This document shows positions 1-64,000 of a stretch of 64,000 nt of DNA, piece by piece. Source of the DNA: an uncultured Prevotellaceae bacterium. Lineage in GTDB: Bacteria; Bacteroidota; Bacteroidia; Bacteroidales; Bacteroidaceae. Each line of letters opens with the position of its first letter. The stretch's first letter is position 1. The stretch is from positions 1 through 64,000 of the forward strand of contig CADAAR010000012.1 in the NCBI GenBank assembly GCA_902785945.1. Direction: 5' to 3'. The notes beneath the pieces were generated by a model. The model saw only the letters and a program-made list of their open reading frames with translations, did no database searches and had not been told where the DNA came from. Made by a program: the position numbers and the translations under genes.

Positions 1-1474
1 GTTTAAATCCGACACGATTACTATTAAAGGGCGCATTGAGGACTTCAACGCTGAACAGTTAGGATTTGACATGCTGCACTGCTACTACGAGGATGAGTTC
101 GAAAAGGAGGATGCCGTGCAGGTACTCAACATTGCACCCGACGGTACATTCTGCAAGAAGTTCAAAATCAGCTATCCCTTCCGGCAACTGTTCTGGACCA
201 AGGAAGCGAAAACACAGTTCGACGAAATTCCATTCTTCGCCCGTCCGGGCGAGACCATTGACATCACCGTCAAGAAAGACAATCAAGGTAGGTACGTTTG
301 CGTCTATAACAGCGGCAGCAGCCACGACGTGGAGCGGTGGTTGCACACCGACGACTACAGCGATGTATTCAGACCGCTTTCTTCTTTTAAAGGTAAGTTG
401 GAGGAAGCTAACAGCCAGGCCGAAAGCGTCTGGCAGAATGCAATGTATCGTCTGCAGACGGTGAGCCGCCGCGAGCATTACACGCCGATGGAGATGCAAC
501 TGGCACTGGCCGACATACAGGCGAACTTCATAGAACGTTATTTGTCATACGTCGACAACTATGCAAGTGACTTGGTAAAATATGAGGAGCGTGACGGCAA
601 ATGGAACGCAGAGGTACTTGACAGCGTGGAGTATGAGAAGATTTACGACGCCAAGAACTACTACCCGCTGCACCGCATCGACTTTATTATGTCATAAACC
701 GCAAGTACAAGGGGCTTATGGACGAGAACGGTGGCATGGAGGTAACGTTTAAAAACTTCTCCACAGCTCTCAGCAACTACCTCACAGCCCTCCGCGACTT
801 CATGGGGACTGACAAGGACAATATGATGGTGCAGCTGTGCGCCTACAAGGATATGCTGTCAGACTTCGACAACTGGGTTGACGATGAAATTCTGAATCAA
901 TGGCAACCCTCCGCGACCTTATGGGAACTGACAAGGACAATATGATGGTGCAGCTGTGCGCCTACAAGGATATGCTGTCAGACTTCGACAACTGGGTTGA
1001 CGATGAAATTCTGAATCAATGGCAACCACCTTCACCAACCCCTATATCCACCAGAAGGCCGAGCAGTTCTGTGCCTACAAGAAGTCGCAGACCAACCTCG
1101 CCACGCCCCTGCCTGACGCGCCGATGACTGACCTCATCCGCTCACTCTGCGCCAAGTATCCAGGCAAGATCCTGATGATAGACTTCTGGGGCATGGGGTG
1201 CGGCCCCTGCCGTGCAGCCATCCAGAGCAGCAAGGACAAGCGTGCCGAGATAGCTAAGCGCGACGACGTGAAACTTATATTCATTGCCGGCGAACGCACC
1301 ACCGAGGGCAGCGACGCCTACAAGCAGTACGTGGCCGAATGGTTATCTAATGAAGAGACCTTCTGCGTCACCAACGCCGACTTCACCCGCCTGCAAGAGC
1401 TGTTCCAGTTCAACGGCATCCCGCACTACGAGACCATCACCCCCGACTGCCGCCGCGTTCTGCCCTCGTTGTAA
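1..1474 (+). pseudogene. Decayed TlpA-like thioredoxin-fold protein (5' end outside window)
   Basis: The reading frame is already open at base 2 and continues to a stop at 695-697, so the gene began before the window. Homologous-looking text then continues in a second frame (from about 699, through MDENGGMEV, to 945) and a third frame (1019-1474). Three frames together resemble one Prevotella TlpA-family protein: an N-terminal DUF4369-like part, a helical linker and a C-terminal thioredoxin domain with the redox motif CGPC (in FWGMGCGPCR, near base 1200). Two lesions are visible: a small indel near 690-697 and a 119-bp tandem duplication (788-1025) that shifts the frame. The conserved end is also cut short, stopping soon after TPDCRR. 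If intact it would be a periplasmic thiol-disulfide oxidoreductase. The pseudogene status is directly visible; the family call rests on remembered homologues. Confidence 0.8.
788..1025 (+). repeat. 119-bp tandem duplication inside the TlpA-like pseudogene
   Basis: Bases 788-906 and 907-1025 are two head-to-tail copies that differ at about three positions near the start (around 799-809 versus 918-928). The unit is not a multiple of three, so it shifts the frame and breaks the gene. Confidence 0.93.
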
Positions 1475-1656
1475 TGTCGGGGCAGGCACAAGTGAGGTGT
1501 CACGTCATTGGCACGGTGGCCGGAGCGACAACGTCCGTAGAACTGAGGATATACCACGACGGCACGACACAGCAGATTGACGATGCCGTCGGAAACTTCG
1601 AGACCGAGAACCAGGTGTTCCTGCAGAAGACCTGTTTCATAACAGAAGTAGTATAG
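1474..1656 (+). pseudogene. Short ORF, possible DUF4369 N-terminal remnant
   Basis: A 60-codon ORF whose ATG overlaps the TAA of the preceding fragment. The segment RCHVIGTVAG followed by a short beta-like stretch resembles the start of DUF4369 domains that precede thioredoxin domains in Prevotella TlpA proteins, so this may be the leftover head of a second, adjacent paralogue. It has no signal peptide and no recognisable complete domain. It could equally be a chance ORF. Confidence 0.35.
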
Positions 1657-1767
1657 GTCACAAAAATCAAAGGCTATATTATAGTTAAATGGTAAGCCTA
1701 TCATTTTGCAAACTAACACAATTCAATTCAGTATAAATGGGGTGATAGCTCGTTAAATAATGTTATC

Positions 1768-1806
1768 ACGCCAAAAACACGCCAAAAATTTCGTGAACGC
1801 CAAAAA
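1768..1806. repeat. Three direct repeats of ACGCCAAAAA beside the tRNA fragment
   Basis: Identical 10-mers start at 1768, 1779 and 1797. Short direct repeats next to a broken tRNA gene are what tyrosine-recombinase arm sites at the end of an integrated element look like. No integrase is visible in the window, so the attachment-site reading is inference. Apart from these repeats and the tRNA fragment, the gene-free stretch 1657-2011 shows nothing else. Confidence 0.5.
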
Positions 1807-1811
1807 GAAAA

Positions 1812-1882
1812 GGTGGCCGATTACTCGACCACCATGCTTTACCGTCCCGAACGTAGTGCGCTACCAACTGCGCTACATCCCG
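1812..1882 (-). pseudogene. Truncated tRNA-Pro (CGG) gene
   Basis: Read on the minus strand from 1882, the sequence has an acceptor 5' arm CGGGATG, a D-arm GCGC...GCGC, and an anticodon arm CTACG-TTCGGGA-CG, where CGG would read proline codons. The match to a bacterial tRNA-Pro ends at about 1843. The 3' anticodon strand is wrong, a T-arm-like GGTGG/CCACC stem has a 12-nt loop, and there is no 3' acceptor strand to pair with CGGGATG. The tRNA promoter survives (TACCTTTG, 1901-1908 on the minus strand). The 5' end also pairs perfectly with its upstream flank (8-bp stem, 1879-1898). I read it as a 5' half left after recombination or decay. Confidence 0.65.
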
Positions 1883-1900
1883 ATTTTCGGAAATCGGGTG

Positions 1901-1908
1901 CAAAGGTA
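1901..1908 (-). promoter_or_regulatory. -7 box TACCTTTG for the tRNA-Pro fragment
   Basis: Minus-strand TACCTTTG matches the Bacteroidota TAnnTTTG consensus and ends 18 bases before the tRNA 5' end. The promoter therefore seems to survive although the gene body is truncated. Confidence 0.55.
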
Positions 1909-2011
1909 CGCAGTTTTTTTGAAATACGTGCAGAAAAGGGGAGATTTTTTCGATAAATCGACGAAAAAGCAGTCTGAGTACTCCGATTGCTCCGAGTACT
2001 CAGACCACTTT

Positions 2012-4069
2012 TCAACGGTGCTCACGGTAGTACCTGCGGAACTGGTCGTAGGCATCGCACTTGCGGATATACTCCTCCTGCGGCGCGTCGCCCGTCAGCT
2101 CATAGAGTGCCTGATAGGCCTGGAACTGAGGCGCATTGCGATGGTAAGCCTGAACGAGTTCACCACTTTCCCACGATGTCGTGTACCAGAGGCCTGGACC
2201 CTTCACATCGTTGTAGAGTTCGCGATAACCGAGGGCAAAGAGTGCCTTACGCTTCAGTGACTGGTCGGTACTCATAGCCGCCTTCTGAAGCATCTCGACA
2301 GCCTTCTGACCCAAGTCGACCTCGTGGACACGTACTGAGTCCATACAACTCTTATAATCACGCAACAGCCACCAGCAATCGCCATGAATGCTGGCCTGAG
2401 CATAGCGCACAGCCAGGTTGTAGCAACGCTGTTCGAGCGCCTTGCCATTGAGCAGGCTGAGCGAGTTTTCCATCATCTGCACCTCCTTACAGAAGTCGAG
2501 CTTGCGCTGTTTCCACCACTTATAGGTTTTCTCCCACGCCTTTTCCTCATCGAGCCACTGACGTTGGGCCCAAGGTTCTACATCCCACTGACGGACAAGC
2601 GAATAATAGAGATAAGCGTTGCCACGATTGTTGTTGTAATAACTGACGGGTACGGTGTTGAGCCAAGCAATGGCATGGTCCCACTGGCAGAGACGCATGT
2701 ACTTGGTGCCGATGAGATCGCTCATAGCGGTGTCGTTCTCGTGGATGTTGGCCTTGAGGAACTTGTCGAGCTTGTTGTTGGTAAGCGAGTTGGTGTAATA
2801 CAGGTACTTCTCCGTATCAGCGACATTGAGGGTATCGAGGTCGAAACCGGAACCAGCGCTGTGCAGGGCACGGGCGATAGCCGTCAAGCGCACAGGGTTA
2901 GAACGATAGTGAGGCACCAGCACATAATTGGTGAGGCGCGTCTCGACATTGTCGAAGAAGCTGTCGTCCATTGTTTCCTTCTGCTTCCCACGGAGCCAGG
3001 TGAGCTCGTCGGCAAGATAGTCGTCGAAGGCCTGGCTGGGTTTGGCCTGCGAGGCCGTGATATAGAGCATCAGCACATGGGCATTATCCTTCATACGGGC
3101 CGTACCGTCGAGCTTTACGGCATCGAGGATATCTGTAGCAGCCTCTTTCTTCTTGCCACTGAGGAACTCGAGCCAGGCCTTGGCCATCTTCCACATGATG
3201 GGACAATCGGTCTTACCCTCTTTGACCACCATCTCACAGAACTGCTGCATCTGCCACGACTCCTGGGCATTGATGTCGCGCACAAACATCTTACCACTAG
3301 CATAACCATTGCCACCGTTATCGACATATTCCTGGGCATTGTTCACGAAGTCGGTGAGCAGCCAAGGCAGTGCCTTCGACTTGGGGTTCTGCTGGTAGTG
3401 CTGACGAATGGCCTGATAGGAGCGCTTCAGATAATAGATGGTCATGAGACTCTCGTAGTCGTTCATCTCTGCGAAGAGCTGTCCGGCCTCAGCCTCATGG
3501 CCAGTCTTGTAAAGGGCGCCTGCATAGATGTTATACATCATCTCCTTATAGACCGTCTCGATATACTGGCTGGCCGTCTGCTCCCAGAAAGCGATGTTTT
3601 CCTGATGCTGGCCGAGCATCATGTTACAACGCATAAAGAGCAGGCCGTGCTGCGAACGAAGCTTCGAGTTAAGCTTGCCCTGAGCGTATGTGCGGATGGC
3701 CTTCAGGTCGCGCTGCTGGGCAGCAATCTCCTCCTTCGAGGGATAGCCCCACTCGTACTGCTTATCCTGTTCCACACTGACGCACTTGAGATACTTCTGC
3801 AGGTTCTGCACATAGCTGACCATCAGGGCATCACCCTTCTGACGGGCAGCTTTCAGCACATCGTCATCATGGAAACTCCACCACTGATCTTCGCTGGTGT
3901 CGCCAATATAGGCTTTCCAGTTGTCGTTGCAGACCTTCTCTACACGGCTTTTGAAGCTCTGCCCGTAATAGGGGCTGAACAGATAGTAATTGTCTGTGCC
4001 CCATCCGCCACAGGCGAGTGCCGGCATAACCAATGCCGACAACAGGCTAATGATGATAAATCTCTTCAT
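2012..4069 (-). CDS. Secreted helical-repeat protein of unknown function
   Basis: 685 residues from MKRFIIISLL, preferred over an upstream ATG because it begins with a signal peptide (hydrophobic to about residue 18, then ALACGGW). The Cys after ALA is not in a canonical lipobox, so lipidation is uncertain. The mature protein is rich in Trp, Tyr and Gln with many helix-like segments resembling TPR or other alpha-solenoid repeats (for example around residues 200-330 and 480-640). I recognise no catalytic motif. The start lies inside the end of the upstream lipoprotein gene (23-bp overlap), so the two are translationally coupled and probably work together. It is the last gene of the murF operon. 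Confidence 0.8.
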   Translation of the reverse strand: MKRFIIISLLSALVMPALACGGWGTDNYYLFSPYYGQSFKSRVEKVCNDNWKAYIGDTSEDQWWSFHDDDVLKAARQKGDALMVSYVQNLQKYLKCVSVEQDKQYEWGYPSKEEIAAQQRDLKAIRTYAQGKLNSKLRSQHGLLFMRCNMMLGQHQENIAFWEQTASQYIETVYKEMMYNIYAGALYKTGHEAEAGQLFAEMNDYESLMTIYYLKRSYQAIRQHYQQNPKSKALPWLLTDFVNNAQEYVDNGGNGYASGKMFVRDINAQESWQMQQFCEMVVKEGKTDCPIMWKMAKAWLEFLSGKKKEAATDILDAVKLDGTARMKDNAHVLMLYITASQAKPSQAFDDYLADELTWLRGKQKETMDDSFFDNVETRLTNYVLVPHYRSNPVRLTAIARALHSAGSGFDLDTLNVADTEKYLYYTNSLTNNKLDKFLKANIHENDTAMSDLIGTKYMRLCQWDHAIAWLNTVPVSYYNNNRGNAYLYYSLVRQWDVEPWAQRQWLDEEKAWEKTYKWWKQRKLDFCKEVQMMENSLSLLNGKALEQRCYNLAVRYAQASIHGDCWWLLRDYKSCMDSVRVHEVDLGQKAVEMLQKAAMSTDQSLKRKALFALGYRELYNDVKGPGLWYTTSWESGELVQAYHRNAPQFQAYQALYELTGDAPQEEYIRKCDAYDQFRRYYREHR

Positions 4070-4916
4070 AGGTTTCTGGTTTATATCTGTCAATATTATC
4101 TTTGTCGAGATGATAGGTAATGATTGAGCGACTGAGGTCGCTGCGTTCCTTCTCCATAGCATGTTTCACTTTCAGGATTTCCTCAGCCTCGACGGTGTAC
4201 TCATATCTGACGCCGTAGACCATGCGAAGCCAGCGGAACACAGGATAGGCAGCAGCCAAAGGCAAGGGATAGCTATCCAGGTGACTCAGATAAGGCCCAA
4301 CATCACGGTAATCGAGGATGGGATTACGCTCCTCTGATTTGCGAGGGTCGCCAGTATTATAGACCATCAGCGCGCCATAGTCAACAGGCGGAGCCGGCAT
4401 CGACAGCTGATGCAGGCGAATAGTTGTAGAGAGCCGGGTTTTCCACAACCGCCCCACCTCTTCGAGGAACTGATAGTAGCGCTTGCGGCTCTTCGAGGTG
4501 TAATCGCAATCGATTTGTATCTCGCGGACGTTAGGGATATCGTTGGTCTCATTCATCTGACGGATACGATTCACGATTTTTTCTGCCAACCCCTTGTGGT
4601 CGGCGTGCATGCAGTCTTCCGTGATATAGACGGTAGGTATCACCTCGATGCTGTCAGGCAGGGTGTCGCTGAAAGAGATGGTGGCATTGGGCTTGGGCTC
4701 GCCAGAGTCATCCATTACCACATCGAAATAGCGACAATACACCTTATTAATATGATACTGCGAGAGAAAGGCCCGTTCTGTGGAGTCGAGGCGCAGGTCT
4801 GTGCGCCAATAATAAACGGCATTGCCCGTCTCGAAAGGCATTCGAGAGAGTTGCTTGTCGCAGGCTGTCATCGCCAGCAGCAAAAGCGTCATTATCAGCA
4901 GAGACCGGGTTTTCAT
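4047..4916 (-). CDS. Lipoprotein with DUF3142-like (TIM-barrel) domain
   Basis: 289 residues with a signal peptide and lipobox ending LAMTAC (Cys19), so anchored in the envelope. The motif IQIDCDYTSKSRKRY, then STTIRLHQL and GALMVYNTGD, recalls DUF3142, a glycoside-hydrolase-like barrel in which an acidic IQxD strand is conserved. No substrate can be named. The start codon overlaps the murF stop by one base, and the 3' end overlaps the next gene by 23 bp, so murF and these two genes form a tight three-gene operon. The coupling to a wall-synthesis gene hints at an envelope role but does not prove it. Confidence 0.7.
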   Translation of the reverse strand: MKTRSLLIMTLLLLAMTACDKQLSRMPFETGNAVYYWRTDLRLDSTERAFLSQYHINKVYCRYFDVVMDDSGEPKPNATISFSDTLPDSIEVIPTVYITEDCMHADHKGLAEKIVNRIRQMNETNDIPNVREIQIDCDYTSKSRKRYYQFLEEVGRLWKTRLSTTIRLHQLSMPAPPVDYGALMVYNTGDPRKSEERNPILDYRDVGPYLSHLDSYPLPLAAAYPVFRWLRMVYGVRYEYTVEAEEILKVKHAMEKERSDLSRSIITYHLDKDNIDRYKPETYEEIYHH

Positions 4917-6253
4917 CAGAGCAATTCTGGCAATTGGAAGAGTTTATTGCTATTGCTGCCCTTAATAAGGATGTAATAGCCCTCTGGGCAGTGCTCTCTG
5001 ATGGCGGCCTTGACATCTTCAACATCATGGAACTTACGGAAAGGACAAGCGATATCCTTGAAGTTATCGCCCACGAGCCATACCTCATCATAGCCTGCAC
5101 CCTCAAGATAACTCACCATCTTTCGGTGCTCCTTGTCGCTCTCATCACCCAGCTCGCCCATCTGTCCAAGAATGGCCATCTTCCTGTCTGCCTGAATAAG
5201 GCTGAAGTTCTCCAAAGCAGCCTGCATGGAGGTTGGATTAGCGTTATAGGCATCGACAATAAGATGATTCTTCTCCGTCACAGTCATCTGACTGCGGTTG
5301 TTCGAGGGCACATAGTTCTCAAGGGCCGCACATATCTGCTTGCGGTCGATGCCGAAGTTGATACCCACAGCGATGGCAGCCAACAGATTATCGATGTTAT
5401 AAGCACCGATGAGATGCGTCTGCACCTTGTGCCACTTCGTACTACGGCCTTCTTCCTCAAGCGTAATCAACGGCTCACGCCAACGGAATTTCAAGAAAGG
5501 ATCGCAGGCGATGACCTCACCAGAGATACAACTGTACTGATTCTCCGGATCAGTAGAATAAGGTGTGAGCCAGATGTCCTCATCGTCACTGATCTGATTC
5601 ATCAGATGCTCATTGTCGGCATTGATAAAGATAAGTCCGTCCTGACGGGTACGGAGGAAATCGTAGAGCTCGCACTTGGTCTTGATAACCCCTTCGAAAC
5701 TGCCGAAGCCCTGCAGATGGGCACGTCCCACGTTGGTAATCAAACCACAGGTGGGTTCAGCTGTTTCCACGAGTGTCTTAATGTCGCCAGGATGGCTGGC
5801 TCCCATCTCAATAACGGCTATCTGATGCTCTTTTGTCAGACGGAAAAGCGTCTTGGGTACACCCACATCGTTATTGAAGTTGCCCTGAGTATAGAGTACA
5901 TTGTATTTCTGAGAGAGCACAGCGGCCACAAGTTCCTTTGTGGTGGTCTTGCCGTTGGTACCTGTGATGCCAATCACAGGGATATCGAACTGGCGGCGAT
6001 GTTCGCGTGCCAGATCCTTGAAAGTCTGCAGACAGTCATCGACAAGGATGATTCTCTCGTCGCCAGTGGCGAGAGAATGATCGTCAACAATGGCATAGGC
6101 GCAGCCCTTCTCGAGGGCCTGAACGGCAAATTTGTTACCATCGAACGATTCGCCTTTCAGCGCGAGGAAAATACTTCCCTGAGGGCAGTCACGACTGTCG
6201 GTAGTGATGCAGGGATGCTGCTGGTAAAGTTTATAAAGCTCCTTAATTTTCAT
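4916..6253 (-). CDS. murF: UDP-MurNAc-tripeptide:D-Ala-D-Ala ligase
   Basis: MurF adds D-Ala-D-Ala to UDP-MurNAc-tripeptide in the cytoplasm, the last step of soluble peptidoglycan precursor synthesis. 445 residues. Mur-ligase signatures are in order: substrate domain with TTDSRDCPQGSIFLALKGE near residue 20, ATP loop GTNGKTTT at 98-105, central motifs EMGASHPGDI and TNVGRAHLQGFGS, and C-terminal DAYNANPTSM. I start at MKIKELYKLY (6253) because the upstream in-frame part is AT-rich intergenic text containing the promoter (TATCTTTG, 6274-6281 minus). murF lies outside the division cluster found 18 kb downstream and is divergent from folP. Confidence 0.96.
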   Translation of the reverse strand: MKIKELYKLYQQHPCITTDSRDCPQGSIFLALKGESFDGNKFAVQALEKGCAYAIVDDHSLATGDERIILVDDCLQTFKDLAREHRRQFDIPVIGITGTNGKTTTKELVAAVLSQKYNVLYTQGNFNNDVGVPKTLFRLTKEHQIAVIEMGASHPGDIKTLVETAEPTCGLITNVGRAHLQGFGSFEGVIKTKCELYDFLRTRQDGLIFINADNEHLMNQISDDEDIWLTPYSTDPENQYSCISGEVIACDPFLKFRWREPLITLEEEGRSTKWHKVQTHLIGAYNIDNLLAAIAVGINFGIDRKQICAALENYVPSNNRSQMTVTEKNHLIVDAYNANPTSMQAALENFSLIQADRKMAILGQMGELGDESDKEHRKMVSYLEGAGYDEVWLVGDNFKDIACPFRKFHDVEDVKAAIREHCPEGYYILIKGSNSNKLFQLPELL

Positions 6254-6273
6254 GATTAATTGCAATTTTGGTG

Positions 6274-6281
6274 CAAAGATA
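6274..6281 (-). promoter_or_regulatory. murF -7 box TATCTTTG
   Basis: A minus-strand TATCTTTG ends 20 bases upstream of the murF ATG. It is back to back with the folP promoter in a 90-bp divergent spacer that also holds an AT-rich palindromic repeat (about 6285-6320). Confidence 0.7.
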
Positions 6282-6325
6282 CGAAATAATTCATAATTCA
6301 TAATGCATAATTCATAATTATTTCG

Positions 6326-6333
6326 TAACTTTG
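6326..6333 (+). promoter_or_regulatory. folP -7 box TAACTTTG, nearly leaderless
   Basis: TAACTTTG ends only 10 bases before the folP ATG at 6344. If transcription starts a few bases after the box, as is usual in Bacteroides, the 5' leader is under about 8 nt. Confidence 0.65.
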
Positions 6334-6343
6334 TGGGCGATTT

Positions 6344-7132
6344 ATGGACTATACGCTCAATGTGCATGGCCAACTGCTGGATTTGAGCAGGCCTTTGGTG
6401 ATGGGTATCCTGAATGCGACACCTGATTCCTTCTATGCTGACAGCCGTCGGCAGACGGAGGAAGATATCGCTTCATGCTGTGCCCAAATGCTGTCTGACG
6501 GGGCTGCCATCATCGATGTGGGTGGCTGTTCCACACGCCCCGGTGGCGAGGTAGCCTCTGAGGCCGAAGAGATGAAGCGTCTGCGCACGGCTCTCGCTGT
6601 GGTAAGGCGTGAGCACCCCAAGGCGGTCATCTCTGTAGACACCTTCCGTCCTGACGTAGTCCGCATGGCTGTGGAGGAGTTCGGTGCCGACATCATCAAC
6701 GATGTGAATGGTGGAGAGCCAGAGATGTTCCGCATGGTAACGCGACTGCGTGTACCTTATATACTGATGTCGCTACAGCCCACAATGCGCGACATGCTCC
6801 TGTCGTTTGCCGAAAAGGTGCAGCAGCTGCGCGATATGGGAGCGAACGACCTCATACTCGACCCTGGCTTCGGCTTTGGGAAGACATTGGAGCAGAACTA
6901 CGAGATCATGAACGAACTTGAGAAACTGCAAGTGATGGAGCTACCATTGCTGGTGGGTATCTCGAGGAAATCGATGATCTATCGCTCATTCGGCTGTACG
7001 CCGCAGGAAGCTCTTAACGGTACGACTGCCCTCAACACCATCGCCCTGATGAAAGGCGCCAGTATTCTCCGTGTTCACGACGTGAAAGAAGCTATGGAGT
7101 GCGTAAAGATCGTCCAGCAACTAAATTGTTAA
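6344..7132 (+). CDS. folP: Dihydropteroate synthase
   Basis: Condenses p-aminobenzoate with 6-hydroxymethyl-dihydropterin pyrophosphate in folate synthesis; target of sulfonamides. 262 residues, full length for the TIM-barrel family. Signatures: GILNATPDSFYAD (about 21-33), DVGGCSTRPGGE with the pterin/PABA loop, NDVNGGEPEM and ILDPGFGFGKT. It is followed 31 bp later by cdaA, a gene pair often seen together in Bacteroidota. Confidence 0.96.
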   Translation: MDYTLNVHGQLLDLSRPLVMGILNATPDSFYADSRRQTEEDIASCCAQMLSDGAAIIDVGGCSTRPGGEVASEAEEMKRLRTALAVVRREHPKAVISVDTFRPDVVRMAVEEFGADIINDVNGGEPEMFRMVTRLRVPYILMSLQPTMRDMLLSFAEKVQQLRDMGANDLILDPGFGFGKTLEQNYEIMNELEKLQVMELPLLVGISRKSMIYRSFGCTPQEALNGTTALNTIALMKGASILRVHDVKEAMECVKIVQQLNC

Positions 7133-7163
7133 ATTGTAAATAGTAAAATTGTAAATTGACAAG

Positions 7164-7943
7164 GTGCTTCTCGAATTTGGAATAAAAGATATCATCGACG
7201 TTGTCTTGGTCGCCCTGATGTTGTACTACATCTACCGACTGATGCGCGAGTCACGTTCTGTGAACGCGTTCAAGGGTGTTATCTTCTTCGTCATCGTATG
7301 GCTCTTTGTATCCCAGGTACTGGAAATGCGACTCTTGGGCACCATCTTCGACAAGTTGGTAAGCGTGGGAATCCTCGCCGTCATCATAATCTTCCAGGAG
7401 GATATCCGTAAATTCCTCTTCAATATTGGTGGTCACCAGCGCATGAAGGTCTTGAGACGCTTATTCACTTCCTCGAAGCAGAAAGACAAGGACAGTAAGG
7501 AGGTGAAACAGATTATCATGCCTCTGGTGATGGCCTCGATTAATATGAGTCGTCAAAAGGTGGGTGCACTCATCGTTCTTGAACGAAACGCCACACTCGA
7601 TGACATCGTGGCGACGGGTGATACGATAGATGCCAACATCAACCAACGACTTATCGAGAACATCTTCTTCAAGAACTCTCCGTTGCACGATGGTGCCATG
7701 ATCATAGCCGATAAGCGCATCAAAGCCGCAGGCTGTATCCTTCCGGTGAGTCACGACCTAAGCATTCCCAAGGAACTGGGTTTGCGTCACCGTGCAGCCA
7801 AGGGTGTATCGGAAGAGACAGATGCCGTAGCAATTGTGGTATCGGAAGAAACGGGCGGCATATCCGTCGCCATCAAAGGACGGTTCCGCCTACACCTCTC
7901 AGCAGAGGAGTTGGAGAGCATCCTGACTGCAGAACTATTATAA
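7164..7943 (+). CDS. cdaA: Membrane diadenylate cyclase CdaA
   Basis: Makes cyclic di-AMP from two ATP. 259 residues: three hydrophobic helices (about 8-24, 37-53, 63-78) then a DAC domain with the catalytic motifs DGA (176-178, in LHDGAMII) and RHR (208-210, in LGLRHRAA), both intact. The start is GTG: an in-frame TAA at 7152 leaves GTG at 7164 as the best codon, giving MLLEFGIKDI. The spacer from folP carries short repeats of TAAATTG and no clear promoter, so it is probably co-transcribed with folP. No YbbR-type regulator follows; the next gene is pta. Confidence 0.94.
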   Translation: MLLEFGIKDIIDVVLVALMLYYIYRLMRESRSVNAFKGVIFFVIVWLFVSQVLEMRLLGTIFDKLVSVGILAVIIIFQEDIRKFLFNIGGHQRMKVLRRLFTSSKQKDKDSKEVKQIIMPLVMASINMSRQKVGALIVLERNATLDDIVATGDTIDANINQRLIENIFFKNSPLHDGAMIIADKRIKAAGCILPVSHDLSIPKELGLRHRAAKGVSEETDAVAIVVSEETGGISVAIKGRFRLHLSAEELESILTAELL

Positions 7944-7980
7944 CAAATAAATGTTTTATTCTTTAATATAAAAACAAATT

Positions 7981-8991
7981 ATGGATCTATTAAGTCAAAT
8001 TGTTGCGCGTGCTAAAAGTAATAAACAGCGCATCGTGCTCCCTGAAGCAGAAGAGGAGCGTACTCTTTGTGCAGCCGATAAGGCATTGGCTGACGACATC
8101 GCAGACATCATTCTGATTGGAAACCCCGCCAAGGTGGAGGCTCTGGCAAAAGAAAAGGGTCTGACCAACATTGGCAAGGCTACCCTCATTGATCCGGAGA
8201 ACTACGAGAAGAGCGAAGAACTGGCTGAAAAACTGGCTGAAATCCGCAAGTCAAAAGGTATGACCATCGAAGAGGCTCGCAAACTGATTAAGAACCCTCT
8301 GTACTTAGGTTGTATGATTATCAAGACCGAGGGTGCCGACGGTCAGATTTCTGGTGCCCTCTCTACCACTGGCGACACGCTGCGCCCTGCCCTGCAGATT
8401 ATCAAGTGTCAGCCTGGTATCACTTGTGTCAGCGGTGGTCTGCTGCTGATTTCAAAACAGAAGCAATATGGTGAGGACGGTGTGCTCGTTGTAGCCGACG
8501 TTGCAGTAACCCCGATGCCCGATGCTAATCAGCTCTCACAGATTGCAGTCTGCACAGCCCAGATGGCAAAGGCTGTGGCTGGTTTCAAGGATCCTCGCGT
8601 GGCCATGCTGAGCTTCTCGACGAAGGGCTCTGCCAAGCACGAGGTTTGCGACAAGGTGATCGAGGCTACACGTCTGGCCAAAGAGATGGCACCTGATCTG
8701 AAGATCGACGGTGAGTTGCAGGCTGATGCCGCGCTCGTACCTTCTGTTGGTGCAAAGAAAGCGCCTGGCTCTGATATCGCTGGTAAGGCTAATGTGCTTG
8801 TATTCCCCAACCTCGAAGTAGGAAATATCGGCTATAAGATGGTGCAGCGCTTAGGCGACGCCATTGCCATTGGTCCTGTGCTCCAGGGTATCGCTCGTCC
8901 TGTGAACGACCTCTCCCGTGGTTGCTCTATCGATGACATCTACTACATGATTGCCATCACCGCCTGCCAGGCTATGGACGCAAAGAAGTAA
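7981..8991 (+). CDS. pta: Phosphate acetyltransferase
   Basis: Interconverts acetyl-CoA and acetyl phosphate. 336 residues, the short single-domain form (PTA_PTB fold) without the N-terminal regulatory extension of the long enzymes. Typical segments are IVLPEAEEERTL at the start, GCMIIKTEGADGQISGALSTT in the middle (CoA/phosphate site), and PNLEVGNIGYKMVQRLG towards the end. It is followed 27 bp later by ackA, giving the standard acetate-forming ATP pathway. Confidence 0.95.
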   Translation: MDLLSQIVARAKSNKQRIVLPEAEEERTLCAADKALADDIADIILIGNPAKVEALAKEKGLTNIGKATLIDPENYEKSEELAEKLAEIRKSKGMTIEEARKLIKNPLYLGCMIIKTEGADGQISGALSTTGDTLRPALQIIKCQPGITCVSGGLLLISKQKQYGEDGVLVVADVAVTPMPDANQLSQIAVCTAQMAKAVAGFKDPRVAMLSFSTKGSAKHEVCDKVIEATRLAKEMAPDLKIDGELQADAALVPSVGAKKAPGSDIAGKANVLVFPNLEVGNIGYKMVQRLGDAIAIGPVLQGIARPVNDLSRGCSIDDIYYMIAITACQAMDAKK

Positions 8992-9018
8992 ATAGTGAAT
9001 AACGAATAATGAATAGTT
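8992..9018. repeat. Degenerate ATAGTGA heptamer repeats between pta and ackA
   Basis: The spacer consists of near-copies of a 7-8-base A/T/G unit (ATAGTGA, ATAACGA, ATAATGA, ATAGTT). Similar strings occur in other gene gaps of the window: about 13731-13760 (complement), 28433-28454, 29907-29925 and 40637-40660. Confidence 0.6.
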
Positions 9019-10212
9019 ATGAAGATATTAGTATTGAATTGCGGTTCATCGTCTATCAAGTACGCTTTGTACAACATGGACGACAAGAGTGTGATGACCA
9101 GTGGTGGTGCTGAGCGCGTAGGTTTGGACGGTGCCTTTGTAAAGGTGAAGCTGGCCAATGGTGAGAAGAAACAGATCATGCACGATATCCCTGAGCATAC
9201 AGAGGGTGTGAAATTCATCTTCTCTTTGCTCACTGATCCTGAGATTGGCGTCATCAAGAGTCTCGACGAGATTAACGCTGTGGGCCATCGCATGGTGCAT
9301 GGTGGTGAGAAGTTCAATAAGAGCGTCATCCTCACCGACGAAGTGTTGAAAGCCTTCGAAGAGTGCTCTGACCTGGCCCCGCTTCACAACCCCGCAAACC
9401 TGAAGGGTGTGAACGCTGTGAAGGAGCTGATGCCTGGTCTGCCTCAGGTGGGTGTGTTCGATACCGCCTTCCACCAGACCATGCCTCCCAAGGCCTTCAT
9501 GTATGCCATCCCTTACGAGCTCTATGAGAAATACGGCATTCGTCGCTATGGTTTCCACGGAACCAGTCACCGCTATGTCTCTCAGCGTGCCTGTGAGTTC
9601 TTAGGCATCCCTGCTGAGGGCACGAAGATGGTGACCTGCCACGTGGGTAATGGTGGTTCTATCGCTGCTATCGTCGACGGCAAGTGTATCGACACCTCTA
9701 TGGGTCTCACCCCGCTCGAGGGTCTCGTCATGGGTACCCGTGCTGGCGACATCGACGGTGGTGCTGTGACCTTCATCGAGAAGAAACTCGGTCTCGATGC
9801 TGATGGTATGTCGAACCTGCTCAACAAGAAGAGTGGTGTGGCGGGTCTCACCGGTGGCAGCTCAGACATGCGCGATGTGGAAAGCGCTGCCAAGAATGGT
9901 GATCCGCGTGCCAAGTTGGCTCAGGATATGTATTTCTATCGCATTAAGAAATACATCGGTGCCTATGCTGCAGCTATGGGTGGTCTCGATGTTGTTGTCT
10001 TCACCGCTGGTGTAGGTGAGAACCAAACATCCATGCGTGCTGAGGTATGCAAGAACATGGAATTCCTAGGCATCAAGTTCGACGAAGAGAAGAACAAGGC
10101 TCGTGGCGAAGAGGTGGTTATCTCTGCCGATGATTCTAAGGTAAAGGTCGTTGTCATTCCTACCGATGAGGAGCTGATGATTGCTACCGACACGATGAAT
10201 CTGCTGAAGTAA
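9019..10212 (+). CDS. ackA: Acetate kinase
   Basis: Converts acetyl phosphate and ADP to acetate and ATP, the energy-yielding end of acetate fermentation. 397 residues, normal length. ASKHA-fold signatures: NCGSSSIKYAL (7-17), GHRMVHGGEKF, GFHGTSHRYVS, HVGNGGSIAA, the long TSMGLTPLEGLVMGTRAGDID loop, and FTAGVGENQ. It shares a transcript with pta and is followed by a strong terminator. Confidence 0.97.
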   Translation: MKILVLNCGSSSIKYALYNMDDKSVMTSGGAERVGLDGAFVKVKLANGEKKQIMHDIPEHTEGVKFIFSLLTDPEIGVIKSLDEINAVGHRMVHGGEKFNKSVILTDEVLKAFEECSDLAPLHNPANLKGVNAVKELMPGLPQVGVFDTAFHQTMPPKAFMYAIPYELYEKYGIRRYGFHGTSHRYVSQRACEFLGIPAEGTKMVTCHVGNGGSIAAIVDGKCIDTSMGLTPLEGLVMGTRAGDIDGGAVTFIEKKLGLDADGMSNLLNKKSGVAGLTGGSSDMRDVESAAKNGDPRAKLAQDMYFYRIKKYIGAYAAAMGGLDVVVFTAGVGENQTSMRAEVCKNMEFLGIKFDEEKNKARGEEVVISADDSKVKVVVIPTDEELMIATDTMNLLK

Positions 10213-10236
10213 GATTCCTATTTCCCCCTTACATTT

Positions 10237-10279
10237 AGGGAAATCCCGCTTGACATTTCGGGGTTTCCCTTTGTTTTTT
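10237..10279 (+). terminator. Rho-independent terminator after ackA
   Basis: A 12-bp stem (AGGGAAATCCCG with CGGGGTTTCCCT, one G-T pair) with a 10-base loop, followed by a T-rich run (10271-10279). Confidence 0.8.
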
Positions 10280-10301
10280 CCCTCAAATCGCCGTACCTTT
10301 G
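10270..10301 (+). promoter_or_regulatory. Promoter of the small lipoprotein gene
   Basis: TTTG (10270-10273), 20 bases, then TACCTTTG (10294-10301): a full Bacteroides -33/-7 promoter. The -33 box lies in the T-run of the ackA terminator. The leader to the ATG at 10354 is about 50 nt. Confidence 0.75.
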
Positions 10302-10353
10302 CAGTGTGAAATTAAAAAGAATGTCGAACTTAATGATAAGAAAGGGTACAGTT

Positions 10354-10917
10354 ATGAAGAAGATGTTTACAATGCTGATGATGGCGATGATGGCAATGAT
10401 GACCTTCACCTCTTGCGAGGATGAAATGATCGCAGATACCCTCGAGGGTTCTTGGAAGGGTAATATGTATATCTCCACCTACTGGGATGGCAGAACATAC
10501 GATGCCACTTATACAGAAATCACGTTCCTCAAGGATCCGTTCTGCTTCAAAAGCGGTTCTGGTTACTGGGTTGACTACTATAGCAACGCCCCTTGGGACT
10601 ATGTTGCAAACCATATCGACTGGACGGTGAACAATGGTGTGATTCACGTGTACTTCATCGAAGAGGACACCTCCATCGATATCTACGACTATCGTCTCAG
10701 CGCCAGACGTTTCGTGGGAACACTTGACGACTATGGCACACTGGTTGATTTCGACCTCTACAATGTGAGCCACCCGTACAGCTACTGGGATAACTACGAG
10801 TGGGGCTACGACTACTGGTATGATGGCTACTGGGCACGCACTCGCGGTACCGATGCCGACAGCGCAAAGACCATTGAGAAGCCAAAGAGGTTCGTCAATC
10901 CAAACCGCGACAAATAA
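10354..10917 (+). CDS. Small lipoprotein, unknown function
   Basis: 187 residues from MKKMFTMLMM, chosen because it starts a clean signal peptide (Met-rich core) ending in lipobox FTSC (Cys21). The mature part opens with a DTLEGSWKGNMY segment, like small envelope lipoproteins with lipocalin-like or calycin beta-barrels, and is very rich in Tyr, Trp and Asp (for example DYWYDGYW near residue 150). No catalytic motif is seen. It is monocistronic between its own promoter and a shared terminator. Confidence 0.8.
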   Translation: MKKMFTMLMMAMMAMMTFTSCEDEMIADTLEGSWKGNMYISTYWDGRTYDATYTEITFLKDPFCFKSGSGYWVDYYSNAPWDYVANHIDWTVNNGVIHVYFIEEDTSIDIYDYRLSARRFVGTLDDYGTLVDFDLYNVSHPYSYWDNYEWGYDYWYDGYWARTRGTDADSAKTIEKPKRFVNPNRDK

Positions 10918-10937
10918 ATCATAACAATAAATGAAGA

Positions 10938-10965
10938 AGCCGCTCTGCAACAGAGCGGCTTTTTT
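10938..10965. terminator. Bidirectional terminator between convergent genes
   Basis: A perfect 10-bp GC-rich stem (AGCCGCTCTG/CAGAGCGGCT) with a 3-base loop and T-run on the plus side, and an A-run that would give U residues for the opposite direction. It lies between the lipoprotein (stop 10917) and the M64 gene (stop 10971). Confidence 0.9.
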
Positions 10966-10970
10966 ATTTC

Positions 10971-12626
10971 TTATTGCCATATAATTCTAGGTGGAGCCGG
11001 ATACCAAGGTGCATCCCATCCTATCTGGCGCGTCCTTATCTTATAGCTCCATTTCGTAGGCTTGTGCTGACGGTCAAACTCTACAAACTCCTCGTAAGAG
11101 GGTTGCTTGTCAAGACCTAACTCCATCACCTTATTATATATAGCCCGTCGGCTGGGGGCATTAAAGGGGGCATCGTCCTGATTCATCATGCTGTTTTCCG
11201 TAGGCCGATAGACTCCTTTGAAGAACGTATAGCCACCTTCGTAGGTACCTATCTTCTCATTAGCATACTCGCTGTCGAAGATAAATCTGCTCCAGAGGAC
11301 CTTGGTGGAATCCTGTTCCGAGTCGACATTCATAAACCACGCCCATTTCTCGTGCATTTCTTTCAGCTCCTTGATGTCCTCCTCTGTAGCAGAGCCTTCC
11401 GTAGAGCGCACATACTCATCAGCCAGTTTCGCAAAGCCGTGTCCGATGGCCTCGTGGGTCAGTACCTGACGGAAGGTTTCACTCTTCAGGTTTTCAATCA
11501 CAGGACAAAGGGCAATGGCATAGTCGTAATCCGTCTGCTTATTGCTTCTCATCATATAGGTGACACCTTTATGCTGATTGGTATTCAGTATCACCACCGC
11601 CAATGCATGGATGGAATCGATGTTCTCCACCTTCTTCACATAGTTCATCACCGCCGTGGCATTCACGTCAATACCCGTTGTCTGATGGCTGGGCACTGTT
11701 CCGAATGCAGTATCATTACCACCATTAAACTGATTGCGACGTGATACGGCTGTCACTTGCCATACATTGAAGTAATCACGCAGCGACTTGATGGGCTCCT
11801 CGCTGAAAAGATTCTCCATTGCCTGATTCATGACTTCATCATAATAGCCGCTATTAATGTCCTTGTCTATAAACCCGTCGCCCATCAGTACAAAGGGAAT
11901 GCCCTTACCCTCTTTAGCCTCGTTCAGCAACTTCACCTTTCCGTCCTGTGAGAAATCCGCCGACATAGAACCAGAATACGGCTTCTGATATAGCCAAAGT
12001 GTATCAAGTCCCAGATAATTGCCCTTATCATCCTTCATCGCCAAAATGAAAGCGCCCTCTCTTGGATAAGGTGTATCATTCCTCCCCACGTAGAGCGTCT
12101 TCGTAGAGTATTTATATTCCGCTCTGCTACGGGCATTATATATTGGTTGCATTTTGACCCATTCTTCCAAACCTTTCGTTGACAATACAAACAAGTTCTT
12201 CTCGTCCAGATTCGCGTGGAACGACAGCGCTCTGCTTTCTCCACCTTCGTCTATCAACCATTCGTCAATATCAAAACAGGCATACTCGTCGCGCTGCTTG
12301 ATATTCACGGTTTTGCTTTTGCCGCCTGCCTCAATGGTCATGACTGCCGTGCGAGGTTTTTGGGTTCGGTTGGTCGACGTAGTGGCAAGGGTAATTACGT
12401 TCTCACCCGCCTTGCCACTCTTGGGCGAGAAGGTGAGCCAATTGGCCTTACAGGTAGCCGTCCAGGCTTCGTCCGACCGGAATTTGATTTCGTTGGTCTG
12501 GTTGACGATAGAATAGAGTTCCGCTGTTCCTGGAGTCGACAAGGAAATAGTATCCTCTTCCTTTTCGCAACCCACTAGAAGGAGCATTGCAACACCACAT
12601 GCAATCTGTAGGAACCTGCTTGTCAT
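10971..12626 (-). CDS. BACON-domain lipoprotein with M64-type metallopeptidase
   Basis: 551 residues. Lipobox LLVGC (Cys20) implies surface or periplasmic anchoring. Residues about 33-112 form a BACON domain (AWTATCKANWLTFSPKSGKA and a TVNIKQ end), a module typical of Bacteroidota surface proteins. Residues about 230-551 resemble peptidase family M64 (IgA-peptidase type): FVLMGDGF, a DIN..YYDEVM helix, then HEAIGHGFAKLADEY (391-405), a zinc-site motif. The second His is one residue further from Glu than in a canonical HEXXH. The substrate is unknown; M64 members cleave IgA or mucin-like glycoproteins, so a host-glycoprotein target is only a guess. The start lies 4 bp after the kdgK stop, so the two are one transcript. 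Confidence 0.87.
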   Translation of the reverse strand: MTSRFLQIACGVAMLLLVGCEKEEDTISLSTPGTAELYSIVNQTNEIKFRSDEAWTATCKANWLTFSPKSGKAGENVITLATTSTNRTQKPRTAVMTIEAGGKSKTVNIKQRDEYACFDIDEWLIDEGGESRALSFHANLDEKNLFVLSTKGLEEWVKMQPIYNARSRAEYKYSTKTLYVGRNDTPYPREGAFILAMKDDKGNYLGLDTLWLYQKPYSGSMSADFSQDGKVKLLNEAKEGKGIPFVLMGDGFIDKDINSGYYDEVMNQAMENLFSEEPIKSLRDYFNVWQVTAVSRRNQFNGGNDTAFGTVPSHQTTGIDVNATAVMNYVKKVENIDSIHALAVVILNTNQHKGVTYMMRSNKQTDYDYAIALCPVIENLKSETFRQVLTHEAIGHGFAKLADEYVRSTEGSATEEDIKELKEMHEKWAWFMNVDSEQDSTKVLWSRFIFDSEYANEKIGTYEGGYTFFKGVYRPTENSMMNQDDAPFNAPSRRAIYNKVMELGLDKQPSYEEFVEFDRQHKPTKWSYKIRTRQIGWDAPWYPAPPRIIWQ

Positions 12627-12630
12627 CTTT

Positions 12631-13692
12631 TTATTCTATGGTTTTATAGAGTGTTGAGGCATTATGTCGGCCCTCCATCACACTAAGGATTTCCTCTTCT
12701 GTCGAGAGGTTGAAATCGCCTGGGATGGTATTCTTCAAAGCAGCGGCAGCAAGAGAGTAGTTCAGCTGTTTCTGCTTGTCATCGGGAAAAAGACTGACAG
12801 CATGCAGCCAACCACCCATAAAGGCATCGCCCACACCCACAGGATCCACCACATCGGGAATATCCATGATGGGTGCCTGAAGGAGTTTTCCATCCGTCCA
12901 GAGCAGAGCTGTCAGCGTATGGTGATTCGACGATACGATATTACGCATACCCATCATCCAATGCTTCAGACGCGGATACTGAGCATGCAGCTCGTCAAAC
13001 CACTCGCCATACTCCTTCATCTGCATCTTAAAGTTGGAGTCGACAGCCGTAAACGGGGGCTGCGGATGCTGCGAGAGCCAGTCGAACTCGATGGCATCGC
13101 CAAACATCATGTCGCAGCGCGAGAGCATCTTGCTCAATGTCTCACGGGGTGTTGCGCCCTCGTATTGCCACAGGTTCTTGCGATAGTTGATGTCGAAACA
13201 AACGGTCACACCCAGTTCGTCGGCAATATCCAAGGCCTCGAAGGTAGCATCGGCAGCCTGCTGCGAGATAGCAGCGGTGATACCCGACACACAGAAGAAG
13301 GTGCAATCCTTCAGAATCTCCCGCCAGGGAATCATACTTGGCTTCAGGTCGTAATAAGCAGAGCCTGAGCGGTCGTAGATCACCTTCGCAGCACGCATAC
13401 CTGCGGGCGGCTCAAAATAATAGGTACCAATACGTTGTCCACCATAGAGCACATGCTTGGTGTTCACACCCAACTGCGCCAGGTTCATCGCTCCCGCATG
13501 ACCTACGGGCGTATCTGGCAAGCGGGTGATATAGGTCACGTCCTCACCTTGTGATGCCAGCGATACGGCCACGTTGGCCTCGCTGCCACCATACTTGCTG
13601 GTGAACATATCACCCTGTGTCAGTCTCAGATGACCGGGTTTTGAGAATCGGAGTAACAACTCTCCGAAGGTGACAATCTTCTGTCTCATCAT
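12631..13692 (-). CDS. kdgK: 2-dehydro-3-deoxygluconokinase (PfkB family)
   Basis: Phosphorylates 2-keto-3-deoxygluconate, from uronic-acid (pectin) breakdown, to KDPG. 353 residues. PfkB features: N-terminal FGELLLRFSKPGHLRL, YGGSEANVAVSLA (34-46), CFDINYRKNLW (165-175) characteristic of KDG kinases, and the catalytic GVGDAF (Asp289). Substrate assignment follows the KdgK-like sequence; another keto-sugar acid is possible. No KDPG aldolase is adjacent; downstream is the M64 peptidase. Translation may start at either of two adjacent ATGs (13692 or 13689). Confidence 0.88.
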   Translation of the reverse strand: MMRQKIVTFGELLLRFSKPGHLRLTQGDMFTSKYGGSEANVAVSLASQGEDVTYITRLPDTPVGHAGAMNLAQLGVNTKHVLYGGQRIGTYYFEPPAGMRAAKVIYDRSGSAYYDLKPSMIPWREILKDCTFFCVSGITAAISQQAADATFEALDIADELGVTVCFDINYRKNLWQYEGATPRETLSKMLSRCDMMFGDAIEFDWLSQHPQPPFTAVDSNFKMQMKEYGEWFDELHAQYPRLKHWMMGMRNIVSSNHHTLTALLWTDGKLLQAPIMDIPDVVDPVGVGDAFMGGWLHAVSLFPDDKQKQLNYSLAAAALKNTIPGDFNLSTEEEILSVMEGRHNASTLYKTIE

Positions 13693-13715
13693 GTCTGTTT
13701 TTGTGAATAACGCTG

Positions 13716-13723
13716 CAAAGGTA
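13716..13723 (-). promoter_or_regulatory. kdgK -7 box TACCTTTG
   Basis: Minus-strand TACCTTTG ends 23 bases upstream of the kdgK ATG. The sequence behind it (13731-13760) is a run of TATTCAC heptamers, the complement of the GTGAATA repeats. Confidence 0.7.
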
Positions 13724-13788
13724 CTAAAAACTATTCACTATTCACTATTCGCTATTCACTTTTTTAAAAAGATTTGTTAAATCTCAAG

Positions 13789-13828
13789 TAAACTACTTAA
13801 TTTAGTTTAAAAACTATATCATTTAGTT
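13789..13828. promoter_or_regulatory. Tandem dyad operators, probable BlaI binding sites
   Basis: Two dyads of the same layout: TAAACTA-N7-TAGTTTA (13789-13809) and AACTA-N7-TAGTT (13812-13828). Their centres are 21 bp apart, two helical turns. They lie just upstream of the -7-like TTACTTTG (13850-13857) of the blaI gene, with the second covering the expected -33 region. BlaI/MecI repressors bind such short dyads as dimers and autoregulate their operon. The dyads are visible; the regulator assignment is inference from position. Confidence 0.7.
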
Positions 13829-13915
13829 GTATATAACGAATTTTTTTAGTTACTTTGCACTCAGATATTGATAACGACGCGATAATTGATTGAAAACCAA
13901 AGAATTTTTACGACA

Positions 13916-14275
13916 ATGAAGAAACTGACAAATAAAGAAAAGGAAATCATGGATCTGTATTGGGCGCATGGGCCGATGTTCGTCAAGGAACTCCTGAAGT
14001 ACTACGACGAGCCCCGCCCGCACTTCAATACCCTGTCCACGATGGTTCGCATACTGGAGAAGGAAGGCTATCTCGACCACAAGCAGTTTGGCAACACCTA
14101 CCAGTATTTCCCCCTCATCAGCGAGGCGGAATACGGTCGGAAGTCGATTGCGGGTGTCATCAAGAACTACTTCAACGACTCCTACCTCTCAGCCGTCTCC
14201 TCGTTCGTCAAGGAGGAGAAGATTTCCGTAGATGAACTCCGCGAACTCATTCAGCAGATTGAAGAGCAGAAGTAA
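13916..14275 (+). CDS. BlaI/MecI/CopY-family repressor
   Basis: A 119-residue winged-helix repressor. The start MKKLTNKEKE is preferred over an ATG 30 bases upstream because family members begin right at this helix. KEIMDLYWAHGPMFVKELL and the recognition segment HFNTLSTMVRILEKEGYLDH match the BlaI DNA-binding domain; the C-terminal half (about 80-119) is the dimerisation and protease-sensitive part. It is followed 39 bp later by a BlaR1-like sensor protease, the standard sensor-repressor pair. No beta-lactamase gene is near, so the regulon is unknown and may just be this operon and distant loci. Confidence 0.93.
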   Translation: MKKLTNKEKEIMDLYWAHGPMFVKELLKYYDEPRPHFNTLSTMVRILEKEGYLDHKQFGNTYQYFPLISEAEYGRKSIAGVIKNYFNDSYLSAVSSFVKEEKISVDELRELIQQIEEQK

Positions 14276-14314
14276 TCATCTGTAAACAGTAAACTGTAAA
14301 CTGTAAACAAAAAA

Positions 14315-15940
14315 ATGATAGATTTCCTGATCTACGACCTGAAGGTGGCCCTGCTGATAGCGGTATTCTATATGTTCTACCGCCTGCTGCTGGCCCGCGA
14401 GACCTTCCACCACGTCAACCGCATCGTGCTTCTGACGACGGCTGTGGCCAGTTATGTGCTACCCATCTGTGTCATCACCTTCCACGAGACGGTGGTGATG
14501 CAGCAGACGCCGACGGTGACCATCGACGGACTGCAGGCATCAGCCTATGAGCCCGCATCGACACCTCTGTGGCAGATCGTCTTGCCCATCCTGTTTATCA
14601 TAGGTGCGGCAGCGGCTACAGGCCACACCCTCTGTTCGCTCATCAGGATCATCCGTCTTATCAGCCATAGCGAGCAGCATCCTCAGGCCGACGGCACCAC
14701 CATCTGCGTGACCGGTAACGCAGACCTTGCGCCCTTCAGCTGGATGCACTATATAGTCATGAATCGTAGCGACTACGATGTCAGCGATGCCGCTATACTC
14801 GCTCATGAACGAGGACATATCCGCCTGCACCACTCGTGCGACGTGCTCCTCGTGGATCTCCTCACCGCCCTGCAATGGTTCAATCCCGCCATGTGGATGC
14901 TGCGCTCCGATCTGCGCGCCATCCACGAGTACGAGGCCGATGCAGCGGTGCTCTCTCAAGGCATCAATGCGCGTCAATATCAATACCTGTTAATCACAAA
15001 AGCCGGTGGCATCGGCGGGTACTCCCTTGCCAACGGAATCACTCACAGTGCCCTCAAAAACCGAATCACAATGATGACAAATAAAACCTCCAAGAGCAGC
15101 CACCTCCTCAAGCTGCTCGCCCTGCTGCCCATCGTGGGCGTCACCCTCGCCCTCAACGCAGAGACCGTTACGGACTACGTCTACAATAACGACGAGCCCC
15201 AGAAACAAGTGCCCGTGAAGAAAGGCAAGCAGAACGCCGCCATCAAGAACAATGGCAAGACCATCCTGCAGGTGGTAGAGGCTCCAGACCAGAAGACTGA
15301 GGCCGAAGCCCCAAAGAGCGAGCAGAAGCAGTATGAAGCGACAGTGACCTACGAAATAAAGGAAGACTCGCCTCAGGACGTCTTCGATGTGGTCGAGAAG
15401 ATGCCCGAGTTCCCTGGCGGCGTGCAAGAACTCCTCGGTTTCCTCTCCAAGACCATCAAATACCCCGCTGAGGCAGAGAAGGCCGGCAAACAAGGGCGCG
15501 TCATCGCCACCTTCGTGGTAAGGAAAGACGGCAGCATCAGCGATGCCCGCGTCGTGAAGTCAGTCGATCCCCTGCTCGACGCTGAGGCCCTCCGCGTGAT
15601 CAACGCCATGCCCGCCTGGATCCCCGGCACACAGAATGGCAAGCCCGTGAATGTGAAATACACCGTGCCCATCAGCTTCCGCCTCGATGGCAAGACCAAA
15701 GAAGCCCCGACTGCCGTAGGCACTTTCACACCGACAGAGAAACCGACAGCCGTAGGCACTTTCACACCGACAGAGAATCCACTGGTCATCGTCAACGATA
15801 AGACCATCGATTTCGAGAAGATGAAGGACATCGATCCCAAGACCATCGACAAGATGACGGTGCTGAAAGACAAGGCCGCTACCGATCTCTACGGCGACAA
15901 GGCCAAGCATGGCGTGATCGTCATCACCACGAAGAAATAA
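14315..15940 (+). CDS. BlaR1-like M56 metallopeptidase with TonB domain and plug-like tail
   Basis: 541 residues. The N-terminal membrane part (helices near 10-25, 36-52, 86-104) carries the M56 zinc motif HERGH (164-168) with HEYEADA (204-210) as third-ligand region; another hydrophobic segment lies at 265-280. In BlaR1 this protease cleaves the BlaI repressor after sensing. Instead of a penicillin-binding sensor domain, the C-terminal half holds a TonB-type domain (about 362-456, with FPGGVQELLGFL and YPAEAEKAGKQG), a duplicated 12-residue linker (466-489, PTAVGTFTPTE twice) and a tail (about 498-541) that resembles the VLKDxxATxxYGxxAxxGVIxITTK strand of TonB-receptor plug domains. The signal sensed is unknown. 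Confidence 0.9.
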   Translation: MIDFLIYDLKVALLIAVFYMFYRLLLARETFHHVNRIVLLTTAVASYVLPICVITFHETVVMQQTPTVTIDGLQASAYEPASTPLWQIVLPILFIIGAAAATGHTLCSLIRIIRLISHSEQHPQADGTTICVTGNADLAPFSWMHYIVMNRSDYDVSDAAILAHERGHIRLHHSCDVLLVDLLTALQWFNPAMWMLRSDLRAIHEYEADAAVLSQGINARQYQYLLITKAGGIGGYSLANGITHSALKNRITMMTNKTSKSSHLLKLLALLPIVGVTLALNAETVTDYVYNNDEPQKQVPVKKGKQNAAIKNNGKTILQVVEAPDQKTEAEAPKSEQKQYEATVTYEIKEDSPQDVFDVVEKMPEFPGGVQELLGFLSKTIKYPAEAEKAGKQGRVIATFVVRKDGSISDARVVKSVDPLLDAEALRVINAMPAWIPGTQNGKPVNVKYTVPISFRLDGKTKEAPTAVGTFTPTEKPTAVGTFTPTENPLVIVNDKTIDFEKMKDIDPKTIDKMTVLKDKAATDLYGDKAKHGVIVITTKK

Positions 15941-15958
15941 CCCTCTACGCTCTTTCCC

Positions 15959-17077
15959 ATGAACAAAGCAGCGATTATCATCCTCGCCCTTGTGTCGGTC
16001 TTCTCCGCCCAGGGCGAGGCTTTTGCTAAGAAGAAGGTCGTGGAGCCCGTCGCCGTCGATTCCCTCACCCTCCTCCTTCAGGCCGGCGACAGCCTGATGC
16101 AGCAGTACAACACCTTCGAGGCCCTGAGATACTACCAGCAGGCCTTCGCGATGAAAGACACGCTGGAAAGCCGAACGAAACTCGCCGACTGCTACTACAA
16201 GCGCGCCAACTACAGCCAGACCGCCGACCTGCTGAAGACCGTAGATGCCGGCGAACTCTCACACGAGGCCTTCCGAGAGCTGGCCCTCAGCTATCAGAAG
16301 ATGGGCGAGAACGAGGCCTTCATCTACTGGGCAAGCAATCTGACGACCCGCTTCCCGATGGACGGCGAGATCGTGGCAGGACTCACCCTCGCCTACGCCC
16401 GGGCCAACCAACCGGAGAAAGGCATCATCTGCGGCATGAAATACTGCCAAAGGGACACCACGAACATCCTGGTAAACCGGGCGCTGGCTGACGCATGGTT
16501 CATGAACCGCGACTTCAAAGCGGCGAGCAAGCTCTACGAACGGTTGCTGCAGCAGGGCGACTCCACCTTCAACACGCTCTACTCCGCCGGCATGTGCTAC
16601 ACCCGTCTCGACAGCCTCGAACTCGCCTACAAGCACCTCGTGCCCGCCTTCCTCATCAGTGGCATGCAGCATGCCGGCTGCGCCTACCGCCTCGGGGTGG
16701 TCTGCGTCGATACCGAACGGCTCGAAGAGGGCATCGGCTATCTGAATCTCGCCACCGAACTCATGCTGCCCGACACCACCACCATGAAGGCCATCACCCT
16801 CTCACAAGGCGAAGCCTACTACCGGACGCAGCAGTACGCCAAGGCCATAGAGGCGTGGAAGAGACATCTGACGTATAACCCCACCTCGATCGCCACCTAT
16901 TACAACATCGCCAACGCCATCTACTACTCCCTCCCCGACCGCCAGCCAGCCAAGACCTACTACGAGCGATTCCTCGAACTCGCCCGCAAGGAGCCGAACC
17001 CGAACGCCCAGCTCCAGGAGATGATGGCCAATGCCGAGGAGATGCTCAGAAAAGATTTTTCGAAAAAAAGAAAGTAA
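15959..17077 (+). CDS. Secreted TPR-repeat protein
   Basis: 372 residues with a signal peptide (to about AFA, residue 23) and no lipobox, so probably periplasmic. TPR-like helix pairs run almost throughout: NTFEALRYYQQAFAMKD, SYQKMGENEAFIYWAS, AYARANQPEKGIICG, EAYYRTQQYAKAIEAWK and YNPTSIATYYNIANAIY. The basic C-terminus ends KDFSKKRK. It lies 18 bp after the M56/TonB gene, so blaI-blaR-TPR is one operon; the TPR protein may be a partner of the TonB domain. No enzymatic motif. Confidence 0.85.
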   Translation: MNKAAIIILALVSVFSAQGEAFAKKKVVEPVAVDSLTLLLQAGDSLMQQYNTFEALRYYQQAFAMKDTLESRTKLADCYYKRANYSQTADLLKTVDAGELSHEAFRELALSYQKMGENEAFIYWASNLTTRFPMDGEIVAGLTLAYARANQPEKGIICGMKYCQRDTTNILVNRALADAWFMNRDFKAASKLYERLLQQGDSTFNTLYSAGMCYTRLDSLELAYKHLVPAFLISGMQHAGCAYRLGVVCVDTERLEEGIGYLNLATELMLPDTTTMKAITLSQGEAYYRTQQYAKAIEAWKRHLTYNPTSIATYYNIANAIYYSLPDRQPAKTYYERFLELARKEPNPNAQLQEMMANAEEMLRKDFSKKRK

Positions 17078-17081
17078 AATA

Positions 17082-17113
17082 TTTGGAACTTATTTCATTT
17101 TTTCGTATCTTTG
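17082..17113 (+). promoter_or_regulatory. Promoter of cytidylate-kinase-like gene
   Basis: TTTG (17082-17085), 20-base spacer, TATCTTTG (17106-17113), then about 30 bases to the ATG at 17144. Full consensus for a Bacteroides housekeeping promoter. Confidence 0.8.
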
Positions 17114-17143
17114 CCACAGAGTAACGCTAAAAGTGAGAAAGTT

Positions 17144-17815
17144 ATGATGAACCTGAAACAGAAATTCGTTGTTACGATCAACCGTGAACTCGGCAGTGGC
17201 GGTCGCACCGTAGGCCAGAAGTTGGCAGAGAAGTTGGAAGTTCCTTTCTACGACAAGGCTCTTATCAAAGCCTTGGAGGACATGTATAAACTCGATGTGG
17301 AGCAGATTGAGAAGCTAAAGGGTCGCAATCATACCTGGTGGGCCGATTTCAAGCGCACCATGACCATCGGCTACCAGTATAACGCCAACTATTATCGGGC
17401 GCACTCAGCCGATGAGCCCGATCTGCTCACCACCGATGAGATGTTCAAGGCCGAGCAGGAAATCCTGAAGGGTATCGCCAGCGATGGATCGTGCGTGGTG
17501 GCAGGCCGCAGCGGTTTCTTTGTGTTCCGTGATCATCCCAACCGCCTGAGCATCCTCATCCAAGCCTCGATGGACTTCCGCATAGACCGCGTTTCCCGCA
17601 AACAGCACAAGACACCTGAGGAGGCCCGTAAAATCATCGAGAAAGTCGACAAGATGCGCGAGAACTACGTCAACAAATACACCAAGTCCTCCCGTTACGA
17701 CACCCGCAACTACGACCTCGTCATCACAGCCGACGGCAAAACGGAAGACGAAATCGTCAACATCATCCTCATGTATATCGGACAATATAAAACAGACAGT
17801 TTTTCTTATCTATAG
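17144..17815 (+). CDS. Cytidylate kinase-like family protein
   Basis: 223 residues from MMNLKQKFVV; an upstream TTG-start reading is rejected because it would start inside the promoter. P-loop-like INRELGSGGRTVGQKLAE (about 12-29) with FYDKALI, then VVAGRSGFFVFRD and FRIDRVSRKQHKTPEEARKIIEKVDKMRENY match the Cytidylate_kin2 type, small P-loop kinases distinct from canonical Cmk. The acceptor has not been established from sequence; nucleoside monophosphate is assumed. Monocistronic, ending in a short terminator. Confidence 0.85.
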   Translation: MMNLKQKFVVTINRELGSGGRTVGQKLAEKLEVPFYDKALIKALEDMYKLDVEQIEKLKGRNHTWWADFKRTMTIGYQYNANYYRAHSADEPDLLTTDEMFKAEQEILKGIASDGSCVVAGRSGFFVFRDHPNRLSILIQASMDFRIDRVSRKQHKTPEEARKIIEKVDKMRENYVNKYTKSSRYDTRNYDLVITADGKTEDEIVNIILMYIGQYKTDSFSYL

Positions 17816-17871
17816 CCGTGGTTTTCATGGCGCAAAGATTTCAGAAACTGCGCCCTCCCGTAACAAATATC

Positions 17872-18293
17872 CTTAACGCATCATAAAAAAAGCCTCCCTC
17901 GCGGAGTTTTTTTTTGTTAACGGTGCATAAGAAAATCCTACCTAATGCGTACGAAAATCTTACCTGATTAAAAAATAAAGTCTTTTTACGTTTTCAAAAA
18001 TATCCTTAACGCTCGCGAAAATGAATCTTAACTGAAAATTTCCCAAAACTGCACAATTTTTAATTTTTGCGTTAAGAGTTTTTGTTTTTTGCGTTAAGAG
18101 TTTTTTACGGGCGTTAAGAGTTTTTTGTTTTTCCGTTAAGGTTTTTTCATTTGCGCGTTAAGACTTTCTTGTTTTGATGTTAAGTTTTGCGGTTTGATGT
18201 GTTAAGGCTAGCATTTTTATACGTTAAGTTTTGCCATTGGCTTTGTTAAGATTTGCTGTCCTTCTGTTAGCATGCATTTCCGTTGTTGTTAAG
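17872..18293. repeat. 22-bp-phased GTTAAG array, inverted about an AT-rich centre
   Basis: On the plus strand the hexamer GTTAAG begins at 18071, 18093, 18113, 18135, 18157, 18179, 18201, 18223, 18245 and 18288, with a decayed GTTAG at 18266. Steps are 22, 20, 22, 22, 22, 22, 22, 22, 21 and 22. The sequence after each core is T-rich. To the left the complement appears: CTTAAC at 17872, 18005 and 18027 (the last two 22 apart) and relaxed copies CCTACC at 17937 and CTTACC at 17959 (also 22 apart). The two halves diverge around 18033-18070. A 22-bp step is two helical turns, so bound proteins would sit on one face. It lies between convergent genes. Function unknown. Confidence 0.85.
17894..17915 (+). 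terminator. Short hairpin and T9 run after the kinase gene
   Basis: CTCC-CTCGC-GGAG followed by nine T residues. The stem is only 4 bp, but the T-run and position support a terminator. Confidence 0.55.
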
Positions 18294-18343
18294 ATTCAGC
18301 TCAGCGCGTGCGAAGGATTTCTTATACCCTAATTAAAAACTAT

Positions 18344-18385
18344 TTATTGAATCAATAATTGTTTTCAGAATTTGTTGTATCTTTG
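18344..18385 (+). promoter_or_regulatory. Possible promoter with overlapping dyad
   Basis: TATCTTTG (18378-18385) is a good -7 box. The -33 position has no TTTG but is covered by a perfect dyad TTATTGA-A-TCAATAA (18344-18358) that could be an operator or activator site. The transcript would run towards the end of lpxH. Confidence 0.5.
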
Positions 18386-18393
18386 CAAGCATT

Positions 18394-18426
18394 ATGAGAT
18401 ATAAAGAATGGTTCTTCAAAGGGTAA
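18394..18426 (+). CDS. Ten-codon ORF at the start of the possible transcript
   Basis: ATG at 18394, 9 bases after the -7 box, encodes MRYKEWFFKG and stops at 18426. The placement right after a promoter suggests a leader peptide or a chance ORF on a small RNA. A weak stem (CACAG/CTGTG) and a perfect hairpin follow. Nothing else supports translation. Confidence 0.25.
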   Translation: MRYKEWFFKG

Positions 18427-18476
18427 TGTACACAGAAGGGTTCTTACTGTGTGATTTTACCCCGGTACTATAGGTG

Positions 18477-18517
18477 CTTTAGTATGACACTAGAGAGTGT
18501 TTAGTGTCATACTAAAG
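18477..18517. ncRNA. Perfect 16-bp hairpin, possible end of a small RNA
   Basis: Arms 18477-18492 and 18502-18517 are perfect reverse complements with a 9-base loop. No T-run follows, so it is not a classical terminator. With the promoter at 18378 it could mark a roughly 130-nt structured RNA. It could alternatively be the terminal repeat of a small non-autonomous element. Confidence 0.4.
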
Positions 18518-18532
18518 GGCATCAACCTTCAA

Positions 18533-18660
18533 GGGGGGCAGATGGGGCAGTAAAAATATGGAATAATAAAAAATAAATCCCTAAATCATGTGAATTGTAA
18601 TTCAGCGATTAAGGGATTTAATTTCACGGTCGTAAAAAACTGCTGCCCCATCTGTCCCCC
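18533..18660. repeat. Nested long inverted repeat
   Basis: Outer arms 18533-18550 and 18643-18660 (G-rich GCAGATGGGGCAG and its complement) match at 17 of 18 positions. Inner arms at 18572-18584 and 18607-18619 match at 12 of 13. The whole block folds into one hairpin-like structure with an AT-rich middle, like a small MITE or a large regulatory stem. No convincing gene lies inside. Confidence 0.7.
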
Positions 18661-18751
18661 AACGGACGATTTTCTAATATAGGGCGCAAAGGTGCCAGGA
18701 ACTTTCGTGCCCCGAGACTCGCGCACGGTAGTAGGGAATGATAGAAAACAA

Positions 18752-18831
18752 GTGACCTTCCTACCCCTTCTGACCCCTAAAGCCCCAAAAAGGCAGTAAT
18801 CCTTAGGGGGCAAGAGGGTCAGGAGGGTCAC
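18752..18831. repeat. Second imperfect inverted repeat
   Basis: Arms 18752-18780 and 18803-18831 pair at about 23 of 29 positions (GTGACC...CCCCTAA against TTAGGGG...GGTCAC). Composition, purine-rich on one strand and pyrimidine-rich on the other, is like the preceding repeat, so the two may share an origin. Confidence 0.6.
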
Positions 18832-18876
18832 ATATAAAGTAGATATAACAACTATTCACATATATGCGAAAAAGCT

Positions 18877-18990
18877 ATAATCTGCAATAAGGGCAGGTTA
18901 TTGCGGAATAAGGGCCCCTTATTTCCAAATAAGGGATGGTTATTGGAAAATAAGCTGCTCTTATTTCCCAAGGGAAGGCGCTTATTGCCA
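18877..18990. repeat. 21-bp tandem array of TTATT-N4-AATAA dyads
   Basis: TTATT starts at 18898, 18919, 18940, 18961 and 18982, exactly 21 bp apart; the matching half AATAAG(G) starts at 18886, 18907, 18928 and 18949, also 21 apart. Units therefore are small dyads, the best being the perfect CCTTATTT-CC-AAATAAGG at 18917-18934; the last two units have decayed right halves. Because 21 is a multiple of 3, the minus strand reads as a GNKxPLF-like heptad ORF, which I regard as a by-product. The array ends just past the lpxH stop. Confidence 0.85.
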
Positions 18991-18996
18991 GAAACT

Positions 18997-19761
18997 TTAC
19001 AGTTGGCTTTCGCCCTCGATGTACTGCGACATGAGAAGATGTTCGCCATCCCAGACGATGTAGGAGAAATGGGTGATCCAGTCGCCAAGGATAATCATGC
19101 GGGCTTTTTTCGTCAGCTGGAGGTCGACCTCGATATGGCGGTGGCCATAGATGAAATAGTCGACGTTGGAGTGATACTGGATGTACTTCTTGGTGAAGAG
19201 CACGAGGTGTTCGCGGTTCTCACCCATGTAAGGCGGTTCCTCGCCATTGGGACGCTTCAGACGGCTGTGCTTGGCCCAGTGGAGGCCAAACCACATGCCC
19301 CAGCGGGGATGGAGGGCAGAGAAAGCCCACTGACAAGCGCGGTTGTGGAAGATGCTCTTGATGAGCTTAAAGCTCTTATTGGGATCGCCCAGGCCATCAC
19401 CGTGAGCGAGAAAGAAAATCTTGCCATAGAGTTCGGTGGTCTCCGGCTTCTTGTGGAGGATAACACCACACTCCTTTTCGAGATACTCGTAAGCCCAAAT
19501 GTCGTGGTTGCCCGTAAAGTAATGCACCTCGACGCCCATATCGGTTAGTTCGGAGATTTTTCCCAAGAAACGGGTGAAACCCTTGGGTACCACATATTTG
19601 TATTCGTACCAGAAGTCGAACATGTCGCCTAAGAGATAGACGGCAGCGGCCTTCTCCTTGATGGAGTCGAGGAAACGCACCAACCGGCGCTCCTGCATGC
19701 GCTGATGCGGAACGGCGAGAGAACCAAGGTGGGCGTCACTTAAGAAATATATCGGTTTCAT
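18997..19761 (-). CDS. lpxH: UDP-2,3-diacylglucosamine diphosphatase
   Basis: Hydrolyses UDP-2,3-diacylglucosamine to lipid X in lipid A synthesis, at the inner membrane. 254 residues. Calcineurin-like metal ligands are all present: SDAHLGS (Asp8, His10), GDMFDFW, GNHDIW, and late YGHRH; the FLAHGDGLGD segment also fits. It is the last gene of an operon beginning at glsA, 2 bp after the DUF59 gene. Confidence 0.93.
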   Translation of the reverse strand: MKPIYFLSDAHLGSLAVPHQRMQERRLVRFLDSIKEKAAAVYLLGDMFDFWYEYKYVVPKGFTRFLGKISELTDMGVEVHYFTGNHDIWAYEYLEKECGVILHKKPETTELYGKIFFLAHGDGLGDPNKSFKLIKSIFHNRACQWAFSALHPRWGMWFGLHWAKHSRLKRPNGEEPPYMGENREHLVLFTKKYIQYHSNVDYFIYGHRHIEVDLQLTKKARMIILGDWITHFSYIVWDGEHLLMSQYIEGESQL

Positions 19762-19763
19762 CG

Positions 19764-20084
19764 TTAATCAAATCCAAGTTCGACTCTTGCTTCTTCACTC
19801 ATCATGCTCTGGTCCCAGGCAGGTTCGAAGACGAGGTTGACATTGGCACCTTTAACGCCCTCGACACTTTCCACCTTGGTACGGACATCCTCCAGGATGA
19901 AATCGGCAGCAGGACAGTTGGGAGCCGTGAAGGTCATGTCCATCTCGACGGTATAGTCGTCCTGCACATCAATTTTGTAGATCATACCGAGGTTGTAGAT
20001 ATCCACGGGAATCTCTGGGTCGTAGACGGTCTTCAACACATCGACGATCCGCTCTTCAATCTGGGTTCTTTCTTTTTGTGTCAT
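19764..20084 (-). CDS. MIP18/DUF59-family iron-sulfur assembly factor
   Basis: 106 residues, the size of single-domain DUF59 (FeS_assembly_P) proteins such as SufT/PaaD relatives, which help mature Fe-S clusters. Signatures are TVYDPEIPVDIYNLGMIY near residue 20 and FTAPNCPAADF with the conserved Cys near 60. The sulfur donor gene sufS is in the same window but 30 kb away. Confidence 0.92.
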   Translation of the reverse strand: MTQKERTQIEERIVDVLKTVYDPEIPVDIYNLGMIYKIDVQDDYTVEMDMTFTAPNCPAADFILEDVRTKVESVEGVKGANVNLVFEPAWDQSMMSEEARVELGFD

Positions 20085-20094
20085 ATAAATAATT

Positions 20095-22380
20095 TTATTG
20101 TTTATTCCAATTCACCTCCAGGCGATGGAGCATGGTGGTGCTCTCACCACAGGAGCCTGTATGCTGGATGGCGATGCCGCCAAAATTGTTCGGTTTCATC
20201 GGTGCAACGAGGCTGACGACATGGGGTAGCTTGCTGTCCTCGGGTTTGGGCGTAGCGGTCTCGACATCCACCTTCAAGTAGCCGTTTGCAGCTGTTAAGA
20301 AGATGGTGCAACCCGTGCGATAACAGGTGGCGGAGACTGCTCCACTGATGCCCTTGACCTGTCCGTGGTCGTATTCCACGAGGTAGAAATCGACAGCTTT
20401 GGCATGTTTGGTGGTACGGATGATGCGGAGGCCGTAGCCCGTGAGCGTTTTGGTATCGAACTTCAGACAAACGTCCATAAATTGACCCGTGGCCGAACCG
20501 AAGCCCTGACCTGCAGTCTTGGTGGGATCGACGGTCAGTATCAGCGACATATCGCTATAGTTGCCTTCAGCAGGCGTGTACATCAATCGAGCCCCACGCT
20601 GGGCCTGGAGCAGCCCCTTGCCCACAGCACCATTGAAGCCCTCGCCATATTCCCACATGGGTTTGTTGCGATCGAACGTCCAAGGATATTCTGATGTATC
20701 AGCGGGTTTGAAGCCATCGACCGTCCAAAGACCAGGGGCGACGACGGGTTGCCAGTCGCAATAGAACTGAGAGAAGTCCGTATCGAGGCGCTCCTGCTTA
20801 GGCGCTTTCTTTACCTTTATCTGGAAAGTCATGGATTCACCATAGTCGCTGCGTTTCTGCTTGGGTTCAAGCACGGCCTTTAAGAGATGTCCTTTGTCGG
20901 CCTCTTGAAGCATGTAGACGCCAGTAGGATGACCATGAGTCGTAGCCATAGGAATATCATCACGATACCATGTGATGCGGGAGTCATCATTTTCTTCTTT
21001 TGTGTTGAGGAAATAGGTCAGAATAGCGCGATCTTTCATTAGGTGAAGGCGTGGCTTGATAACTGTTGGCGGGGGCAACTGAGACGGTTTGATGATGACG
21101 TGACACGCTGCCTCACGCCCATCTCTGGTTGTGGCTACAATGCAGAAATCCGCGATTTCATCGGTGTAGTTGGCAGGAATGACGGTTACATTGCCCTTGT
21201 TGTCAGGCTGCAGCAAAGCATAGCCCTGATAGCCATGTGTGATGGCATTAGAGGGGGCCCAACGAACGGGCTCCGAGTGCTCTGAGCAAGACAGGCGCAA
21301 GGTGTCGCGCCCCGTGAGCAATGTGGCTTCATGCTGGCTGATGTCCAAGAAAGGAGCCTCCATCAATTCGTCTTTTATCCAACCTATATAGTCCGGCTGG
21401 AGCGTGTTCTGAGGCTGGCAACTGCCTATGAGATAGGGTTTGCCATTCAACGTGAAGTTGTTCTGATAGCAGCGCAACCAAGGTTGAGGATAAGCCGTCC
21501 AACCGATATAGATGCTGTCCGACGGGGCATGATAGCGACAATCGATGAGTGTCACAGGACCGCCCTGCTTGCAGAAATACATCTCGCGCTTGATGCCTTT
21601 GACATAGAAATCGCAGTCGATGAGCAGCGGGCCTCTTCCGAAGGTGCTCCAGAAAGGCTTCTGACCATAGAGGTCGAAGGTGCAATGTTTATAAAAGGCT
21701 GAGCCGTTCAGCGCATCGTCGGTACATTCGAAATGACAGTCTTCATAATAGGATTTCAGGGCGCCATTCAGCGGATTGAGGTTCAGACGGCTTATGAAAC
21801 GCACGTTCTTTGCCACCAGCTGTTGGCCATGCACATAGCCCACATGCGCTTGGGTAATGGCATCGCTGCGTTTCTTGCGGGAGAGGGACGGATTCCAGGG
21901 ATAGTCGAGATCGACATTGCAGTAGTTGCCCATCGTGAGGTTTTCGACGGTGAGGGAATCGCACCAGAAATCGAACATGGTGAAGTTGCCCACCGCCCCC
22001 TGCATCTGACCTCGCTGCGATGCCAGAATAGTCTGACGGGCATCATCAGACAATCCGATGAAATGGAGTTTTTTTGCCCGGATTACGATGCCGAACGGCT
22101 CACGTCCATTCTGTCCTGTGACCACCTCAGGATGGTCAGGATCATCGACCCAATACACGTTGGGGGCGATGTAGAGCGTGCAGCTGTCGCCAAAATGGGC
22201 TGCTGCCTCGCGGAAACCGGAATAAGCGTAAGGATGATTTTCAGACTTGTCGAGCCTGGCATCGAGATAGAGATGGTGCGCATCGAGCTTTTCAGCAATA
22301 TCGGCCGGCACAGACGTAGACACCTGTGCAGAGGCACTGAACCCCATCAGTGCGAACAGATAGCCGACCACTGCTCTCAT
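20095..22380 (-). CDS. Secreted right-handed beta-helix protein (pectin-lyase fold)
   Basis: 761 residues with a signal peptide ending SASAQ. Residues about 85-330 look like a pectin-esterase/pectate-lyase-type beta-helix: LHFIGLSDDARQTILA, DSLTVENLTMGNYCN, HGQQLVAKNVRFIS, YYEDCHFEC, DALNGSAFYKHCTFD and VTLIDCRYHAP are successive helix rungs. Bacterial Ig-like segments follow (about 345-530), and the C-terminal ~200 residues look like a concanavalin-like beta-sandwich. The catalytic residues are not certain, so an active CE8 or lyase role is open. Its ATG overlaps the glsB stop by one base, linking it to lipid genes rather than to a polysaccharide locus. Confidence 0.78.
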   Translation of the reverse strand: MRAVVGYLFALMGFSASAQVSTSVPADIAEKLDAHHLYLDARLDKSENHPYAYSGFREAAAHFGDSCTLYIAPNVYWVDDPDHPEVVTGQNGREPFGIVIRAKKLHFIGLSDDARQTILASQRGQMQGAVGNFTMFDFWCDSLTVENLTMGNYCNVDLDYPWNPSLSRKKRSDAITQAHVGYVHGQQLVAKNVRFISRLNLNPLNGALKSYYEDCHFECTDDALNGSAFYKHCTFDLYGQKPFWSTFGRGPLLIDCDFYVKGIKREMYFCKQGGPVTLIDCRYHAPSDSIYIGWTAYPQPWLRCYQNNFTLNGKPYLIGSCQPQNTLQPDYIGWIKDELMEAPFLDISQHEATLLTGRDTLRLSCSEHSEPVRWAPSNAITHGYQGYALLQPDNKGNVTVIPANYTDEIADFCIVATTRDGREAACHVIIKPSQLPPPTVIKPRLHLMKDRAILTYFLNTKEENDDSRITWYRDDIPMATTHGHPTGVYMLQEADKGHLLKAVLEPKQKRSDYGESMTFQIKVKKAPKQERLDTDFSQFYCDWQPVVAPGLWTVDGFKPADTSEYPWTFDRNKPMWEYGEGFNGAVGKGLLQAQRGARLMYTPAEGNYSDMSLILTVDPTKTAGQGFGSATGQFMDVCLKFDTKTLTGYGLRIIRTTKHAKAVDFYLVEYDHGQVKGISGAVSATCYRTGCTIFLTAANGYLKVDVETATPKPEDSKLPHVVSLVAPMKPNNFGGIAIQHTGSCGESTTMLHRLEVNWNKQ

Positions 22381-23369
22381 TATTTCTCCTTATAGATGAC
22401 TTTGTTAGCACCACTGGTAATCTTCAAAGCTTCAGGATGATCCTTGAGGAAAGAGTCGATATGGCGCACGCGCTTCTCTGCGAGAATCTCATCAACCGCA
22501 ATCAAGATACCCGTTTCCTCCACATCGCCAAAACCATAGTTAATGGCCGTACCAAAGAGTTTCATGGTGGGCGACAAGCTCATATAGGCATTCACCAACG
22601 GGGGAATGTTATAACCCAGCTGGCGGATTTCGCGGTTCAGAATACGGTAGTCGTCCTTGAAGCTTTTCTCCGAAAAGATCTTCTCCAACTCACTTTCGTC
22701 GGTTTCGATTTTCAGCGGTTTCATCGGAATAATCAGGTGTTCCTTATCGTCGAAATGCTTCTTGAGGAAATAGAGAATCATATCGCGACCCTTGCGGATA
22801 TATGAAGGGTACATGGTCATCTTTCCGAAGAAATACTTCACGTTGGGTTTGATAACGGTCAGTGCCCCCAGTCCGTCCCAGAGATTATCCAATGCAAAGA
22901 GACTTTTCGCGCCCATACGCGAGGATTGATATGGTAGCGATACGAACGAACGTCCCAGCTCGATCGTATAGGGCATATACTCCTTGAGGAACTTTTCCGA
23001 GAAATGGAACATGTGACTGGTGGCGAGAAGCGGCTGGCCGTTGTCGTCGAGATCCCATGCCGTACCTTCGAGATAGCGATAGCCACCAATGATCTCCTCT
23101 GCCTCGGGATTCCAGACAATCAGCTGCTTGTAGCAATTCTCACAGATATCAAACTCATCAATATCCATTGACTTGCCTGTGCCTCCTCCTGCCTCGCGGA
23201 AAGCTATTTCACGCAGGCGACCGATCTCCTTCATGACATTGGGCGCATTGTGAGCCGTCACAACATAAATCTCGTTATGACTCTTGTTGGTCATTCGGAG
23301 CTGGCGTTCTGGTGTCAGTTCACTCTTCAGAATTTCCTTGGCAATGGGTTGGATAATCTCTTGTTCCAT
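22380..23369 (-). CDS. glsB: Glycine-lipid N-acyltransferase GlsB
   Basis: 329 residues from MEQEIIQPIA; a further upstream ATG is rejected because it lies within the glsA tail spacer. OlsB/hemolysin-type GNAT acyltransferase: REIAFREAGGGTGKSMDIDEFD, WNPEAEEIIGGYRYLEG, YTIELGRSFVSLPYQ and LDNLWDGLGALTVIKPNVKYFFGKMTMYP. In Bacteroides thetaiotaomicron the adjacent pair glsB-glsA makes glycine lipids, GlsB adding the amide-linked 3-hydroxy acid to glycine. The same pair and order here make the assignment strong. Cytoplasmic face of the inner membrane. Confidence 0.88.
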   Translation of the reverse strand: MEQEIIQPIAKEILKSELTPERQLRMTNKSHNEIYVVTAHNAPNVMKEIGRLREIAFREAGGGTGKSMDIDEFDICENCYKQLIVWNPEAEEIIGGYRYLEGTAWDLDDNGQPLLATSHMFHFSEKFLKEYMPYTIELGRSFVSLPYQSSRMGAKSLFALDNLWDGLGALTVIKPNVKYFFGKMTMYPSYIRKGRDMILYFLKKHFDDKEHLIIPMKPLKIETDESELEKIFSEKSFKDDYRILNREIRQLGYNIPPLVNAYMSLSPTMKLFGTAINYGFGDVEETGILIAVDEILAEKRVRHIDSFLKDHPEALKITSGANKVIYKEK

Positions 23370-23401
23370 TATTATTGGGGTTTTAGGGTTCTGGTTGTAT
23401 A

Positions 23402-24214
23402 TTAGAGGGTGTAGACCTGATCCTTTATGAACTGCGCCCATTCGACGGGCTTTCTTTTCTTGTCGAAGGTTTGCCAGGGAATGGGTTTGCCAATAGCGAT
23501 GCGGAAGGTCTTGTGCACGTTTTTGTACATTTCATCGACAAGAAACAGCATCGCCAAATTAAACGGCAGACACTTGTCGGAGAAGTTGGCCAGGCGATAG
23601 AAGAAGTTAGAGTTCTGCCCCCCGAAATGGATGGGAACCACATCACGCTGGTACTGCACACTCTTGGAAATGAAGGTCTTCGTCCAAGGAATATCACGGA
23701 TTACACCGTCTTTCTTGCGAGAGCAGAGACCTGCAGGAAACATCAGCATGTGGTTGTCGCTCTGGAAACCCGCCTCTACCATAGCCGGGAAGTTTCGGCT
23801 CTGATTACCCGTTTTATTGATGGGAATGCAGACAGGCGCCAAACCTGGGAGATTCATCAACAGGTCGTTGACCAGATAACGGAAACGTCCATCGTAATGG
23901 CGACCGATAATGGCACCAAGGGCCACACCGTCCTCACCACCAAGGGGATGATTGCTCACAAAAGTATAGAGTCGACCGTCGTCAGGATCAGGCAGATTCT
24001 CTTTTCCCACGATCTCCAAAGTCATGTCGAGATAGCGTACACATTCCTCCAGCCACTCAACACCCACCTTGTCGCGACTTTCCCACAGGAAAGCATTGAC
24101 CTGGTCTTCGTGCGCTACACGCTTGAGCCAATTCACAAGGAATGCCGGCACAAACTTAGCCTTTGCGCCCAACTTACCTTTCAGGATTTTATCGATATCA
24201 ATCGTTTTCTCCAT
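23402..24214 (-). CDS. glsA: Glycine-lipid O-acyltransferase GlsA (PlsC-like)
   Basis: 270 residues. A lysophospholipid-acyltransferase-type core with FVSNHPLGGEDG (catalytic His region), FRYLVNDLLMNLPGLAPVCIPINKTG, and LMFPAGLCSRKKDGVIRD (acceptor/phosphate motif). It adds the ester-linked acyl chain to the product of GlsB. It is the first gene of an operon glsA-glsB-beta-helix-DUF59-lpxH with gaps of 32, -1, 10 and 2 bp, transcribed from the TATTTTTG box at 24250-24257. Confidence 0.88.
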   Translation of the reverse strand: MEKTIDIDKILKGKLGAKAKFVPAFLVNWLKRVAHEDQVNAFLWESRDKVGVEWLEECVRYLDMTLEIVGKENLPDPDDGRLYTFVSNHPLGGEDGVALGAIIGRHYDGRFRYLVNDLLMNLPGLAPVCIPINKTGNQSRNFPAMVEAGFQSDNHMLMFPAGLCSRKKDGVIRDIPWTKTFISKSVQYQRDVVPIHFGGQNSNFFYRLANFSDKCLPFNLAMLFLVDEMYKNVHKTFRIAIGKPIPWQTFDKKRKPVEWAQFIKDQVYTL

Positions 24215-24249
24215 TTTGGTTGTTTTCTCTCATTTCCTCTAACAAGGTG

Positions 24250-24257
24250 CAAAAATA
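24250..24257 (-). promoter_or_regulatory. glsA operon -7 box TATTTTTG
   Basis: Minus-strand TATTTTTG ends 35 bases upstream of the glsA ATG and is the only good box in this direction in the mraZ-glsA divergent spacer. Confidence 0.65.
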
Positions 24258-24379
24258 GCACAAATCTTTCAAAAATGAGCAAAAAACGAGAAAAAACTTT
24301 CTATTAAAATACATTTAACTCTATTTTGCTATTTCTGAGCTATCGAATTTCGTAAAAGAAAGTTAAATTTAGAAAAAAG

Positions 24380-24404
24380 TGGGGAGTTTTGGAGGAAAGT
24401 GGGG
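24380..24404 (+). promoter_or_regulatory. MraZ box: three TGGRG repeats with 10-bp period
   Basis: TGGGG at 24380, TGGAG at 24390 and TGGGG at 24400, each separated by five bases. This is the layout of MraZ operators (TGGGN repeats with 5-bp spacers) that MraZ binds to autoregulate the dcw operon. It ends 10 bases upstream of the -7 box, placing a bound MraZ over the -33 region. Confidence 0.88.
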
Positions 24405-24414
24405 GAAAATTATA

Positions 24415-24422
24415 TAATTTTG
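24415..24422 (+). promoter_or_regulatory. dcw cluster -7 box TAATTTTG
   Basis: TAATTTTG lies 28 bases before the mraZ ATG and directly after the MraZ box. It is the main candidate promoter for the 15-kb wall and division operon. Confidence 0.75.
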
Positions 24423-24450
24423 TACCCACAACTATTAATAAGGTGAAAGT

Positions 24451-24909
24451 ATGCGTTTTTTAGGTAATATAGAAGCCAAGACAGACGCAAAAGGAAGAGT
24501 CTTCCTGCCCTCTGTTTTTCGCAAGGTGCTCCAGGCATCGGGCGAAGAATTACTGGTATTGCGGAAAGACATCTACCAGAAATGTCTGGTCATCTACCCG
24601 GAAAGCGTATGGAATGAAAAAGTGGACATGCTGAAGGCTCAACTCAAGCCATGGAAACCATCACACCAGCAGATGCTCCGCCAGTTCATTTCGGAAGCCG
24701 AAGCCATCTCGCTCGACGGCAATGGTCGCTTCCTCATCTCCAAACGACTACAGAAATCAGCAGAAATAGACCAGGACGTCCAGTTTATTGGAATGGACAA
24801 CACGATAGAACTCTGGTCACCCCAGCAACTGAAACAGATCCTCAAGAATGATGAGGACTTTGGGAAGGAATTTGAAGACATCATGAATACCGACGACGCC
24901 ACATGTTAA
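24451..24909 (+). CDS. mraZ: Transcriptional regulator MraZ
   Basis: 152 residues, with the usual two AbrB-like SpoVT halves: FLGNIEAKTDAKGRVFLPSVFR (1-24) and AEAISLDGNGRFLISKRL (about 82-99). MraZ forms a ring that binds the TGGG repeats found just upstream and controls the whole dcw cluster. It overlaps rsmH by 7 bases. Confidence 0.96.
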   Translation: MRFLGNIEAKTDAKGRVFLPSVFRKVLQASGEELLVLRKDIYQKCLVIYPESVWNEKVDMLKAQLKPWKPSHQQMLRQFISEAEAISLDGNGRFLISKRLQKSAEIDQDVQFIGMDNTIELWSPQQLKQILKNDEDFGKEFEDIMNTDDATC

Positions 24910-25820
24910 ATGCTTCGACGACATATCACACTCCAGTACTCCTAAGGGAGAGCGTCGACGGGCTTGAGATCAAGCCCGACGGTGTTTATATAGATGTAAC
25001 TTTCGGAGGCGGCGGACACAGCAGGGAGATACTCAGTCGTTTGGGAAAGAATGGCCATCTCTACAGCTTCGATCAGGATGCTGATGCCGAAAAAAACATT
25101 GTTGACGATGACAGATTCACCTTCGTGAGAAGCAACTTCAGATACATCAAGAACTGGATGCGTTACTATGACGTAGAGAAGATTGACGGGCTACTGGCCG
25201 ACCTCGGTGTTTCGAGTCATCATCTGGACGATGAGAGCCGTGGATTCTCTTTCCGCTTTGACTCACCACTCGACATGCGGATGAACAAACAAGCCGACAA
25301 GACCGCTGCTGACATCGTGAACGACTACGACGAGGAGCAGTTGGCAGACATCTTCTTCCTTTACGGGGAGTTGAAAAACGCCAGAAAGCTTGCTGCCACT
25401 ATCGTCAAGGCCAGACAGACCCAGCGCATCGCTACCACAGGCGACCTGTTGCAAGTAACGGAGAAGCTGTTTCCCAAAGAGCGCGAGAAGAAAGAGATGG
25501 CCAAACTGTTTCAGGCCCTGCGCATAGAGGTGAACCACGAGATGGAAGCCCTCAAGGAGATGTTGAATGGCAGTAAGGAATTGCTTTGTGAAGGTGGACG
25601 ATTGAGCGTTATCACCTACCACTCGTTAGAAGACCGTTTGGTAAAGAACATGATGAAGACCGGCAATACGGAAGGGAAAGTCCAAAAAGATTTCTTCGGA
25701 CGTACTGATGCCCCCTTTAAGCCCATAGGCAAAGTGATTGTACCTGACTCGCAAGAACAGGAGCGCAACCCTCGCAGCAGAAGTGCGAAACTGAGAGTGG
25801 CGGAGAGATGTATGATGTAA
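24903..25820 (+). CDS. rsmH: 16S rRNA (cytosine-1402 N4) methyltransferase
   Basis: 305 residues. SAM-dependent methyltransferase for 16S rRNA C1402: HTPVLLRESVDGL at the N-terminus, VTFGGGGHSREIL as the SAM loop (about 29-41), DLGVSSHHLDDESRGFSFRFDSPLDMRM, and C-terminal ITYHSLEDRLVKN. Formerly mraW; the standard second gene of the dcw cluster. Confidence 0.97.
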   Translation: MLNASTTYHTPVLLRESVDGLEIKPDGVYIDVTFGGGGHSREILSRLGKNGHLYSFDQDADAEKNIVDDDRFTFVRSNFRYIKNWMRYYDVEKIDGLLADLGVSSHHLDDESRGFSFRFDSPLDMRMNKQADKTAADIVNDYDEEQLADIFFLYGELKNARKLAATIVKARQTQRIATTGDLLQVTEKLFPKEREKKEMAKLFQALRIEVNHEMEALKEMLNGSKELLCEGGRLSVITYHSLEDRLVKNMMKTGNTEGKVQKDFFGRTDAPFKPIGKVIVPDSQEQERNPRSRSAKLRVAERCMM

Positions 25821-25835
25821 GAAGGAAGATGTAAG

Positions 25836-26312
25836 ATGGCAAAGAAAGACGATATAGAGCTGGAGATTGAGGACGTGGTGGAAGAAGAGAAGGCCACGAC
25901 CAAGGAAGAGGTGGGCAGTATCAAGGAGCAGACAAAGAAGACACTGCAGAAGATCAAGGAGAACGTTAAGGAGGAAGACCCTAAGTTCTCGCCGACCATG
26001 ACCTTGCGCACCATCCTTGGTGGCGACTTCCTGACAGCCCAGATGGTACGTCATCATATCGGCATCATCGTGCTGATCGTGGTGTTCGCCATTGTCTATG
26101 TGGCTTTCAGATACCAGTGTCAGCAGGATTTGATTGCTATCGACAAGATGGAAAAGGAACTGCTGGATGCCAAATACAAAGCACTATCGAGCAAAAGCAC
26201 CCTGACGGAGAAATGTCGTGAGAGTCATGTGCTCGATGCGCTCAAGAACTATAAGGACAGTGTGCTACACGTCTCAGACCAACCACCATATATAATTAAT
26301 GTACCTGAATAA
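25836..26312 (+). CDS. ftsL: FtsL-like division protein
   Basis: 158 residues. Charged, Lys/Glu-rich cytoplasmic tail (1-65), one membrane helix (about 73-91, GIIVLIVVFAIVYVAF), then a helical periplasmic part (95-150). This topology and the place between rsmH and ftsI mark it as the FtsL counterpart; sequence similarity is low, as is usual for FtsL. The acidic tail is longer than in E. coli FtsL. It is expected to bridge FtsQ to FtsWI at the septum. Confidence 0.8.
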   Translation: MAKKDDIELEIEDVVEEEKATTKEEVGSIKEQTKKTLQKIKENVKEEDPKFSPTMTLRTILGGDFLTAQMVRHHIGIIVLIVVFAIVYVAFRYQCQQDLIAIDKMEKELLDAKYKALSSKSTLTEKCRESHVLDALKNYKDSVLHVSDQPPYIINVPE

Positions 26313-26314
26313 GT

Positions 26315-28432
26315 ATGAGTAGGTTTAACAGTGATAAGGTCATGCCCCGCTACTTCGCTATCGCAGTAGTGTTCACATTTATCGGGTTTGCAGTTGTGGG
26401 CAAGGCCATGTATATCATGACCGCCAAGAAAGACTACTGGACACAGGTGGCCTCTCGTCTGAAACGCGACTCGGTCAGCGTAAAACCTACACGTGGTAAT
26501 ATCCTAAGTTGTGATGGACAGTTGATGGCAGGCAGCATACCAGAGTATAAAGTCTATATGGACTTCCAGGCTGGTATCACGGATTCAACAAGTACCCATC
26601 AGCGCGATTCCATCTGGGCGGAGAAAATTGACACCATCTGTTACGAGCTGAACCAGATATTCCCATCGAGAAGTGCAGCAGAGTTCAAGAGCCACCTGTT
26701 GGAAGGCAAGCGCAAGGTCATGAAAAACGGTACGGTAGGTGCCCGTCACTGGGCCATCTGGCCACGACGCGTGGACTACAACACCTTCTGCGAGATTCGT
26801 AAATTGCCGATTTTCAAGGAACCAATCTATAAAGGCGGTTTCCACTGGGAGGAATACAATGCTCGTCGTCGTCCGTTCGGCTCATTGGCTCAGCGTACCG
26901 TGGGTGATATGTTTGGCGCAAAGGATAGTGCAAAATATGGTCTGGAGCTATCGTACGACTCCATCTTAAGAGGTACCAACGGATTGATGCATCGTCGTAA
27001 GGTGCTCAGCAAATACCTCGACATCCCAGTGCTCTCACCTATTGACGGTGCAGACATCGTGACCACCATCGACGTGGGTATGCAGGATCTGGCAGAACGT
27101 GCCCTCGTTGACGAGTTGAAACTCATCAATGGCGAAATGGGTGTGGCCATCCTCATGGAAGTGAAGACAGGCGACGTGAAAGCCATCGTAAACATGCAGA
27201 AAGCAGCCGACGGTGAATACTACGAGATGGTAAATAATGCCATCAGTCACCGTTGCGAGCCTGGTTCTGTATTCAAGACGGCATCATTCCTTGTGGCTCT
27301 CGACGACGGTGTTATAGATACCACCATGACCATTAACACCGGCTGCGGTGTGATGGAGATGCACGGTAGAGCCATGAAAGACCACAACTGGCGTCGCGGT
27401 GGTTATGGCACCATCAGCGTGCCACGCGCCCTCGAAGTGAGCTCGAACATCGGTGTGAGCTGGATTATTGATAAATACTACGGCTCGAATCCCACGAAAT
27501 ATGTGCAGGGACTCTATCGTGTGGGCATCCACGAGGATCTGAAATTGCCATTGGTAGGCTATCATCCTCCCTATATCCGTATGCCGGACACAAAGACCAC
27601 CGACCGTGCCAAATATTGGAGTAAGACCACATTGCCTTGGATGAGTATCGGTTATGAAACGCAGATAGCACCAATTAATACCGTAGCATTCTACAATGCC
27701 ATTGCCAACAATGGTAAGATGATGCAGCCCCGTTTCGTGAAACAACTTGTAAAAGACGGACAGGTGATCAAGGAGTTTGAGCCTGTAGTGCTGAAGGAAC
27801 AGATTGCCAAGCCGAAGGCCATCAAGACGATGCAGACCATTCTGGAGCACGTCGTTAGTCAGGGCTTAGGTAGAAAGGCTGGTTCAAAGTCCTTCAAGGT
27901 AGCAGGAAAGACAGGTACTGCTCAGATAGCCGACCAATACGGCAGCTATCACTCTGGCACCACTCGTTATTGGTTGTCGTTTGCAGGATTCTTCCCTGCC
28001 GATGATCCCCGTTATACCTGTATCGTTTGTATCAAGAAATCAGGATTGCCAGCTTCAGGAGGCGGTATGTCGGGTGTGGTGTTCCACCATATCGCAGAGG
28101 GTGTGATGGCACAGAACCTGAAATTGAGCGTAGCAGATGCCCGCGATTCCACATCGGTATTCAAGCCAACTGTCAAATTGGGGAATAACGCTGCTGCTGA
28201 GTATGTGCTGACCGACCTGAACATCAAGGAGAAGCCCCAGCTTCAGCAAGAGAAAACATCAGGCCATACCATTCCCAATCTCACAGGAATGGGTGCGAGA
28301 GACGCGGTCTATGCATTGGAGAAAAGAGGGGTGAGAGCCATTATCAAAGGCCGTGGTAAGGTGAAATCACAAAGTCTCTATGCCGGGACTGAAGTGAAAC
28401 AAGGAATGAAGTGTGAACTCTACCTAGAATAG
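26315..28432 (+). CDS. ftsI: Septal penicillin-binding protein FtsI (PBP3) with PASTA domain
   Basis: 705 residues. One N-terminal membrane helix (13-32), a PBP dimerisation domain (RGNILSCDGQLMAGS at 60), then the transpeptidase: SVFK (Ser318, Lys321), SSN (376-378) and KTG (532-534), all intact. The last ~65 residues form a PASTA domain (HTIPNLTGMGARDAVYALEK), common in Bacteroidota FtsI. Cross-links septal peptidoglycan together with FtsW; beta-lactam target. Confidence 0.96.
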   Translation: MSRFNSDKVMPRYFAIAVVFTFIGFAVVGKAMYIMTAKKDYWTQVASRLKRDSVSVKPTRGNILSCDGQLMAGSIPEYKVYMDFQAGITDSTSTHQRDSIWAEKIDTICYELNQIFPSRSAAEFKSHLLEGKRKVMKNGTVGARHWAIWPRRVDYNTFCEIRKLPIFKEPIYKGGFHWEEYNARRRPFGSLAQRTVGDMFGAKDSAKYGLELSYDSILRGTNGLMHRRKVLSKYLDIPVLSPIDGADIVTTIDVGMQDLAERALVDELKLINGEMGVAILMEVKTGDVKAIVNMQKAADGEYYEMVNNAISHRCEPGSVFKTASFLVALDDGVIDTTMTINTGCGVMEMHGRAMKDHNWRRGGYGTISVPRALEVSSNIGVSWIIDKYYGSNPTKYVQGLYRVGIHEDLKLPLVGYHPPYIRMPDTKTTDRAKYWSKTTLPWMSIGYETQIAPINTVAFYNAIANNGKMMQPRFVKQLVKDGQVIKEFEPVVLKEQIAKPKAIKTMQTILEHVVSQGLGRKAGSKSFKVAGKTGTAQIADQYGSYHSGTTRYWLSFAGFFPADDPRYTCIVCIKKSGLPASGGGMSGVVFHHIAEGVMAQNLKLSVADARDSTSVFKPTVKLGNNAAAEYVLTDLNIKEKPQLQQEKTSGHTIPNLTGMGARDAVYALEKRGVRAIIKGRGKVKSQSLYAGTEVKQGMKCELYLE

Positions 28433-28454
28433 TGAATAGTGAAAAGTGAATAGT

Positions 28455-29909
28455 ATGAAACTGATTGAACTGCTCAAAAATGTAGAAGTCCTCAACACCT
28501 TTGGCAATACAGAGGTGGAGATTACGGGTGTAAACATCGACTCCCGACGTATTGAGACAGGACATCTGTTCGTTGCCATTCCAGGCACCCAGACAGATGG
28601 CCACAAGTTTATTCCCAAGGCCATCGAGCTAGGAGCTGCTGCCATTCTCTGCGAGCAGATGCCAGAAGAACAGGTTGAGGGTGTAACCTACATCGTCGTA
28701 GAATCCACGGAAAGTGTAGTTGGCATCGTGGCCACACACTTCTTCGGCGATCCATCAAGAAAACTGAAACTGGTGGGTGTTACTGGCACCAACGGTAAAA
28801 CCACCATCGCCACCTTATTATATAATATGTTTAGGAAGTTCGGTCATAAGTGTGGTCTGCTGTCAACTGTCTGCAACTATATCGAAGGCGAGGCCATTCC
28901 TGCAGACCATACCACACCCGACCCCATTGAACTGAACCGATTGCTGGCACAGATGGTGGATGCTGGCTGTGACTATGCTTTTATGGAGTGTTCGAGCCAC
29001 GCCATCGCCCAGAAGCGTATCGGAGGACTGAAGTTTGCTGGGGGACTATTTACAAACCTGACACGCGACCATCTGGACTATCACAAGACCGTTGAGAACT
29101 ATCGCGATGCGAAGAAAGCTTTCTTCGACGGTCTCGACAAAGATGCTTTTGCCATCACCAATGCCGATGACAAGAACGGACAATACATGGTACAGAACAC
29201 CAAGGCCCAGGTGAAGACCTATTCCATCAGAAGCATGGCAGATTTCAAGGCAAAGATCATTGAATGTCACTTCGAAGGCATGTATCTCGATATCAATGGC
29301 AAAGAGGTGGGCGTACAGTTTATTGGCAAGTTCAATGTCAGCAATCTGTTAGCTGTCTATGGTGCAGCTATCATGTTAGGCAAAAAGCCTGATGATATCC
29401 TCGTCATCCTCAGCACACTGAAGAGTGTCAGTGGTCGACTGGAACCCATCCATTCGCCAGAGGGCTATACGGCCATCGTCGACTATGCTCATACCCCTGA
29501 CGCTTTGGAAAACGTGCTGAACACCATCAATGAAGTGCTCAATGGCAAAGGCAAGGTCATTACCGTCTGTGGTGCAGGTGGCAATCGCGATAAAGGAAAA
29601 CGTCCGATTATGGCACAGACAGCTGCCAAACTCAGCGACAAGGTCATCATCACCAGCGACAACCCTCGTTTCGAAGAGCCGCAGGACATTATCAACGATA
29701 TGTTGGCTGGCCTTGACAACAAACAGATGAAGAAAGTGGTGAGCATTGTCGACAGAAAAGAAGCCATCCGTACTGCCTGTATGATGGCAGAGAAGGGTGA
29801 TGTAATCCTCATTGCAGGTAAAGGACATGAGGACTATCAGGAGATCAAAGGTGTGAAACATCATTTCGATGATCGTGAGGTAGTGAGAGAGATTTTTGCG
29901 AATGAATAG
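28455..29909 (+). CDS. murE: UDP-MurNAc-dipeptide:diaminopimelate ligase
   Basis: 484 residues from [10 protein letters not shown]; an in-frame GTG three codons earlier lies in the repeat spacer and is not used. ATP loop GTNGKTT (111-117), EC(S)SHAIAQKRI and [13 protein letters not shown], then the SDNPRFEEP segment, whose DNPR marks meso-diaminopimelate as the amino acid added. The spacer before it (28433-28454) is made of GTGAATA-type heptamers. Confidence 0.96.
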
Positions 29910-29925
29910 TTAATAGTGAATAGTT

Positions 29926-31197
29926 ATGCTATATTACATTTTCAGATTCTTAGAGCAGTTTGACATTCCAGGCGCACATCTGTGGAGCTACATATCTTTC
30001 CGTGCCCTGTTGACACTCATCCTAGCCTTGTTAATCTCAGCATGGTTTGGTGAGAGGTTCATTAAATGGATGAAGCGCAGGAAGATTTTCGAGACAGAAC
30101 GCGACCCCAGTATCGATCCCTTTGGCGTGGAGAAGAAGGGTGTTCCCACTATGGGTGGCATTATCATTATCGTCAGTATCCTTGTCCCTGTCATCCTGCT
30201 GTGTCGTATCCGAAATATCTATATTATCCTGATGATTGTTACCACCATTTGGTTAGGTTTCCTCGGATTCATGGATGACTATATCAAGATTTTCAAGCGT
30301 AACAAAGAGGGTCTAAAGGGTAAATACAAGATAGTTGGACAAATCAGTATAGGTTTCATTGTAGGACTCACACTCTGGCTCAGTCCTGATGCTGTGGTGC
30401 GTGAGAATGTGCAAGTACAACAACAAAACCAGGAAATCGTAGTAAAGCACAAGAAAGAGGCGGTGAAGTCGTTGCAGACCACCATTCCGTTCGTAAAGAA
30501 CCATAACCTGAACTACTCCGAGGTGTTTGGCTTCCTGGGTAAATACAAGGTTGCAGCAGGTTGGGTAATCTTCGTACTGATGACCATCCTCGTGGTAACA
30601 GCTGTCAGCAACGGTGCCAATCTGAATGATGGCATGGACGGCATGTGTGCAGGTAATTCTGCCATCATAGGTGTGGCCTTGGGCATACTGGCCTATGTGT
30701 CGTCACACATTGTCTATGCGTCGTATTTCGACATTATGTATATCCCACAAAGCGAAGAGCTGGTGGTGTTCCTTTGCGCATTTATCGGTGCAATGGTCGG
30801 TTTCCTGTGGTACAATGCCTTCCCTGCCCAGGTGTTTATGGGCGATACGGGTTCACTGACCATCGGTGGTATCATCGGTGTCTGTGCTATTATTATCCAC
30901 AAAGAGCTACTGTTGCCCATTCTCTGTGGTATCTTCTTCGTCGAAAGTCTCAGCGTTATTATCCAGACGCAGTGGTTCAAGCTTCAGAAACGCAAGGGCA
31001 AGCGTGTGCGTGTGTTCAGGGCTACGCCTATCCATGACAATTTCCGTAAGCTCGACTCACAACTCGATGCTACAAGTACCTATATTCTCAAGGGATGGCC
31101 TCATCGTCCGTTCCACGAGTCGAAAATTACAATCCGTTTCTGGATTACTACCATTATATTGGCCGCATTGACTATCATAACATTGAAGATGAGATAA
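29926..31197 (+). CDS. mraY: Phospho-MurNAc-pentapeptide transferase MraY
   Basis: 423 residues, longer than E. coli MraY (360) owing to an insertion at about 155-195 (glutamine/lysine rich) typical for Bacteroidota. Multi-pass membrane enzyme forming lipid I on undecaprenyl phosphate. Motifs include PTMGGIIII, FLGFMDDYIK (Asp pair) and NLNDGMDGMCAG (metal-binding Asp), and later FMGDTGSLTIGG. Confidence 0.96.
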   Translation: MLYYIFRFLEQFDIPGAHLWSYISFRALLTLILALLISAWFGERFIKWMKRRKIFETERDPSIDPFGVEKKGVPTMGGIIIIVSILVPVILLCRIRNIYIILMIVTTIWLGFLGFMDDYIKIFKRNKEGLKGKYKIVGQISIGFIVGLTLWLSPDAVVRENVQVQQQNQEIVVKHKKEAVKSLQTTIPFVKNHNLNYSEVFGFLGKYKVAAGWVIFVLMTILVVTAVSNGANLNDGMDGMCAGNSAIIGVALGILAYVSSHIVYASYFDIMYIPQSEELVVFLCAFIGAMVGFLWYNAFPAQVFMGDTGSLTIGGIIGVCAIIIHKELLLPILCGIFFVESLSVIIQTQWFKLQKRKGKRVRVFRATPIHDNFRKLDSQLDATSTYILKGWPHRPFHESKITIRFWITTIILAALTIITLKMR

Positions 31198-31200
31198 AAA

Positions 31201-32535
31201 ATGAATAAGAGAATTGTCATATTAGGAGCAGGAGAGAGTGGCGCTGGTGCCGCTGTCCTGGCAAAAAAAGAGGGATTTGACGTGTTTGTATCAGACATGT
31301 CGAAAATTGCCGATAAGTATAAGAAGATGCTTGACGATCGTCACATCGAATGGGAGGAAGGCCAACACACAGAGGCAAAAATACTCAATGCCGATGAGAT
31401 CATCAAGAGTCCTGGTATTCCTGATACAGCCCCAATGATTGTGAAAGTCAAGGAAAAGGGCATCCATATCATTAGTGAAATTGAGTTTGCTGGTCGCTAT
31501 ACGAATGCCAAAATGATCTGTATCACAGGTTCTAACGGTAAGACCACGACCACCTCACTCATCTACCATATTTTCAAGCAGGCCGGCTATGATGCAGGAT
31601 TGGCTGGTAATATTGGTAATTCCCTTGCTCTGCAGGTGGCTGAAGATCCGCATGAATATTACATCATTGAACTCAGCAGCTTCCAGCTCGACAACATGTA
31701 CGATTTCCGTGCCAATATCGCCATCTTACTGAATATCACGCCTGACCATCTGGACCGTTACGATTTCAAGATGCAGAACTACGTGGATTCGAAAATGCGT
31801 ATCATCCAGAACCAAACACCCAAAGATGCCTTCATCTATTGGGCTGACGACCCCATTATCAAGCGAGAACTGGAGAAATACGACATCAAAGCTATCCAAT
31901 ATCCTTTCGCGGAACTGAAGGAGAAAGGGGTGATTGGTTATATCGAAAAAGGTCAGTATAAGATTGAGAAGCCTGAGCCCTTCAATATGGAACAGGAAAG
32001 TCTTAGTTTGACAGGCAAACACAATATCTACAACTCCCTGGCAGCAGGTATTGCAACAGATATCGCAGGTATCAAAAAAGAAGAGATTCGCAAGAGTCTG
32101 AGCGACTTCCCTGGGGTGGAACACCGTTTGGAAAAGGTGTGTACAGTACGTGGCGTGCAGTATATCAATGACTCCAAGGCCACGAATGTCGATGCCTGTT
32201 GGTATGCGCTGGAATCGATGAAGACCAAGGTGATTCTCATCATTGGTGGTAAGGACAAAGGCAACGACTATGAGCCCATCAAGCCACTGGTGAAAGAGAA
32301 GTGCTCCGGTATCGTGTATTTAGGTGCTGACAACCAGAAGTTGCATGATAATTTCGACAATATGGGCATTCCCGTACGTGACACCCACTCGATGAAAGAG
32401 TGTATGGAGGCATGCTACGAGATGGCCCAGCCTGGCGAAACCGTATTGTTGAGTCCCTGCTGCGCCTCATTCGACCTGTTTAAGAACATGGAGGATCGTG
32501 GAGAGCAGTTTAAAGAATTGGCTAGGAATCTCTAG
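31201..32535 (+). CDS. murD: UDP-MurNAc-L-Ala:D-Glu ligase
   Basis: 444 residues. N-terminal Rossmann-like ILGAGESGAGAA (7-18), ATP loop GSNGKTTT (110-117), LSSFQLDNM and LLNITPDHLDRYD in the central domain, NDSKATN in the third. Adds D-glutamate to UDP-MurNAc-L-Ala. Only 3 bases separate it from mraY. Confidence 0.97.
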   Translation: MNKRIVILGAGESGAGAAVLAKKEGFDVFVSDMSKIADKYKKMLDDRHIEWEEGQHTEAKILNADEIIKSPGIPDTAPMIVKVKEKGIHIISEIEFAGRYTNAKMICITGSNGKTTTTSLIYHIFKQAGYDAGLAGNIGNSLALQVAEDPHEYYIIELSSFQLDNMYDFRANIAILLNITPDHLDRYDFKMQNYVDSKMRIIQNQTPKDAFIYWADDPIIKRELEKYDIKAIQYPFAELKEKGVIGYIEKGQYKIEKPEPFNMEQESLSLTGKHNIYNSLAAGIATDIAGIKKEEIRKSLSDFPGVEHRLEKVCTVRGVQYINDSKATNVDACWYALESMKTKVILIIGGKDKGNDYEPIKPLVKEKCSGIVYLGADNQKLHDNFDNMGIPVRDTHSMKECMEACYEMAQPGETVLLSPCCASFDLFKNMEDRGEQFKELARNL

Positions 32536-32552
32536 AAATACTAGAATAGAAT

Positions 32553-33803
32553 ATGAAAATAGGAAATCTGTTTAAGGGCGACAAGGTCATCTGGATGGTA
32601 CTGTTATTCCTGTGCCTGATCAGTGTGGTAGAGGTGTTTTCGGCATCCAGCACACTGACCTATAAAAGCCAGAATTATCTGGGGCCCATCATCGGGCATT
32701 CCTGGAAAATGCTGGTGGGTGTGGGTATGGCAATTGTCATTCTTAACATCCCCTGTCGTTATTTCAAGTTGATGACGCCAGGTTTGCTCCTGATTTCCAC
32801 GATAATGTTGATATGGGTGCTATTCTTCGGAGAGAAAACCAATGATGCAGGCCGATGGATCAGTCTGTTAGGACTGAAATTCCAACCATCTGAGATTGCC
32901 AAGGGTACATTGGTCTTGGTAACAGCCCAGATTCTCAGTGCCATGCAACGGGAAAATGGTGCCGACAAACGCGCCTTTAAATATATCCTGATTGTGGTGG
33001 TACCCTTCTGTTTGTTAATAGGTGTGGAGAACCTCTCAACAGCGGCCCTGATCTTTGCTGTAATCTTTCTGATGATGTTCGTTGGAAGAGTTCCTATGGC
33101 ACAGTTAGGAAAACTGGCAGCAGGTGCAATCATTCTTCTCGTACTGTTCATTGGTTCTATCTATATGTTGGGTAGCCTTGATCAGAATGAAGAAAACAGT
33201 GAGACACAGACAGAAGCCATTGTCAATGGTGAAGTGAAGAAAGATACTAAGAAGACCGCTTCATTCCTGCACCGTTTCGGCACCTGGAAAAACCGCATCG
33301 ACAAAAAACTGAACTCAAAGCACGTAGCTCCTGCCGACTATGACCTCGACAAGGACGCGCAGGTGGCCCACGCCAACATAGCCATTGTAGGCAGTAATAT
33401 CATTGGCAAAGGTCCTGGCAAATCTGTCGAGCGTGATTTCCTGCCCCAGGCTTTTAGTGATTTTATCTATGTGATTATCATTGAAGAGTTAGGCATCATC
33501 GGCGCAGCGTTCGTGGCGTTCCTCTATATCGTATTACTCTATCGTGCAGCCCGTATCGCCAGCCGTTGTGAAAACAACTTTCCTGCCTTCCTAGTCATGG
33601 GCCTGGCTTTGATGTTGGTGCTGCAGGCATCATTTAACATGCTGGTTGCTGTGGGTATTGCACCCGTCACAGGACAGCCCCTTCCACTCATCTCTCGAGG
33701 TGGCACATCGACCATCATCAACTGTGCTTATATCGGAGCTATGTTAAGCGTTAGCCGTTCTGCGAAAAAAAGAGGGGAAAAAATGGCGCTAAAAGAAATT
33801 TAA
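32553..33803 (+). CDS. ftsW: Septal peptidoglycan polymerase FtsW
   Basis: 416 residues, SEDS family. About ten membrane helices, FGEKTNDAGRWISLLGLKFQPSE (conserved SEDS loop) and the C-terminal PVTGQPLPLISRGGTS. A hydrophilic insertion at about 210-265 (acidic, then lysine rich) lies before the conserved VGSNIIGKGPGKS and is characteristic of Bacteroidota FtsW. Works with FtsI. Confidence 0.95.
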   Translation: MKIGNLFKGDKVIWMVLLFLCLISVVEVFSASSTLTYKSQNYLGPIIGHSWKMLVGVGMAIVILNIPCRYFKLMTPGLLLISTIMLIWVLFFGEKTNDAGRWISLLGLKFQPSEIAKGTLVLVTAQILSAMQRENGADKRAFKYILIVVVPFCLLIGVENLSTAALIFAVIFLMMFVGRVPMAQLGKLAAGAIILLVLFIGSIYMLGSLDQNEENSETQTEAIVNGEVKKDTKKTASFLHRFGTWKNRIDKKLNSKHVAPADYDLDKDAQVAHANIAIVGSNIIGKGPGKSVERDFLPQAFSDFIYVIIIEELGIIGAAFVAFLYIVLLYRAARIASRCENNFPAFLVMGLALMLVLQASFNMLVAVGIAPVTGQPLPLISRGGTSTIINCAYIGAMLSVSRSAKKRGEKMALKEI

Positions 33804-33807
33804 TTTG

Positions 33808-33815
33808 TAATTTTG
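33808..33815 (+). promoter_or_regulatory. Possible internal promoter TAATTTTG before murG
   Basis: TAATTTTG ends 19 bases before the murG ATG inside the 31-bp ftsW-murG gap, the widest gap in the cluster. No TTTG is seen at -33, so support is moderate. Confidence 0.45.
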
Positions 33816-33834
33816 CAGCCTAATACATATTTTT

Positions 33835-34944
33835 ATGGAAAAGGAGTTAAGAGTCATTATCAGTGGAGGCGGCACAGGAGGTCATATCTTCCCTGCAGTA
33901 TCTATCGCCAATGCGATTAAGGCCATGCATCCGGATGCGAAGATCCTTTTTGTCGGTGCACTTGGACGAATGGAGATGCAGCGGGTGCCAGCAGCAGGTT
34001 ATGAGATCAAAGGACTGCCTATTTGTGGTTTCGACCGTAAGAATTTACTGAAAAACGTGAAGGTACTCTATAAAATCTGGAAGAGCCAGCGCATGGCGAA
34101 GAAGATTATCAAAGACTTCCGTCCTCAGGTTGCTGTAGGCGTGGGGGGCTATGCCAGCGGTCCTACGCTCAACAAGGCTGCAGCAATGGGTATCCCCTGC
34201 CTCATTCAGGAACAGAACTCCTATGCAGGTGTAACCAATAAACTCTTGGCCAAGAAAGCCGAGAAAATCTGTGTAGCTTACGAGGGCATGGAACGCTTCT
34301 TCCCTGCAGAGAAGATTATTCTCACTGGTAATCCTGTGCGTCAGGCGCTCCTTGAGACGACTATCACGCGTGAGGATGCCATCCGCAGCTTCGGACTCGC
34401 CCCTGAGAAAAAGACCATCTTGCTCGTAGGAGGCAGTCTTGGGGCTCGTACCATCAATGAGAGCATGCTCCGCCACCTCGACCTCATCAAGGAGAGCGGT
34501 CTGCAATTTATCTGGCAGACTGGAAAATACTATAGTGCAGAAATCTCGGAAAGGCTTAAAGGGCAGGACCTGCCCAATCTGAAGGTCACCGATTTCATCA
34601 CCGATATGGGTTCCGCCTATCGTGCCGCCGACCTCGTTATCAGTCGCGCAGGTGCCAGTAGCATCTCGGAATTCTGTCTGATTGGCAAGCCTGTCATTCT
34701 AGTGCCCAGTCCAAATGTGGCAGAAGATCATCAAACAAAGAATGCCCTAGCCCTTTCAACACGCGGCGCTGCCATCTACATTAAGGATGCAGAGGCACCA
34801 GATATCCTGCTCCAGACTGCTATCGAAACGGTCAACGATGCAGATAAGTTGAAATCTCTGAGCGAGAATGTGCTCAAATTGGCACTGCCCGACTCTGCCA
34901 ATATCATCGCAAAAGAAGTGATTAATTTAGCAAATGGAATTTAA
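33835..34944 (+). CDS. murG: Lipid II synthase MurG
   Basis: 369 residues. GT28 glycosyltransferase adding GlcNAc to lipid I: VIISGGGTGGHIFPAVSIANAI (GGGTGGH at 10-16), GVGGYASGPTL, QEQNSYAGVTNK, and the nucleotide-sugar region ISRAGASSISEFCLIGKP. The stop overlaps the murC start by 11 bases. Confidence 0.97.
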   Translation: MEKELRVIISGGGTGGHIFPAVSIANAIKAMHPDAKILFVGALGRMEMQRVPAAGYEIKGLPICGFDRKNLLKNVKVLYKIWKSQRMAKKIIKDFRPQVAVGVGGYASGPTLNKAAAMGIPCLIQEQNSYAGVTNKLLAKKAEKICVAYEGMERFFPAEKIILTGNPVRQALLETTITREDAIRSFGLAPEKKTILLVGGSLGARTINESMLRHLDLIKESGLQFIWQTGKYYSAEISERLKGQDLPNLKVTDFITDMGSAYRAADLVISRAGASSISEFCLIGKPVILVPSPNVAEDHQTKNALALSTRGAAIYIKDAEAPDILLQTAIETVNDADKLKSLSENVLKLALPDSANIIAKEVINLANGI

Positions 34945-36310
34945 GAATATAAAAGCAGTGTATTTCATCGGAGCTGGTGGCATCGGCATGAGCGCCATCG
35001 CCCGATATTTCATCAAAAAAGGTCTGGTTGTAGGCGGCTATGACAAGACACCCTCCGATCTCACCCGCAGACTGGAGATAGAAGGCATGCTCATTCATTA
35101 TGAGGAGAATATCGATGAGATTCCCCACGCCTGTAAGAAGAAAGAGTCGGCTCTCATCATCTATACCCCTGCCATTCCAGATAACCACAAGGAACTCCAA
35201 TTCTTCCGTGAGAACGGTTTCGAGATTCAGAAGCGTGCCCAAGTGCTTGGCACATTGACACAAGCTCATAAAGGACTTTGCGTGGCTGGTACCCACGGCA
35301 AGACAACCACATCGACCATGTGCGCCCATATTATGCACCAGAGCCAGTTCAACTGTAACGCTTTCCTTGGAGGTATCTCAAAGAACTATGGCACCAATTA
35401 TATCCTCTCCGACTCCGATTACGTGGTTATCGAGGCCGATGAGTTCGACCGTTCGTTCCATTGGCTCCACCCTTGGATGAGTGTTATCACCTCTACCGAC
35501 CCTGATCATCTCGATATCTATGGCACCAAAGAGGCTTACTTGGAGAGTTTCCGCCATTACACAGAACTGATCCAGCCGGGTGGCGCTCTGATTATCCATC
35601 GCGGTTTAGAGATGCAGGAGAACCTCCAGGCGGGTGTCCGCCGCTATGACTACAGTCTCCACGAGGGAGACTTCCATGCAGAGAATATCCGCATCGGCAA
35701 CGGAGAGATATACTTCGATTTTATATCACCCATCGAGAGCGTCGCAAATGTCAAACTCGGACAACCCATCCCCATCAATATCGAGAATGGCATTGCCGCT
35801 ATGGCTATGGCTCAGCTCAATGGCTGTACAAAAGAGGAACTGAAATATGGCATGCAGACCTTCGGAGGTGTAGATCGTCGCTTCGACTTTAAGATTAAGA
35901 CCGACAAACTGGTTTTCCTCAGCGACTATGCTCATCACCCCAAAGAGATTTACCAAAGTGCCAAAAGCATTCGTGAGCTCTATCAAGACAAGCATATCAC
36001 AGCTATTTTCCAACCTCACCTCTATACGCGCACCCGCGACTTCTACAAGGATTTTGCCGATGCACTGAGTCAGCTCGACGAGGTCATACTCACAGAAATC
36101 TACCCTGCCCGTGAAGAGCCTATCGAAGGCGTTACTTCTAAGCTTATCTACGACAACCTGAAAGAGGGCGTAAAGAAAGAGATGATCCTTAAGGATGAGG
36201 TACTCAACTACGTGAAGACGCACGACTTCGAGGTACTCATCGTGCTGGGTGCTGGTGACTTGGATAACCAGGTGCCACAGATCACAAAGATACTTAAAAA
36301 TAAGAAATAA
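34934..36310 (+). CDS. murC: UDP-MurNAc:L-alanine ligase
   Basis: 458 residues. N-terminal GAGGIGMSAIA (13-23), ATP loop GTHGKTTTS (119-127), VIEADEFDRSFHWLHP and TSTDPDHLDIYG central motifs, and DYAHHPKEI. First amino-acid addition to UDP-MurNAc. Neither murB nor ddl is present in this cluster. Confidence 0.97.
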   Translation: MEFKNIKAVYFIGAGGIGMSAIARYFIKKGLVVGGYDKTPSDLTRRLEIEGMLIHYEENIDEIPHACKKKESALIIYTPAIPDNHKELQFFRENGFEIQKRAQVLGTLTQAHKGLCVAGTHGKTTTSTMCAHIMHQSQFNCNAFLGGISKNYGTNYILSDSDYVVIEADEFDRSFHWLHPWMSVITSTDPDHLDIYGTKEAYLESFRHYTELIQPGGALIIHRGLEMQENLQAGVRRYDYSLHEGDFHAENIRIGNGEIYFDFISPIESVANVKLGQPIPINIENGIAAMAMAQLNGCTKEELKYGMQTFGGVDRRFDFKIKTDKLVFLSDYAHHPKEIYQSAKSIRELYQDKHITAIFQPHLYTRTRDFYKDFADALSQLDEVILTEIYPAREEPIEGVTSKLIYDNLKEGVKKEMILKDEVLNYVKTHDFEVLIVLGAGDLDNQVPQITKILKNKK

Positions 36311-36312
36311 TA

Positions 36313-37056
36313 ATGACGTTTAACTGGAAGAAGACATTCATCGCCATTTTCGACATCGCCATCGCTGTCTATTTGGTCTTAGCCGTCTCGGCATTCAATA
36401 CGCCTGCCGAGAAAGCCTCCGTATGTACGGAGGTTAAGATCGATATCAACAACGAGGCTGCGGTCGGGTTTGTCAATCCCAGTGAGGTCAAGAATATCCT
36501 AGAGAAGAACCGTCTGTATCCCCTCGCAAAAAAAATGGCCGACGTCAACTCACGGGCAATTGAGGAAACCCTCATGAAAAATCCGTTTGTGGAGAAGGCA
36601 GAGTGCTATAAGACACAAAGTGGACATATCTGTATCAGTCTTCATCAGCGCACCCCCATTCTGCACGTGATGGCCAACAATGGCGACAACTATTATTTGG
36701 ACACTCAAGGTGCTATTCTACCGGAGTCGAAATATGCCACCGATATGATTATCGTAACGGGTAACGTCTCGCGGAAATATGCCCAGAAGATCCTGCCCCT
36801 GATCGGCAACACACTCCTAAAGGACAAATTCTGGCAGAATCAGGTGGTACAGGTGAATATTCTCAACGACGGTACAGTAGAGATGATTCCACGTATCGGC
36901 GAACATATCATTTATCTCGGTACCCCCGCCAACATCGACAAGAAACTTGAGCGTATGCGCAAGTTCTATCTTTATGGTCTGAATGTGGCGGGCTGGAATA
37001 AATATAGCTACATCAGCGTAGAGTTTGACAATCAGATTATTTGTAAGAGAAAGTAA
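36313..37056 (+). CDS. ftsQ: Division protein FtsQ
   Basis: 247 residues: short cytoplasmic start, one membrane helix (about 9-25), then a POTRA-like domain (VKIDINNEAAVGFVNPSEVKNIL) and a beta domain with LHQRTPILHVM and GDNYYLDTQGAILP. Scaffold connecting the divisome core; placed as usual between murC and ftsA. Identified by topology, position and the POTRA-like sequence. Confidence 0.9.
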   Translation: MTFNWKKTFIAIFDIAIAVYLVLAVSAFNTPAEKASVCTEVKIDINNEAAVGFVNPSEVKNILEKNRLYPLAKKMADVNSRAIEETLMKNPFVEKAECYKTQSGHICISLHQRTPILHVMANNGDNYYLDTQGAILPESKYATDMIIVTGNVSRKYAQKILPLIGNTLLKDKFWQNQVVQVNILNDGTVEMIPRIGEHIIYLGTPANIDKKLERMRKFYLYGLNVAGWNKYSYISVEFDNQIICKRK

Positions 37057-37070
37057 ATTATATCAAGAAG

Positions 37071-38519
37071 ATGGCAGCAAAGGAATTTATCGTAGCAATC
37101 GAACTCGGTTCATCAAAGATGACCGGTATCGCGGGACAAAAGAATCTTGACGGTAGCATTACCGTCCTCGCTATGGTGAAGGAAGACTCTTCATCCTTCA
37201 TCCGCAAAGGGTATGTGTATAACATTGACAAAACCGCACAATGCCTGACAAATATCATCAAAAAACTAGAGAACCAGCTCAAGACAGAGATTCTCCAGGT
37301 ATATGTAGGTGTTGGCGGACAGTCCATCCGCAGTGTTAGGAACGTAATAGCCAAAGACCTGCCTGCGGACACGCGTATCACTCAAGATATGGTCATCGAA
37401 CTGATGGATGCCAATCGCAATATGAAATACCAGGATCAAGAAATCCTCGATGCTGCCGTTCAGGAATACAAGGTCGACTCACAATATCAGTTGGATCCCG
37501 TAGGTATTCAGGCTTCCCACCTGGAGGGTAATTTCCTCAATATTCTGCAGCGTAAGACCTTCTACCGCAACCTCAACAAATGCTTTGAGGTGGCTGGCAT
37601 CAACGTAGCAGAAATGTATCTCGCACCTCTGGCCTTGGCCGATGCCGTGCTGACAGAAGCCGAAAAACGTTCCGGCTGTGCATTGGTTGACATCGGCTCC
37701 GACACCACAACGGTTTCTGTCTATAGCAAAAACATCCTGCGCCATCTGGCTGTCATCCCGCTCGGCAGCAATAACATCACAAAGGACATCGCTACCCTCC
37801 AGATGGAAGAGAGCGACGCTGAGAAGATGAAGCTGAAATATGCTTCCGCCTTTACTGATAATAACGATATCGATAGTAACTTGAAATACTCCATCGATCC
37901 TGAACGTCAGGTGGAAAGCCGTAAATTCATTGAGATTGTCGAGGGCCGACTGGAAGAAATCATCGAGAACGTATGGTATCAGATTCCGTCGGAATATTAC
38001 GATAAGCTGTTAGGTGGTCTCATTCTCACTGGTGGCGGTTCAAACATGACCAACATCGAACAGGCCTTTATGAACCACACCCATGTTGACAAGATCCGTA
38101 CGGCTAAGTTTGTGACCCACACCATCAATGCCACCCAGGAAGACATCAAAGCTAAGGATGGCAAGATGAACACCGTATTAGGCCTGCTTGCCAAGGGCGA
38201 TATGAACTGTGCAGGCAGCATTGTCACCGACGATTTGTTTGGCATTAAGAAAGAAACAACACCCCACCCTGTTACAGACCAGCGTCAGGCCCGCCAGGTT
38301 AGTGAGATCCCCGCTGGTGTCATCCGTACCGAAGCTGAGAAACAGAAAGCAGAGGAAGAACGTCGTCGCCAGGAAGAAGAGGCTGAACGCATCCGTCAGG
38401 AGGAGCAGGAGGCCGAACGCCAGCGTATCGCTGCTGAAAAACGTGAGAACAGCTTCTGGAACAAATTCTTGAAGAAAGCTAAGAAATTCGGTGAAGACAT
38501 GGTTAAAGAAGAAGAATAA
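37071..38519 (+). CDS. ftsA: Division actin-like protein FtsA
   Basis: 482 residues. Actin-like ATPase that tethers FtsZ: VAIELGSSKMTGIAG (phosphate-1), CALVDIGSDTTTVSVY (phosphate-2), and GGLILTGGGSNMTNIE (adenosine). After about residue 400 comes a highly charged Glu/Arg/Gln coiled-coil-like extension and a basic-hydrophobic end (SFWNKFLKKAKKFG) that should be the membrane-binding amphipathic helix. The charged linker is longer than in E. coli FtsA. Confidence 0.95.
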   Translation: MAAKEFIVAIELGSSKMTGIAGQKNLDGSITVLAMVKEDSSSFIRKGYVYNIDKTAQCLTNIIKKLENQLKTEILQVYVGVGGQSIRSVRNVIAKDLPADTRITQDMVIELMDANRNMKYQDQEILDAAVQEYKVDSQYQLDPVGIQASHLEGNFLNILQRKTFYRNLNKCFEVAGINVAEMYLAPLALADAVLTEAEKRSGCALVDIGSDTTTVSVYSKNILRHLAVIPLGSNNITKDIATLQMEESDAEKMKLKYASAFTDNNDIDSNLKYSIDPERQVESRKFIEIVEGRLEEIIENVWYQIPSEYYDKLLGGLILTGGGSNMTNIEQAFMNHTHVDKIRTAKFVTHTINATQEDIKAKDGKMNTVLGLLAKGDMNCAGSIVTDDLFGIKKETTPHPVTDQRQARQVSEIPAGVIRTEAEKQKAEEERRRQEEEAERIRQEEQEAERQRIAAEKRENSFWNKFLKKAKKFGEDMVKEEE

Positions 38520-38532
38520 AAAAGATAAGATT

Positions 38533-39870
38533 ATGGCAGACAATATGAATATAGATATCCTCGACTTCGGAGCGCCCGAGAAGGATCATAGCATCATCAA
38601 AGTGATTGGTGTAGGCGGTGGTGGTGGAAATGCCGTCAACCACATGTATCGTGAAGGCATTCACGATGTGACATTCGTGCTGTGCAACACAGACAATCAG
38701 GCTCTCAACGATTCGCCTGTGCCCGTACATCTGCAGTTGGGTAAGGAGGGTCTTGGTGCCGGCAACAAACCAGAGAAAGCCCGTCAGGCCGCTGAGGAGA
38801 GCCTTGAAGACATCAAGGGTATGCTCAACGATGGAACCCGCATGGCGTTTATCACAGCCGGTATGGGCGGTGGTACTGGTACTGGCGCAGCACCTGTCAT
38901 TGCCCGTGTCTCTAAGGAACTTGGCATTCTGACCGTTGGTATCGTCACCATCCCCTTCCGTTTCGAGGGTGACCGCAAGATCGATCAGGCCCTCGACGGT
39001 GTCGAGGAGATGCAGAAACACGTCGATGCCCTGCTCGTCATCAACAATGAACGTCTGCGCGAGATCTACCCTGAGCTCTCCGTGCTCGACGCCTTTGGCA
39101 AAGCCGATGACACCCTCTCCGTGGCTGCTAAGTCCATCGCAGAGATCATCACCGTTCACGGTCTTATCAACCTCGACTTCAACGATGTAAAAACCGTGCT
39201 GAAGGACGGTGGCGTGGCCATCATGTCTACCGGCTATGGCGAAGGCGAGGGACGTGTGAAGAAAGCCATCGAGGATGCCCTCAATTCGCCGCTCCTCAAC
39301 GATAATGACATCTTTAATTCCAAGAAGATCCTGCTCAGCATCTCATTTGCGGGCTCAAAGGATGGTCAGCAGTCGCTGATGATGGAGGAGATGAATGATG
39401 TGAACGACTTCATGGCTAAGTTTGGCAGCGACTTCGAGATCAAGTGGGGTCTCGCTACCGATCCAGAACTTGGCAAAAAGGTCAAGGTTACCATCCTGGC
39501 CACCGGCTTCGGCATCGAAAGCGTCGACGGAATGGATGCCCACATGAAGAAGCATACGCAAGATGACATCAACCGCATCGCTGAGGAACAAGCCAAGGCT
39601 CTGGAGCGTCAGGATCGTCGTAATCGCTTCTATGGTGGCGACAGTACCGCCAAACGCTACAAGCGTCGTCCTAACATCTATCTGTTCCGTCCTGAGGACT
39701 TGGACAACGATGATGTCATCTCCGCTGTGGAGTCTACGCCCACCTACAAGCGTACGCGTGAGATTCTCGATAGCATCAACTCGCAAGCTACAGGCGACAT
39801 CGTGGCTGAAGATTCTGTCGCCACACCCAACGACGAACCTGTACAAGGCACGATCAAGTTCTTCTCGTAA
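38533..39870 (+). CDS. ftsZ: Division tubulin FtsZ
   Basis: 445 residues from MADNMNIDIL; an ATG 42 bases upstream lies in the ftsA tail and would add unrelated basic residues. GTP-binding VIGVGGGGGNAVNHM (24-38) and GGGTGTG (112-118), FRFEGDRK, and the synergy loop NLDFNDVKTVL. A linker of about 100 residues precedes the short C-terminal peptide GTIKFFS. Last gene of the cluster; converges on recO with a 14-base gap and no clear terminator. Confidence 0.97.
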   Translation: MADNMNIDILDFGAPEKDHSIIKVIGVGGGGGNAVNHMYREGIHDVTFVLCNTDNQALNDSPVPVHLQLGKEGLGAGNKPEKARQAAEESLEDIKGMLNDGTRMAFITAGMGGGTGTGAAPVIARVSKELGILTVGIVTIPFRFEGDRKIDQALDGVEEMQKHVDALLVINNERLREIYPELSVLDAFGKADDTLSVAAKSIAEIITVHGLINLDFNDVKTVLKDGGVAIMSTGYGEGEGRVKKAIEDALNSPLLNDNDIFNSKKILLSISFAGSKDGQQSLMMEEMNDVNDFMAKFGSDFEIKWGLATDPELGKKVKVTILATGFGIESVDGMDAHMKKHTQDDINRIAEEQAKALERQDRRNRFYGGDSTAKRYKRRPNIYLFRPEDLDNDDVISAVESTPTYKRTREILDSINSQATGDIVAEDSVATPNDEPVQGTIKFFS

Positions 39871-39884
39871 GAATTAGCATAAAA

Positions 39885-40613
39885 CTATTCTGCATAGAGT
39901 TCCTGTAGGATCCCAATGGACTTCATCTCTGGGAAATCTGGCAGATGAAGACGATAATAGACGAGCGCAACCTCCAACAAGCGGTTGCGCTCGTTATGTG
40001 ACATCTGGAATAAATGCATTGTGGAATAATCCATGCGCATCATCAATTGTACTTTCTCAGCCTCTTGCGGCTGCAGAAAATCGCGATGAACAGGAGGTTG
40101 GGACAAGAACATACTTTCACGAAGATCAAAGTAGTCACCAGCAGAATAATCCTCCAAATTCGGATAAAAACCCAGGAAACGACTCAAACGCATTAAAAAC
40201 ACCAAATGGAAATTGGCATAAGACGCAGACTGTTCGTCAAGCCATTGAACACTGTCACACACATAGTCAAAGAGTTGTGCATTCTGCTGCTCAGCTCGCA
40301 GAGCATAATATAGAAACTCCGAAATAAAAAGTGAAATTGCCAGTTTTCGCGAGTCAAAAGGTATTGTTGTAAAAGGATGCAACAGCCGAGCATCGGAAAG
40401 CTTCTGTAGTTGTAGGCGCGGGCGGACATCGGTCTCGATCTCCAATAGGGTCAGAGGCTGGAAGAACTGTTTCTTAATCTTCCCTTTGGCCGACTTCGGC
40501 AGGCTGACGATAAACGAAAGTCTACCGTGGCTACGGGTGAACATATCGACGATAAGTCGTGTCTCGCCGTACTTCAGCGAATGGAGCACAATGGCTGGTG
40601 TCTTAATCAGCAT
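39885..40613 (-). CDS. recO: DNA repair protein RecO
   Basis: 242 residues from MLIKTPAIVL. OB-fold N-terminus (AIVLHSLKYGETRLIVDMFTR, GRLSFIVSLPKSAKGKIKK) followed by helical C-terminal domain with FLGFYPNLE. Loads RecA with RecR in gap repair. No zinc Cys cluster, as in other Bacteroidota. The ATG sits 7 bases from the -7 box, so the mRNA is nearly leaderless. Confidence 0.93.
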   Translation of the reverse strand: MLIKTPAIVLHSLKYGETRLIVDMFTRSHGRLSFIVSLPKSAKGKIKKQFFQPLTLLEIETDVRPRLQLQKLSDARLLHPFTTIPFDSRKLAISLFISEFLYYALRAEQQNAQLFDYVCDSVQWLDEQSASYANFHLVFLMRLSRFLGFYPNLEDYSAGDYFDLRESMFLSQPPVHRDFLQPQEAEKVQLMMRMDYSTMHLFQMSHNERNRLLEVALVYYRLHLPDFPEMKSIGILQELYAE

Positions 40614-40620
40614 ACGAGTG

Positions 40621-40628
40621 CAAAGATA
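40621..40628 (-). promoter_or_regulatory. recO -7 box TATCTTTG, nearly leaderless
   Basis: Minus-strand TATCTTTG ends 7 bases before the recO ATG; GTGAATA heptamers (40637-40660) occupy the region just upstream. Confidence 0.65.
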
Positions 40629-40699
40629 CAAAAAAAGAGTGAATAGTGAATAGTGAAAATTGAAAAGTTAGGGGGAAAATGCATTTTTTTATAGTTTTT

Positions 40700-40731
40700 T
40701 TTGGTCAATTGGAAAAATAGCAGTACCTTTG
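40700..40731 (+). promoter_or_regulatory. tRNA-Glu promoter
   Basis: TTTG (40700-40703), 20 bases, TACCTTTG (40724-40731), 20 bases before the tRNA 5' end. Perfect consensus on both elements. Confidence 0.8.
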
Positions 40732-40751
40732 CACCCGCAAAAAAAGGCGAC

Positions 40752-40823
40752 GGTCCCTTCGTCTATCGGCTAGGACGAGAGATTTTCATTCTCTAAAGAG
40801 GAGTTCGACTCTCCTAGGGACTA
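40752..40823 (+). tRNA. tRNA-Glu (TTC)
   Basis: 72 nt: acceptor GGTCCCT/AGGGACT (G-T end pair), D-arm GTCT...GGAC type, anticodon arm AGAGA-TTTTCAT-TCTCT with anticodon TTC, T-arm AGGAG-TTCGACT-CTCCT, discriminator A. CCA is not encoded. No terminator follows before rpsT. Confidence 0.96.
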
Positions 40824-40977
40824 CTAAAAATTAAATTCGCCATCGGCACAGCCAAGTGCTACTTGTGAGAACAGGGAAAGGTGGTGATGGTCCTTCGGGG
40901 CTGCCCAGGGCTGTTGAAAGACGCAAGACCCACAGGCTTTAATTCATTATCATTAACATTAAACATTAAACAAAAAA
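40824..40977 (+). promoter_or_regulatory. Leader between tRNA-Glu and rpsT
   Basis: 154 bases with no promoter of the usual type and several complementary GC segments (CACAGCC near 40850 with GGCTGTTG near 40910; GGTCCTTCGGGGC). rpsT is therefore probably transcribed from the tRNA promoter and may carry a structured leader for S20 feedback. The last 40 bases are A/T-rich repeats of ATTAACATTAAAC type. Confidence 0.4.
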
Positions 40978-41229
40978 ATGGCAAATCACAAATCATCAGT
41001 GAAGCGCATTCGTCAGGAGAAGAAAAGAGCTCTTCACAATCACTACTACGCAAAGACTATGCGTAATGCTGTGCGCAAACTTCGCGCTATGACTAATAAG
41101 GAAGAGGCAGTTGCTCTGTATCCAAAGGTACAGAAGATGCTGGACAAGCTGGCTAAGACCAACATCATCCACAAGAACAAGGCTGCAAACCTGAAGTCAA
41201 GTCTGGCACAGCACGTCAACAAACTGTAA
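40978..41229 (+). CDS. rpsT: 30S ribosomal protein S20
   Basis: 83 residues, basic, all helical: [24 protein letters not shown] and the C-terminal [20 protein letters not shown] are typical S20. Binds 16S rRNA early in 30S assembly. Followed by a strong terminator. Confidence 0.97.
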
Positions 41230-41253
41230 AGGTTGATTGTTAAAAAACAATAG

Positions 41254-41290
41254 AAGCCGCGATTCTTTAAGAATTGCGGCTTTCTTTTTG
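41254..41290 (+). terminator. Terminator after rpsT
   Basis: A 12-bp stem (AAGCCGCGATTC/GAATTGCGGCTT, one G-T) with loop TTTAA, then a T-rich tail. Confidence 0.88.
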
Positions 41291-41301
41291 TGTTTTTTAG
41301 C

Positions 41302-41341
41302 AGATAAACTACGTTTATCTGACTTTTTTTTTGTAATTTTG
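41302..41341 (+). promoter_or_regulatory. gyrB promoter with perfect palindrome
   Basis: -7 box TAATTTTG (41334-41341) lies 25 bases before the gyrB ATG. AGATAAAC-TAC-GTTTATCT (41302-41320), an 8-bp perfect dyad, covers the -33 position and could be an operator or a supercoiling-sensitive cruciform. Confidence 0.6.
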
Positions 41342-41366
41342 CACCCATAATTCAATTAGAAGCAAA

Positions 41367-43343
41367 ATGACAGACGAACAACTGAATCAGGAACAAAATT
41401 ATTCCGCGAGTAATATTCAGGTACTCGAAGGACTTGAGGCCGTGCGCAAACGCCCTGCTATGTACATTGGTGACATCAGTGAGAAGGGACTCCATCATCT
41501 GGTCAATGAAACCGTCGATAACTCTATCGACGAGGCCATGGCAGGCTATTGTACACATATTGAAGTAACGATTAACGAAGACAATTCCATCACCGTAATG
41601 GATAATGGTCGTGGTATCCCTGTGGATGAACACGAGAAGATGCACAAGAGCGCCCTCGAGGTCGTTATGACGGTGCTCCATGCCGGTGGTAAGTTCGATA
41701 AGGGTTCTTATAAGGTGTCTGGTGGTCTGCATGGTGTAGGTGTGAGCTGTGTGAACGCCCTCAGTACACACATGATGTCACAGGTATTCCGCAATGGTCA
41801 TATCTACCAGCAGGAGTATGAGAAGGGTAAGCCCCTCTACGACGTGAAGATTGTGGGCGATACAGACAAGACTGGTACGCGTCAGCAGTTCTGGCCTGAT
41901 GGTACCATCTTCACCACCACAGAGTATAAATACGACATCATTGCACGTCGTATGCGTGAACTGGCTTACCTGAATGCCGGCATCACCATCACACTTACCG
42001 ACCTGCGTCCTGACGAGGAAGGCAACCTGAAGCAGCCCGAGGTGTTCCATGCCAAGGACGGTCTGAAGGAGTTTGTGCGTTACGTGGACCGTCACCGCAC
42101 GCACCTCGTTGATGACGTGATTTATCTGAAGACAGAGAAACAGGGTATTCCCATTGAGGTGGCTGTGATGTACAACACCGATTATTCGGAGAATATCCAC
42201 TCTTACGTGAACAATATCAATACGATTGAGGGCGGTACCCACCTGGCAGGTTTCCGTGCAGCCCTTACCCGTACCCTGAAGAAATATGCCGACAGCGATC
42301 CTCAGATCTCAAAACAGATTGAGAAAGCCAAGATTGAGATTGCACCCGAAGACTTCCGTGAGGGCCTTACAGCAGTGATTAGCATTAAGGTGGCCGAGCC
42401 TCAGTTTGAGGGACAGACCAAGACCAAGCTTGGCAACTCAGAGGTCGCTGGTGCGGTTCAGCAGGCCGTGGGCGAGGCTCTGGCCAACTACTTGGAAGAG
42501 CATCCAAAGGAGGCCAAGATGATCTGCGATAAAGTGGTGTTGGCCGCCACGGCCCGTATCGCCGCCCGCAAAGCCCGTGAGAGTGTGCAGCGTAAGAACC
42601 CGATGACGGGTGGTGGTCTGCCTGGTAAGCTGGCCGACTGCTCAAATAAAGATCCTAAGGATTGCGAGATCTTCCTCGTCGAGGGTGACTCTGCAGGTGG
42701 TTCTGCCAAGCAGGGACGTGACCGTCACTTCCAGGCTATCCTGCCATTGCGTGGTAAGATTCTGAACGTGGAGAAGGTTCAGTGGCACCGTGTGTTCGAG
42801 GCCGAGTCGGTCATGAACATCATTCAGAGTATTGGTGTTCGCTTCGGCGTTGAGGGCGAGGGCGACCGCGAAGCCAATATCGAGAAACTGCGTTACGACA
42901 AGATTATCATCATGACCGATGCCGACGTCGATGGCTCGCACATCGACACGCTGATCATGACACTCTTCTACCGCTTCATGCCACAGGTAATCCAGGGAGG
43001 CCATCTGTATATTGCCACCCCACCACTCTACAAATGTACGTTTAAGAAAGTGTCTGAGTACTGCTACACAGAGCAGCAGCGTCAGGCTTTCATCGACAAG
43101 TACGTGGCAGGCGACGAAAACTCCTCGGCCTTGCACACACAGCGCTACAAAGGTCTTGGTGAGATGAACCCAGAGCAGCTTTGGGAGACCACCATGAATC
43201 CTGAGAACCGTTTGCTGAAGCAGGTAACCATTGAGAATGCTGCCGAGGCCGACGAGATCTTCTCGATGCTGATGGGCGATGACGTGGAGCCGCGCCGACA
43301 GTTCATTGAAAAGAACGCTACTTACGCGAACATCGACGCTTAA
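41367..43343 (+). CDS. gyrB: DNA gyrase subunit B
   Basis: 658 residues, the short form without the extra insert of enterobacterial GyrB. GHKL ATPase motifs: NETVDNSIDEAMAG, DNGRGIPVDEH and GGLHGVGVSCVNALS; transducer; TOPRIM EGDSAGGSAKQGRD and TDADVDGSHI; C-terminal YKGLGEMNPEQLWETTMNPE. Introduces negative supercoils with GyrA; target of novobiocin-type drugs. No ParE-type features stand out. Confidence 0.96.
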   Translation: MTDEQLNQEQNYSASNIQVLEGLEAVRKRPAMYIGDISEKGLHHLVNETVDNSIDEAMAGYCTHIEVTINEDNSITVMDNGRGIPVDEHEKMHKSALEVVMTVLHAGGKFDKGSYKVSGGLHGVGVSCVNALSTHMMSQVFRNGHIYQQEYEKGKPLYDVKIVGDTDKTGTRQQFWPDGTIFTTTEYKYDIIARRMRELAYLNAGITITLTDLRPDEEGNLKQPEVFHAKDGLKEFVRYVDRHRTHLVDDVIYLKTEKQGIPIEVAVMYNTDYSENIHSYVNNINTIEGGTHLAGFRAALTRTLKKYADSDPQISKQIEKAKIEIAPEDFREGLTAVISIKVAEPQFEGQTKTKLGNSEVAGAVQQAVGEALANYLEEHPKEAKMICDKVVLAATARIAARKARESVQRKNPMTGGGLPGKLADCSNKDPKDCEIFLVEGDSAGGSAKQGRDRHFQAILPLRGKILNVEKVQWHRVFEAESVMNIIQSIGVRFGVEGEGDREANIEKLRYDKIIIMTDADVDGSHIDTLIMTLFYRFMPQVIQGGHLYIATPPLYKCTFKKVSEYCYTEQQRQAFIDKYVAGDENSSALHTQRYKGLGEMNPEQLWETTMNPENRLLKQVTIENAAEADEIFSMLMGDDVEPRRQFIEKNATYANIDA

Positions 43344-43348
43344 CAATA

Positions 43349-43377
43349 ATCCCCGCCAATCGGCGGGGATTTATTTT
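43349..43377. terminator. Terminator between gyrB and buk
   Basis: A 9-bp stem (ATCCCCGCC/GGCGGGGAT) with loop AATC and AT-rich flanks on both sides; convergent genes can share it. Confidence 0.8.
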
Positions 43378-44446
43378 ATTTGTATTCTTTCGCTTTTCGT
43401 TTGCCTCGAAGTACTGCGAGGGCATTGAGGGCTAAGGCCTCCATCTCGTCCTCGCCAGGGAAACAACGGATGGGCGCGAGAAAGCCAATACGCTCTCGCA
43501 AACGACTCACAATATATTCTGAGCGCGCCAAGCCACCTGTCAGCAGGATGGCATCAATATGACCACAGAGCACAGCACTCTCCGAAGCAATATTCTTCGC
43601 CACATGATAGATCATCGCATCAAGAATCAATTTCGCATGCTTGTCACCATAATCCTCAATACGACGAAGCACCTCACGCACATCGTTAGTACCCAGATGG
43701 GCATTCAAGCCTGCCTTACCCGCAATACGCTTTAAAAGCTGTTTCTCATTGTACTTCCCACTGAAACAAAGACGAATCAAATCTGAAGCCGGCAAGGAAC
43801 CTGCCCGTTCAGGCGAGAACGGTCCCTCACCATCAAGGGCATTATTGGCATCCACCGCACGACCCTTCTCATGAGCAGCAACCGAGATGCCACCACCCAT
43901 ATGACAGATAATCAGATTCAGGTCTTCATATTCTTTGCCAATCTCTGCAGCATAGCGACGAGCGATGGCACGCTGGTTCAACGCGTGCCAGATGCAGATA
44001 CGGTTCATCAACGGGGAGCCGGAGATACGGGCATAGTCGTTGAGTTCGTCGACGACACCTGGGTCAGCAATAAACGAACGGCAATGAGGAATTGTTGCAG
44101 CAATCTCATGAGCGATAAGACAACCCAAGTTACAAGCATGATTATGGAGGGCAATGCCGCTGTGGGTGTCTTGAATCATCAAATCGTTAATCTCATAGGT
44201 ACCACCTTCGAGGGGTTTTACCAGTCCTCCACGCCCAATGACAGCATCAAACACCACAGGAATATCAGCCTGACGCAATTCGTCGAGCACCAGCTGACGA
44301 CGAAAGTCCTGTTGCTCTATCACATCATCGAAACGAGAGAGCTCCTCAGGGCTGTGAACGATATTACGTACAAGTACAGGCGTCTCGTCCTCAAAGACAG
44401 CCATTTTCGTTGATGTAGAGCCTGGATTGATGACGAGGATCTTCAT
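43376..44446 (-). CDS. buk: Butyrate kinase
   Basis: 356 residues, ASKHA fold: VINPGSTSTKMAVFED at the start (phosphate-1), AVIGRGGLVKPLEGGTY, HMGGGISVAAHEKGRAVDANNALDGEGPFSPERAG and LTGGLARSEYI. Converts an acyl phosphate (butyryl or branched-chain) to the acid with ATP. Overlaps ptb by 4 bases. Distinct from ackA in this window by the longer glycine-rich loop and the neighbouring ptb. Which acyl group is used is not readable from sequence. Confidence 0.93.
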   Translation of the reverse strand: MKILVINPGSTSTKMAVFEDETPVLVRNIVHSPEELSRFDDVIEQQDFRRQLVLDELRQADIPVVFDAVIGRGGLVKPLEGGTYEINDLMIQDTHSGIALHNHACNLGCLIAHEIAATIPHCRSFIADPGVVDELNDYARISGSPLMNRICIWHALNQRAIARRYAAEIGKEYEDLNLIICHMGGGISVAAHEKGRAVDANNALDGEGPFSPERAGSLPASDLIRLCFSGKYNEKQLLKRIAGKAGLNAHLGTNDVREVLRRIEDYGDKHAKLILDAMIYHVAKNIASESAVLCGHIDAILLTGGLARSEYIVSRLRERIGFLAPIRCFPGEDEMEALALNALAVLRGKRKAKEYK

Positions 44447-45279
44447 ATAGCAGCCAGCGCTAAAGAATAGTACTTCGACTCCGGACTGTCAGCGCGTGAC
44501 GGCAGCACACAACAACACTGGGTTCCCTGCAATACGCCAGCGGTCTTGGCATAGCCGAAGAGGGTAAGCGTCTTGTAGAACACATTACCTGCCACAATAT
44601 CTGGGAAGATCAGTGCATCGGCCTGACCATCGATAACGGAACGGATGCCTTTCTCATGAAGACTCACGGAATCGAGCGACGTCTTCAAGTCAAGGGGACC
44701 ATCAATGATACAACGTCCGAACTTGCCCGTCTGCGCCTCTGCAATGATTTCGAGATAATCGACGGTATAAGGAAAGGTCTTGGCACTCACTTTCTCGGCA
44801 CAATGGATGAGCGAAATACGAGGTTCCTCAATACCCAGCGCATGACAGACATAGTTCATGTAATGAATCTGCTGACGACGCTGAGCCTCGGTAGGCACAG
44901 GGATAACAGCTGCATCGGTGAAGAATAGCAGTTTTTCATACTTGGGAATCTCAGCCATCGCAACATGGGTAAGCACATGGCCAGGACGGATAATGCCGTT
45001 CTCCTTATCTAATATCGCGCGCAGAAGTACATCAGTATTAATCAGACCCTTCATAAGAATATCGGCCTCACCGTTCTTGCAGAGTGCCACAGCCCTGCGG
45101 GCACATTCTTCCTTGTCATCACCATCCACGTAGATAGGTTCGATAAAACCCATCTCCTTACCTTTCTCCACAGCATAACGGGTACTGGCATCATTGGCAC
45201 ACACGACGGCTACACGCTTCTTGTCTCCTCGCTGTTGGAGGAAGATAATCATATCGTTTAATGTCTTTATGGGTTGCAT
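44443..45279 (-). CDS. ptb: Phosphate butyryltransferase
   Basis: 278 residues from MQPIKTLNDM; the ten residues upstream lie in the leader. PTA_PTB fold: ADILMKGLINTDVLLRAILD, GHVLTHVAMAEIPKYEKLLFFTDAAV, IIDGPLDLKTSLD and ADALIFPDIVAGNVFYKTLTLFG. Makes butyryl (or related acyl) phosphate from acyl-CoA. Promoter TATATTTG at 45307-45314 (minus). Confidence 0.92.
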   Translation of the reverse strand: MQPIKTLNDMIIFLQQRGDKKRVAVVCANDASTRYAVEKGKEMGFIEPIYVDGDDKEECARRAVALCKNGEADILMKGLINTDVLLRAILDKENGIIRPGHVLTHVAMAEIPKYEKLLFFTDAAVIPVPTEAQRRQQIHYMNYVCHALGIEEPRISLIHCAEKVSAKTFPYTVDYLEIIAEAQTGKFGRCIIDGPLDLKTSLDSVSLHEKGIRSVIDGQADALIFPDIVAGNVFYKTLTLFGYAKTAGVLQGTQCCCVLPSRADSPESKYYSLALAAI

Positions 45280-45306
45280 TACTTTATAATTTTTGGTTTT
45301 ATGCTG

Positions 45307-45334
45307 CAAATATACGAAATAATTTGTATCTTTG
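45307..45334. promoter_or_regulatory. Back-to-back promoters of ptb-buk and the GH95 gene
   Basis: Minus-strand TATATTTG (45307-45314) and plus-strand TATCTTTG (45327-45334) are only 12 bases apart, so their upstream elements must overlap. The two directions may compete or share a regulator. Confidence 0.75.
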
Positions 45335-45355
45335 CAAACGAAACTCTAAAAAACA

Positions 45356-47701
45356 ATGATTATGAGGCAATATCTGCTCATTTCCGCCCTTTTCTGCCTG
45401 ACGGTAACGGCACAAACCACCCAAGCACCGATGGTGCTGCAGTACGACAAACCAGCTACTTACTTCGAAGAATCGCTGCCAATTGGTAATGGTAAACTTG
45501 GTGCGCTCGTCTATGGTGGTACTGACGACAACATTATCTATCTGAACGACATCACTTTTTGGACGGGTAAACCTGTAGACCGCAACCTCGATGCTGATGC
45601 CCATCAATGGATTCCTGACATCCGCAAGGCACTCTTCAATGAGGACTATGCGCTGGCCGACTCCCTACAGTTACACGTACAGGGCCCTAACTCACAGCAT
45701 TTCCAGCCGCTCGGCACGCTGCATATCAAGGATCTGGGACTGGGCGAGGTCAGCAACTACCACCGTAGCCTCAACCTCGACAGTGCCATTATCCGCGATA
45801 GTTATGTGCGTGATGGTGCTACTGTAACGAGGGAATACTTCGCCTCAAACCCCGACAAGCTCATCGCTATCCGACTGCGTGGTGATATCAACTGTCGCAT
45901 CGCCCTGACAGCACAAGTGCCCCACAAGGTGAAGGCCATCCCCACCCAACTCACGATGACGGGCCACGCCACAGGTAATCCACAAGAGAGCATTCACTTC
46001 TGCACAATGCTCAACGTCAAGACCGATGGAGAGGTCTCAGCCGCAGACTCCTCACTGACCATCACCAACGCTAAAGAAGCCATTATCTATATCGTCAATG
46101 AAACCAGCTTTAACGGCTTCGACAAGCATCCCGTCAACGAGGGAGCACCTTATCTGGAGACTGTCGCCAATGATATCTGGCATACGCAGAACTTCAGCTT
46201 CGATGAGTTCTACACTCGCCATCTCGCAGACTACAAAGCCATCTACGACCGTGTGAAGCTGAGGTTATCCAGAGAACCTGGACAATCCAGTGATTCCGGA
46301 AATACCGATGCCCTACTGAAAGCCTATACCGATGGCGGTGGCCAGAGCCGCTATCTTGAAGAACTCTACTTCCAGTTCGGGCGTTATCTGCTTATTTCCT
46401 CTTCGAGAACAGAGAATGTACCTGCCAATCTTCAGGGTCTTTGGACACCCCACCTCTGGTCGCCCTGGAGAGGCAACTATACCGTCAACATCAACCTCGA
46501 GGAGAACTACTGGCCAGCCTTTGTAGCCAATATGGCAGAGATGGCACAACCCCTCGACGGTTTTGTGAAGGCGCTCGCAGCCAATGGCCAATACACAGCC
46601 AAGAACTATTACGGCATCCACGAGGGCTGGTGCTCAAGCCACAACTCTGACATCTGGGCAATGACAAATCCCGTGGGCGAGAAAAACGAAAAACCAGAGT
46701 GGGCCAATTGGAACTTAGGTGGTGCATGGCTCGTTCACACGCTTTGGGAGCGCTATCAGTTCACGCAGGACAAGGATTATCTTCGTACGGTGGCCTATCC
46801 GCTGATGAAGGGTGCTGCACAGTTCTGTCTGCGCTGGCTCATCGAAAATCCCAAGACACCTGGCGAGCTCATTACAGCCCCCAGTACCTCGCCTGAAAAC
46901 GAATACAAGACAGACAAAGGCTATCACGGTATGACCTGCTATGGTGGCACAGCCGATCTGGCCATTATCCGTGAGCTCTTCATCAATACCATCACTGCTG
47001 GCAAGATTCTTGGTGAGAGAAACAAAGAAATGGAGAAAGCCCTCGCCCGTCTGCACCCCTATACCATTGGTCACATGGGCGATCTCAACGAGTGGTATTA
47101 CGATTGGGACGACTTGGACTTCCAGCATCGTCACCAGAGTCACCTCATCGGGCTCTATCCTGGCAATCACCTGACAGATGCCACGCTGCAAAAAGCCGCT
47201 GAGAAGTCGTTAGAAATCAAGGGCGACAAGACCACTGGCTGGAGCACAGGCTGGCGCATCAACCTCTGGGCGCGTCTGCATAAGCCAGAACAGGCCTATC
47301 ATATCTACCAGAAACTGCTGACGTATGTCTCACCTGATAAGTATCGTGGTCCTGACCGTCGTCGTAGCGGAGGCACCTACCCCAACCTCTTCGATGCCCA
47401 TCCGCCTTTCCAAATCGATGGTAACTTCGGCGGTACGGCTGGCGTCTGCGAGATGCTGATGCAGAGCGGAGATGGGAAGATAGAGTTGCTGCCTGCCCTG
47501 CCTGAGGCATGGAAAGACGGAGCCGTTAGCGGACTCTGTGCCCGTGGCGGCTTCGAGGTATCGTTCGAATGGAAAGACGGCAAGGTACGCGACTGTCAGA
47601 TCAAGGCCAAGAAGGCTGGCACAGTCACCTTATTATATAATGGTCAACAGAAAACTGTCAAGCTGAAAGCCGGACAAACGCAGAACGTCAAAACATGGTA
47701 A
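45356..47701 (+). CDS. GH95 alpha-L-fucosidase/galactosidase
   Basis: 781 residues (779 if the second ATG at 45362 starts) with a signal peptide ending TVTAQ. Family GH95 layout: N-terminal beta domain (ESLPIGNGKLGALVYGG, LNDITFWTGKP), linker, alpha6/alpha6 barrel with NLQGLWTPHLWSPWRGNYTVNINLEENYWPA style motifs, ITAPSTSPENEY (catalytic Glu region), HRHQSHLIGLYPGN and FQIDGNFGGTAGVCEML. GH95 inverts alpha-1,2-linked L-fucose (or L-galactose) on host glycans and plant xyloglucan. It stands alone here, with no SusCD pair. Confidence 0.92.
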   Translation: MIMRQYLLISALFCLTVTAQTTQAPMVLQYDKPATYFEESLPIGNGKLGALVYGGTDDNIIYLNDITFWTGKPVDRNLDADAHQWIPDIRKALFNEDYALADSLQLHVQGPNSQHFQPLGTLHIKDLGLGEVSNYHRSLNLDSAIIRDSYVRDGATVTREYFASNPDKLIAIRLRGDINCRIALTAQVPHKVKAIPTQLTMTGHATGNPQESIHFCTMLNVKTDGEVSAADSSLTITNAKEAIIYIVNETSFNGFDKHPVNEGAPYLETVANDIWHTQNFSFDEFYTRHLADYKAIYDRVKLRLSREPGQSSDSGNTDALLKAYTDGGGQSRYLEELYFQFGRYLLISSSRTENVPANLQGLWTPHLWSPWRGNYTVNINLEENYWPAFVANMAEMAQPLDGFVKALAANGQYTAKNYYGIHEGWCSSHNSDIWAMTNPVGEKNEKPEWANWNLGGAWLVHTLWERYQFTQDKDYLRTVAYPLMKGAAQFCLRWLIENPKTPGELITAPSTSPENEYKTDKGYHGMTCYGGTADLAIIRELFINTITAGKILGERNKEMEKALARLHPYTIGHMGDLNEWYYDWDDLDFQHRHQSHLIGLYPGNHLTDATLQKAAEKSLEIKGDKTTGWSTGWRINLWARLHKPEQAYHIYQKLLTYVSPDKYRGPDRRRSGGTYPNLFDAHPPFQIDGNFGGTAGVCEMLMQSGDGKIELLPALPEAWKDGAVSGLCARGGFEVSFEWKDGKVRDCQIKAKKAGTVTLLYNGQQKTVKLKAGQTQNVKTW

Positions 47702-47704
47702 TTT

Positions 47705-47733
47705 CTCACAAAGGGGACGATCCCTTTTGTGAG
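47705..47733. terminator. Hairpin between GH95 and DUF3109 genes
   Basis: CTCACAAAGGG pairs with CCC(T)TTTGTGAG with one bulged T and a 6-base loop. No T-run follows, but the convergent position fits termination. Confidence 0.4.
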
Positions 47734-47734
47734 A

Positions 47735-48349
47735 TTAGAGGTATCCTTGCGCCTTTAGTTCCTTGACGGTATCGAGCAACTCCTGATACCAGTCTTCGCC
47801 AAAGCGACGGATCAATGGGTCACGTAGGAACTCGTACAACGGCAGATTCTCTTGGTTACCCTTGACGATGGCCATCTTACAGACATCCCAACGATTATAG
47901 TTCAGGCCGACAAGTCTACCTCCGAGTCTTTTCTCACGAATAGGATACAATGCGCAACTCACAGGCTTGCAGAAACGGGTCTTCCCTGCTCTGTAAGCCT
48001 TTTCTAAAGCGCAGAGGCAACAATTTTGGATACCAAACAACTCACCATAATAAGTGAAGACACAATCCTTACCCCCAACGATGCTCGTCACGAGATCGCC
48101 CTCTTGATCGGTATAAGCCACACCTTGTTTATCAATGACCGACTGAGCCGATGCCGAAAGATCACTCCACACCTCATCGACACAGTCCTCAATTTCAGCG
48201 ATTTCATCGAGTGTTACAGGAGCGCCCGCATCGCCTTCAACACAACACTGGCCCTTGCAAGCACTCAGGTCACAACAGAACTTCTCCGTCAGAATCTCTG
48301 ACGAGAGCAGCACATCGCCAACTTGAATAATAGGAGGGAGTTTTACCAT
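47735..48349 (-). CDS. DUF3109 family cysteine-rich protein
   Basis: 204 residues with Cys clusters FCCDLSACKGQCC (24-36), QNCCLCALE and FCKPVSCALYP, matching DUF3109, common in Bacteroidota and related to the YkgJ-type putative metal or Fe-S binding proteins. No signal peptide. Overlaps ung by 7 bases. Function unknown; a metal site is inferred from the Cys pattern. Confidence 0.85.
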   Translation of the reverse strand: MVKLPPIIQVGDVLLSSEILTEKFCCDLSACKGQCCVEGDAGAPVTLDEIAEIEDCVDEVWSDLSASAQSVIDKQGVAYTDQEGDLVTSIVGGKDCVFTYYGELFGIQNCCLCALEKAYRAGKTRFCKPVSCALYPIREKRLGGRLVGLNYNRWDVCKMAIVKGNQENLPLYEFLRDPLIRRFGEDWYQELLDTVKELKAQGYL

Positions 48350-49008
48350 GCTATCGGGGTCATGCCGTTCTGCTCCAGATAGGTATTACAGCGCGAGAAC
48401 TGATGCTGACCAAACCAACCACCACGATTGGCACTCAAAGGTGAGGGATGGACACTCTCAAGCACAAGGTTGCGGCTCTTGTCAATCATATAAGCCTTCG
48501 AACGGGCATAGCCACCCCAAAGCATATAGACAATATGTTCGCGATGCGTGGCCAGCGCCTGAATAGCGGCATCTGTAAACTTCTGCCAACCCAGCGACGA
48601 ATGACTATTCGCCTGATGAGCCCTCACCGTCAGCGAGGCATTCAGCAACAGCACGCCTTGTTCTGCCCAGCGCGTCAGATTGCCCGAGGTTGGAATAGGC
48701 GTACCCAAGTCTGCCTGTATCTCTTTGAAGATATTCTGCAGCGAGGGGGGAAACATCACACCGTCCTGCACTGAGAAACTCAGTCCGTGGGCCTGACCTG
48801 GCTCGTGATAGGGATCCTGTCCGATAATCACCACCTTTACCTTGTCAAACGGACAGAGATTAAAGGCATTGAAGATCAGTTTGCCAGGAGGATAGCAGGT
48901 ATATTGCGAATACTCAGAACGAACAGAATTGGTGAGCCCAACAAAATAGTCTTTGTCGAACTCACCAACTAAATACTGCTTCCAGCTTTGTTCTATCTGA
49001 ACATTCAT
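48343..49008 (-). CDS. ung: Uracil-DNA glycosylase
   Basis: 221 residues. Family 1 motifs: VIIGQDPYHEPGQAHGLSFSV (catalytic Asp in GQDPYH), LLLNASLTV, MLWGGYA and HPSPLSANRGGW (catalytic His). Removes uracil from DNA. The start overlaps the gpmI stop by one base. Confidence 0.97.
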   Translation of the reverse strand: MNVQIEQSWKQYLVGEFDKDYFVGLTNSVRSEYSQYTCYPPGKLIFNAFNLCPFDKVKVVIIGQDPYHEPGQAHGLSFSVQDGVMFPPSLQNIFKEIQADLGTPIPTSGNLTRWAEQGVLLLNASLTVRAHQANSHSSLGWQKFTDAAIQALATHREHIVYMLWGGYARSKAYMIDKSRNLVLESVHPSPLSANRGGWFGQHQFSRCNTYLEQNGMTPIAW

Positions 49009-50534
49009 TATTTATTATCCGAGATCAGGTTTTCACCCGTCATATCTGAAGGCTGCTCCAAGCCCATGATATGCAGGATCGAGGGAGCCACATCAGCCAG
49101 ACGACCGTCCTTCACTGTGGCGCTATTATTGTTCGTCACATAGATAAACGGCACAGGGTTCAATGAGTGTGCAGTATTGGGCGTACCATCAGCATTGATA
49201 GCATTGTCAGCATTACCGTGGTCAGCAATGATGATAGCCTCATAGTCGTTGGCCTTAGCAGCCTCAATCACCTCACGCACGCAGTTGTCAACGGCCCATA
49301 CGGCCTTAGCGATGGCGTTGTAGATACCAGTGTGGCCCACCATATCACCATTGGCGAAGTTCACTACAATGAAGTCATACTCTTGCGTGTTGATGGCACC
49401 CACCAGCTTATCTTTCACTTCGTAGGCGCTCATCTCTGGCTTCAGGTCGTAGGTAGCCACCTTCGGAGAGGGCACCAGAATACGATCCTCACCCTCGTAG
49501 GGAGCCTCACGACCACCATTGAAGAAGAAGGTCACGTGCGCATATTTCTCTGTCTCGGCAGTGTGCAACTGCTTCTTGCCCTGCTTGCTCAGATATTCGC
49601 CCAATGTATCCTCAACGTTCTCCTTGGGGAAGAGAATGTGAACACCCTTGAAATTGGCGTCGTATGGTGTCATGCAATAGTACTGCAATCCAGGGATAGT
49701 CTTCATGCCCTGCTCTGGCATATCCTCCTGAGTCAGTGCAATGGTCATCTCCTTGGCTCGGTCGTTACGGAAGTTGATAAAGATCACTACGTCGCCCTCT
49801 TCGATGCATCCGTTAACTGATGCATTGTGGATTGGCTTAATGAACTCATCCGTCACGCCCTCGTCGTAGCTCTCCTGCATGGCCTGAACCATATCCGTAG
49901 CCTGCTTACCAACACCGTTGACAATCAGGTCATAACCCTCTTTCACACGTTCCCAACGCTTGTCGCGGTCCATTGCATAGAAACGACCCACGATAGAGGC
50001 AATAGCAGCATCATTGGCAGCGCAGACATCGCTCACCTGCTGAATGAAACCCTTACCACTCTTGGGGTCGGTGTCACGACCGTCCATATAGCAATGCACA
50101 AACACCTGATTCTTCAATCCGTAAGCCTTACCAATCTCAATGAGCTTGAACAGGTGGTCGAGGCTTGAGTGCACACCACCGTCAGAGGTCAGACCCATCA
50201 GGTGCAGCTTCTTATTATTCTCCTTAGCATAGCTGTAAGCAGCCTTCACCTGGGGATTCTCCATGATAGAACCGTCCTTGCAGGCACGGTTGATCTTCAC
50301 CAAATCCTGATACACGATGCGTCCTGCACCGATATTCAAGTGACCCACCTCAGAGTTACCCATCTGACCATCGGGCAGACCTACGTCCTCACCAGAGGCC
50401 TGGAGTTGAGAGTGAGCTGATGTTGCTGTTAACAGATCGAGGTAAGGTGTGGGCGTATTAAAAATCACATCACCCTTACCATGCTTACCGATTCCCCATC
50501 CGTCGAGAATCATCAAAAGTGCTTTCTTTGCCAT
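49008..50534 (-). CDS. gpmI: Phosphoglycerate mutase, cofactor-independent
   Basis: 508 residues, manganese-type enzyme of glycolysis converting 3- to 2-phosphoglycerate. MILDGWGIG at the N-terminus, [14 protein letters not shown] with the phosphorylated Ser, [34 protein letters not shown] and [11 protein letters not shown] metal ligands. Promoter TACCTTTG at 50578-50585 (minus); gpmI-ung-DUF3109 form an operon. Confidence 0.97.
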
Positions 50535-50577
50535 TGTCTAATACCTTATTTTTAATTATTATTCCTTATTTGGCCTG

Positions 50578-50625
50578 CAAAGGTACGGATTTTTTTTGAG
50601 ATGTCCAAAAATATGCGTAATTTTG
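50578..50625. promoter_or_regulatory. Divergent promoters of gpmI and sufS
   Basis: Minus-strand TACCTTTG (50578-50585) for gpmI and plus-strand TAATTTTG (50618-50625) for sufS, 19 bases before its ATG. The 110-bp spacer between the genes contains no other feature. Confidence 0.7.
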
Positions 50626-50644
50626 CAGCAAATTAGAAAAAAAG

Positions 50645-51868
50645 ATGTACGATATCAATAAAATCAGGGAGGATTTTCCCATTCTGTCGCGCGAGGTGTA
50701 TGGCAAGCCGTTGGTCTATCTCGACAATGCGGCAACCACGCAGAAACCCCTGTGTGTACTCGATGCCATGAGGGATGAATATATCAACGTAAATGCCAAC
50801 GTGCATCGCGGTGTGCACTATCTGAGTCAGCAGGCGACCGATCTGCACGAGGCAGCGCGAGAAAAAGTGCGCGAATTTATCAACGCCTCGAAAATCGAGG
50901 AGATTGTCTTTACACGAGGTACGACAGAGGCCATCAATCTGGTGGCCAGCTCGTTCTGTGAATCGCAGATGCAGCCAGGCGATGAGATCATCGTCACAGA
51001 GATGGAGCATCACTCCAACATCGTCAGCTGGCAACTGCAGGCGATGAAACGAGGACTTGTGGTGAAGCATCTTCCCATCACAGACGATGGACGTTTAGTC
51101 TGTGGCGATGACATTGCCACCTACATCAACGAACGGACCAAGCTCATCAGTGTCGCCCATGTCAGCAATGTGTTAGGCACAGTAAATCCAGTGGAGAAGA
51201 TCATCCAGATAGCACATGCTCACAACATCCCCGTTTTGGTGGATGGTGCCCAGAGTGCGCCCCACTTCCAGGTGGATGTACAGGCGATGGATTGCGACTT
51301 CTTCGCCTTCAGCGGTCATAAGATGTACGGACCAACGGGCATTGGCGTACTCTACGGCAAGGAATCGTGGCTCGAAAAGCTCCCTCCCTATCAAGGTGGA
51401 GGCGAAATGATCGACAAGGTAACATGGGAAAAGACCACCTTCGAGCGTCTGCCCTTTAAGTTTGAGGCTGGCACTCCTGACTATGTGGCTACCCATGGCC
51501 TCGCCAAAGCCATCGACTATATCTCGGCACTTGGCTTCGAAGCCATCCAGCAGCATGAGCAGGAGCTCACCCGCTACTGTATGGAGCAGCTCCAGACCAT
51601 CGATGGCATGAAGATTTACGGTCCTATGGACGCATCGATAAAAGACGCTGTTGTTTCTTTCAACGTCGGCGATATCCACCACTTGGACATGGGTACCCTC
51701 CTCGACCGTCTGGGCATCGCTGTCAGAACAGGACATCACTGCGCCCAACCGCTGATGGACCGTCTGGGCATCTCAGGCACCGTCAGAGCCTCGTTTGCAC
51801 TATACAATACCAAGGAAGAAGTCGATACCCTCGTGGCAGGCATCCGTCGCGTGGCACAAATGTTCTAA
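50645..51868 (+). CDS. sufS: Cysteine desulfurase SufS
   Basis: 407 residues, group II (SufS/CsdA) PLP enzyme delivering sulfur for Fe-S clusters. [11 protein letters not shown] at the start, [13 protein letters not shown] lysine in FSGHKMYGP (Lys226) and the persulfide Cys in RTGHHCAQP (Cys366) are present. In Bacteroidota sufS usually follows sufBCD; these are not adjacent here. Continues into rnhB with a 2-base gap. Confidence 0.95.
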
Positions 51869-51870
51869 AG

Positions 51871-52479
51871 ATGCTGGCAAGTCATTATTACGAAGGAAAA
51901 ATCGAGGCAGGTTGCGATGAGGCAGGGCGCGGCTGTTTGGCAGGCAGCGTCTATGCTGCAGCGGTCATTCTGCCCGACGACTACCAGAATGAACTTCTCA
52001 ACGACTCGAAACAACTCACCGAGAAACGTCGCTACGAACTGCGGGAAATCATCGAGCGCGATGCCATTGCCTGGGCTGTAGGCATCGTCACACCTGAGGA
52101 AATCGACAAGATCAATATCCTCAATGCCTCTATCCTCGCGATGCACAGAGCTTTAGACCAACTCAAAGTGCGTCCTGAGGCAATCATCGTCGATGGCAAT
52201 CGTTTCAAGCCTTATCAGAAACTGCCCCACACCACCATCGTCAAGGGCGACGGCAAGTATCTCTCCATCGCAGCCGCCTCCATCCTCGCCAAGACCTATC
52301 GTGACGATTACATGAACCGTCTTGCAGAGGAATATCCCCAATACGACTGGCTCTCAAACAAAGGTTACCCCACAAAGAAGCATCGTGAGGCCATCAAACA
52401 ATTCGGCATCACACCCTATCATCGCAAAAGTTACAATCTGCTTGGCGATGGCCAGCTCAGCCTTGAGTTTGCCCCTTAA
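51871..52479 (+). CDS. rnhB: Ribonuclease HII
   Basis: 202 residues. [19 protein letters not shown] (catalytic Asp-Glu at 16-17), [38 protein letters not shown] and HYR-type HRKSYN end. Cuts RNA in RNA-DNA hybrids and misincorporated ribonucleotides. Confidence 0.95.
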
Positions 52480-52482
52480 CAA

Positions 52483-53412
52483 TCACACATCTTGTTTCCT
52501 GGCATAAATACGGGCCACAATGGCGCCGCTGATATTGTGCCATACGCTGAACACAGCCCCAGGGATAATCGCCATGGGATAAGCAGCGAAATGAAGCGTG
52601 GCCAGACTGGAGGCCAAGCCTGAGTTCTGCATACCCACCTCGATGCTCAACGCCTTTCGCTTGGCAGAAGTGAGATGCAACAAGCGTCCTATCAGATAGC
52701 CGATGGAAAGACCACCAATGTTATGAAGCATGACCACGATGATGATGATCCATCCGCCTGCCATCAAACGATGGGCACTCGCTGATATCACGATGAGCAC
52801 GATGGCTGCGATGGCCAACGATGACAAGGCTGGCAGATAAGCTGTAGCGCGCTCCGTCTGCTGGGGCCACAACCGTTTTACGATCAATCCTGCCACGATA
52901 GGCAGAATCACCACCCATAGAATGCTGAGGAACATCGCAACCACGTCCACATCAACCGTCTTTCCTGCCAAGAGCAAGACGAGCAACGGTGTCAATACAG
53001 GAGCCAACAAGGTGGAGACACCCGTCATGCCAACGCTCAGCGCAAGGTCGCCCTTCGCCAGATAGGTGATAACGTTCGATGCCGTACCACCTGGGCAACA
53101 GCCCACGAGCACCACACCCACCGTGAGCGCCTCATCGAGTTGGAAGAGCCTTGCTAATGTCCATGCCAATAGCGGCATCACCACGAACTGCGCCGTACAA
53201 CCGATTATCACATCCCTCGGACGACTGAACACCACTCGGAAATCATCCAGATGCAACGTCAGTCCCATGCCGAACATAATGATACCCAACAACGGATTAA
53301 TCACTGAGGTCTTGACACAGCTGAACACCTCTGGCCACAACAGCGCAGCCACAGCAGCCAGCAGCACCAGCACCCCCATATAGTCGGAAATAAGCTTGCA
53401 AAGTTGTTTCAT
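52483..53412 (-). CDS. BASS-family (bile acid:sodium symporter-like) transporter
   Basis: 309 residues with about ten membrane helices. MFGMGLTLHLDDF, VVLVGCCPGGTASNVITYLAKGD and SIEVGMQNSGLASSLATLHF match the BASS/SBF core motifs of sodium-coupled organic-anion carriers. The substrate cannot be read (bile acids, pantothenate or keto acids occur in the family). The ATG is only 5 bases from the -7 box TACTTTTG. Confidence 0.9.
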   Translation of the reverse strand: MKQLCKLISDYMGVLVLLAAVAALLWPEVFSCVKTSVINPLLGIIMFGMGLTLHLDDFRVVFSRPRDVIIGCTAQFVVMPLLAWTLARLFQLDEALTVGVVLVGCCPGGTASNVITYLAKGDLALSVGMTGVSTLLAPVLTPLLVLLLAGKTVDVDVVAMFLSILWVVILPIVAGLIVKRLWPQQTERATAYLPALSSLAIAAIVLIVISASAHRLMAGGWIIIIVVMLHNIGGLSIGYLIGRLLHLTSAKRKALSIEVGMQNSGLASSLATLHFAAYPMAIIPGAVFSVWHNISGAIVARIYARKQDV

Positions 53413-53417
53413 GCCTG

Positions 53418-53425
53418 CAAAAGTA
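53418..53425 (-). promoter_or_regulatory. BASS transporter -7 box TACTTTTG, leaderless
   Basis: Minus-strand TACTTTTG ends 5 bases before the ATG at 53412, so the leader can be only a few nucleotides. The remaining spacer up to 53482 holds a GGAGCG/CGCTCC hairpin (53474-53495). Confidence 0.6.
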
Positions 53426-53482
53426 CTACTTTTCTACGACTAAAACAAACATTCATCTCAAAAAATACCATCAGGAGCGACA

Positions 53483-53734
53483 TTACTGCCGCTCCCGATG
53501 ATATGAGGAAAAGATCAGAGACCTGTCACAGTCTTTGTCCTGGAAAGTGGCGTTGTTCGTCTTAATGACAAACAGCCCGTTTTCGAATGTGGTCTCAGGC
53601 ATATCGTTCAGGTCAAAATAGACCTTTTCACCCGACTTCTGCCAAAGCACGAGTCGCTTGGTTGCCGCCTGTGCCCACATCGCCGTAGCTGCGAAACAGA
53701 ACAGCAGGCTAAGGAGTAGTAATCGTTGTTTCAT
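53483..53734 (-). pseudogene. Truncated copy of the small T9SS-tagged gene
   Basis: 83 codons. The signal peptide and domain to NNATFQ are nearly identical to the full small genes at 56530, 59703 and 63503, but the sequence then changes to an unrelated DKDCDRSLIF tail and stops, losing the sorting domain. It lies 18 bp after the last large gene and has no large partner, so it is the decayed end of the tandem array. The product would be secreted into the periplasm but not surface-sorted. Confidence 0.8.
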
Positions 53735-53752
53735 AAACGCTTATTTTTTTAG

Positions 53753-56533
53753 TTAATCATTATTCGTCTTGGGAGGTTCAAAAAAGACACCAGGAGAGGC
53801 CCATGCAGTGAAATTGGTCAATGTCTTTGTTCCTTTCTCAGAACTTTCAATTTTCAGCTCTTTATCACTATAGCCAGAATCGTCAAAGGAGAATGTTGCC
53901 GTATGTTTTTCATACTGGCGTTTATTATCCGCATCTATCCAAGTCTTATAAGAGGTAGTAGTACAATGACCATTTTGGAAGATAAACCAATTGTCGTCAA
54001 AACGACTGACTTTTACCCCTGGCTTATTTCTCAGGACATAATCAAACTCCATTGCCAGATTATCGTAATTATCACCAGATTGTTGACTACAGCTCAATCT
54101 GCAATGCCATCCTTCTCCACTAGCTAAACGACTAACCTCACTATCGACATTAGAATAATCGCCATAGGTATTACATCCGCCACTTTTCTCACCATCCTTA
54201 CCGTCAACATAACTCCATCCCGCCGAAGTGGTAAAGTATTTCGGATCCAGTGTAAGGTTTGGCATTTGCAAAATGCAGAACTTATACTCATCGGTTATAA
54301 ATAGCTGTTCATTAATGTACGCATAACCTAAATAGGGGATAGGGTTATCATTATGAAAAATCAACGTGTCTGCAGGACTATAGTTCTTACAGCAATAGCC
54401 ATAAATTTCTTGATCTAACCATTTCTTTTGGTCAACAGAAATCTCTGTACGCCCCTTACTTCCCTTGGTTACTAAGAAATCCTTCATTAATTTATCGGTG
54501 TGATCTGGAAGATAGAAGTATGGCGGTTTGATGCCATCTTGATTGCCCTTACAGACAATTGGCGTCTGCGTCGAACCATCATAATTCAAGACGAGCGTAT
54601 CGCTACTTACATTCATCTCCACACCATGAAGGAACTCATACTCAGTAGGCGAGGCAATTTCCATTCCCAGGATACTTACATACGGACGAACCTTAAACCT
54701 TCCACTTTTTCCTATATGGGGATTATCGTCTGTGGGCGGATAGTAGGGAATAACCATCTCAGTTTCCATAGTTTGGTTAAAAATACCTTCCACCAGGGTA
54801 TACCGCTGGCTATGTTCCTGACTGCTTTTTACTCCGTATTCTAAGTCGTACAACGTAACGCCTATCGGGAGCGGGAATAGCACATTACCCTGTGGCTGAA
54901 ATGCCAGAATGCGGCAAGGTAAGACTTCACCATTAATAAATCGTTTGTCCTCGTAATCCCGACATTCGCCAAACTCTGGAACCAGCGACACCTCAAAAGG
55001 TTTAAAGAGACTGACCGTACCATTGGCCAACGACCACTTTTTCTTTTTCCCAAATGCTGATTCTACTTCAGCCTTGATCTCATAGTCTGCATCACAAAGA
55101 CTAACCGAAGCCTTCGTATTACTCAGCAGGTTATATGCAAACTCACCTGCTTTAATGTTATAATTAGTCCCACTATACAACGTCTTGAGGACATCTGTCA
55201 GGTCAAGTCCGATAGTCCCGGAGAATTTAGGGCCTACGTATGTATCACCCCCTATCTTAGCATCAAAGAATTTTCTGACGAGTGGAAGACTCTTAAACTT
55301 CAGGGGGAAGAGCATACCTGTCTGCACAAAGCCATCGAGCTCCAATTTAACGCCAGCATTACTTAAGTCATAATACGTTCCTTGCTTTTCATCAAGTTTG
55401 CCAAATCCCATATCCAGATAGGGCCACCAATCAATGATCTCCAACTTTGTCCATATAGACGTACCCACCCTAGGCGACGTCGCAGAGAGTTTTACGTGAG
55501 CCTCACCACGCAGGAATCCGTCAGGTCCTACATCTATCATCATTAGCGGGAAGGTTGCAGGAACAGGAATCTGCCCAAGATTACCAGCACCTGTTTGGAA
55601 GGATTCCGCAATCTTTCCGTCAGCAGTGAATCCTAAGGAAAGCCCAGCAGAGGCTTTTGTGGTGATAGAAAAATATTTCTTACCGATAATAGGTATATCC
55701 CATACGGTCTTTATGTGAAGTTTTCCGTCAATACTTGCGCCGACAGAAAGTTCCAAAGAGTCATTGGATTCATTGATGGGACCTGACCAAAGGGTGTATT
55801 GTCCATTGATAGAGAAATTAAAAAGATCACCCTCCCAATTGCCACTAGCTCTTTTGTTTGTCGTTCCTACATTCAGTTGCGGCATTCCTGCCACACGACG
55901 ACGTGCAAGTGAACCGTCATCATTATAGCCATATTCCTCAACCGCAATAAACTGTCGAAGGATATCCGAGATATCATCGATGGGTTTGCAGATAGCCACC
56001 AAATTCCCTTCATATCCCTCGTAATCACGAGTGAGACTGACAATTTTAGCGCTCCAACCATCGTTAATATCCGGATCTACAAACACATCTCCGACCTGTG
56101 GCATCGGGAACCCTTCATAATCATCTATCGATCTTGAAAACGAAATAATCTCATGATCTTCCCCATAGTACTCACTATAATCCATATATGCCAACAATGA
56201 GAAATCTCCATAATCCGGGTCTTGTCCCTTAATATGAACCTGAGGATTGTATATGATTTCCGGCTGCACGAATCCGATGGAGTCGATAGCGGAGAGCATG
56301 ATGCGGTAGACGGAGTCGGCTGTAAAAATCTCCTGGCTAACAATTTCATCGTGCTCCACACCAAGGGTATCGAGGAACGAGAACGACATTTTCTCGATTT
56401 CATCGTAGAAAAAACCATCAAAGTGGCCATCATTCTGATAGATATAGAAGGCCTGGTTCTCTGTCTGCGCCTGCATGGGCAGAGCGGCCAGCAACATGAT
56501 GGCGAGGCTGGCAAAATATCTTAGTTGTCTCAT
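53753..56533 (-). CDS. Large secreted protein, tandem family copy C
   Basis: 926 residues, signal peptide ending PMQAQ. Family N-terminal module (about 24-94): FYIYQNDGHFDGFFYDEIEK, then TADSVYRIMLSAIDSIGFVQPE. The body is beta-rich with motifs shared with copies A and B: GDVFVD, IDDISDILRQFVAVEEYG, RRRVAGMPQL, WEGDLFNFSING, LGQIPVPATFP, GPDGFLRGEAHV, WWPYLDMGFG, GPKFSGTIGLDL, and a conserved Cys pair in FGECRDYEDK...LPCRILAF. No sorting domain, lipobox or enzyme motif. Overlaps its small partner by 4 bases. Function unknown. Confidence 0.85.
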   Translation of the reverse strand: MRQLRYFASLAIMLLAALPMQAQTENQAFYIYQNDGHFDGFFYDEIEKMSFSFLDTLGVEHDEIVSQEIFTADSVYRIMLSAIDSIGFVQPEIIYNPQVHIKGQDPDYGDFSLLAYMDYSEYYGEDHEIISFSRSIDDYEGFPMPQVGDVFVDPDINDGWSAKIVSLTRDYEGYEGNLVAICKPIDDISDILRQFIAVEEYGYNDDGSLARRRVAGMPQLNVGTTNKRASGNWEGDLFNFSINGQYTLWSGPINESNDSLELSVGASIDGKLHIKTVWDIPIIGKKYFSITTKASAGLSLGFTADGKIAESFQTGAGNLGQIPVPATFPLMMIDVGPDGFLRGEAHVKLSATSPRVGTSIWTKLEIIDWWPYLDMGFGKLDEKQGTYYDLSNAGVKLELDGFVQTGMLFPLKFKSLPLVRKFFDAKIGGDTYVGPKFSGTIGLDLTDVLKTLYSGTNYNIKAGEFAYNLLSNTKASVSLCDADYEIKAEVESAFGKKKKWSLANGTVSLFKPFEVSLVPEFGECRDYEDKRFINGEVLPCRILAFQPQGNVLFPLPIGVTLYDLEYGVKSSQEHSQRYTLVEGIFNQTMETEMVIPYYPPTDDNPHIGKSGRFKVRPYVSILGMEIASPTEYEFLHGVEMNVSSDTLVLNYDGSTQTPIVCKGNQDGIKPPYFYLPDHTDKLMKDFLVTKGSKGRTEISVDQKKWLDQEIYGYCCKNYSPADTLIFHNDNPIPYLGYAYINEQLFITDEYKFCILQMPNLTLDPKYFTTSAGWSYVDGKDGEKSGGCNTYGDYSNVDSEVSRLASGEGWHCRLSCSQQSGDNYDNLAMEFDYVLRNKPGVKVSRFDDNWFIFQNGHCTTTSYKTWIDADNKRQYEKHTATFSFDDSGYSDKELKIESSEKGTKTLTNFTAWASPGVFFEPPKTNND

Positions 56534-57018
56534 TGCTTCAGGAGTTTAATTGTTTCACTTCCGGCTTTCACGATATACACACCAGCAGGACGCTGGGCGA
56601 CAGAGAGGGTGAGTGGCTGACTATCCGTGACCTTTCTCGTCTCGAGGATCGTACCGTTCGCAGCATAGATGGTAACGACAGTCCCTGCACGCAGGTTTCT
56701 CATCGTGACCTCATCACCTTCCTTCGACAGGCTGATGCTACGCTCAGAGGGCAGCAGGCTGATACCTGTGTTGCCCGTACCTTCAAAGGTGTAACGCAGC
56801 ACATTGTCCATCTGATATTGGAAGGTGGCGTTGTTCGTCTTGATGACAAATAGGCCGTTTTCGAATGTGGTCTCAGGCATATCGTTCAGGTCGAAATAAA
56901 CCTTCTCGCCCGACTTCTGCCATAACACGAGCCGTTTGGTTGCCGTCTGTGCCCACGTCGCCGTAGCTGCGAGGCAGAACAGCAGGGATAGGATTAATTG
57001 TTTATTTTTCATATTCAT
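56530..57018 (-). CDS. Small T9SS type A sorting-domain protein, copy C
   Basis: 162 residues (160 if the second ATG at 57012 is used). Signal peptide ending WAQ, a ~60-residue domain RLVLWQKSGEKVYFDLNDM...FQYQMDNVLRYTFEG, then a type A sorting domain (about 85-162) ending PAGVYIVKAGSETIKLLKQ, the signal for T9SS export and surface attachment. There is no other effector domain. The TGA overlaps the ATG of the large gene (ATGA), so translation is coupled. It lies 48 bp after copy B's large gene with no promoter between, so B and C are one operon. Confidence 0.88.
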   Translation of the reverse strand: MNMKNKQLILSLLFCLAATATWAQTATKRLVLWQKSGEKVYFDLNDMPETTFENGLFVIKTNNATFQYQMDNVLRYTFEGTGNTGISLLPSERSISLSKEGDEVTMRNLRAGTVVTIYAANGTILETRKVTDSQPLTLSVAQRPAGVYIVKAGSETIKLLKQ

Positions 57019-57066
57019 TTCTACATTTCCGTTTTACTATGAAGTCCTTATATTAGACGTTCAATT

Positions 57067-59706
57067 TTAAAAATTATCTGGTAAGGCCTCTTGGAAATAC
57101 ACATATATACTTGAGTGTTTACCACCTGAGGTTTCAAAAAAGTTTTTATAATACCCATCTTTGAAATCTCTATCCTGCTCGACTGTTCCATTTGGTCTAC
57201 AGGAAATTGTTTCTTCAATGCTCTTTATAACCTTATTATCCTTCATCTGTTTATATGAATAAGTACCATTCTTCATTGAATACATTGACGAATTCTCATC
57301 CAGGACAATGTCAAAAACCAATTCCTGAATTTCATTGTCATAATTGTATCTTCCCTCAAAATGCCATCCATATCCTACAGTACTAACATCTGCAAATGTT
57401 ATATTCCACTTCCAATTCCTATAATCATAATATAAATATTCCAAATACAAGTCATCACTTACTCGTACAGCGACAGGCACATCTTGATTGTTTGGAGCCA
57501 TCTGTATCGAGAAATAATGTGGGTCGGATACAAATATTTCACCCTCGTAATCATTTGCTCCAACATAATGAGTAAGAGGCAATGTCATTGGGTCACGAGG
57601 ATTAAAATTCTTGATTTTGTGTTTCGAGTTAAATTTTATTATATCGGAAGAAACAATAATTAAGTCATCATCGGTAATGTCAAAATAACCATAATCATCT
57701 CTCATTATTTTATTATGAACACCAGAGGCAATAATGGGATATGTTGTTATTCCATCATACGTAGTAAAAATAGTATCACTGTTAGTCTTTAATTCTGCTA
57801 TACCATATTCAAAAGTGTATGCTGGGTCAGCGATAACGAATTGATCATCCCCAGGCATTCCTGGCACAAACACCGTGGGGGTTACCTTGTATTTACCACC
57901 CACTATGGATGACCGTGTTATTTGTCCTTCATGTATCGGTATTACCAACTCTGCCCAGTGTGATTTATCGAGTTCTGTTCCCATCATCTCTGCTAAATGA
58001 TAATAGGGAACATAACTGTACTTAGCACTACCAAGAAATCTATCCTCATAATCGATGTTCTTGAGATAGGTTCCAATATACGTCGGTTTTATGACATAAC
58101 CACTTGGTTTGAAACTAAGGACACGACATTTCATTAATTGTCCTTCTATCATTCGTTGATCAATATAATCTGAACACGCTCCAAATTCAGGAACCAATTT
58201 AGCTTCTACGGTTGGTAATATATTAAAACTGCCATCGAAGAGAGTCGTCGACTTTTCCTTACCAGATCCTAATTTAACCGTGTTTTTGACTTCAAAATCG
58301 GCATCCAAAAGATGTAGTTGGAATTTAATGTTCTTTAGTTGTTTATATGTCGCATCATCATCCCACGGCATCTTAGTCAAATCCAGCGAAAAATCTGCCC
58401 CAATTTTTGGTCCCAAAAACCAACGGCCACCGAGATTGAGTTTAAACCATCTTTGTATAGTAGGCATACTTTCAAAAGTAATGGGCATAAGTACTCCTGC
58501 TTGCAAAAAACCACTAAATGACAAGGTTGCACTAACTGTATTAGGACTCTCCGGTTCTTCTTTTGGGCTCTTTGGGGCACCAAAGCCCATATCAAAACTG
58601 GGAACCCAATTGTTGATTTCCAACTTGGTCCAAATGCTACTTTTGGCCTTGGGTGTCTGTAGGGCAAATTTAATATGGGCATCGCCACGTATGAACGGAT
58701 CCGGTCCAACTTTAATGAAGAACAACGGGAAAGAAGCCGGAACTGGTATTGAAGCAAAATTACCTAATCCAGGAGACATATAATCTGCTATTTTACCATC
58801 AATGACAAAACCAAGACCTATTCCAAAGTCAAGATTTGTATCAATACCAATATGTTTATCACCAAAAAGAGATAGATTCCATACTGTTTTTACATGTAGT
58901 TTTCCTTCTATAGAAGGCATGAGATATGCTGATAGATCATCATCGCCTGCAAGAGGAAGATATCCATTAATGGAGAAATTAAAGATATCGCCTTCTAAAA
59001 TTCCTTCTGCCCTTCTCGTAGAAGATTTCTTGGGGAATACACCAACTGTCAAATCAGGACGGCCAGAAACCCGACGACGTACCATATTACCTTGTTCGTC
59101 TTCTCCATATTCCTCAACACAAACAAATTGCTCCAAGATATCCGTAATGTCATCAATGTCTTTCAAGTGAACAGCCAGGCCTTCCGCTGTTTCTTTGATA
59201 CTCTCTACCTTAAAGGCAAAGCCATTGTAATATTTGAGACCAAAATCAACAAACACGTCACCCACCTGTGGACGTTTATCAACTGGCATTTCAGAACTGA
59301 ACAGGCAATCGTATTCTTCAGGCCAATCCATAAGGTATGTCAAGAAATCCATGTCTCTTTCCATATTAGGATATGTCGTTGGATCCAAATCGTAGCAGTC
59401 CCATCTGAACATTCGTTTATTTAAGATAACTTCCGGCTGCACGAAGCCGATGGAGTCGATGGCAGAGAGCATGATGCGATAGACGGAGTCGGCAGTGAAA
59501 ATCTCCTGGCTCACAATTTCGTCGTGCTCCACACCAAGGGTATCGAGGAACGAGAACGACATTTTCTCGATTTCATCGTAGAAGAATCCATCAAAGTGGC
59601 CATCGTTCTGATAGATGTAGAAGGCCTGGTTCTCTGTCTGCGCCTGCATGGGCAGAGCAGCCAGCAGCATGATGGCGAGGCTGGCGATATATCTTAGTTG
59701 TCTCAT
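57067..59706 (-). CDS. Large secreted protein, tandem family copy B
   Basis: 879 residues. Signal peptide and N-terminal module nearly identical to copy C down to about residue 93, after which the text departs abruptly (LNKRMFRWDCYDLDPTTYP). Later family motifs return: GDVFVDFG, DITDILEQFVCVEEYG, RRRVSGRPDL, LEGDIFNFSINGY, GPDPFIRGDAHI, NNWVPSFDMGFG, GPKIGADFSLDL and the Cys pair FGACSDYIDQ...MKCRVLSF. The C-terminal third is the least conserved. Lower GC and many Tyr, Asp and Asn codons compared with the housekeeping genes. Confidence 0.85.
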   Translation of the reverse strand: MRQLRYIASLAIMLLAALPMQAQTENQAFYIYQNDGHFDGFFYDEIEKMSFSFLDTLGVEHDEIVSQEIFTADSVYRIMLSAIDSIGFVQPEVILNKRMFRWDCYDLDPTTYPNMERDMDFLTYLMDWPEEYDCLFSSEMPVDKRPQVGDVFVDFGLKYYNGFAFKVESIKETAEGLAVHLKDIDDITDILEQFVCVEEYGEDEQGNMVRRRVSGRPDLTVGVFPKKSSTRRAEGILEGDIFNFSINGYLPLAGDDDLSAYLMPSIEGKLHVKTVWNLSLFGDKHIGIDTNLDFGIGLGFVIDGKIADYMSPGLGNFASIPVPASFPLFFIKVGPDPFIRGDAHIKFALQTPKAKSSIWTKLEINNWVPSFDMGFGAPKSPKEEPESPNTVSATLSFSGFLQAGVLMPITFESMPTIQRWFKLNLGGRWFLGPKIGADFSLDLTKMPWDDDATYKQLKNIKFQLHLLDADFEVKNTVKLGSGKEKSTTLFDGSFNILPTVEAKLVPEFGACSDYIDQRMIEGQLMKCRVLSFKPSGYVIKPTYIGTYLKNIDYEDRFLGSAKYSYVPYYHLAEMMGTELDKSHWAELVIPIHEGQITRSSIVGGKYKVTPTVFVPGMPGDDQFVIADPAYTFEYGIAELKTNSDTIFTTYDGITTYPIIASGVHNKIMRDDYGYFDITDDDLIIVSSDIIKFNSKHKIKNFNPRDPMTLPLTHYVGANDYEGEIFVSDPHYFSIQMAPNNQDVPVAVRVSDDLYLEYLYYDYRNWKWNITFADVSTVGYGWHFEGRYNYDNEIQELVFDIVLDENSSMYSMKNGTYSYKQMKDNKVIKSIEETISCRPNGTVEQDRDFKDGYYKNFFETSGGKHSSIYVYFQEALPDNF

Positions 59707-60185
59707 TGCTTCAGGAGTTTGATGGTTTCACTTCCGGCTTTCACAATATACACACCAGCAGGACGCTGGGCGACAGAGAGGGTGAGCGGCTGATTATCCG
59801 TTACATGCTTCGTCTCGAGAATCGTACCGTTGGCAGCATAGATGGTGACAACAGTCCCTATACGCAGGTTTCTCATCGTGACCTCGTCACCTTCCTTCGA
59901 CAGGCTGATGCTGCGCTCGGAGGGTAGCAGGCTGATACCTGTGTTGCCCGTGCCTTCAAAGGTGTAGCGCAACACATTGTCCATCTGGTACTGGAAGGTG
60001 GCGTTGTTCGTCTTAATGACAAACAGCCCGTTTTCGAATGTGGTCTCAGGCATATCGTTCAGGTCAAAATAGACCTTTTCACCCGACTTCTGCCATAACA
60101 CAAGCCGTTTGGTTGCCGTCTGTGCCCACATCGCCGTAAGTGCTAAGCAGAGCAGAAGCGATAGAAGTAGTAATCGTTGTTTCAT
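59703..60185 (-). CDS. Small T9SS type A sorting-domain protein, copy B
   Basis: 160 residues, differing from copy C by a handful of residues (signal peptide MKQRLLLLSLLLC and a few in the sorting domain). It is the first gene of the four-to-five-gene B-C operon, with its own promoter TATATTTG at 60220-60227 (minus) and a palindrome upstream. Overlaps the large gene B by 4 bases. Confidence 0.88.
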   Translation of the reverse strand: MKQRLLLLSLLLCLALTAMWAQTATKRLVLWQKSGEKVYFDLNDMPETTFENGLFVIKTNNATFQYQMDNVLRYTFEGTGNTGISLLPSERSISLSKEGDEVTMRNLRIGTVVTIYAANGTILETKHVTDNQPLTLSVAQRPAGVYIVKAGSETIKLLKQ

Positions 60186-60219
60186 AAGCGTTTATTTAGT
60201 TAATTGATTATTCACGCCA

Positions 60220-60294
60220 CAAATATAATAAAAAATCCGATTCATCGACTCACAATTCAACAAAATCGACTAACAAAACGCGTTTTGTGAGTCG
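60220..60294 (-). promoter_or_regulatory. Promoter and palindromes ahead of the B-C operon
   Basis: -7 box TATATTTG (60220-60227 minus). Upstream lie an inverted repeat CGACTCACAA/TTGTGAGTCG (60246-60255 with 60285-60294) and, within it, a perfect 16-bp palindrome ACAAAACG-CGTTTTGT (60273-60288). These are candidate operator sites for the array. No match to a known regulator is claimed. Confidence 0.6.
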
Positions 60295-60530
60295 TTTTCT
60301 TTAGAAAAGACCCTCTACACGCTCTCTGAGCCACATGCCAAAGAAACGGTCATACACGATATATCCTCCATCTCAGCCTCTCTGTCACAGAAATAGGCTG
60401 CACCTTTATAGCCGTAAACGACAAACGGGTTATTCAGTTCCTTCATATTTTACGCTTCATGTTTTACGAGCATTATTGTCTCCTTGACGGGGCGGAGCGA
60501 CATCGCTGCCGCTACATATCCACTCTAATC

Positions 60531-60557
60531 AAAAAGGGGCCTCGCCATTGAGGTCCC
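60531..60557 (-). terminator. Terminator after large gene A
   Basis: On the minus strand GGGACCTC pairs with GAGGCCCC (one G-U) around a 6-base loop and is followed by TTTTT. It separates unit A from unit B. The rest of the gene-free stretch 60186-60662 shows three CGTCTCAAA direct repeats near 60584-60610 and a GGAGCGACAT segment (near 60493) shared with 53473, but no gene. Confidence 0.75.
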
Positions 60558-60662
60558 TTCTTAATTATTATCTTGCTTCAAAGCGTCTCAAACGTCTCAA
60601 ACGTCTCAGCGTCTTTTCTTATAAATATCACACTGGCGTGAAGTGAACCCATTGTGTTATGC

Positions 60663-63506
60663 CTAGAACGATATCTTATAATCCATGTAAATATTCCTAC
60701 TTGACTGTTCTGTTTCTGTCTTACCATTACGAATTACCGTCTCAGTAATATTAAACGGTATGGATCTATTCGGAGCAGGAGCAAAACCTTCTTGAACCTC
60801 GTTAATATCATAATCTTTTGGAGCTGCTAACGTGCATTGGAAGCTATGAGTATTTGATTCTTTTACGGTAACATTCAACTTCGTGATACGTAGTCGAGGC
60901 GAGTTCATATAATTATCCACAATACAGGGCTTCATATTTTCATTGTTATACCAGATGTCAAACTCCGCAGAGAGTGTCTTGTCTCCCTTTTTAGAATCGA
61001 TTGAGAAATGCCAACCTCTTCCGTTCTCAAGTTTGGTTACCGCCATAGGAACGTCAGAAAAATCTGTATATATGGGCCAGTCATTAAAAGAAATATTACA
61101 AGTCTTCGGGTTCTTTTTATTGGGGAGCTTATATACATATAGCTGGCGCCTTTCGGTCACAAAACTCTCGAAGATTTCTCCTTCAATAGTCTTTACGCCA
61201 CCATAGGGGGAATAGAATGCCAGTATCGTGTCGCATGGGTTATACGAATTCTTGAACTTATCAGGATTCTTCTCTATCGTAAAATTCCCATCGCTGCCTA
61301 CGATTTGCAACTCATCCATTCTTCTGCTGAGATTCAGTCCCTCATCATCGTTACGAATCCATGCATTTAAATCTGAATAGTGCGCCAGTGAGTCGCAGTT
61401 TCCTGATATTTCGAAAGTTTTTCCTGAAGGTGTGCCATCAGCATTCAGGAACAGCTTATCAGTATAAATATTGCCTCCTTCATATCGACTCTCACCGTTT
61501 ACATGCAAGACAGCTCCATGCTCAAACTCAAATTCCTCAGAACCAAACGCCTCACGTCCGAATGCTAAAGCATAGGGACTGACCTTAAATTTGCCGTTGA
61601 GACTGCTAAAATTTCTTCCTTCTCTATAGGGAATGAACAAACGGGCCCACTTATCTTTAGGTAAATCTTGGCCAAGCACCTCCGTAACATGATAATAATT
61701 TTGATGATCAGGATAGCCACCGAAATAGGTATCATCAAAGACTTCCGTTCCGTCATCCTTTATCCGTGAGATGATTTGCGCAGATATATCAACAGGCTTA
61801 ATAACGAGTCCTGAAGGTTTGAAGGCAAAAACGCGGCATTTGAGCACCTGATTGCCGTAATAATCACTCTCAAAATACTTATCCTCCGTATATTCCTCAC
61901 AATTGCCGAATTGAGGCACAAAGCTCAAATCAAGGGCAGGTAACAGACTGGCACTTCCACTGAAAAGCGTAGCCTCCTTTACGCCAGATAATGCTGTCTC
62001 CATCTTGCTTTTCACATCAAAATCGACATCCAGCATGTGCAATTGCAATTTCGTATTCAAAAGGAGAGTATACATCCTCTTTTTCATAGCATGGAAACTT
62101 GCAGCGTCAAACACGGTTTCGACAGAAGCATCCCAATCATATTCTTTCAAATCAATTGTGAAGTCCGCGCCCAGTTTCGGACCGAGGTACATTTTGCTGC
62201 CGGCACTGAAGTTGAAGAACTTTTTGAAGGTGGGCAAACTGCCGAAAGTGAGTGGGAACTGCAAACCCGCCTGCACGAAGCCATTCAAAGAAATCTTTGC
62301 TGAATTGTAGTAGTGCTCCTTCTCTTCCTCCTCACCTTCTGGCGTACCAAAACCCATATCCATACTAGGTACCCAATTATTGATCACCAATTGTGTCCAG
62401 AAACTGCCTTTTACCTTAGGTGTCATCGCAGTGAAATTAACGTGGGCTTCACCACGCAAAAAAACATCAGGTCCAATAGTAATACAAAGTATAGGGCAGG
62501 CTGCGGGTACAGGGATAGACCCTAACTCGCCGACTCCTGTATCAAAGGTTTTGCTGATAGAGCCATCAATGCTGAAACCACCTGCAACTCCGAAATTAAG
62601 TTTGGTGAGGATGTTGATGTATTTATCACCAAAAAGTGAGAGATTCCACGTTGACTTGACATGTACCTTACCTTCTATAGCTGTAATTATGTTGACATTG
62701 AGATTATCACTAGCATAAAGCGGAATATTTGAATTCATCGAGAAATTGAAAAGGTCACCCTCCCAAGTGCCTTCAGCTCTTCTTGAAGATTTCTTGGGAA
62801 AATCTCCTACAGACAGTTCCGGATGACCAGCCACACGACGACGTATCATCTGGCCTTCGTCATCATAGCCGTATTCCTCAACAGCAACGAATTGCTGGAA
62901 GATATCTGTAATGTCATCGATAGGTTTGCAGACACCTACCAGATAGCCGTCTTCATCATAATATAATCTGTCGATTTTGGCACACCAGCCATTTTGACCA
63001 CCGTTTTCTTTGTCGAAGTCAACAAACACATCGCCTACCTGTGGCAACGGCCAATGCTCCATTTTGTCGTTGACTTCATCATAATAGTAACTATTCGTCC
63101 TCTCTAGGATGTACTTGCTGAAATAAATAAACTCACCATCCTCACCATAGTCGGTATAGCTTAAAAGTTCAAAATCTCCATAGAAAAAACTCTGCCCTGC
63201 AATATGTACCTGAGGATTGTATTTCATCTCTGGCTGCACGAAGCCTATCGAATCGATAGCAGAGAGCATGATGCGATAAGTGGAGTCGGCTGTGACAATC
63301 TCCTGACTGACAATCTCGTCGTGCTCCACACCAAGGGTATCAAGGAACGAGAACGTCATTTTCTCGATTTCATCGTAGAAGAATCCATCAAAGTGACCAT
63401 CGTTCTGATAGATGTAGAAGGCCTGGTTCTCCGTCTGGGCCTGCATGGGTAGCACAGCCATCAGCATCAGCACAAGGCTGACCATAAATTTTATAAGGTG
63501 TCTCAT
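60663..63506 (-). CDS. Large secreted protein, tandem family copy A
   Basis: 947 residues, the longest member. Signal peptide ending PMQAQ and the N-terminal module match C and B with a few changes (KMTFSF, QEIVTADSTYRIM). The next 60 residues (YNPQVHIAGQSFFYGDFELL) resemble C, not B. Shared body motifs include GDVFVDFDKENG, DITDIFQQFVAVEEYGYDDEG, GSIPVPAACP, GPDVFLRGEAHV, NNWVPSMDMGFG, GPKLGADFTIDL and the Cys pair FGNCEEYTED...LKCRVFAF. It has no CTD or lipobox and ends in a plain beta-like tail. Followed by a terminator. Confidence 0.85.
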   Translation of the reverse strand: MRHLIKFMVSLVLMLMAVLPMQAQTENQAFYIYQNDGHFDGFFYDEIEKMTFSFLDTLGVEHDEIVSQEIVTADSTYRIMLSAIDSIGFVQPEMKYNPQVHIAGQSFFYGDFELLSYTDYGEDGEFIYFSKYILERTNSYYYDEVNDKMEHWPLPQVGDVFVDFDKENGGQNGWCAKIDRLYYDEDGYLVGVCKPIDDITDIFQQFVAVEEYGYDDEGQMIRRRVAGHPELSVGDFPKKSSRRAEGTWEGDLFNFSMNSNIPLYASDNLNVNIITAIEGKVHVKSTWNLSLFGDKYINILTKLNFGVAGGFSIDGSISKTFDTGVGELGSIPVPAACPILCITIGPDVFLRGEAHVNFTAMTPKVKGSFWTQLVINNWVPSMDMGFGTPEGEEEEKEHYYNSAKISLNGFVQAGLQFPLTFGSLPTFKKFFNFSAGSKMYLGPKLGADFTIDLKEYDWDASVETVFDAASFHAMKKRMYTLLLNTKLQLHMLDVDFDVKSKMETALSGVKEATLFSGSASLLPALDLSFVPQFGNCEEYTEDKYFESDYYGNQVLKCRVFAFKPSGLVIKPVDISAQIISRIKDDGTEVFDDTYFGGYPDHQNYYHVTEVLGQDLPKDKWARLFIPYREGRNFSSLNGKFKVSPYALAFGREAFGSEEFEFEHGAVLHVNGESRYEGGNIYTDKLFLNADGTPSGKTFEISGNCDSLAHYSDLNAWIRNDDEGLNLSRRMDELQIVGSDGNFTIEKNPDKFKNSYNPCDTILAFYSPYGGVKTIEGEIFESFVTERRQLYVYKLPNKKNPKTCNISFNDWPIYTDFSDVPMAVTKLENGRGWHFSIDSKKGDKTLSAEFDIWYNNENMKPCIVDNYMNSPRLRITKLNVTVKESNTHSFQCTLAAPKDYDINEVQEGFAPAPNRSIPFNITETVIRNGKTETEQSSRNIYMDYKISF

Positions 63507-63991
63507 CGCTTCATCAGTTTAATGGTTTCACTTCCGGCTTTCACAATATACACACCAGCTGGGCGCTGGGCGATAGAGAGGGTGAACGGCCGACTACCGC
63601 TCACCGTATTCTGTTCTATCAGATTGCCATTGGCGGCATAGATGGAAACGGTAGTTCCTTCTTGAAGGTTTCTCAAGGTAACCTCATCGCCTTCCTGCGA
63701 AATAATGATGCCACGCTCAGAAGGCAGCAGGCTGATGCCTGTGTTACCTGTGCCTTCGAAGGTATATCGGAGCACGTTTTCCATTTGATACTGCACGGAG
63801 CCGTTTTTCGTCTTGATAACAAGCAGTCCGTTTTCAAACGTGGTCTCAGGCAGGTCGTTAAGGTCGAAGTAGACCTTTTCACCACTTTTCTGCCAAAGCA
63901 CGAGTCGCTTGGTGTTGCCCTGCGCCCATGTTGCAGTTACAACAAAGGCCAGCAGCAGCGATACGATGGTTAGAAGTTTAATTCTTTGCAT
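63503..63991 (-). CDS. Small T9SS type A sorting-domain protein, copy A
   Basis: 162 residues, the most divergent small member: different signal peptide (MQRIKLLTIVSLL), GSVQYQMENVLRYTFEG, and a sorting domain that opens GIIISQEGDEV and ends SETIKLMKR. The layout (domain, then C-terminal sorting signal) is the same. Overlaps large gene A by 4 bases. Its promoter, and any further units, lie beyond the window edge. Confidence 0.87.
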   Translation of the reverse strand: MQRIKLLTIVSLLLAFVVTATWAQGNTKRLVLWQKSGEKVYFDLNDLPETTFENGLLVIKTKNGSVQYQMENVLRYTFEGTGNTGISLLPSERGIIISQEGDEVTLRNLQEGTTVSIYAANGNLIEQNTVSGSRPFTLSIAQRPAGVYIVKAGSETIKLMKR

Positions 63992-64000
63992 ACGCTTTTT

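What the first reader, a model, noticed from the sequence alone, without database searches (positions are those of the whole stretch)
53483..63991. Tandem family of split T9SS cargo: sorting domain on a separate small protein
Three units each pair a ~160-residue protein (a ~60-residue domain plus a T9SS type A sorting domain, no effector) with a ~900-residue secreted protein that has a signal peptide but no sorting domain or lipobox. The genes overlap as ATGA in all three units, so the products are made together. The N-terminal modules of both partners look alike in outline (short strand, acidic turn, strand, then a DNVLRYTF or DSIGFVQP-type strand), which could be an interaction domain. One idea is that the small protein carries the large one to the surface, a T9SS cargo split in two. 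I know of no described system of this form.
Basis: inference. Interest (0 to 1): 0.75.

Follow-up and report, generated by a model that had tools for sequence, protein, structure and literature searches.

The report
Two-gene cargo for type IX secretion
In Prevotella-type gut bacteria a tiny protein carrying the type IX export tag is made together with a large secreted partner that has no tag, and related genomes suggest that the small one delivers and tethers the large one at the cell surface.

Summary
Three small/large pairs with ATGA overlaps are real; two more lie just outside. Of 75 relatives of the large protein, 63 have a sorting-domain protein directly upstream, 57 with the same 4-base overlap. 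Of 39 stand-alone smalls read elsewhere in the genus, 38 are followed by a secreted protein without a detected sorting domain; in other Bacteroidales, 16 of 16 examined. Partners are diverse (GH26|GH5 glycosidase, alkyl sulfatase, DUF4876). No hidden long or short sorting domain was found in the larges. Best test, a natural swap: GH26(|GH5) enzymes with an extra N-terminal region have the small gene upstream (14 of 14; one small lacks its sorting domain), while four complete ones without it have no small gene; three of these carry their own short sorting domain and one is a lipoprotein. SprA, PorU and PorV are present. Best explanation: the small protein supplies the type IX signal and surface anchor in trans. 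Binding, co-export and anchoring are inferred, not shown. Against it: 12 of 75 large genes and 4 of 10 docking-type DUF4876 proteins lack an adjacent small gene, and the two N-modules match only indirectly. My paper searches found no description.

The parts
63503..63991 (-). small protein 1, 162 aa: signal peptide, N-module, T9SS type A sorting domain
   Evidence: TIGR04183 30.3 bits against cut-off 23; ORF
60663..63506 (-). large protein 1, 947 aa: signal peptide, N-terminal docking module, beta-rich body, no sorting domain
   Evidence: ORF overlaps small 1 by ATGA; no long or short sorting domain
63228..63422 (-). proposed docking module of large protein 1 (residues 29-93)
   Evidence: 96% identical to that of large 2 while the bodies are 40% identical; the role in docking is inferred
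59703..60185 (-). small protein 2, 160 aa
   Evidence: TIGR04183 27.3 bits; AlphaFold2 mean pLDDT 86.5, pTM 0.45
59955..60107 (-). N-module of small protein 2 (residues 27-77), six predicted strands
   Evidence: docking role inferred
59706..59939 (-). sorting-domain region of small protein 2 (residues 83-160)
   Evidence: fold like T9SS CTDs 7pq4, 8qb1, 8glk among other Ig-like folds
57067..59706 (-). large protein 2, 879 aa
   Evidence: ATGA overlap; AlphaFold2 mean pLDDT 66.7
59431..59625 (-). proposed docking module of large protein 2 (residues 28-92)
   Evidence: modelled with low confidence
56530..57018 (-). small protein 3, 162 aa
   Evidence: TIGR04183 27.8 bits
53753..56533 (-). large protein 3, 926 aa
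   Evidence: ATGA overlap; no sorting domain
56258..56452 (-). proposed docking module of large protein 3 (residues 28-92)
   Evidence: residues 24-92 identical to those of large 2 while the bodies are 38% identical
53483..53734 (-). truncated fourth small gene: signal peptide and most of the N-module, no sorting domain
   Evidence: 91% identical to small 2 over residues 1-67, then diverges

Best explanation
Each pair is one type IX secretion cargo made from two genes. Both proteins cross the inner membrane by Sec signal peptides. The N-module of the small protein binds the N-terminal docking module of the large one. The sorting domain of the small protein takes the complex to the SprA/PorV translocon. 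PorU then cuts between N-module and sorting domain and joins the N-module to surface polysaccharide, so the mature small protein is little more than an anchored docking peg that holds the large protein outside. Shown by computation: the pairing, the overlapping genes, the lack of a sorting domain on the large protein, the presence of SprA, PorU and PorV, and in one enzyme family the exchange of docking region plus small gene for an own sorting domain. Inferred: binding, export as a complex, cleavage and anchoring.
For: 63 of 75 large-family loci, found without using the small protein, have a sorting-domain ORF directly upstream, 57 at -4. In 60 genus genomes 11 of 11 large hits with E at or below 1e-17 outside the own genome lie beside a small hit. 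38 of 39 stand-alone smalls read have a secreted follower; order level 16 of 16. GH26(|GH5): 14 of 14 with the N-terminal region have the small gene, 0 of 4 complete ones without it; a protein identical to PDB 6d2w is among the 14. DUF4876: 6 of 10 docking forms and 0 of 27 lipoprotein or own-sorting forms have a small within 600 bp. SprA, PorU, PorV present. Docking modules are 96-100% identical in the window while bodies are 38-40%. Small N-module distances follow large N-module distances (r 0.82) more closely than the large N-module follows its own next domain (0.73), bootstrap difference 0.035 to 0.125 over 65 pairs.
Against: 12 of 75 larges have no adjacent sorting-domain gene (2 at contig edges, 6 in one MAG, 4 others), 4 of 10 docking DUF4876 proteins have a lipoprotein gene upstream instead, and one small stands alone (L108). 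The L160 small has no sorting domain by HMM. The N-modules of the window pairs do not match directly; of the half-module comparisons L2-S1 and L1-L2 also fail. The docking HMM sees 2 of 79 window-type larges. The small's sorting domain also tracks the large N-module (r 0.77), so the correlation is not specific to the N-module. 34 of 106 smalls show no cleavage-like motif by my patterns. No complex was modelled and no export measured.
Confidence: 0.7

Rival explanations
1. Anchor, not carrier: the small protein is exported alone and fixed to surface polysaccharide; the large protein gets out by another route and is caught by the small one at the surface.
For: The pairing, the docking modules and the anchoring step would look the same. 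Some larges have no adjacent small gene.
Against: No other export signal was found on the larges: no long or short sorting domain and no lipobox by eye. GH26(|GH5) enzymes without docking region and small gene carry an export signal of their own, so the small gene seems to stand in for export as well.
Confidence: 0.17
2. The large protein stays in the periplasm or outer membrane and the small protein is a chaperone, inhibitor or regulator of it; the sorting domain serves only the small protein.
For: The model of large 2 has many long strands at 234-550 and no confident solved relative. 12 of 75 larges lack an adjacent small.
Against: Partners are unrelated to each other, including GH26 plus GH5 and an alkyl sulfatase, so a shared inhibitor or regulator is unlikely. 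Barrel-like rows in the fold search have probability 0.14 or less. The form without the small gene has a sorting domain or lipobox of its own.
Confidence: 0.08
3. The large proteins carry an export signal of an undescribed kind and need no help; the small gene is a linked passenger.
For: Some larges occur without an adjacent small, and their C-termini are diverse and unclassified.
Against: The C-termini share no motif that I could see. Linkage with the ATGA overlap recurs with unrelated partners, and presence of the small follows the N-terminal region in GH26(|GH5) and partly in DUF4876.
Confidence: 0.05

Closest known systems
T9SS type A cargo with a sorting domain in the same chain (TIGR04183; RgpB, mirolase, NucA)
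   Same: The small protein has the sorting domain with a fold like known CTDs, in a genome with SprA, PorU and PorV
   Different: The small protein has no effector; the large secreted partner lacks any sorting domain that I could detect
Short CTD cargo of Prevotella intermedia (PMC11969387; outline and passages seen)
   Same: Same order of bacteria, the same T/GI-type cleavage region in part of the smalls, and short CTDs occur in GH26|GH5 enzymes without docking region
   Different: The larges have no short CTD: 0 of 76 and 0 of 50
Tat hitchhiker export (E. coli PaoABC; PMC4273604, search listing and start of abstract only)
   Same: A subunit with the signal is proposed to carry a subunit without it as a folded complex
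   Different: Different membrane and machine; here the partner has its own Sec signal and needs help only at the outer membrane; co-export not shown
T9SS type B CTD proteins with PorP-like partners (PMC9143113; search listing and start of abstract only)
   Same: A cargo linked to a second protein for surface anchoring
   Different: There the cargo carries a CTD and the partner is an outer-membrane PorP-like protein; here the partner with the CTD is the small soluble one
GH26|GH5_4 of Segatella copri (PMC12704710; abstract, passages and section 5 part 1 read)
   Same: [quoted passage not shown] its homologue identical to PDB 6d2w has the small gene upstream at -4
   Different: The parts that I read name neither a small sorting-domain gene nor the T9SS for this enzyme; I did not fetch the S. 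copri locus by name

Membership tests
T9SS type A cargo (small protein) | C-terminal type A sorting domain over the curated cut-off | tested here: met
   27.3-30.3 bits against 23 in all three window smalls
T9SS type A cargo (small protein) | N-terminal signal peptide | tested here: met
   by sequence, and helix 2-18 in the model; no dedicated predictor was run
T9SS type A cargo (small protein) | Translocon SprA with PorV and PorU in the genome | tested here: met
   all three over their cut-offs
T9SS type A cargo (small protein) | Cleavage by PorU and conjugation to surface polysaccharide | not testable with these tools
   TG[IV] or a relaxed form in 72 of 106 smalls, none in 34; some relaxed matches lie at the wrong place
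T9SS type A cargo (large protein) | Own long sorting domain | tested here: not met
   0 of 80 larges, 4 of them cut before the C-terminus
T9SS cargo with short CTD (large protein) | 40-55 residue C-terminal domain with GxY and basic end | tested here: not met
   HMM 0 of 76 and 0 of 50; loose regular expression 2 of 76 and 1 of 50; the HMM rests on 6 seeds
Surface lipoprotein (large protein) | Lipobox Cys after the signal peptide | tested here: not met
   none by eye in the three window larges; heuristic flags 1 of 35 genus followers (L116)
Hitchhiker-type export | Signal-bearing and signal-less subunits form a complex before export | not testable with these tools
   no two-chain modelling on hand; indirect evidence only

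The most novel reading that the evidence does not exclude
Bacteroidales use a general adaptor system for type IX secretion: small, polysaccharide-anchored docking pegs, in matched classes, export and display many unrelated enzymes and adhesins in trans as folded complexes, so predicting cargo by sorting domain alone misses a sizeable part of the surface proteome.
Probability: 0.5. Interest if true: 0.92.

Novelty: new variant of a known kind. Interest (0 to 1): 0.8.

Why it matters
Type IX cargo is recognised by a sorting domain in the same chain. If the domain can act in trans, a class of secreted Bacteroidales proteins with neither lipobox nor sorting domain gains a route to the surface. [quoted passage not shown] It can be tested directly by deleting a gene of about 150 codons, and would offer a two-part surface display tool.

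Tried and rejected
Direct homology of the two N-modules in the window family: hhalign probability 1.5%, 9 of 200 shuffles as good. An earlier better match came from the damaged fused copy inside the alignment and was dropped. The fused frame at C12:74777-77947 is not a natural fusion: its small part is out of frame in the signal peptide region and cut short. The kelch-like partners L037 and L048 of one MAG (86% identical over 139 residues, modules 35%, large N-modules 50%) show that module, sorting domain and large protein travel together, but one contiguous exchange would do the same, so this is not counted. The count read one domain per hit and is replaced. Fold search with the large protein: nothing at E below 0.001. 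VIA rows cover the sorting domain only, so the fold of the small N-module is untested there. Profile search of solved structures with the large family: nothing convincing. The docking HMM fails on window-type larges (2 of 79 at score 6). Paper searches listed nothing that describes a trans carrier; they cover open papers by term match only, and one search was too broad to tell. A look in the T9SS cargo review PMC10202324 for terms such as 'partner' and 'lacking' found no passage on it.

Selection and dropped rows. The 39 smalls were picked by hand from the upper part of the capped list, stand-alone hits not beside a large-family hit; some such rows were left out. The 20 long-sorting-domain controls were also hand-picked; 11 of 20 have a follower within 300 bp, of which 3 (L119, L120, L125) look by eye to have a docking motif and 0 of 11 by HMM. 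At order level 16 of 19 listed hits outside the own genome were examined; G187, G081 and G163:C37 were not. Weaker large-family hits (E above 1e-17) were not counted in the 11 of 11. In the DUF4876 set the 40 places were chosen by hand, the second batch from the lower-scoring group, and L210 was known beforehand to hold a small; without it the count is 5 of 9. DUF4876 classes were corrected by eye: L184 is docking, not lipoprotein; L202 is a lipoprotein. The small upstream of L193 lies 367 bp away; the same wide range was then applied to 39 of the 40 loci, L208 left out as it is cut at its 5' end.
Full report

Is the pairing more than chance? The named genome collection was scanned with an alignment of four large proteins, so the small protein played no part in the choice. 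Of 75 loci, 63 have a sorting-domain ORF directly upstream: 57 at -4, 3 at +11, and one each at +63, +90 and +104, the last a truncated small. In 52 of the 63 the partner is at most 230 aa. In 11 it is longer, 281 to 984 aa: proteins that by eye look like kelch propellers, a C10-type peptidase with repeats, and others, which end in the same N-module plus sorting domain. Of the 12 without, two begin at a contig edge (L006, L034), six are in one MAG (L007, L013, L019, L031, L038, L039) and four are others (L021, L022, L047, L049). In 60 genomes of the genus, 11 of 11 large hits with E at or below 1e-17 outside the own genome lie beside a small hit.

The arrangement is general. The list of small-family hits in the genus, which is capped, holds many stand-alone small proteins in genomes without this large family. 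I read 39 of them. 35 are followed by a same-strand protein without a detected sorting domain, 18 of them at -4 and the rest at -1 to +113; 34 of the 35 score for a signal peptide by a simple measure, one (L116) has a lipobox-like match, and one (L090) runs off its contig. Of the other four, read by eye, two are intact pairs (L089, L106), one is a pair with a damaged junction (L104) and one small stands alone (L108). In 148 Bacteroidales genomes at a strict threshold, 17 including the own one have a match; I examined 16 of 19 hits in 14 other genomes, and 16 of 16 have such a follower, 9 at -4. In 198 genomes spread over the phylum, the only match at 1e-10 outside the own genome was one to the sorting domain alone. 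The followers are unrelated to each other: GH26 plus GH5, DUF4876, alkyl sulfatase, calycin-like barrel, and some of no known family. Of 20 hand-picked long cargo proteins with their own sorting domain, 3 have by eye a docking-type follower; by HMM none of the 11 followers does.

Does the large protein hide a signal? An HMM of the small proteins' sorting domain, with filters off, found nothing in 80 larges, 4 of which are cut before their C-terminus; the best value, 0.056, was internal. Prevotella intermedia also has short sorting domains of 40-55 residues (PMC11969387, outline and passages), which that HMM missed in three GH enzymes. A second HMM from six short domains, two of them from those enzymes, finds all three, but 0 of 76 complete larges and 0 of 50 other followers.

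A natural swap. GH26|GH5 homologues occur in 19 of 299 genus genomes. Fourteen match over the extra N-terminal region of about 100 residues, one of them with the GH26 part alone. All 14 have a small-family gene upstream, 11 at -4. In 13 it has the sorting domain; in L160 it ends in a dockerin-like stretch instead. Four complete ones lack that region and have no small gene within 600 bp: three end in a short sorting domain and one is a lipoprotein by eye. L168 lacks both too but is cut by its contig end. For 14 of 14 against 0 of 4, Fisher p is 3e-4. L163, one of the fourteen, is identical over 776 residues to the protein of PDB 6d2w, which I recall as a Prevotella bryantii enzyme. As a second family, 40 DUF4876 places were read: 25 lipoproteins, 2 with a short sorting domain, 10 with the docking motif, 2 with a dockerin-like end, 1 cut at its 5' end. 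Six of the ten docking forms and none of the 27 lipoprotein or own-domain forms have a small within 600 bp upstream (p 9e-5; 5 of 9 without the locus known beforehand). The other four docking forms have a lipoprotein gene of about 115 residues upstream instead, which my reading does not explain.

The modules. Compared directly, the N-modules of small and large in this family do not match. A short motif at the start of the other followers (strand, DG turn, strand, then DIxxItF; 28 of 35 used) matches both halves of the small N-module (74% and 89%) and both halves of the large one (51% and 67%), with none of 60 shuffles as good in each. Direct comparisons of halves are weak: large first half to small halves 19% and 5.5%, large second half to small second half 12%, each with none of 60 shuffles as good; large second to small first half and large first to second half fail (40 and 9 of 60 shuffles as good). 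The segments were chosen by eye in register, so this is suggestive only. A docking HMM sees 31 of 35 genus followers, most of them its training set, 7 of 16 order-level followers, 2 of 79 window-type larges and 1 of 85 background proteins. Distances among small N-modules follow those among large N-modules (r 0.82) more closely than large N-modules follow their own next domain (0.73), bootstrap difference 0.035 to 0.125 over 65 pairs; the small's sorting domain also follows the large N-module (0.77). In the window the large N-modules are 96-100% identical while the bodies are 38-40%: one docking class with diversified passengers. One intact frame in another genome (L098) holds a small-type and a large-type N-module in one chain, read by eye; it fits contact between them, but has no detected sorting domain.

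The machine. SprA, PorU and PorV are present in the own genome. Of the 24 genus genomes searched for SprA, 22 have it. G010 (99% complete) lacks it and is the only one of 60 genus genomes without any match to the small profile; its DUF4876 protein is a lipoprotein. G021 also shows no SprA but has two matches; it is 50% complete, so it tells little. This is a hint from one genome.

How it most likely works. Overlapping genes make the two proteins together. Each crosses the inner membrane by its own signal peptide; they bind through their N-modules; the small protein's sorting domain brings the complex to SprA and PorV. PorU may cut after the N-module, where 36 of 106 smalls have TG[IV], 36 a relaxed form and 34 neither, leaving an anchored peg that holds the large protein. 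Everything after the pairing and the domain assignments is inference.

Novelty. The parts are known: type IX cargo, and hitchhiker export by Tat (PMC4273604, listing only). A type IX signal supplied in trans is not described in anything that my searches listed. [quoted passage not shown] The present reading gives that enzyme a specific, testable route.

Noticed in passing
window about 60330-60450; L003 2301-3446: Upstream of small gene 2 lies a fragment whose start matches an intact ATPase-like gene that sits upstream of another small gene on the same contig: the unit may have been copied with its neighbour.
   Followed up: no
L002 11378-14548: A damaged copy in which the remains of a small gene run into a large gene in one open frame; the small part is out of frame in the signal peptide region.
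   Followed up: partly
L006, L007, L013, L019, L028, L031, L034, L038, L039: One MAG (RGIG9995) holds nine loci of the large family, most without an adjacent small: one small may serve several larges in trans, or the system is decaying there.
   Followed up: no
L160, L207, L209, L098: Dockerin-like stretches replace the sorting domain of a small (L160), end two DUF4876 proteins (L207, L209) and precede the modules in L098. Named by eye.
   Followed up: no
L184, L191, L192, L195: DUF4876 proteins with the docking motif have a ~115-residue lipoprotein gene upstream instead of a small: perhaps a lipid-anchored version of the same arrangement.
   Followed up: partly
[not shown]
   Followed up: no
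L002 801-2858: A lipase-like protein of 685 aa with its own sorting domain lies between the pairs on the same contig. Lipase-like by eye.
   Followed up: no
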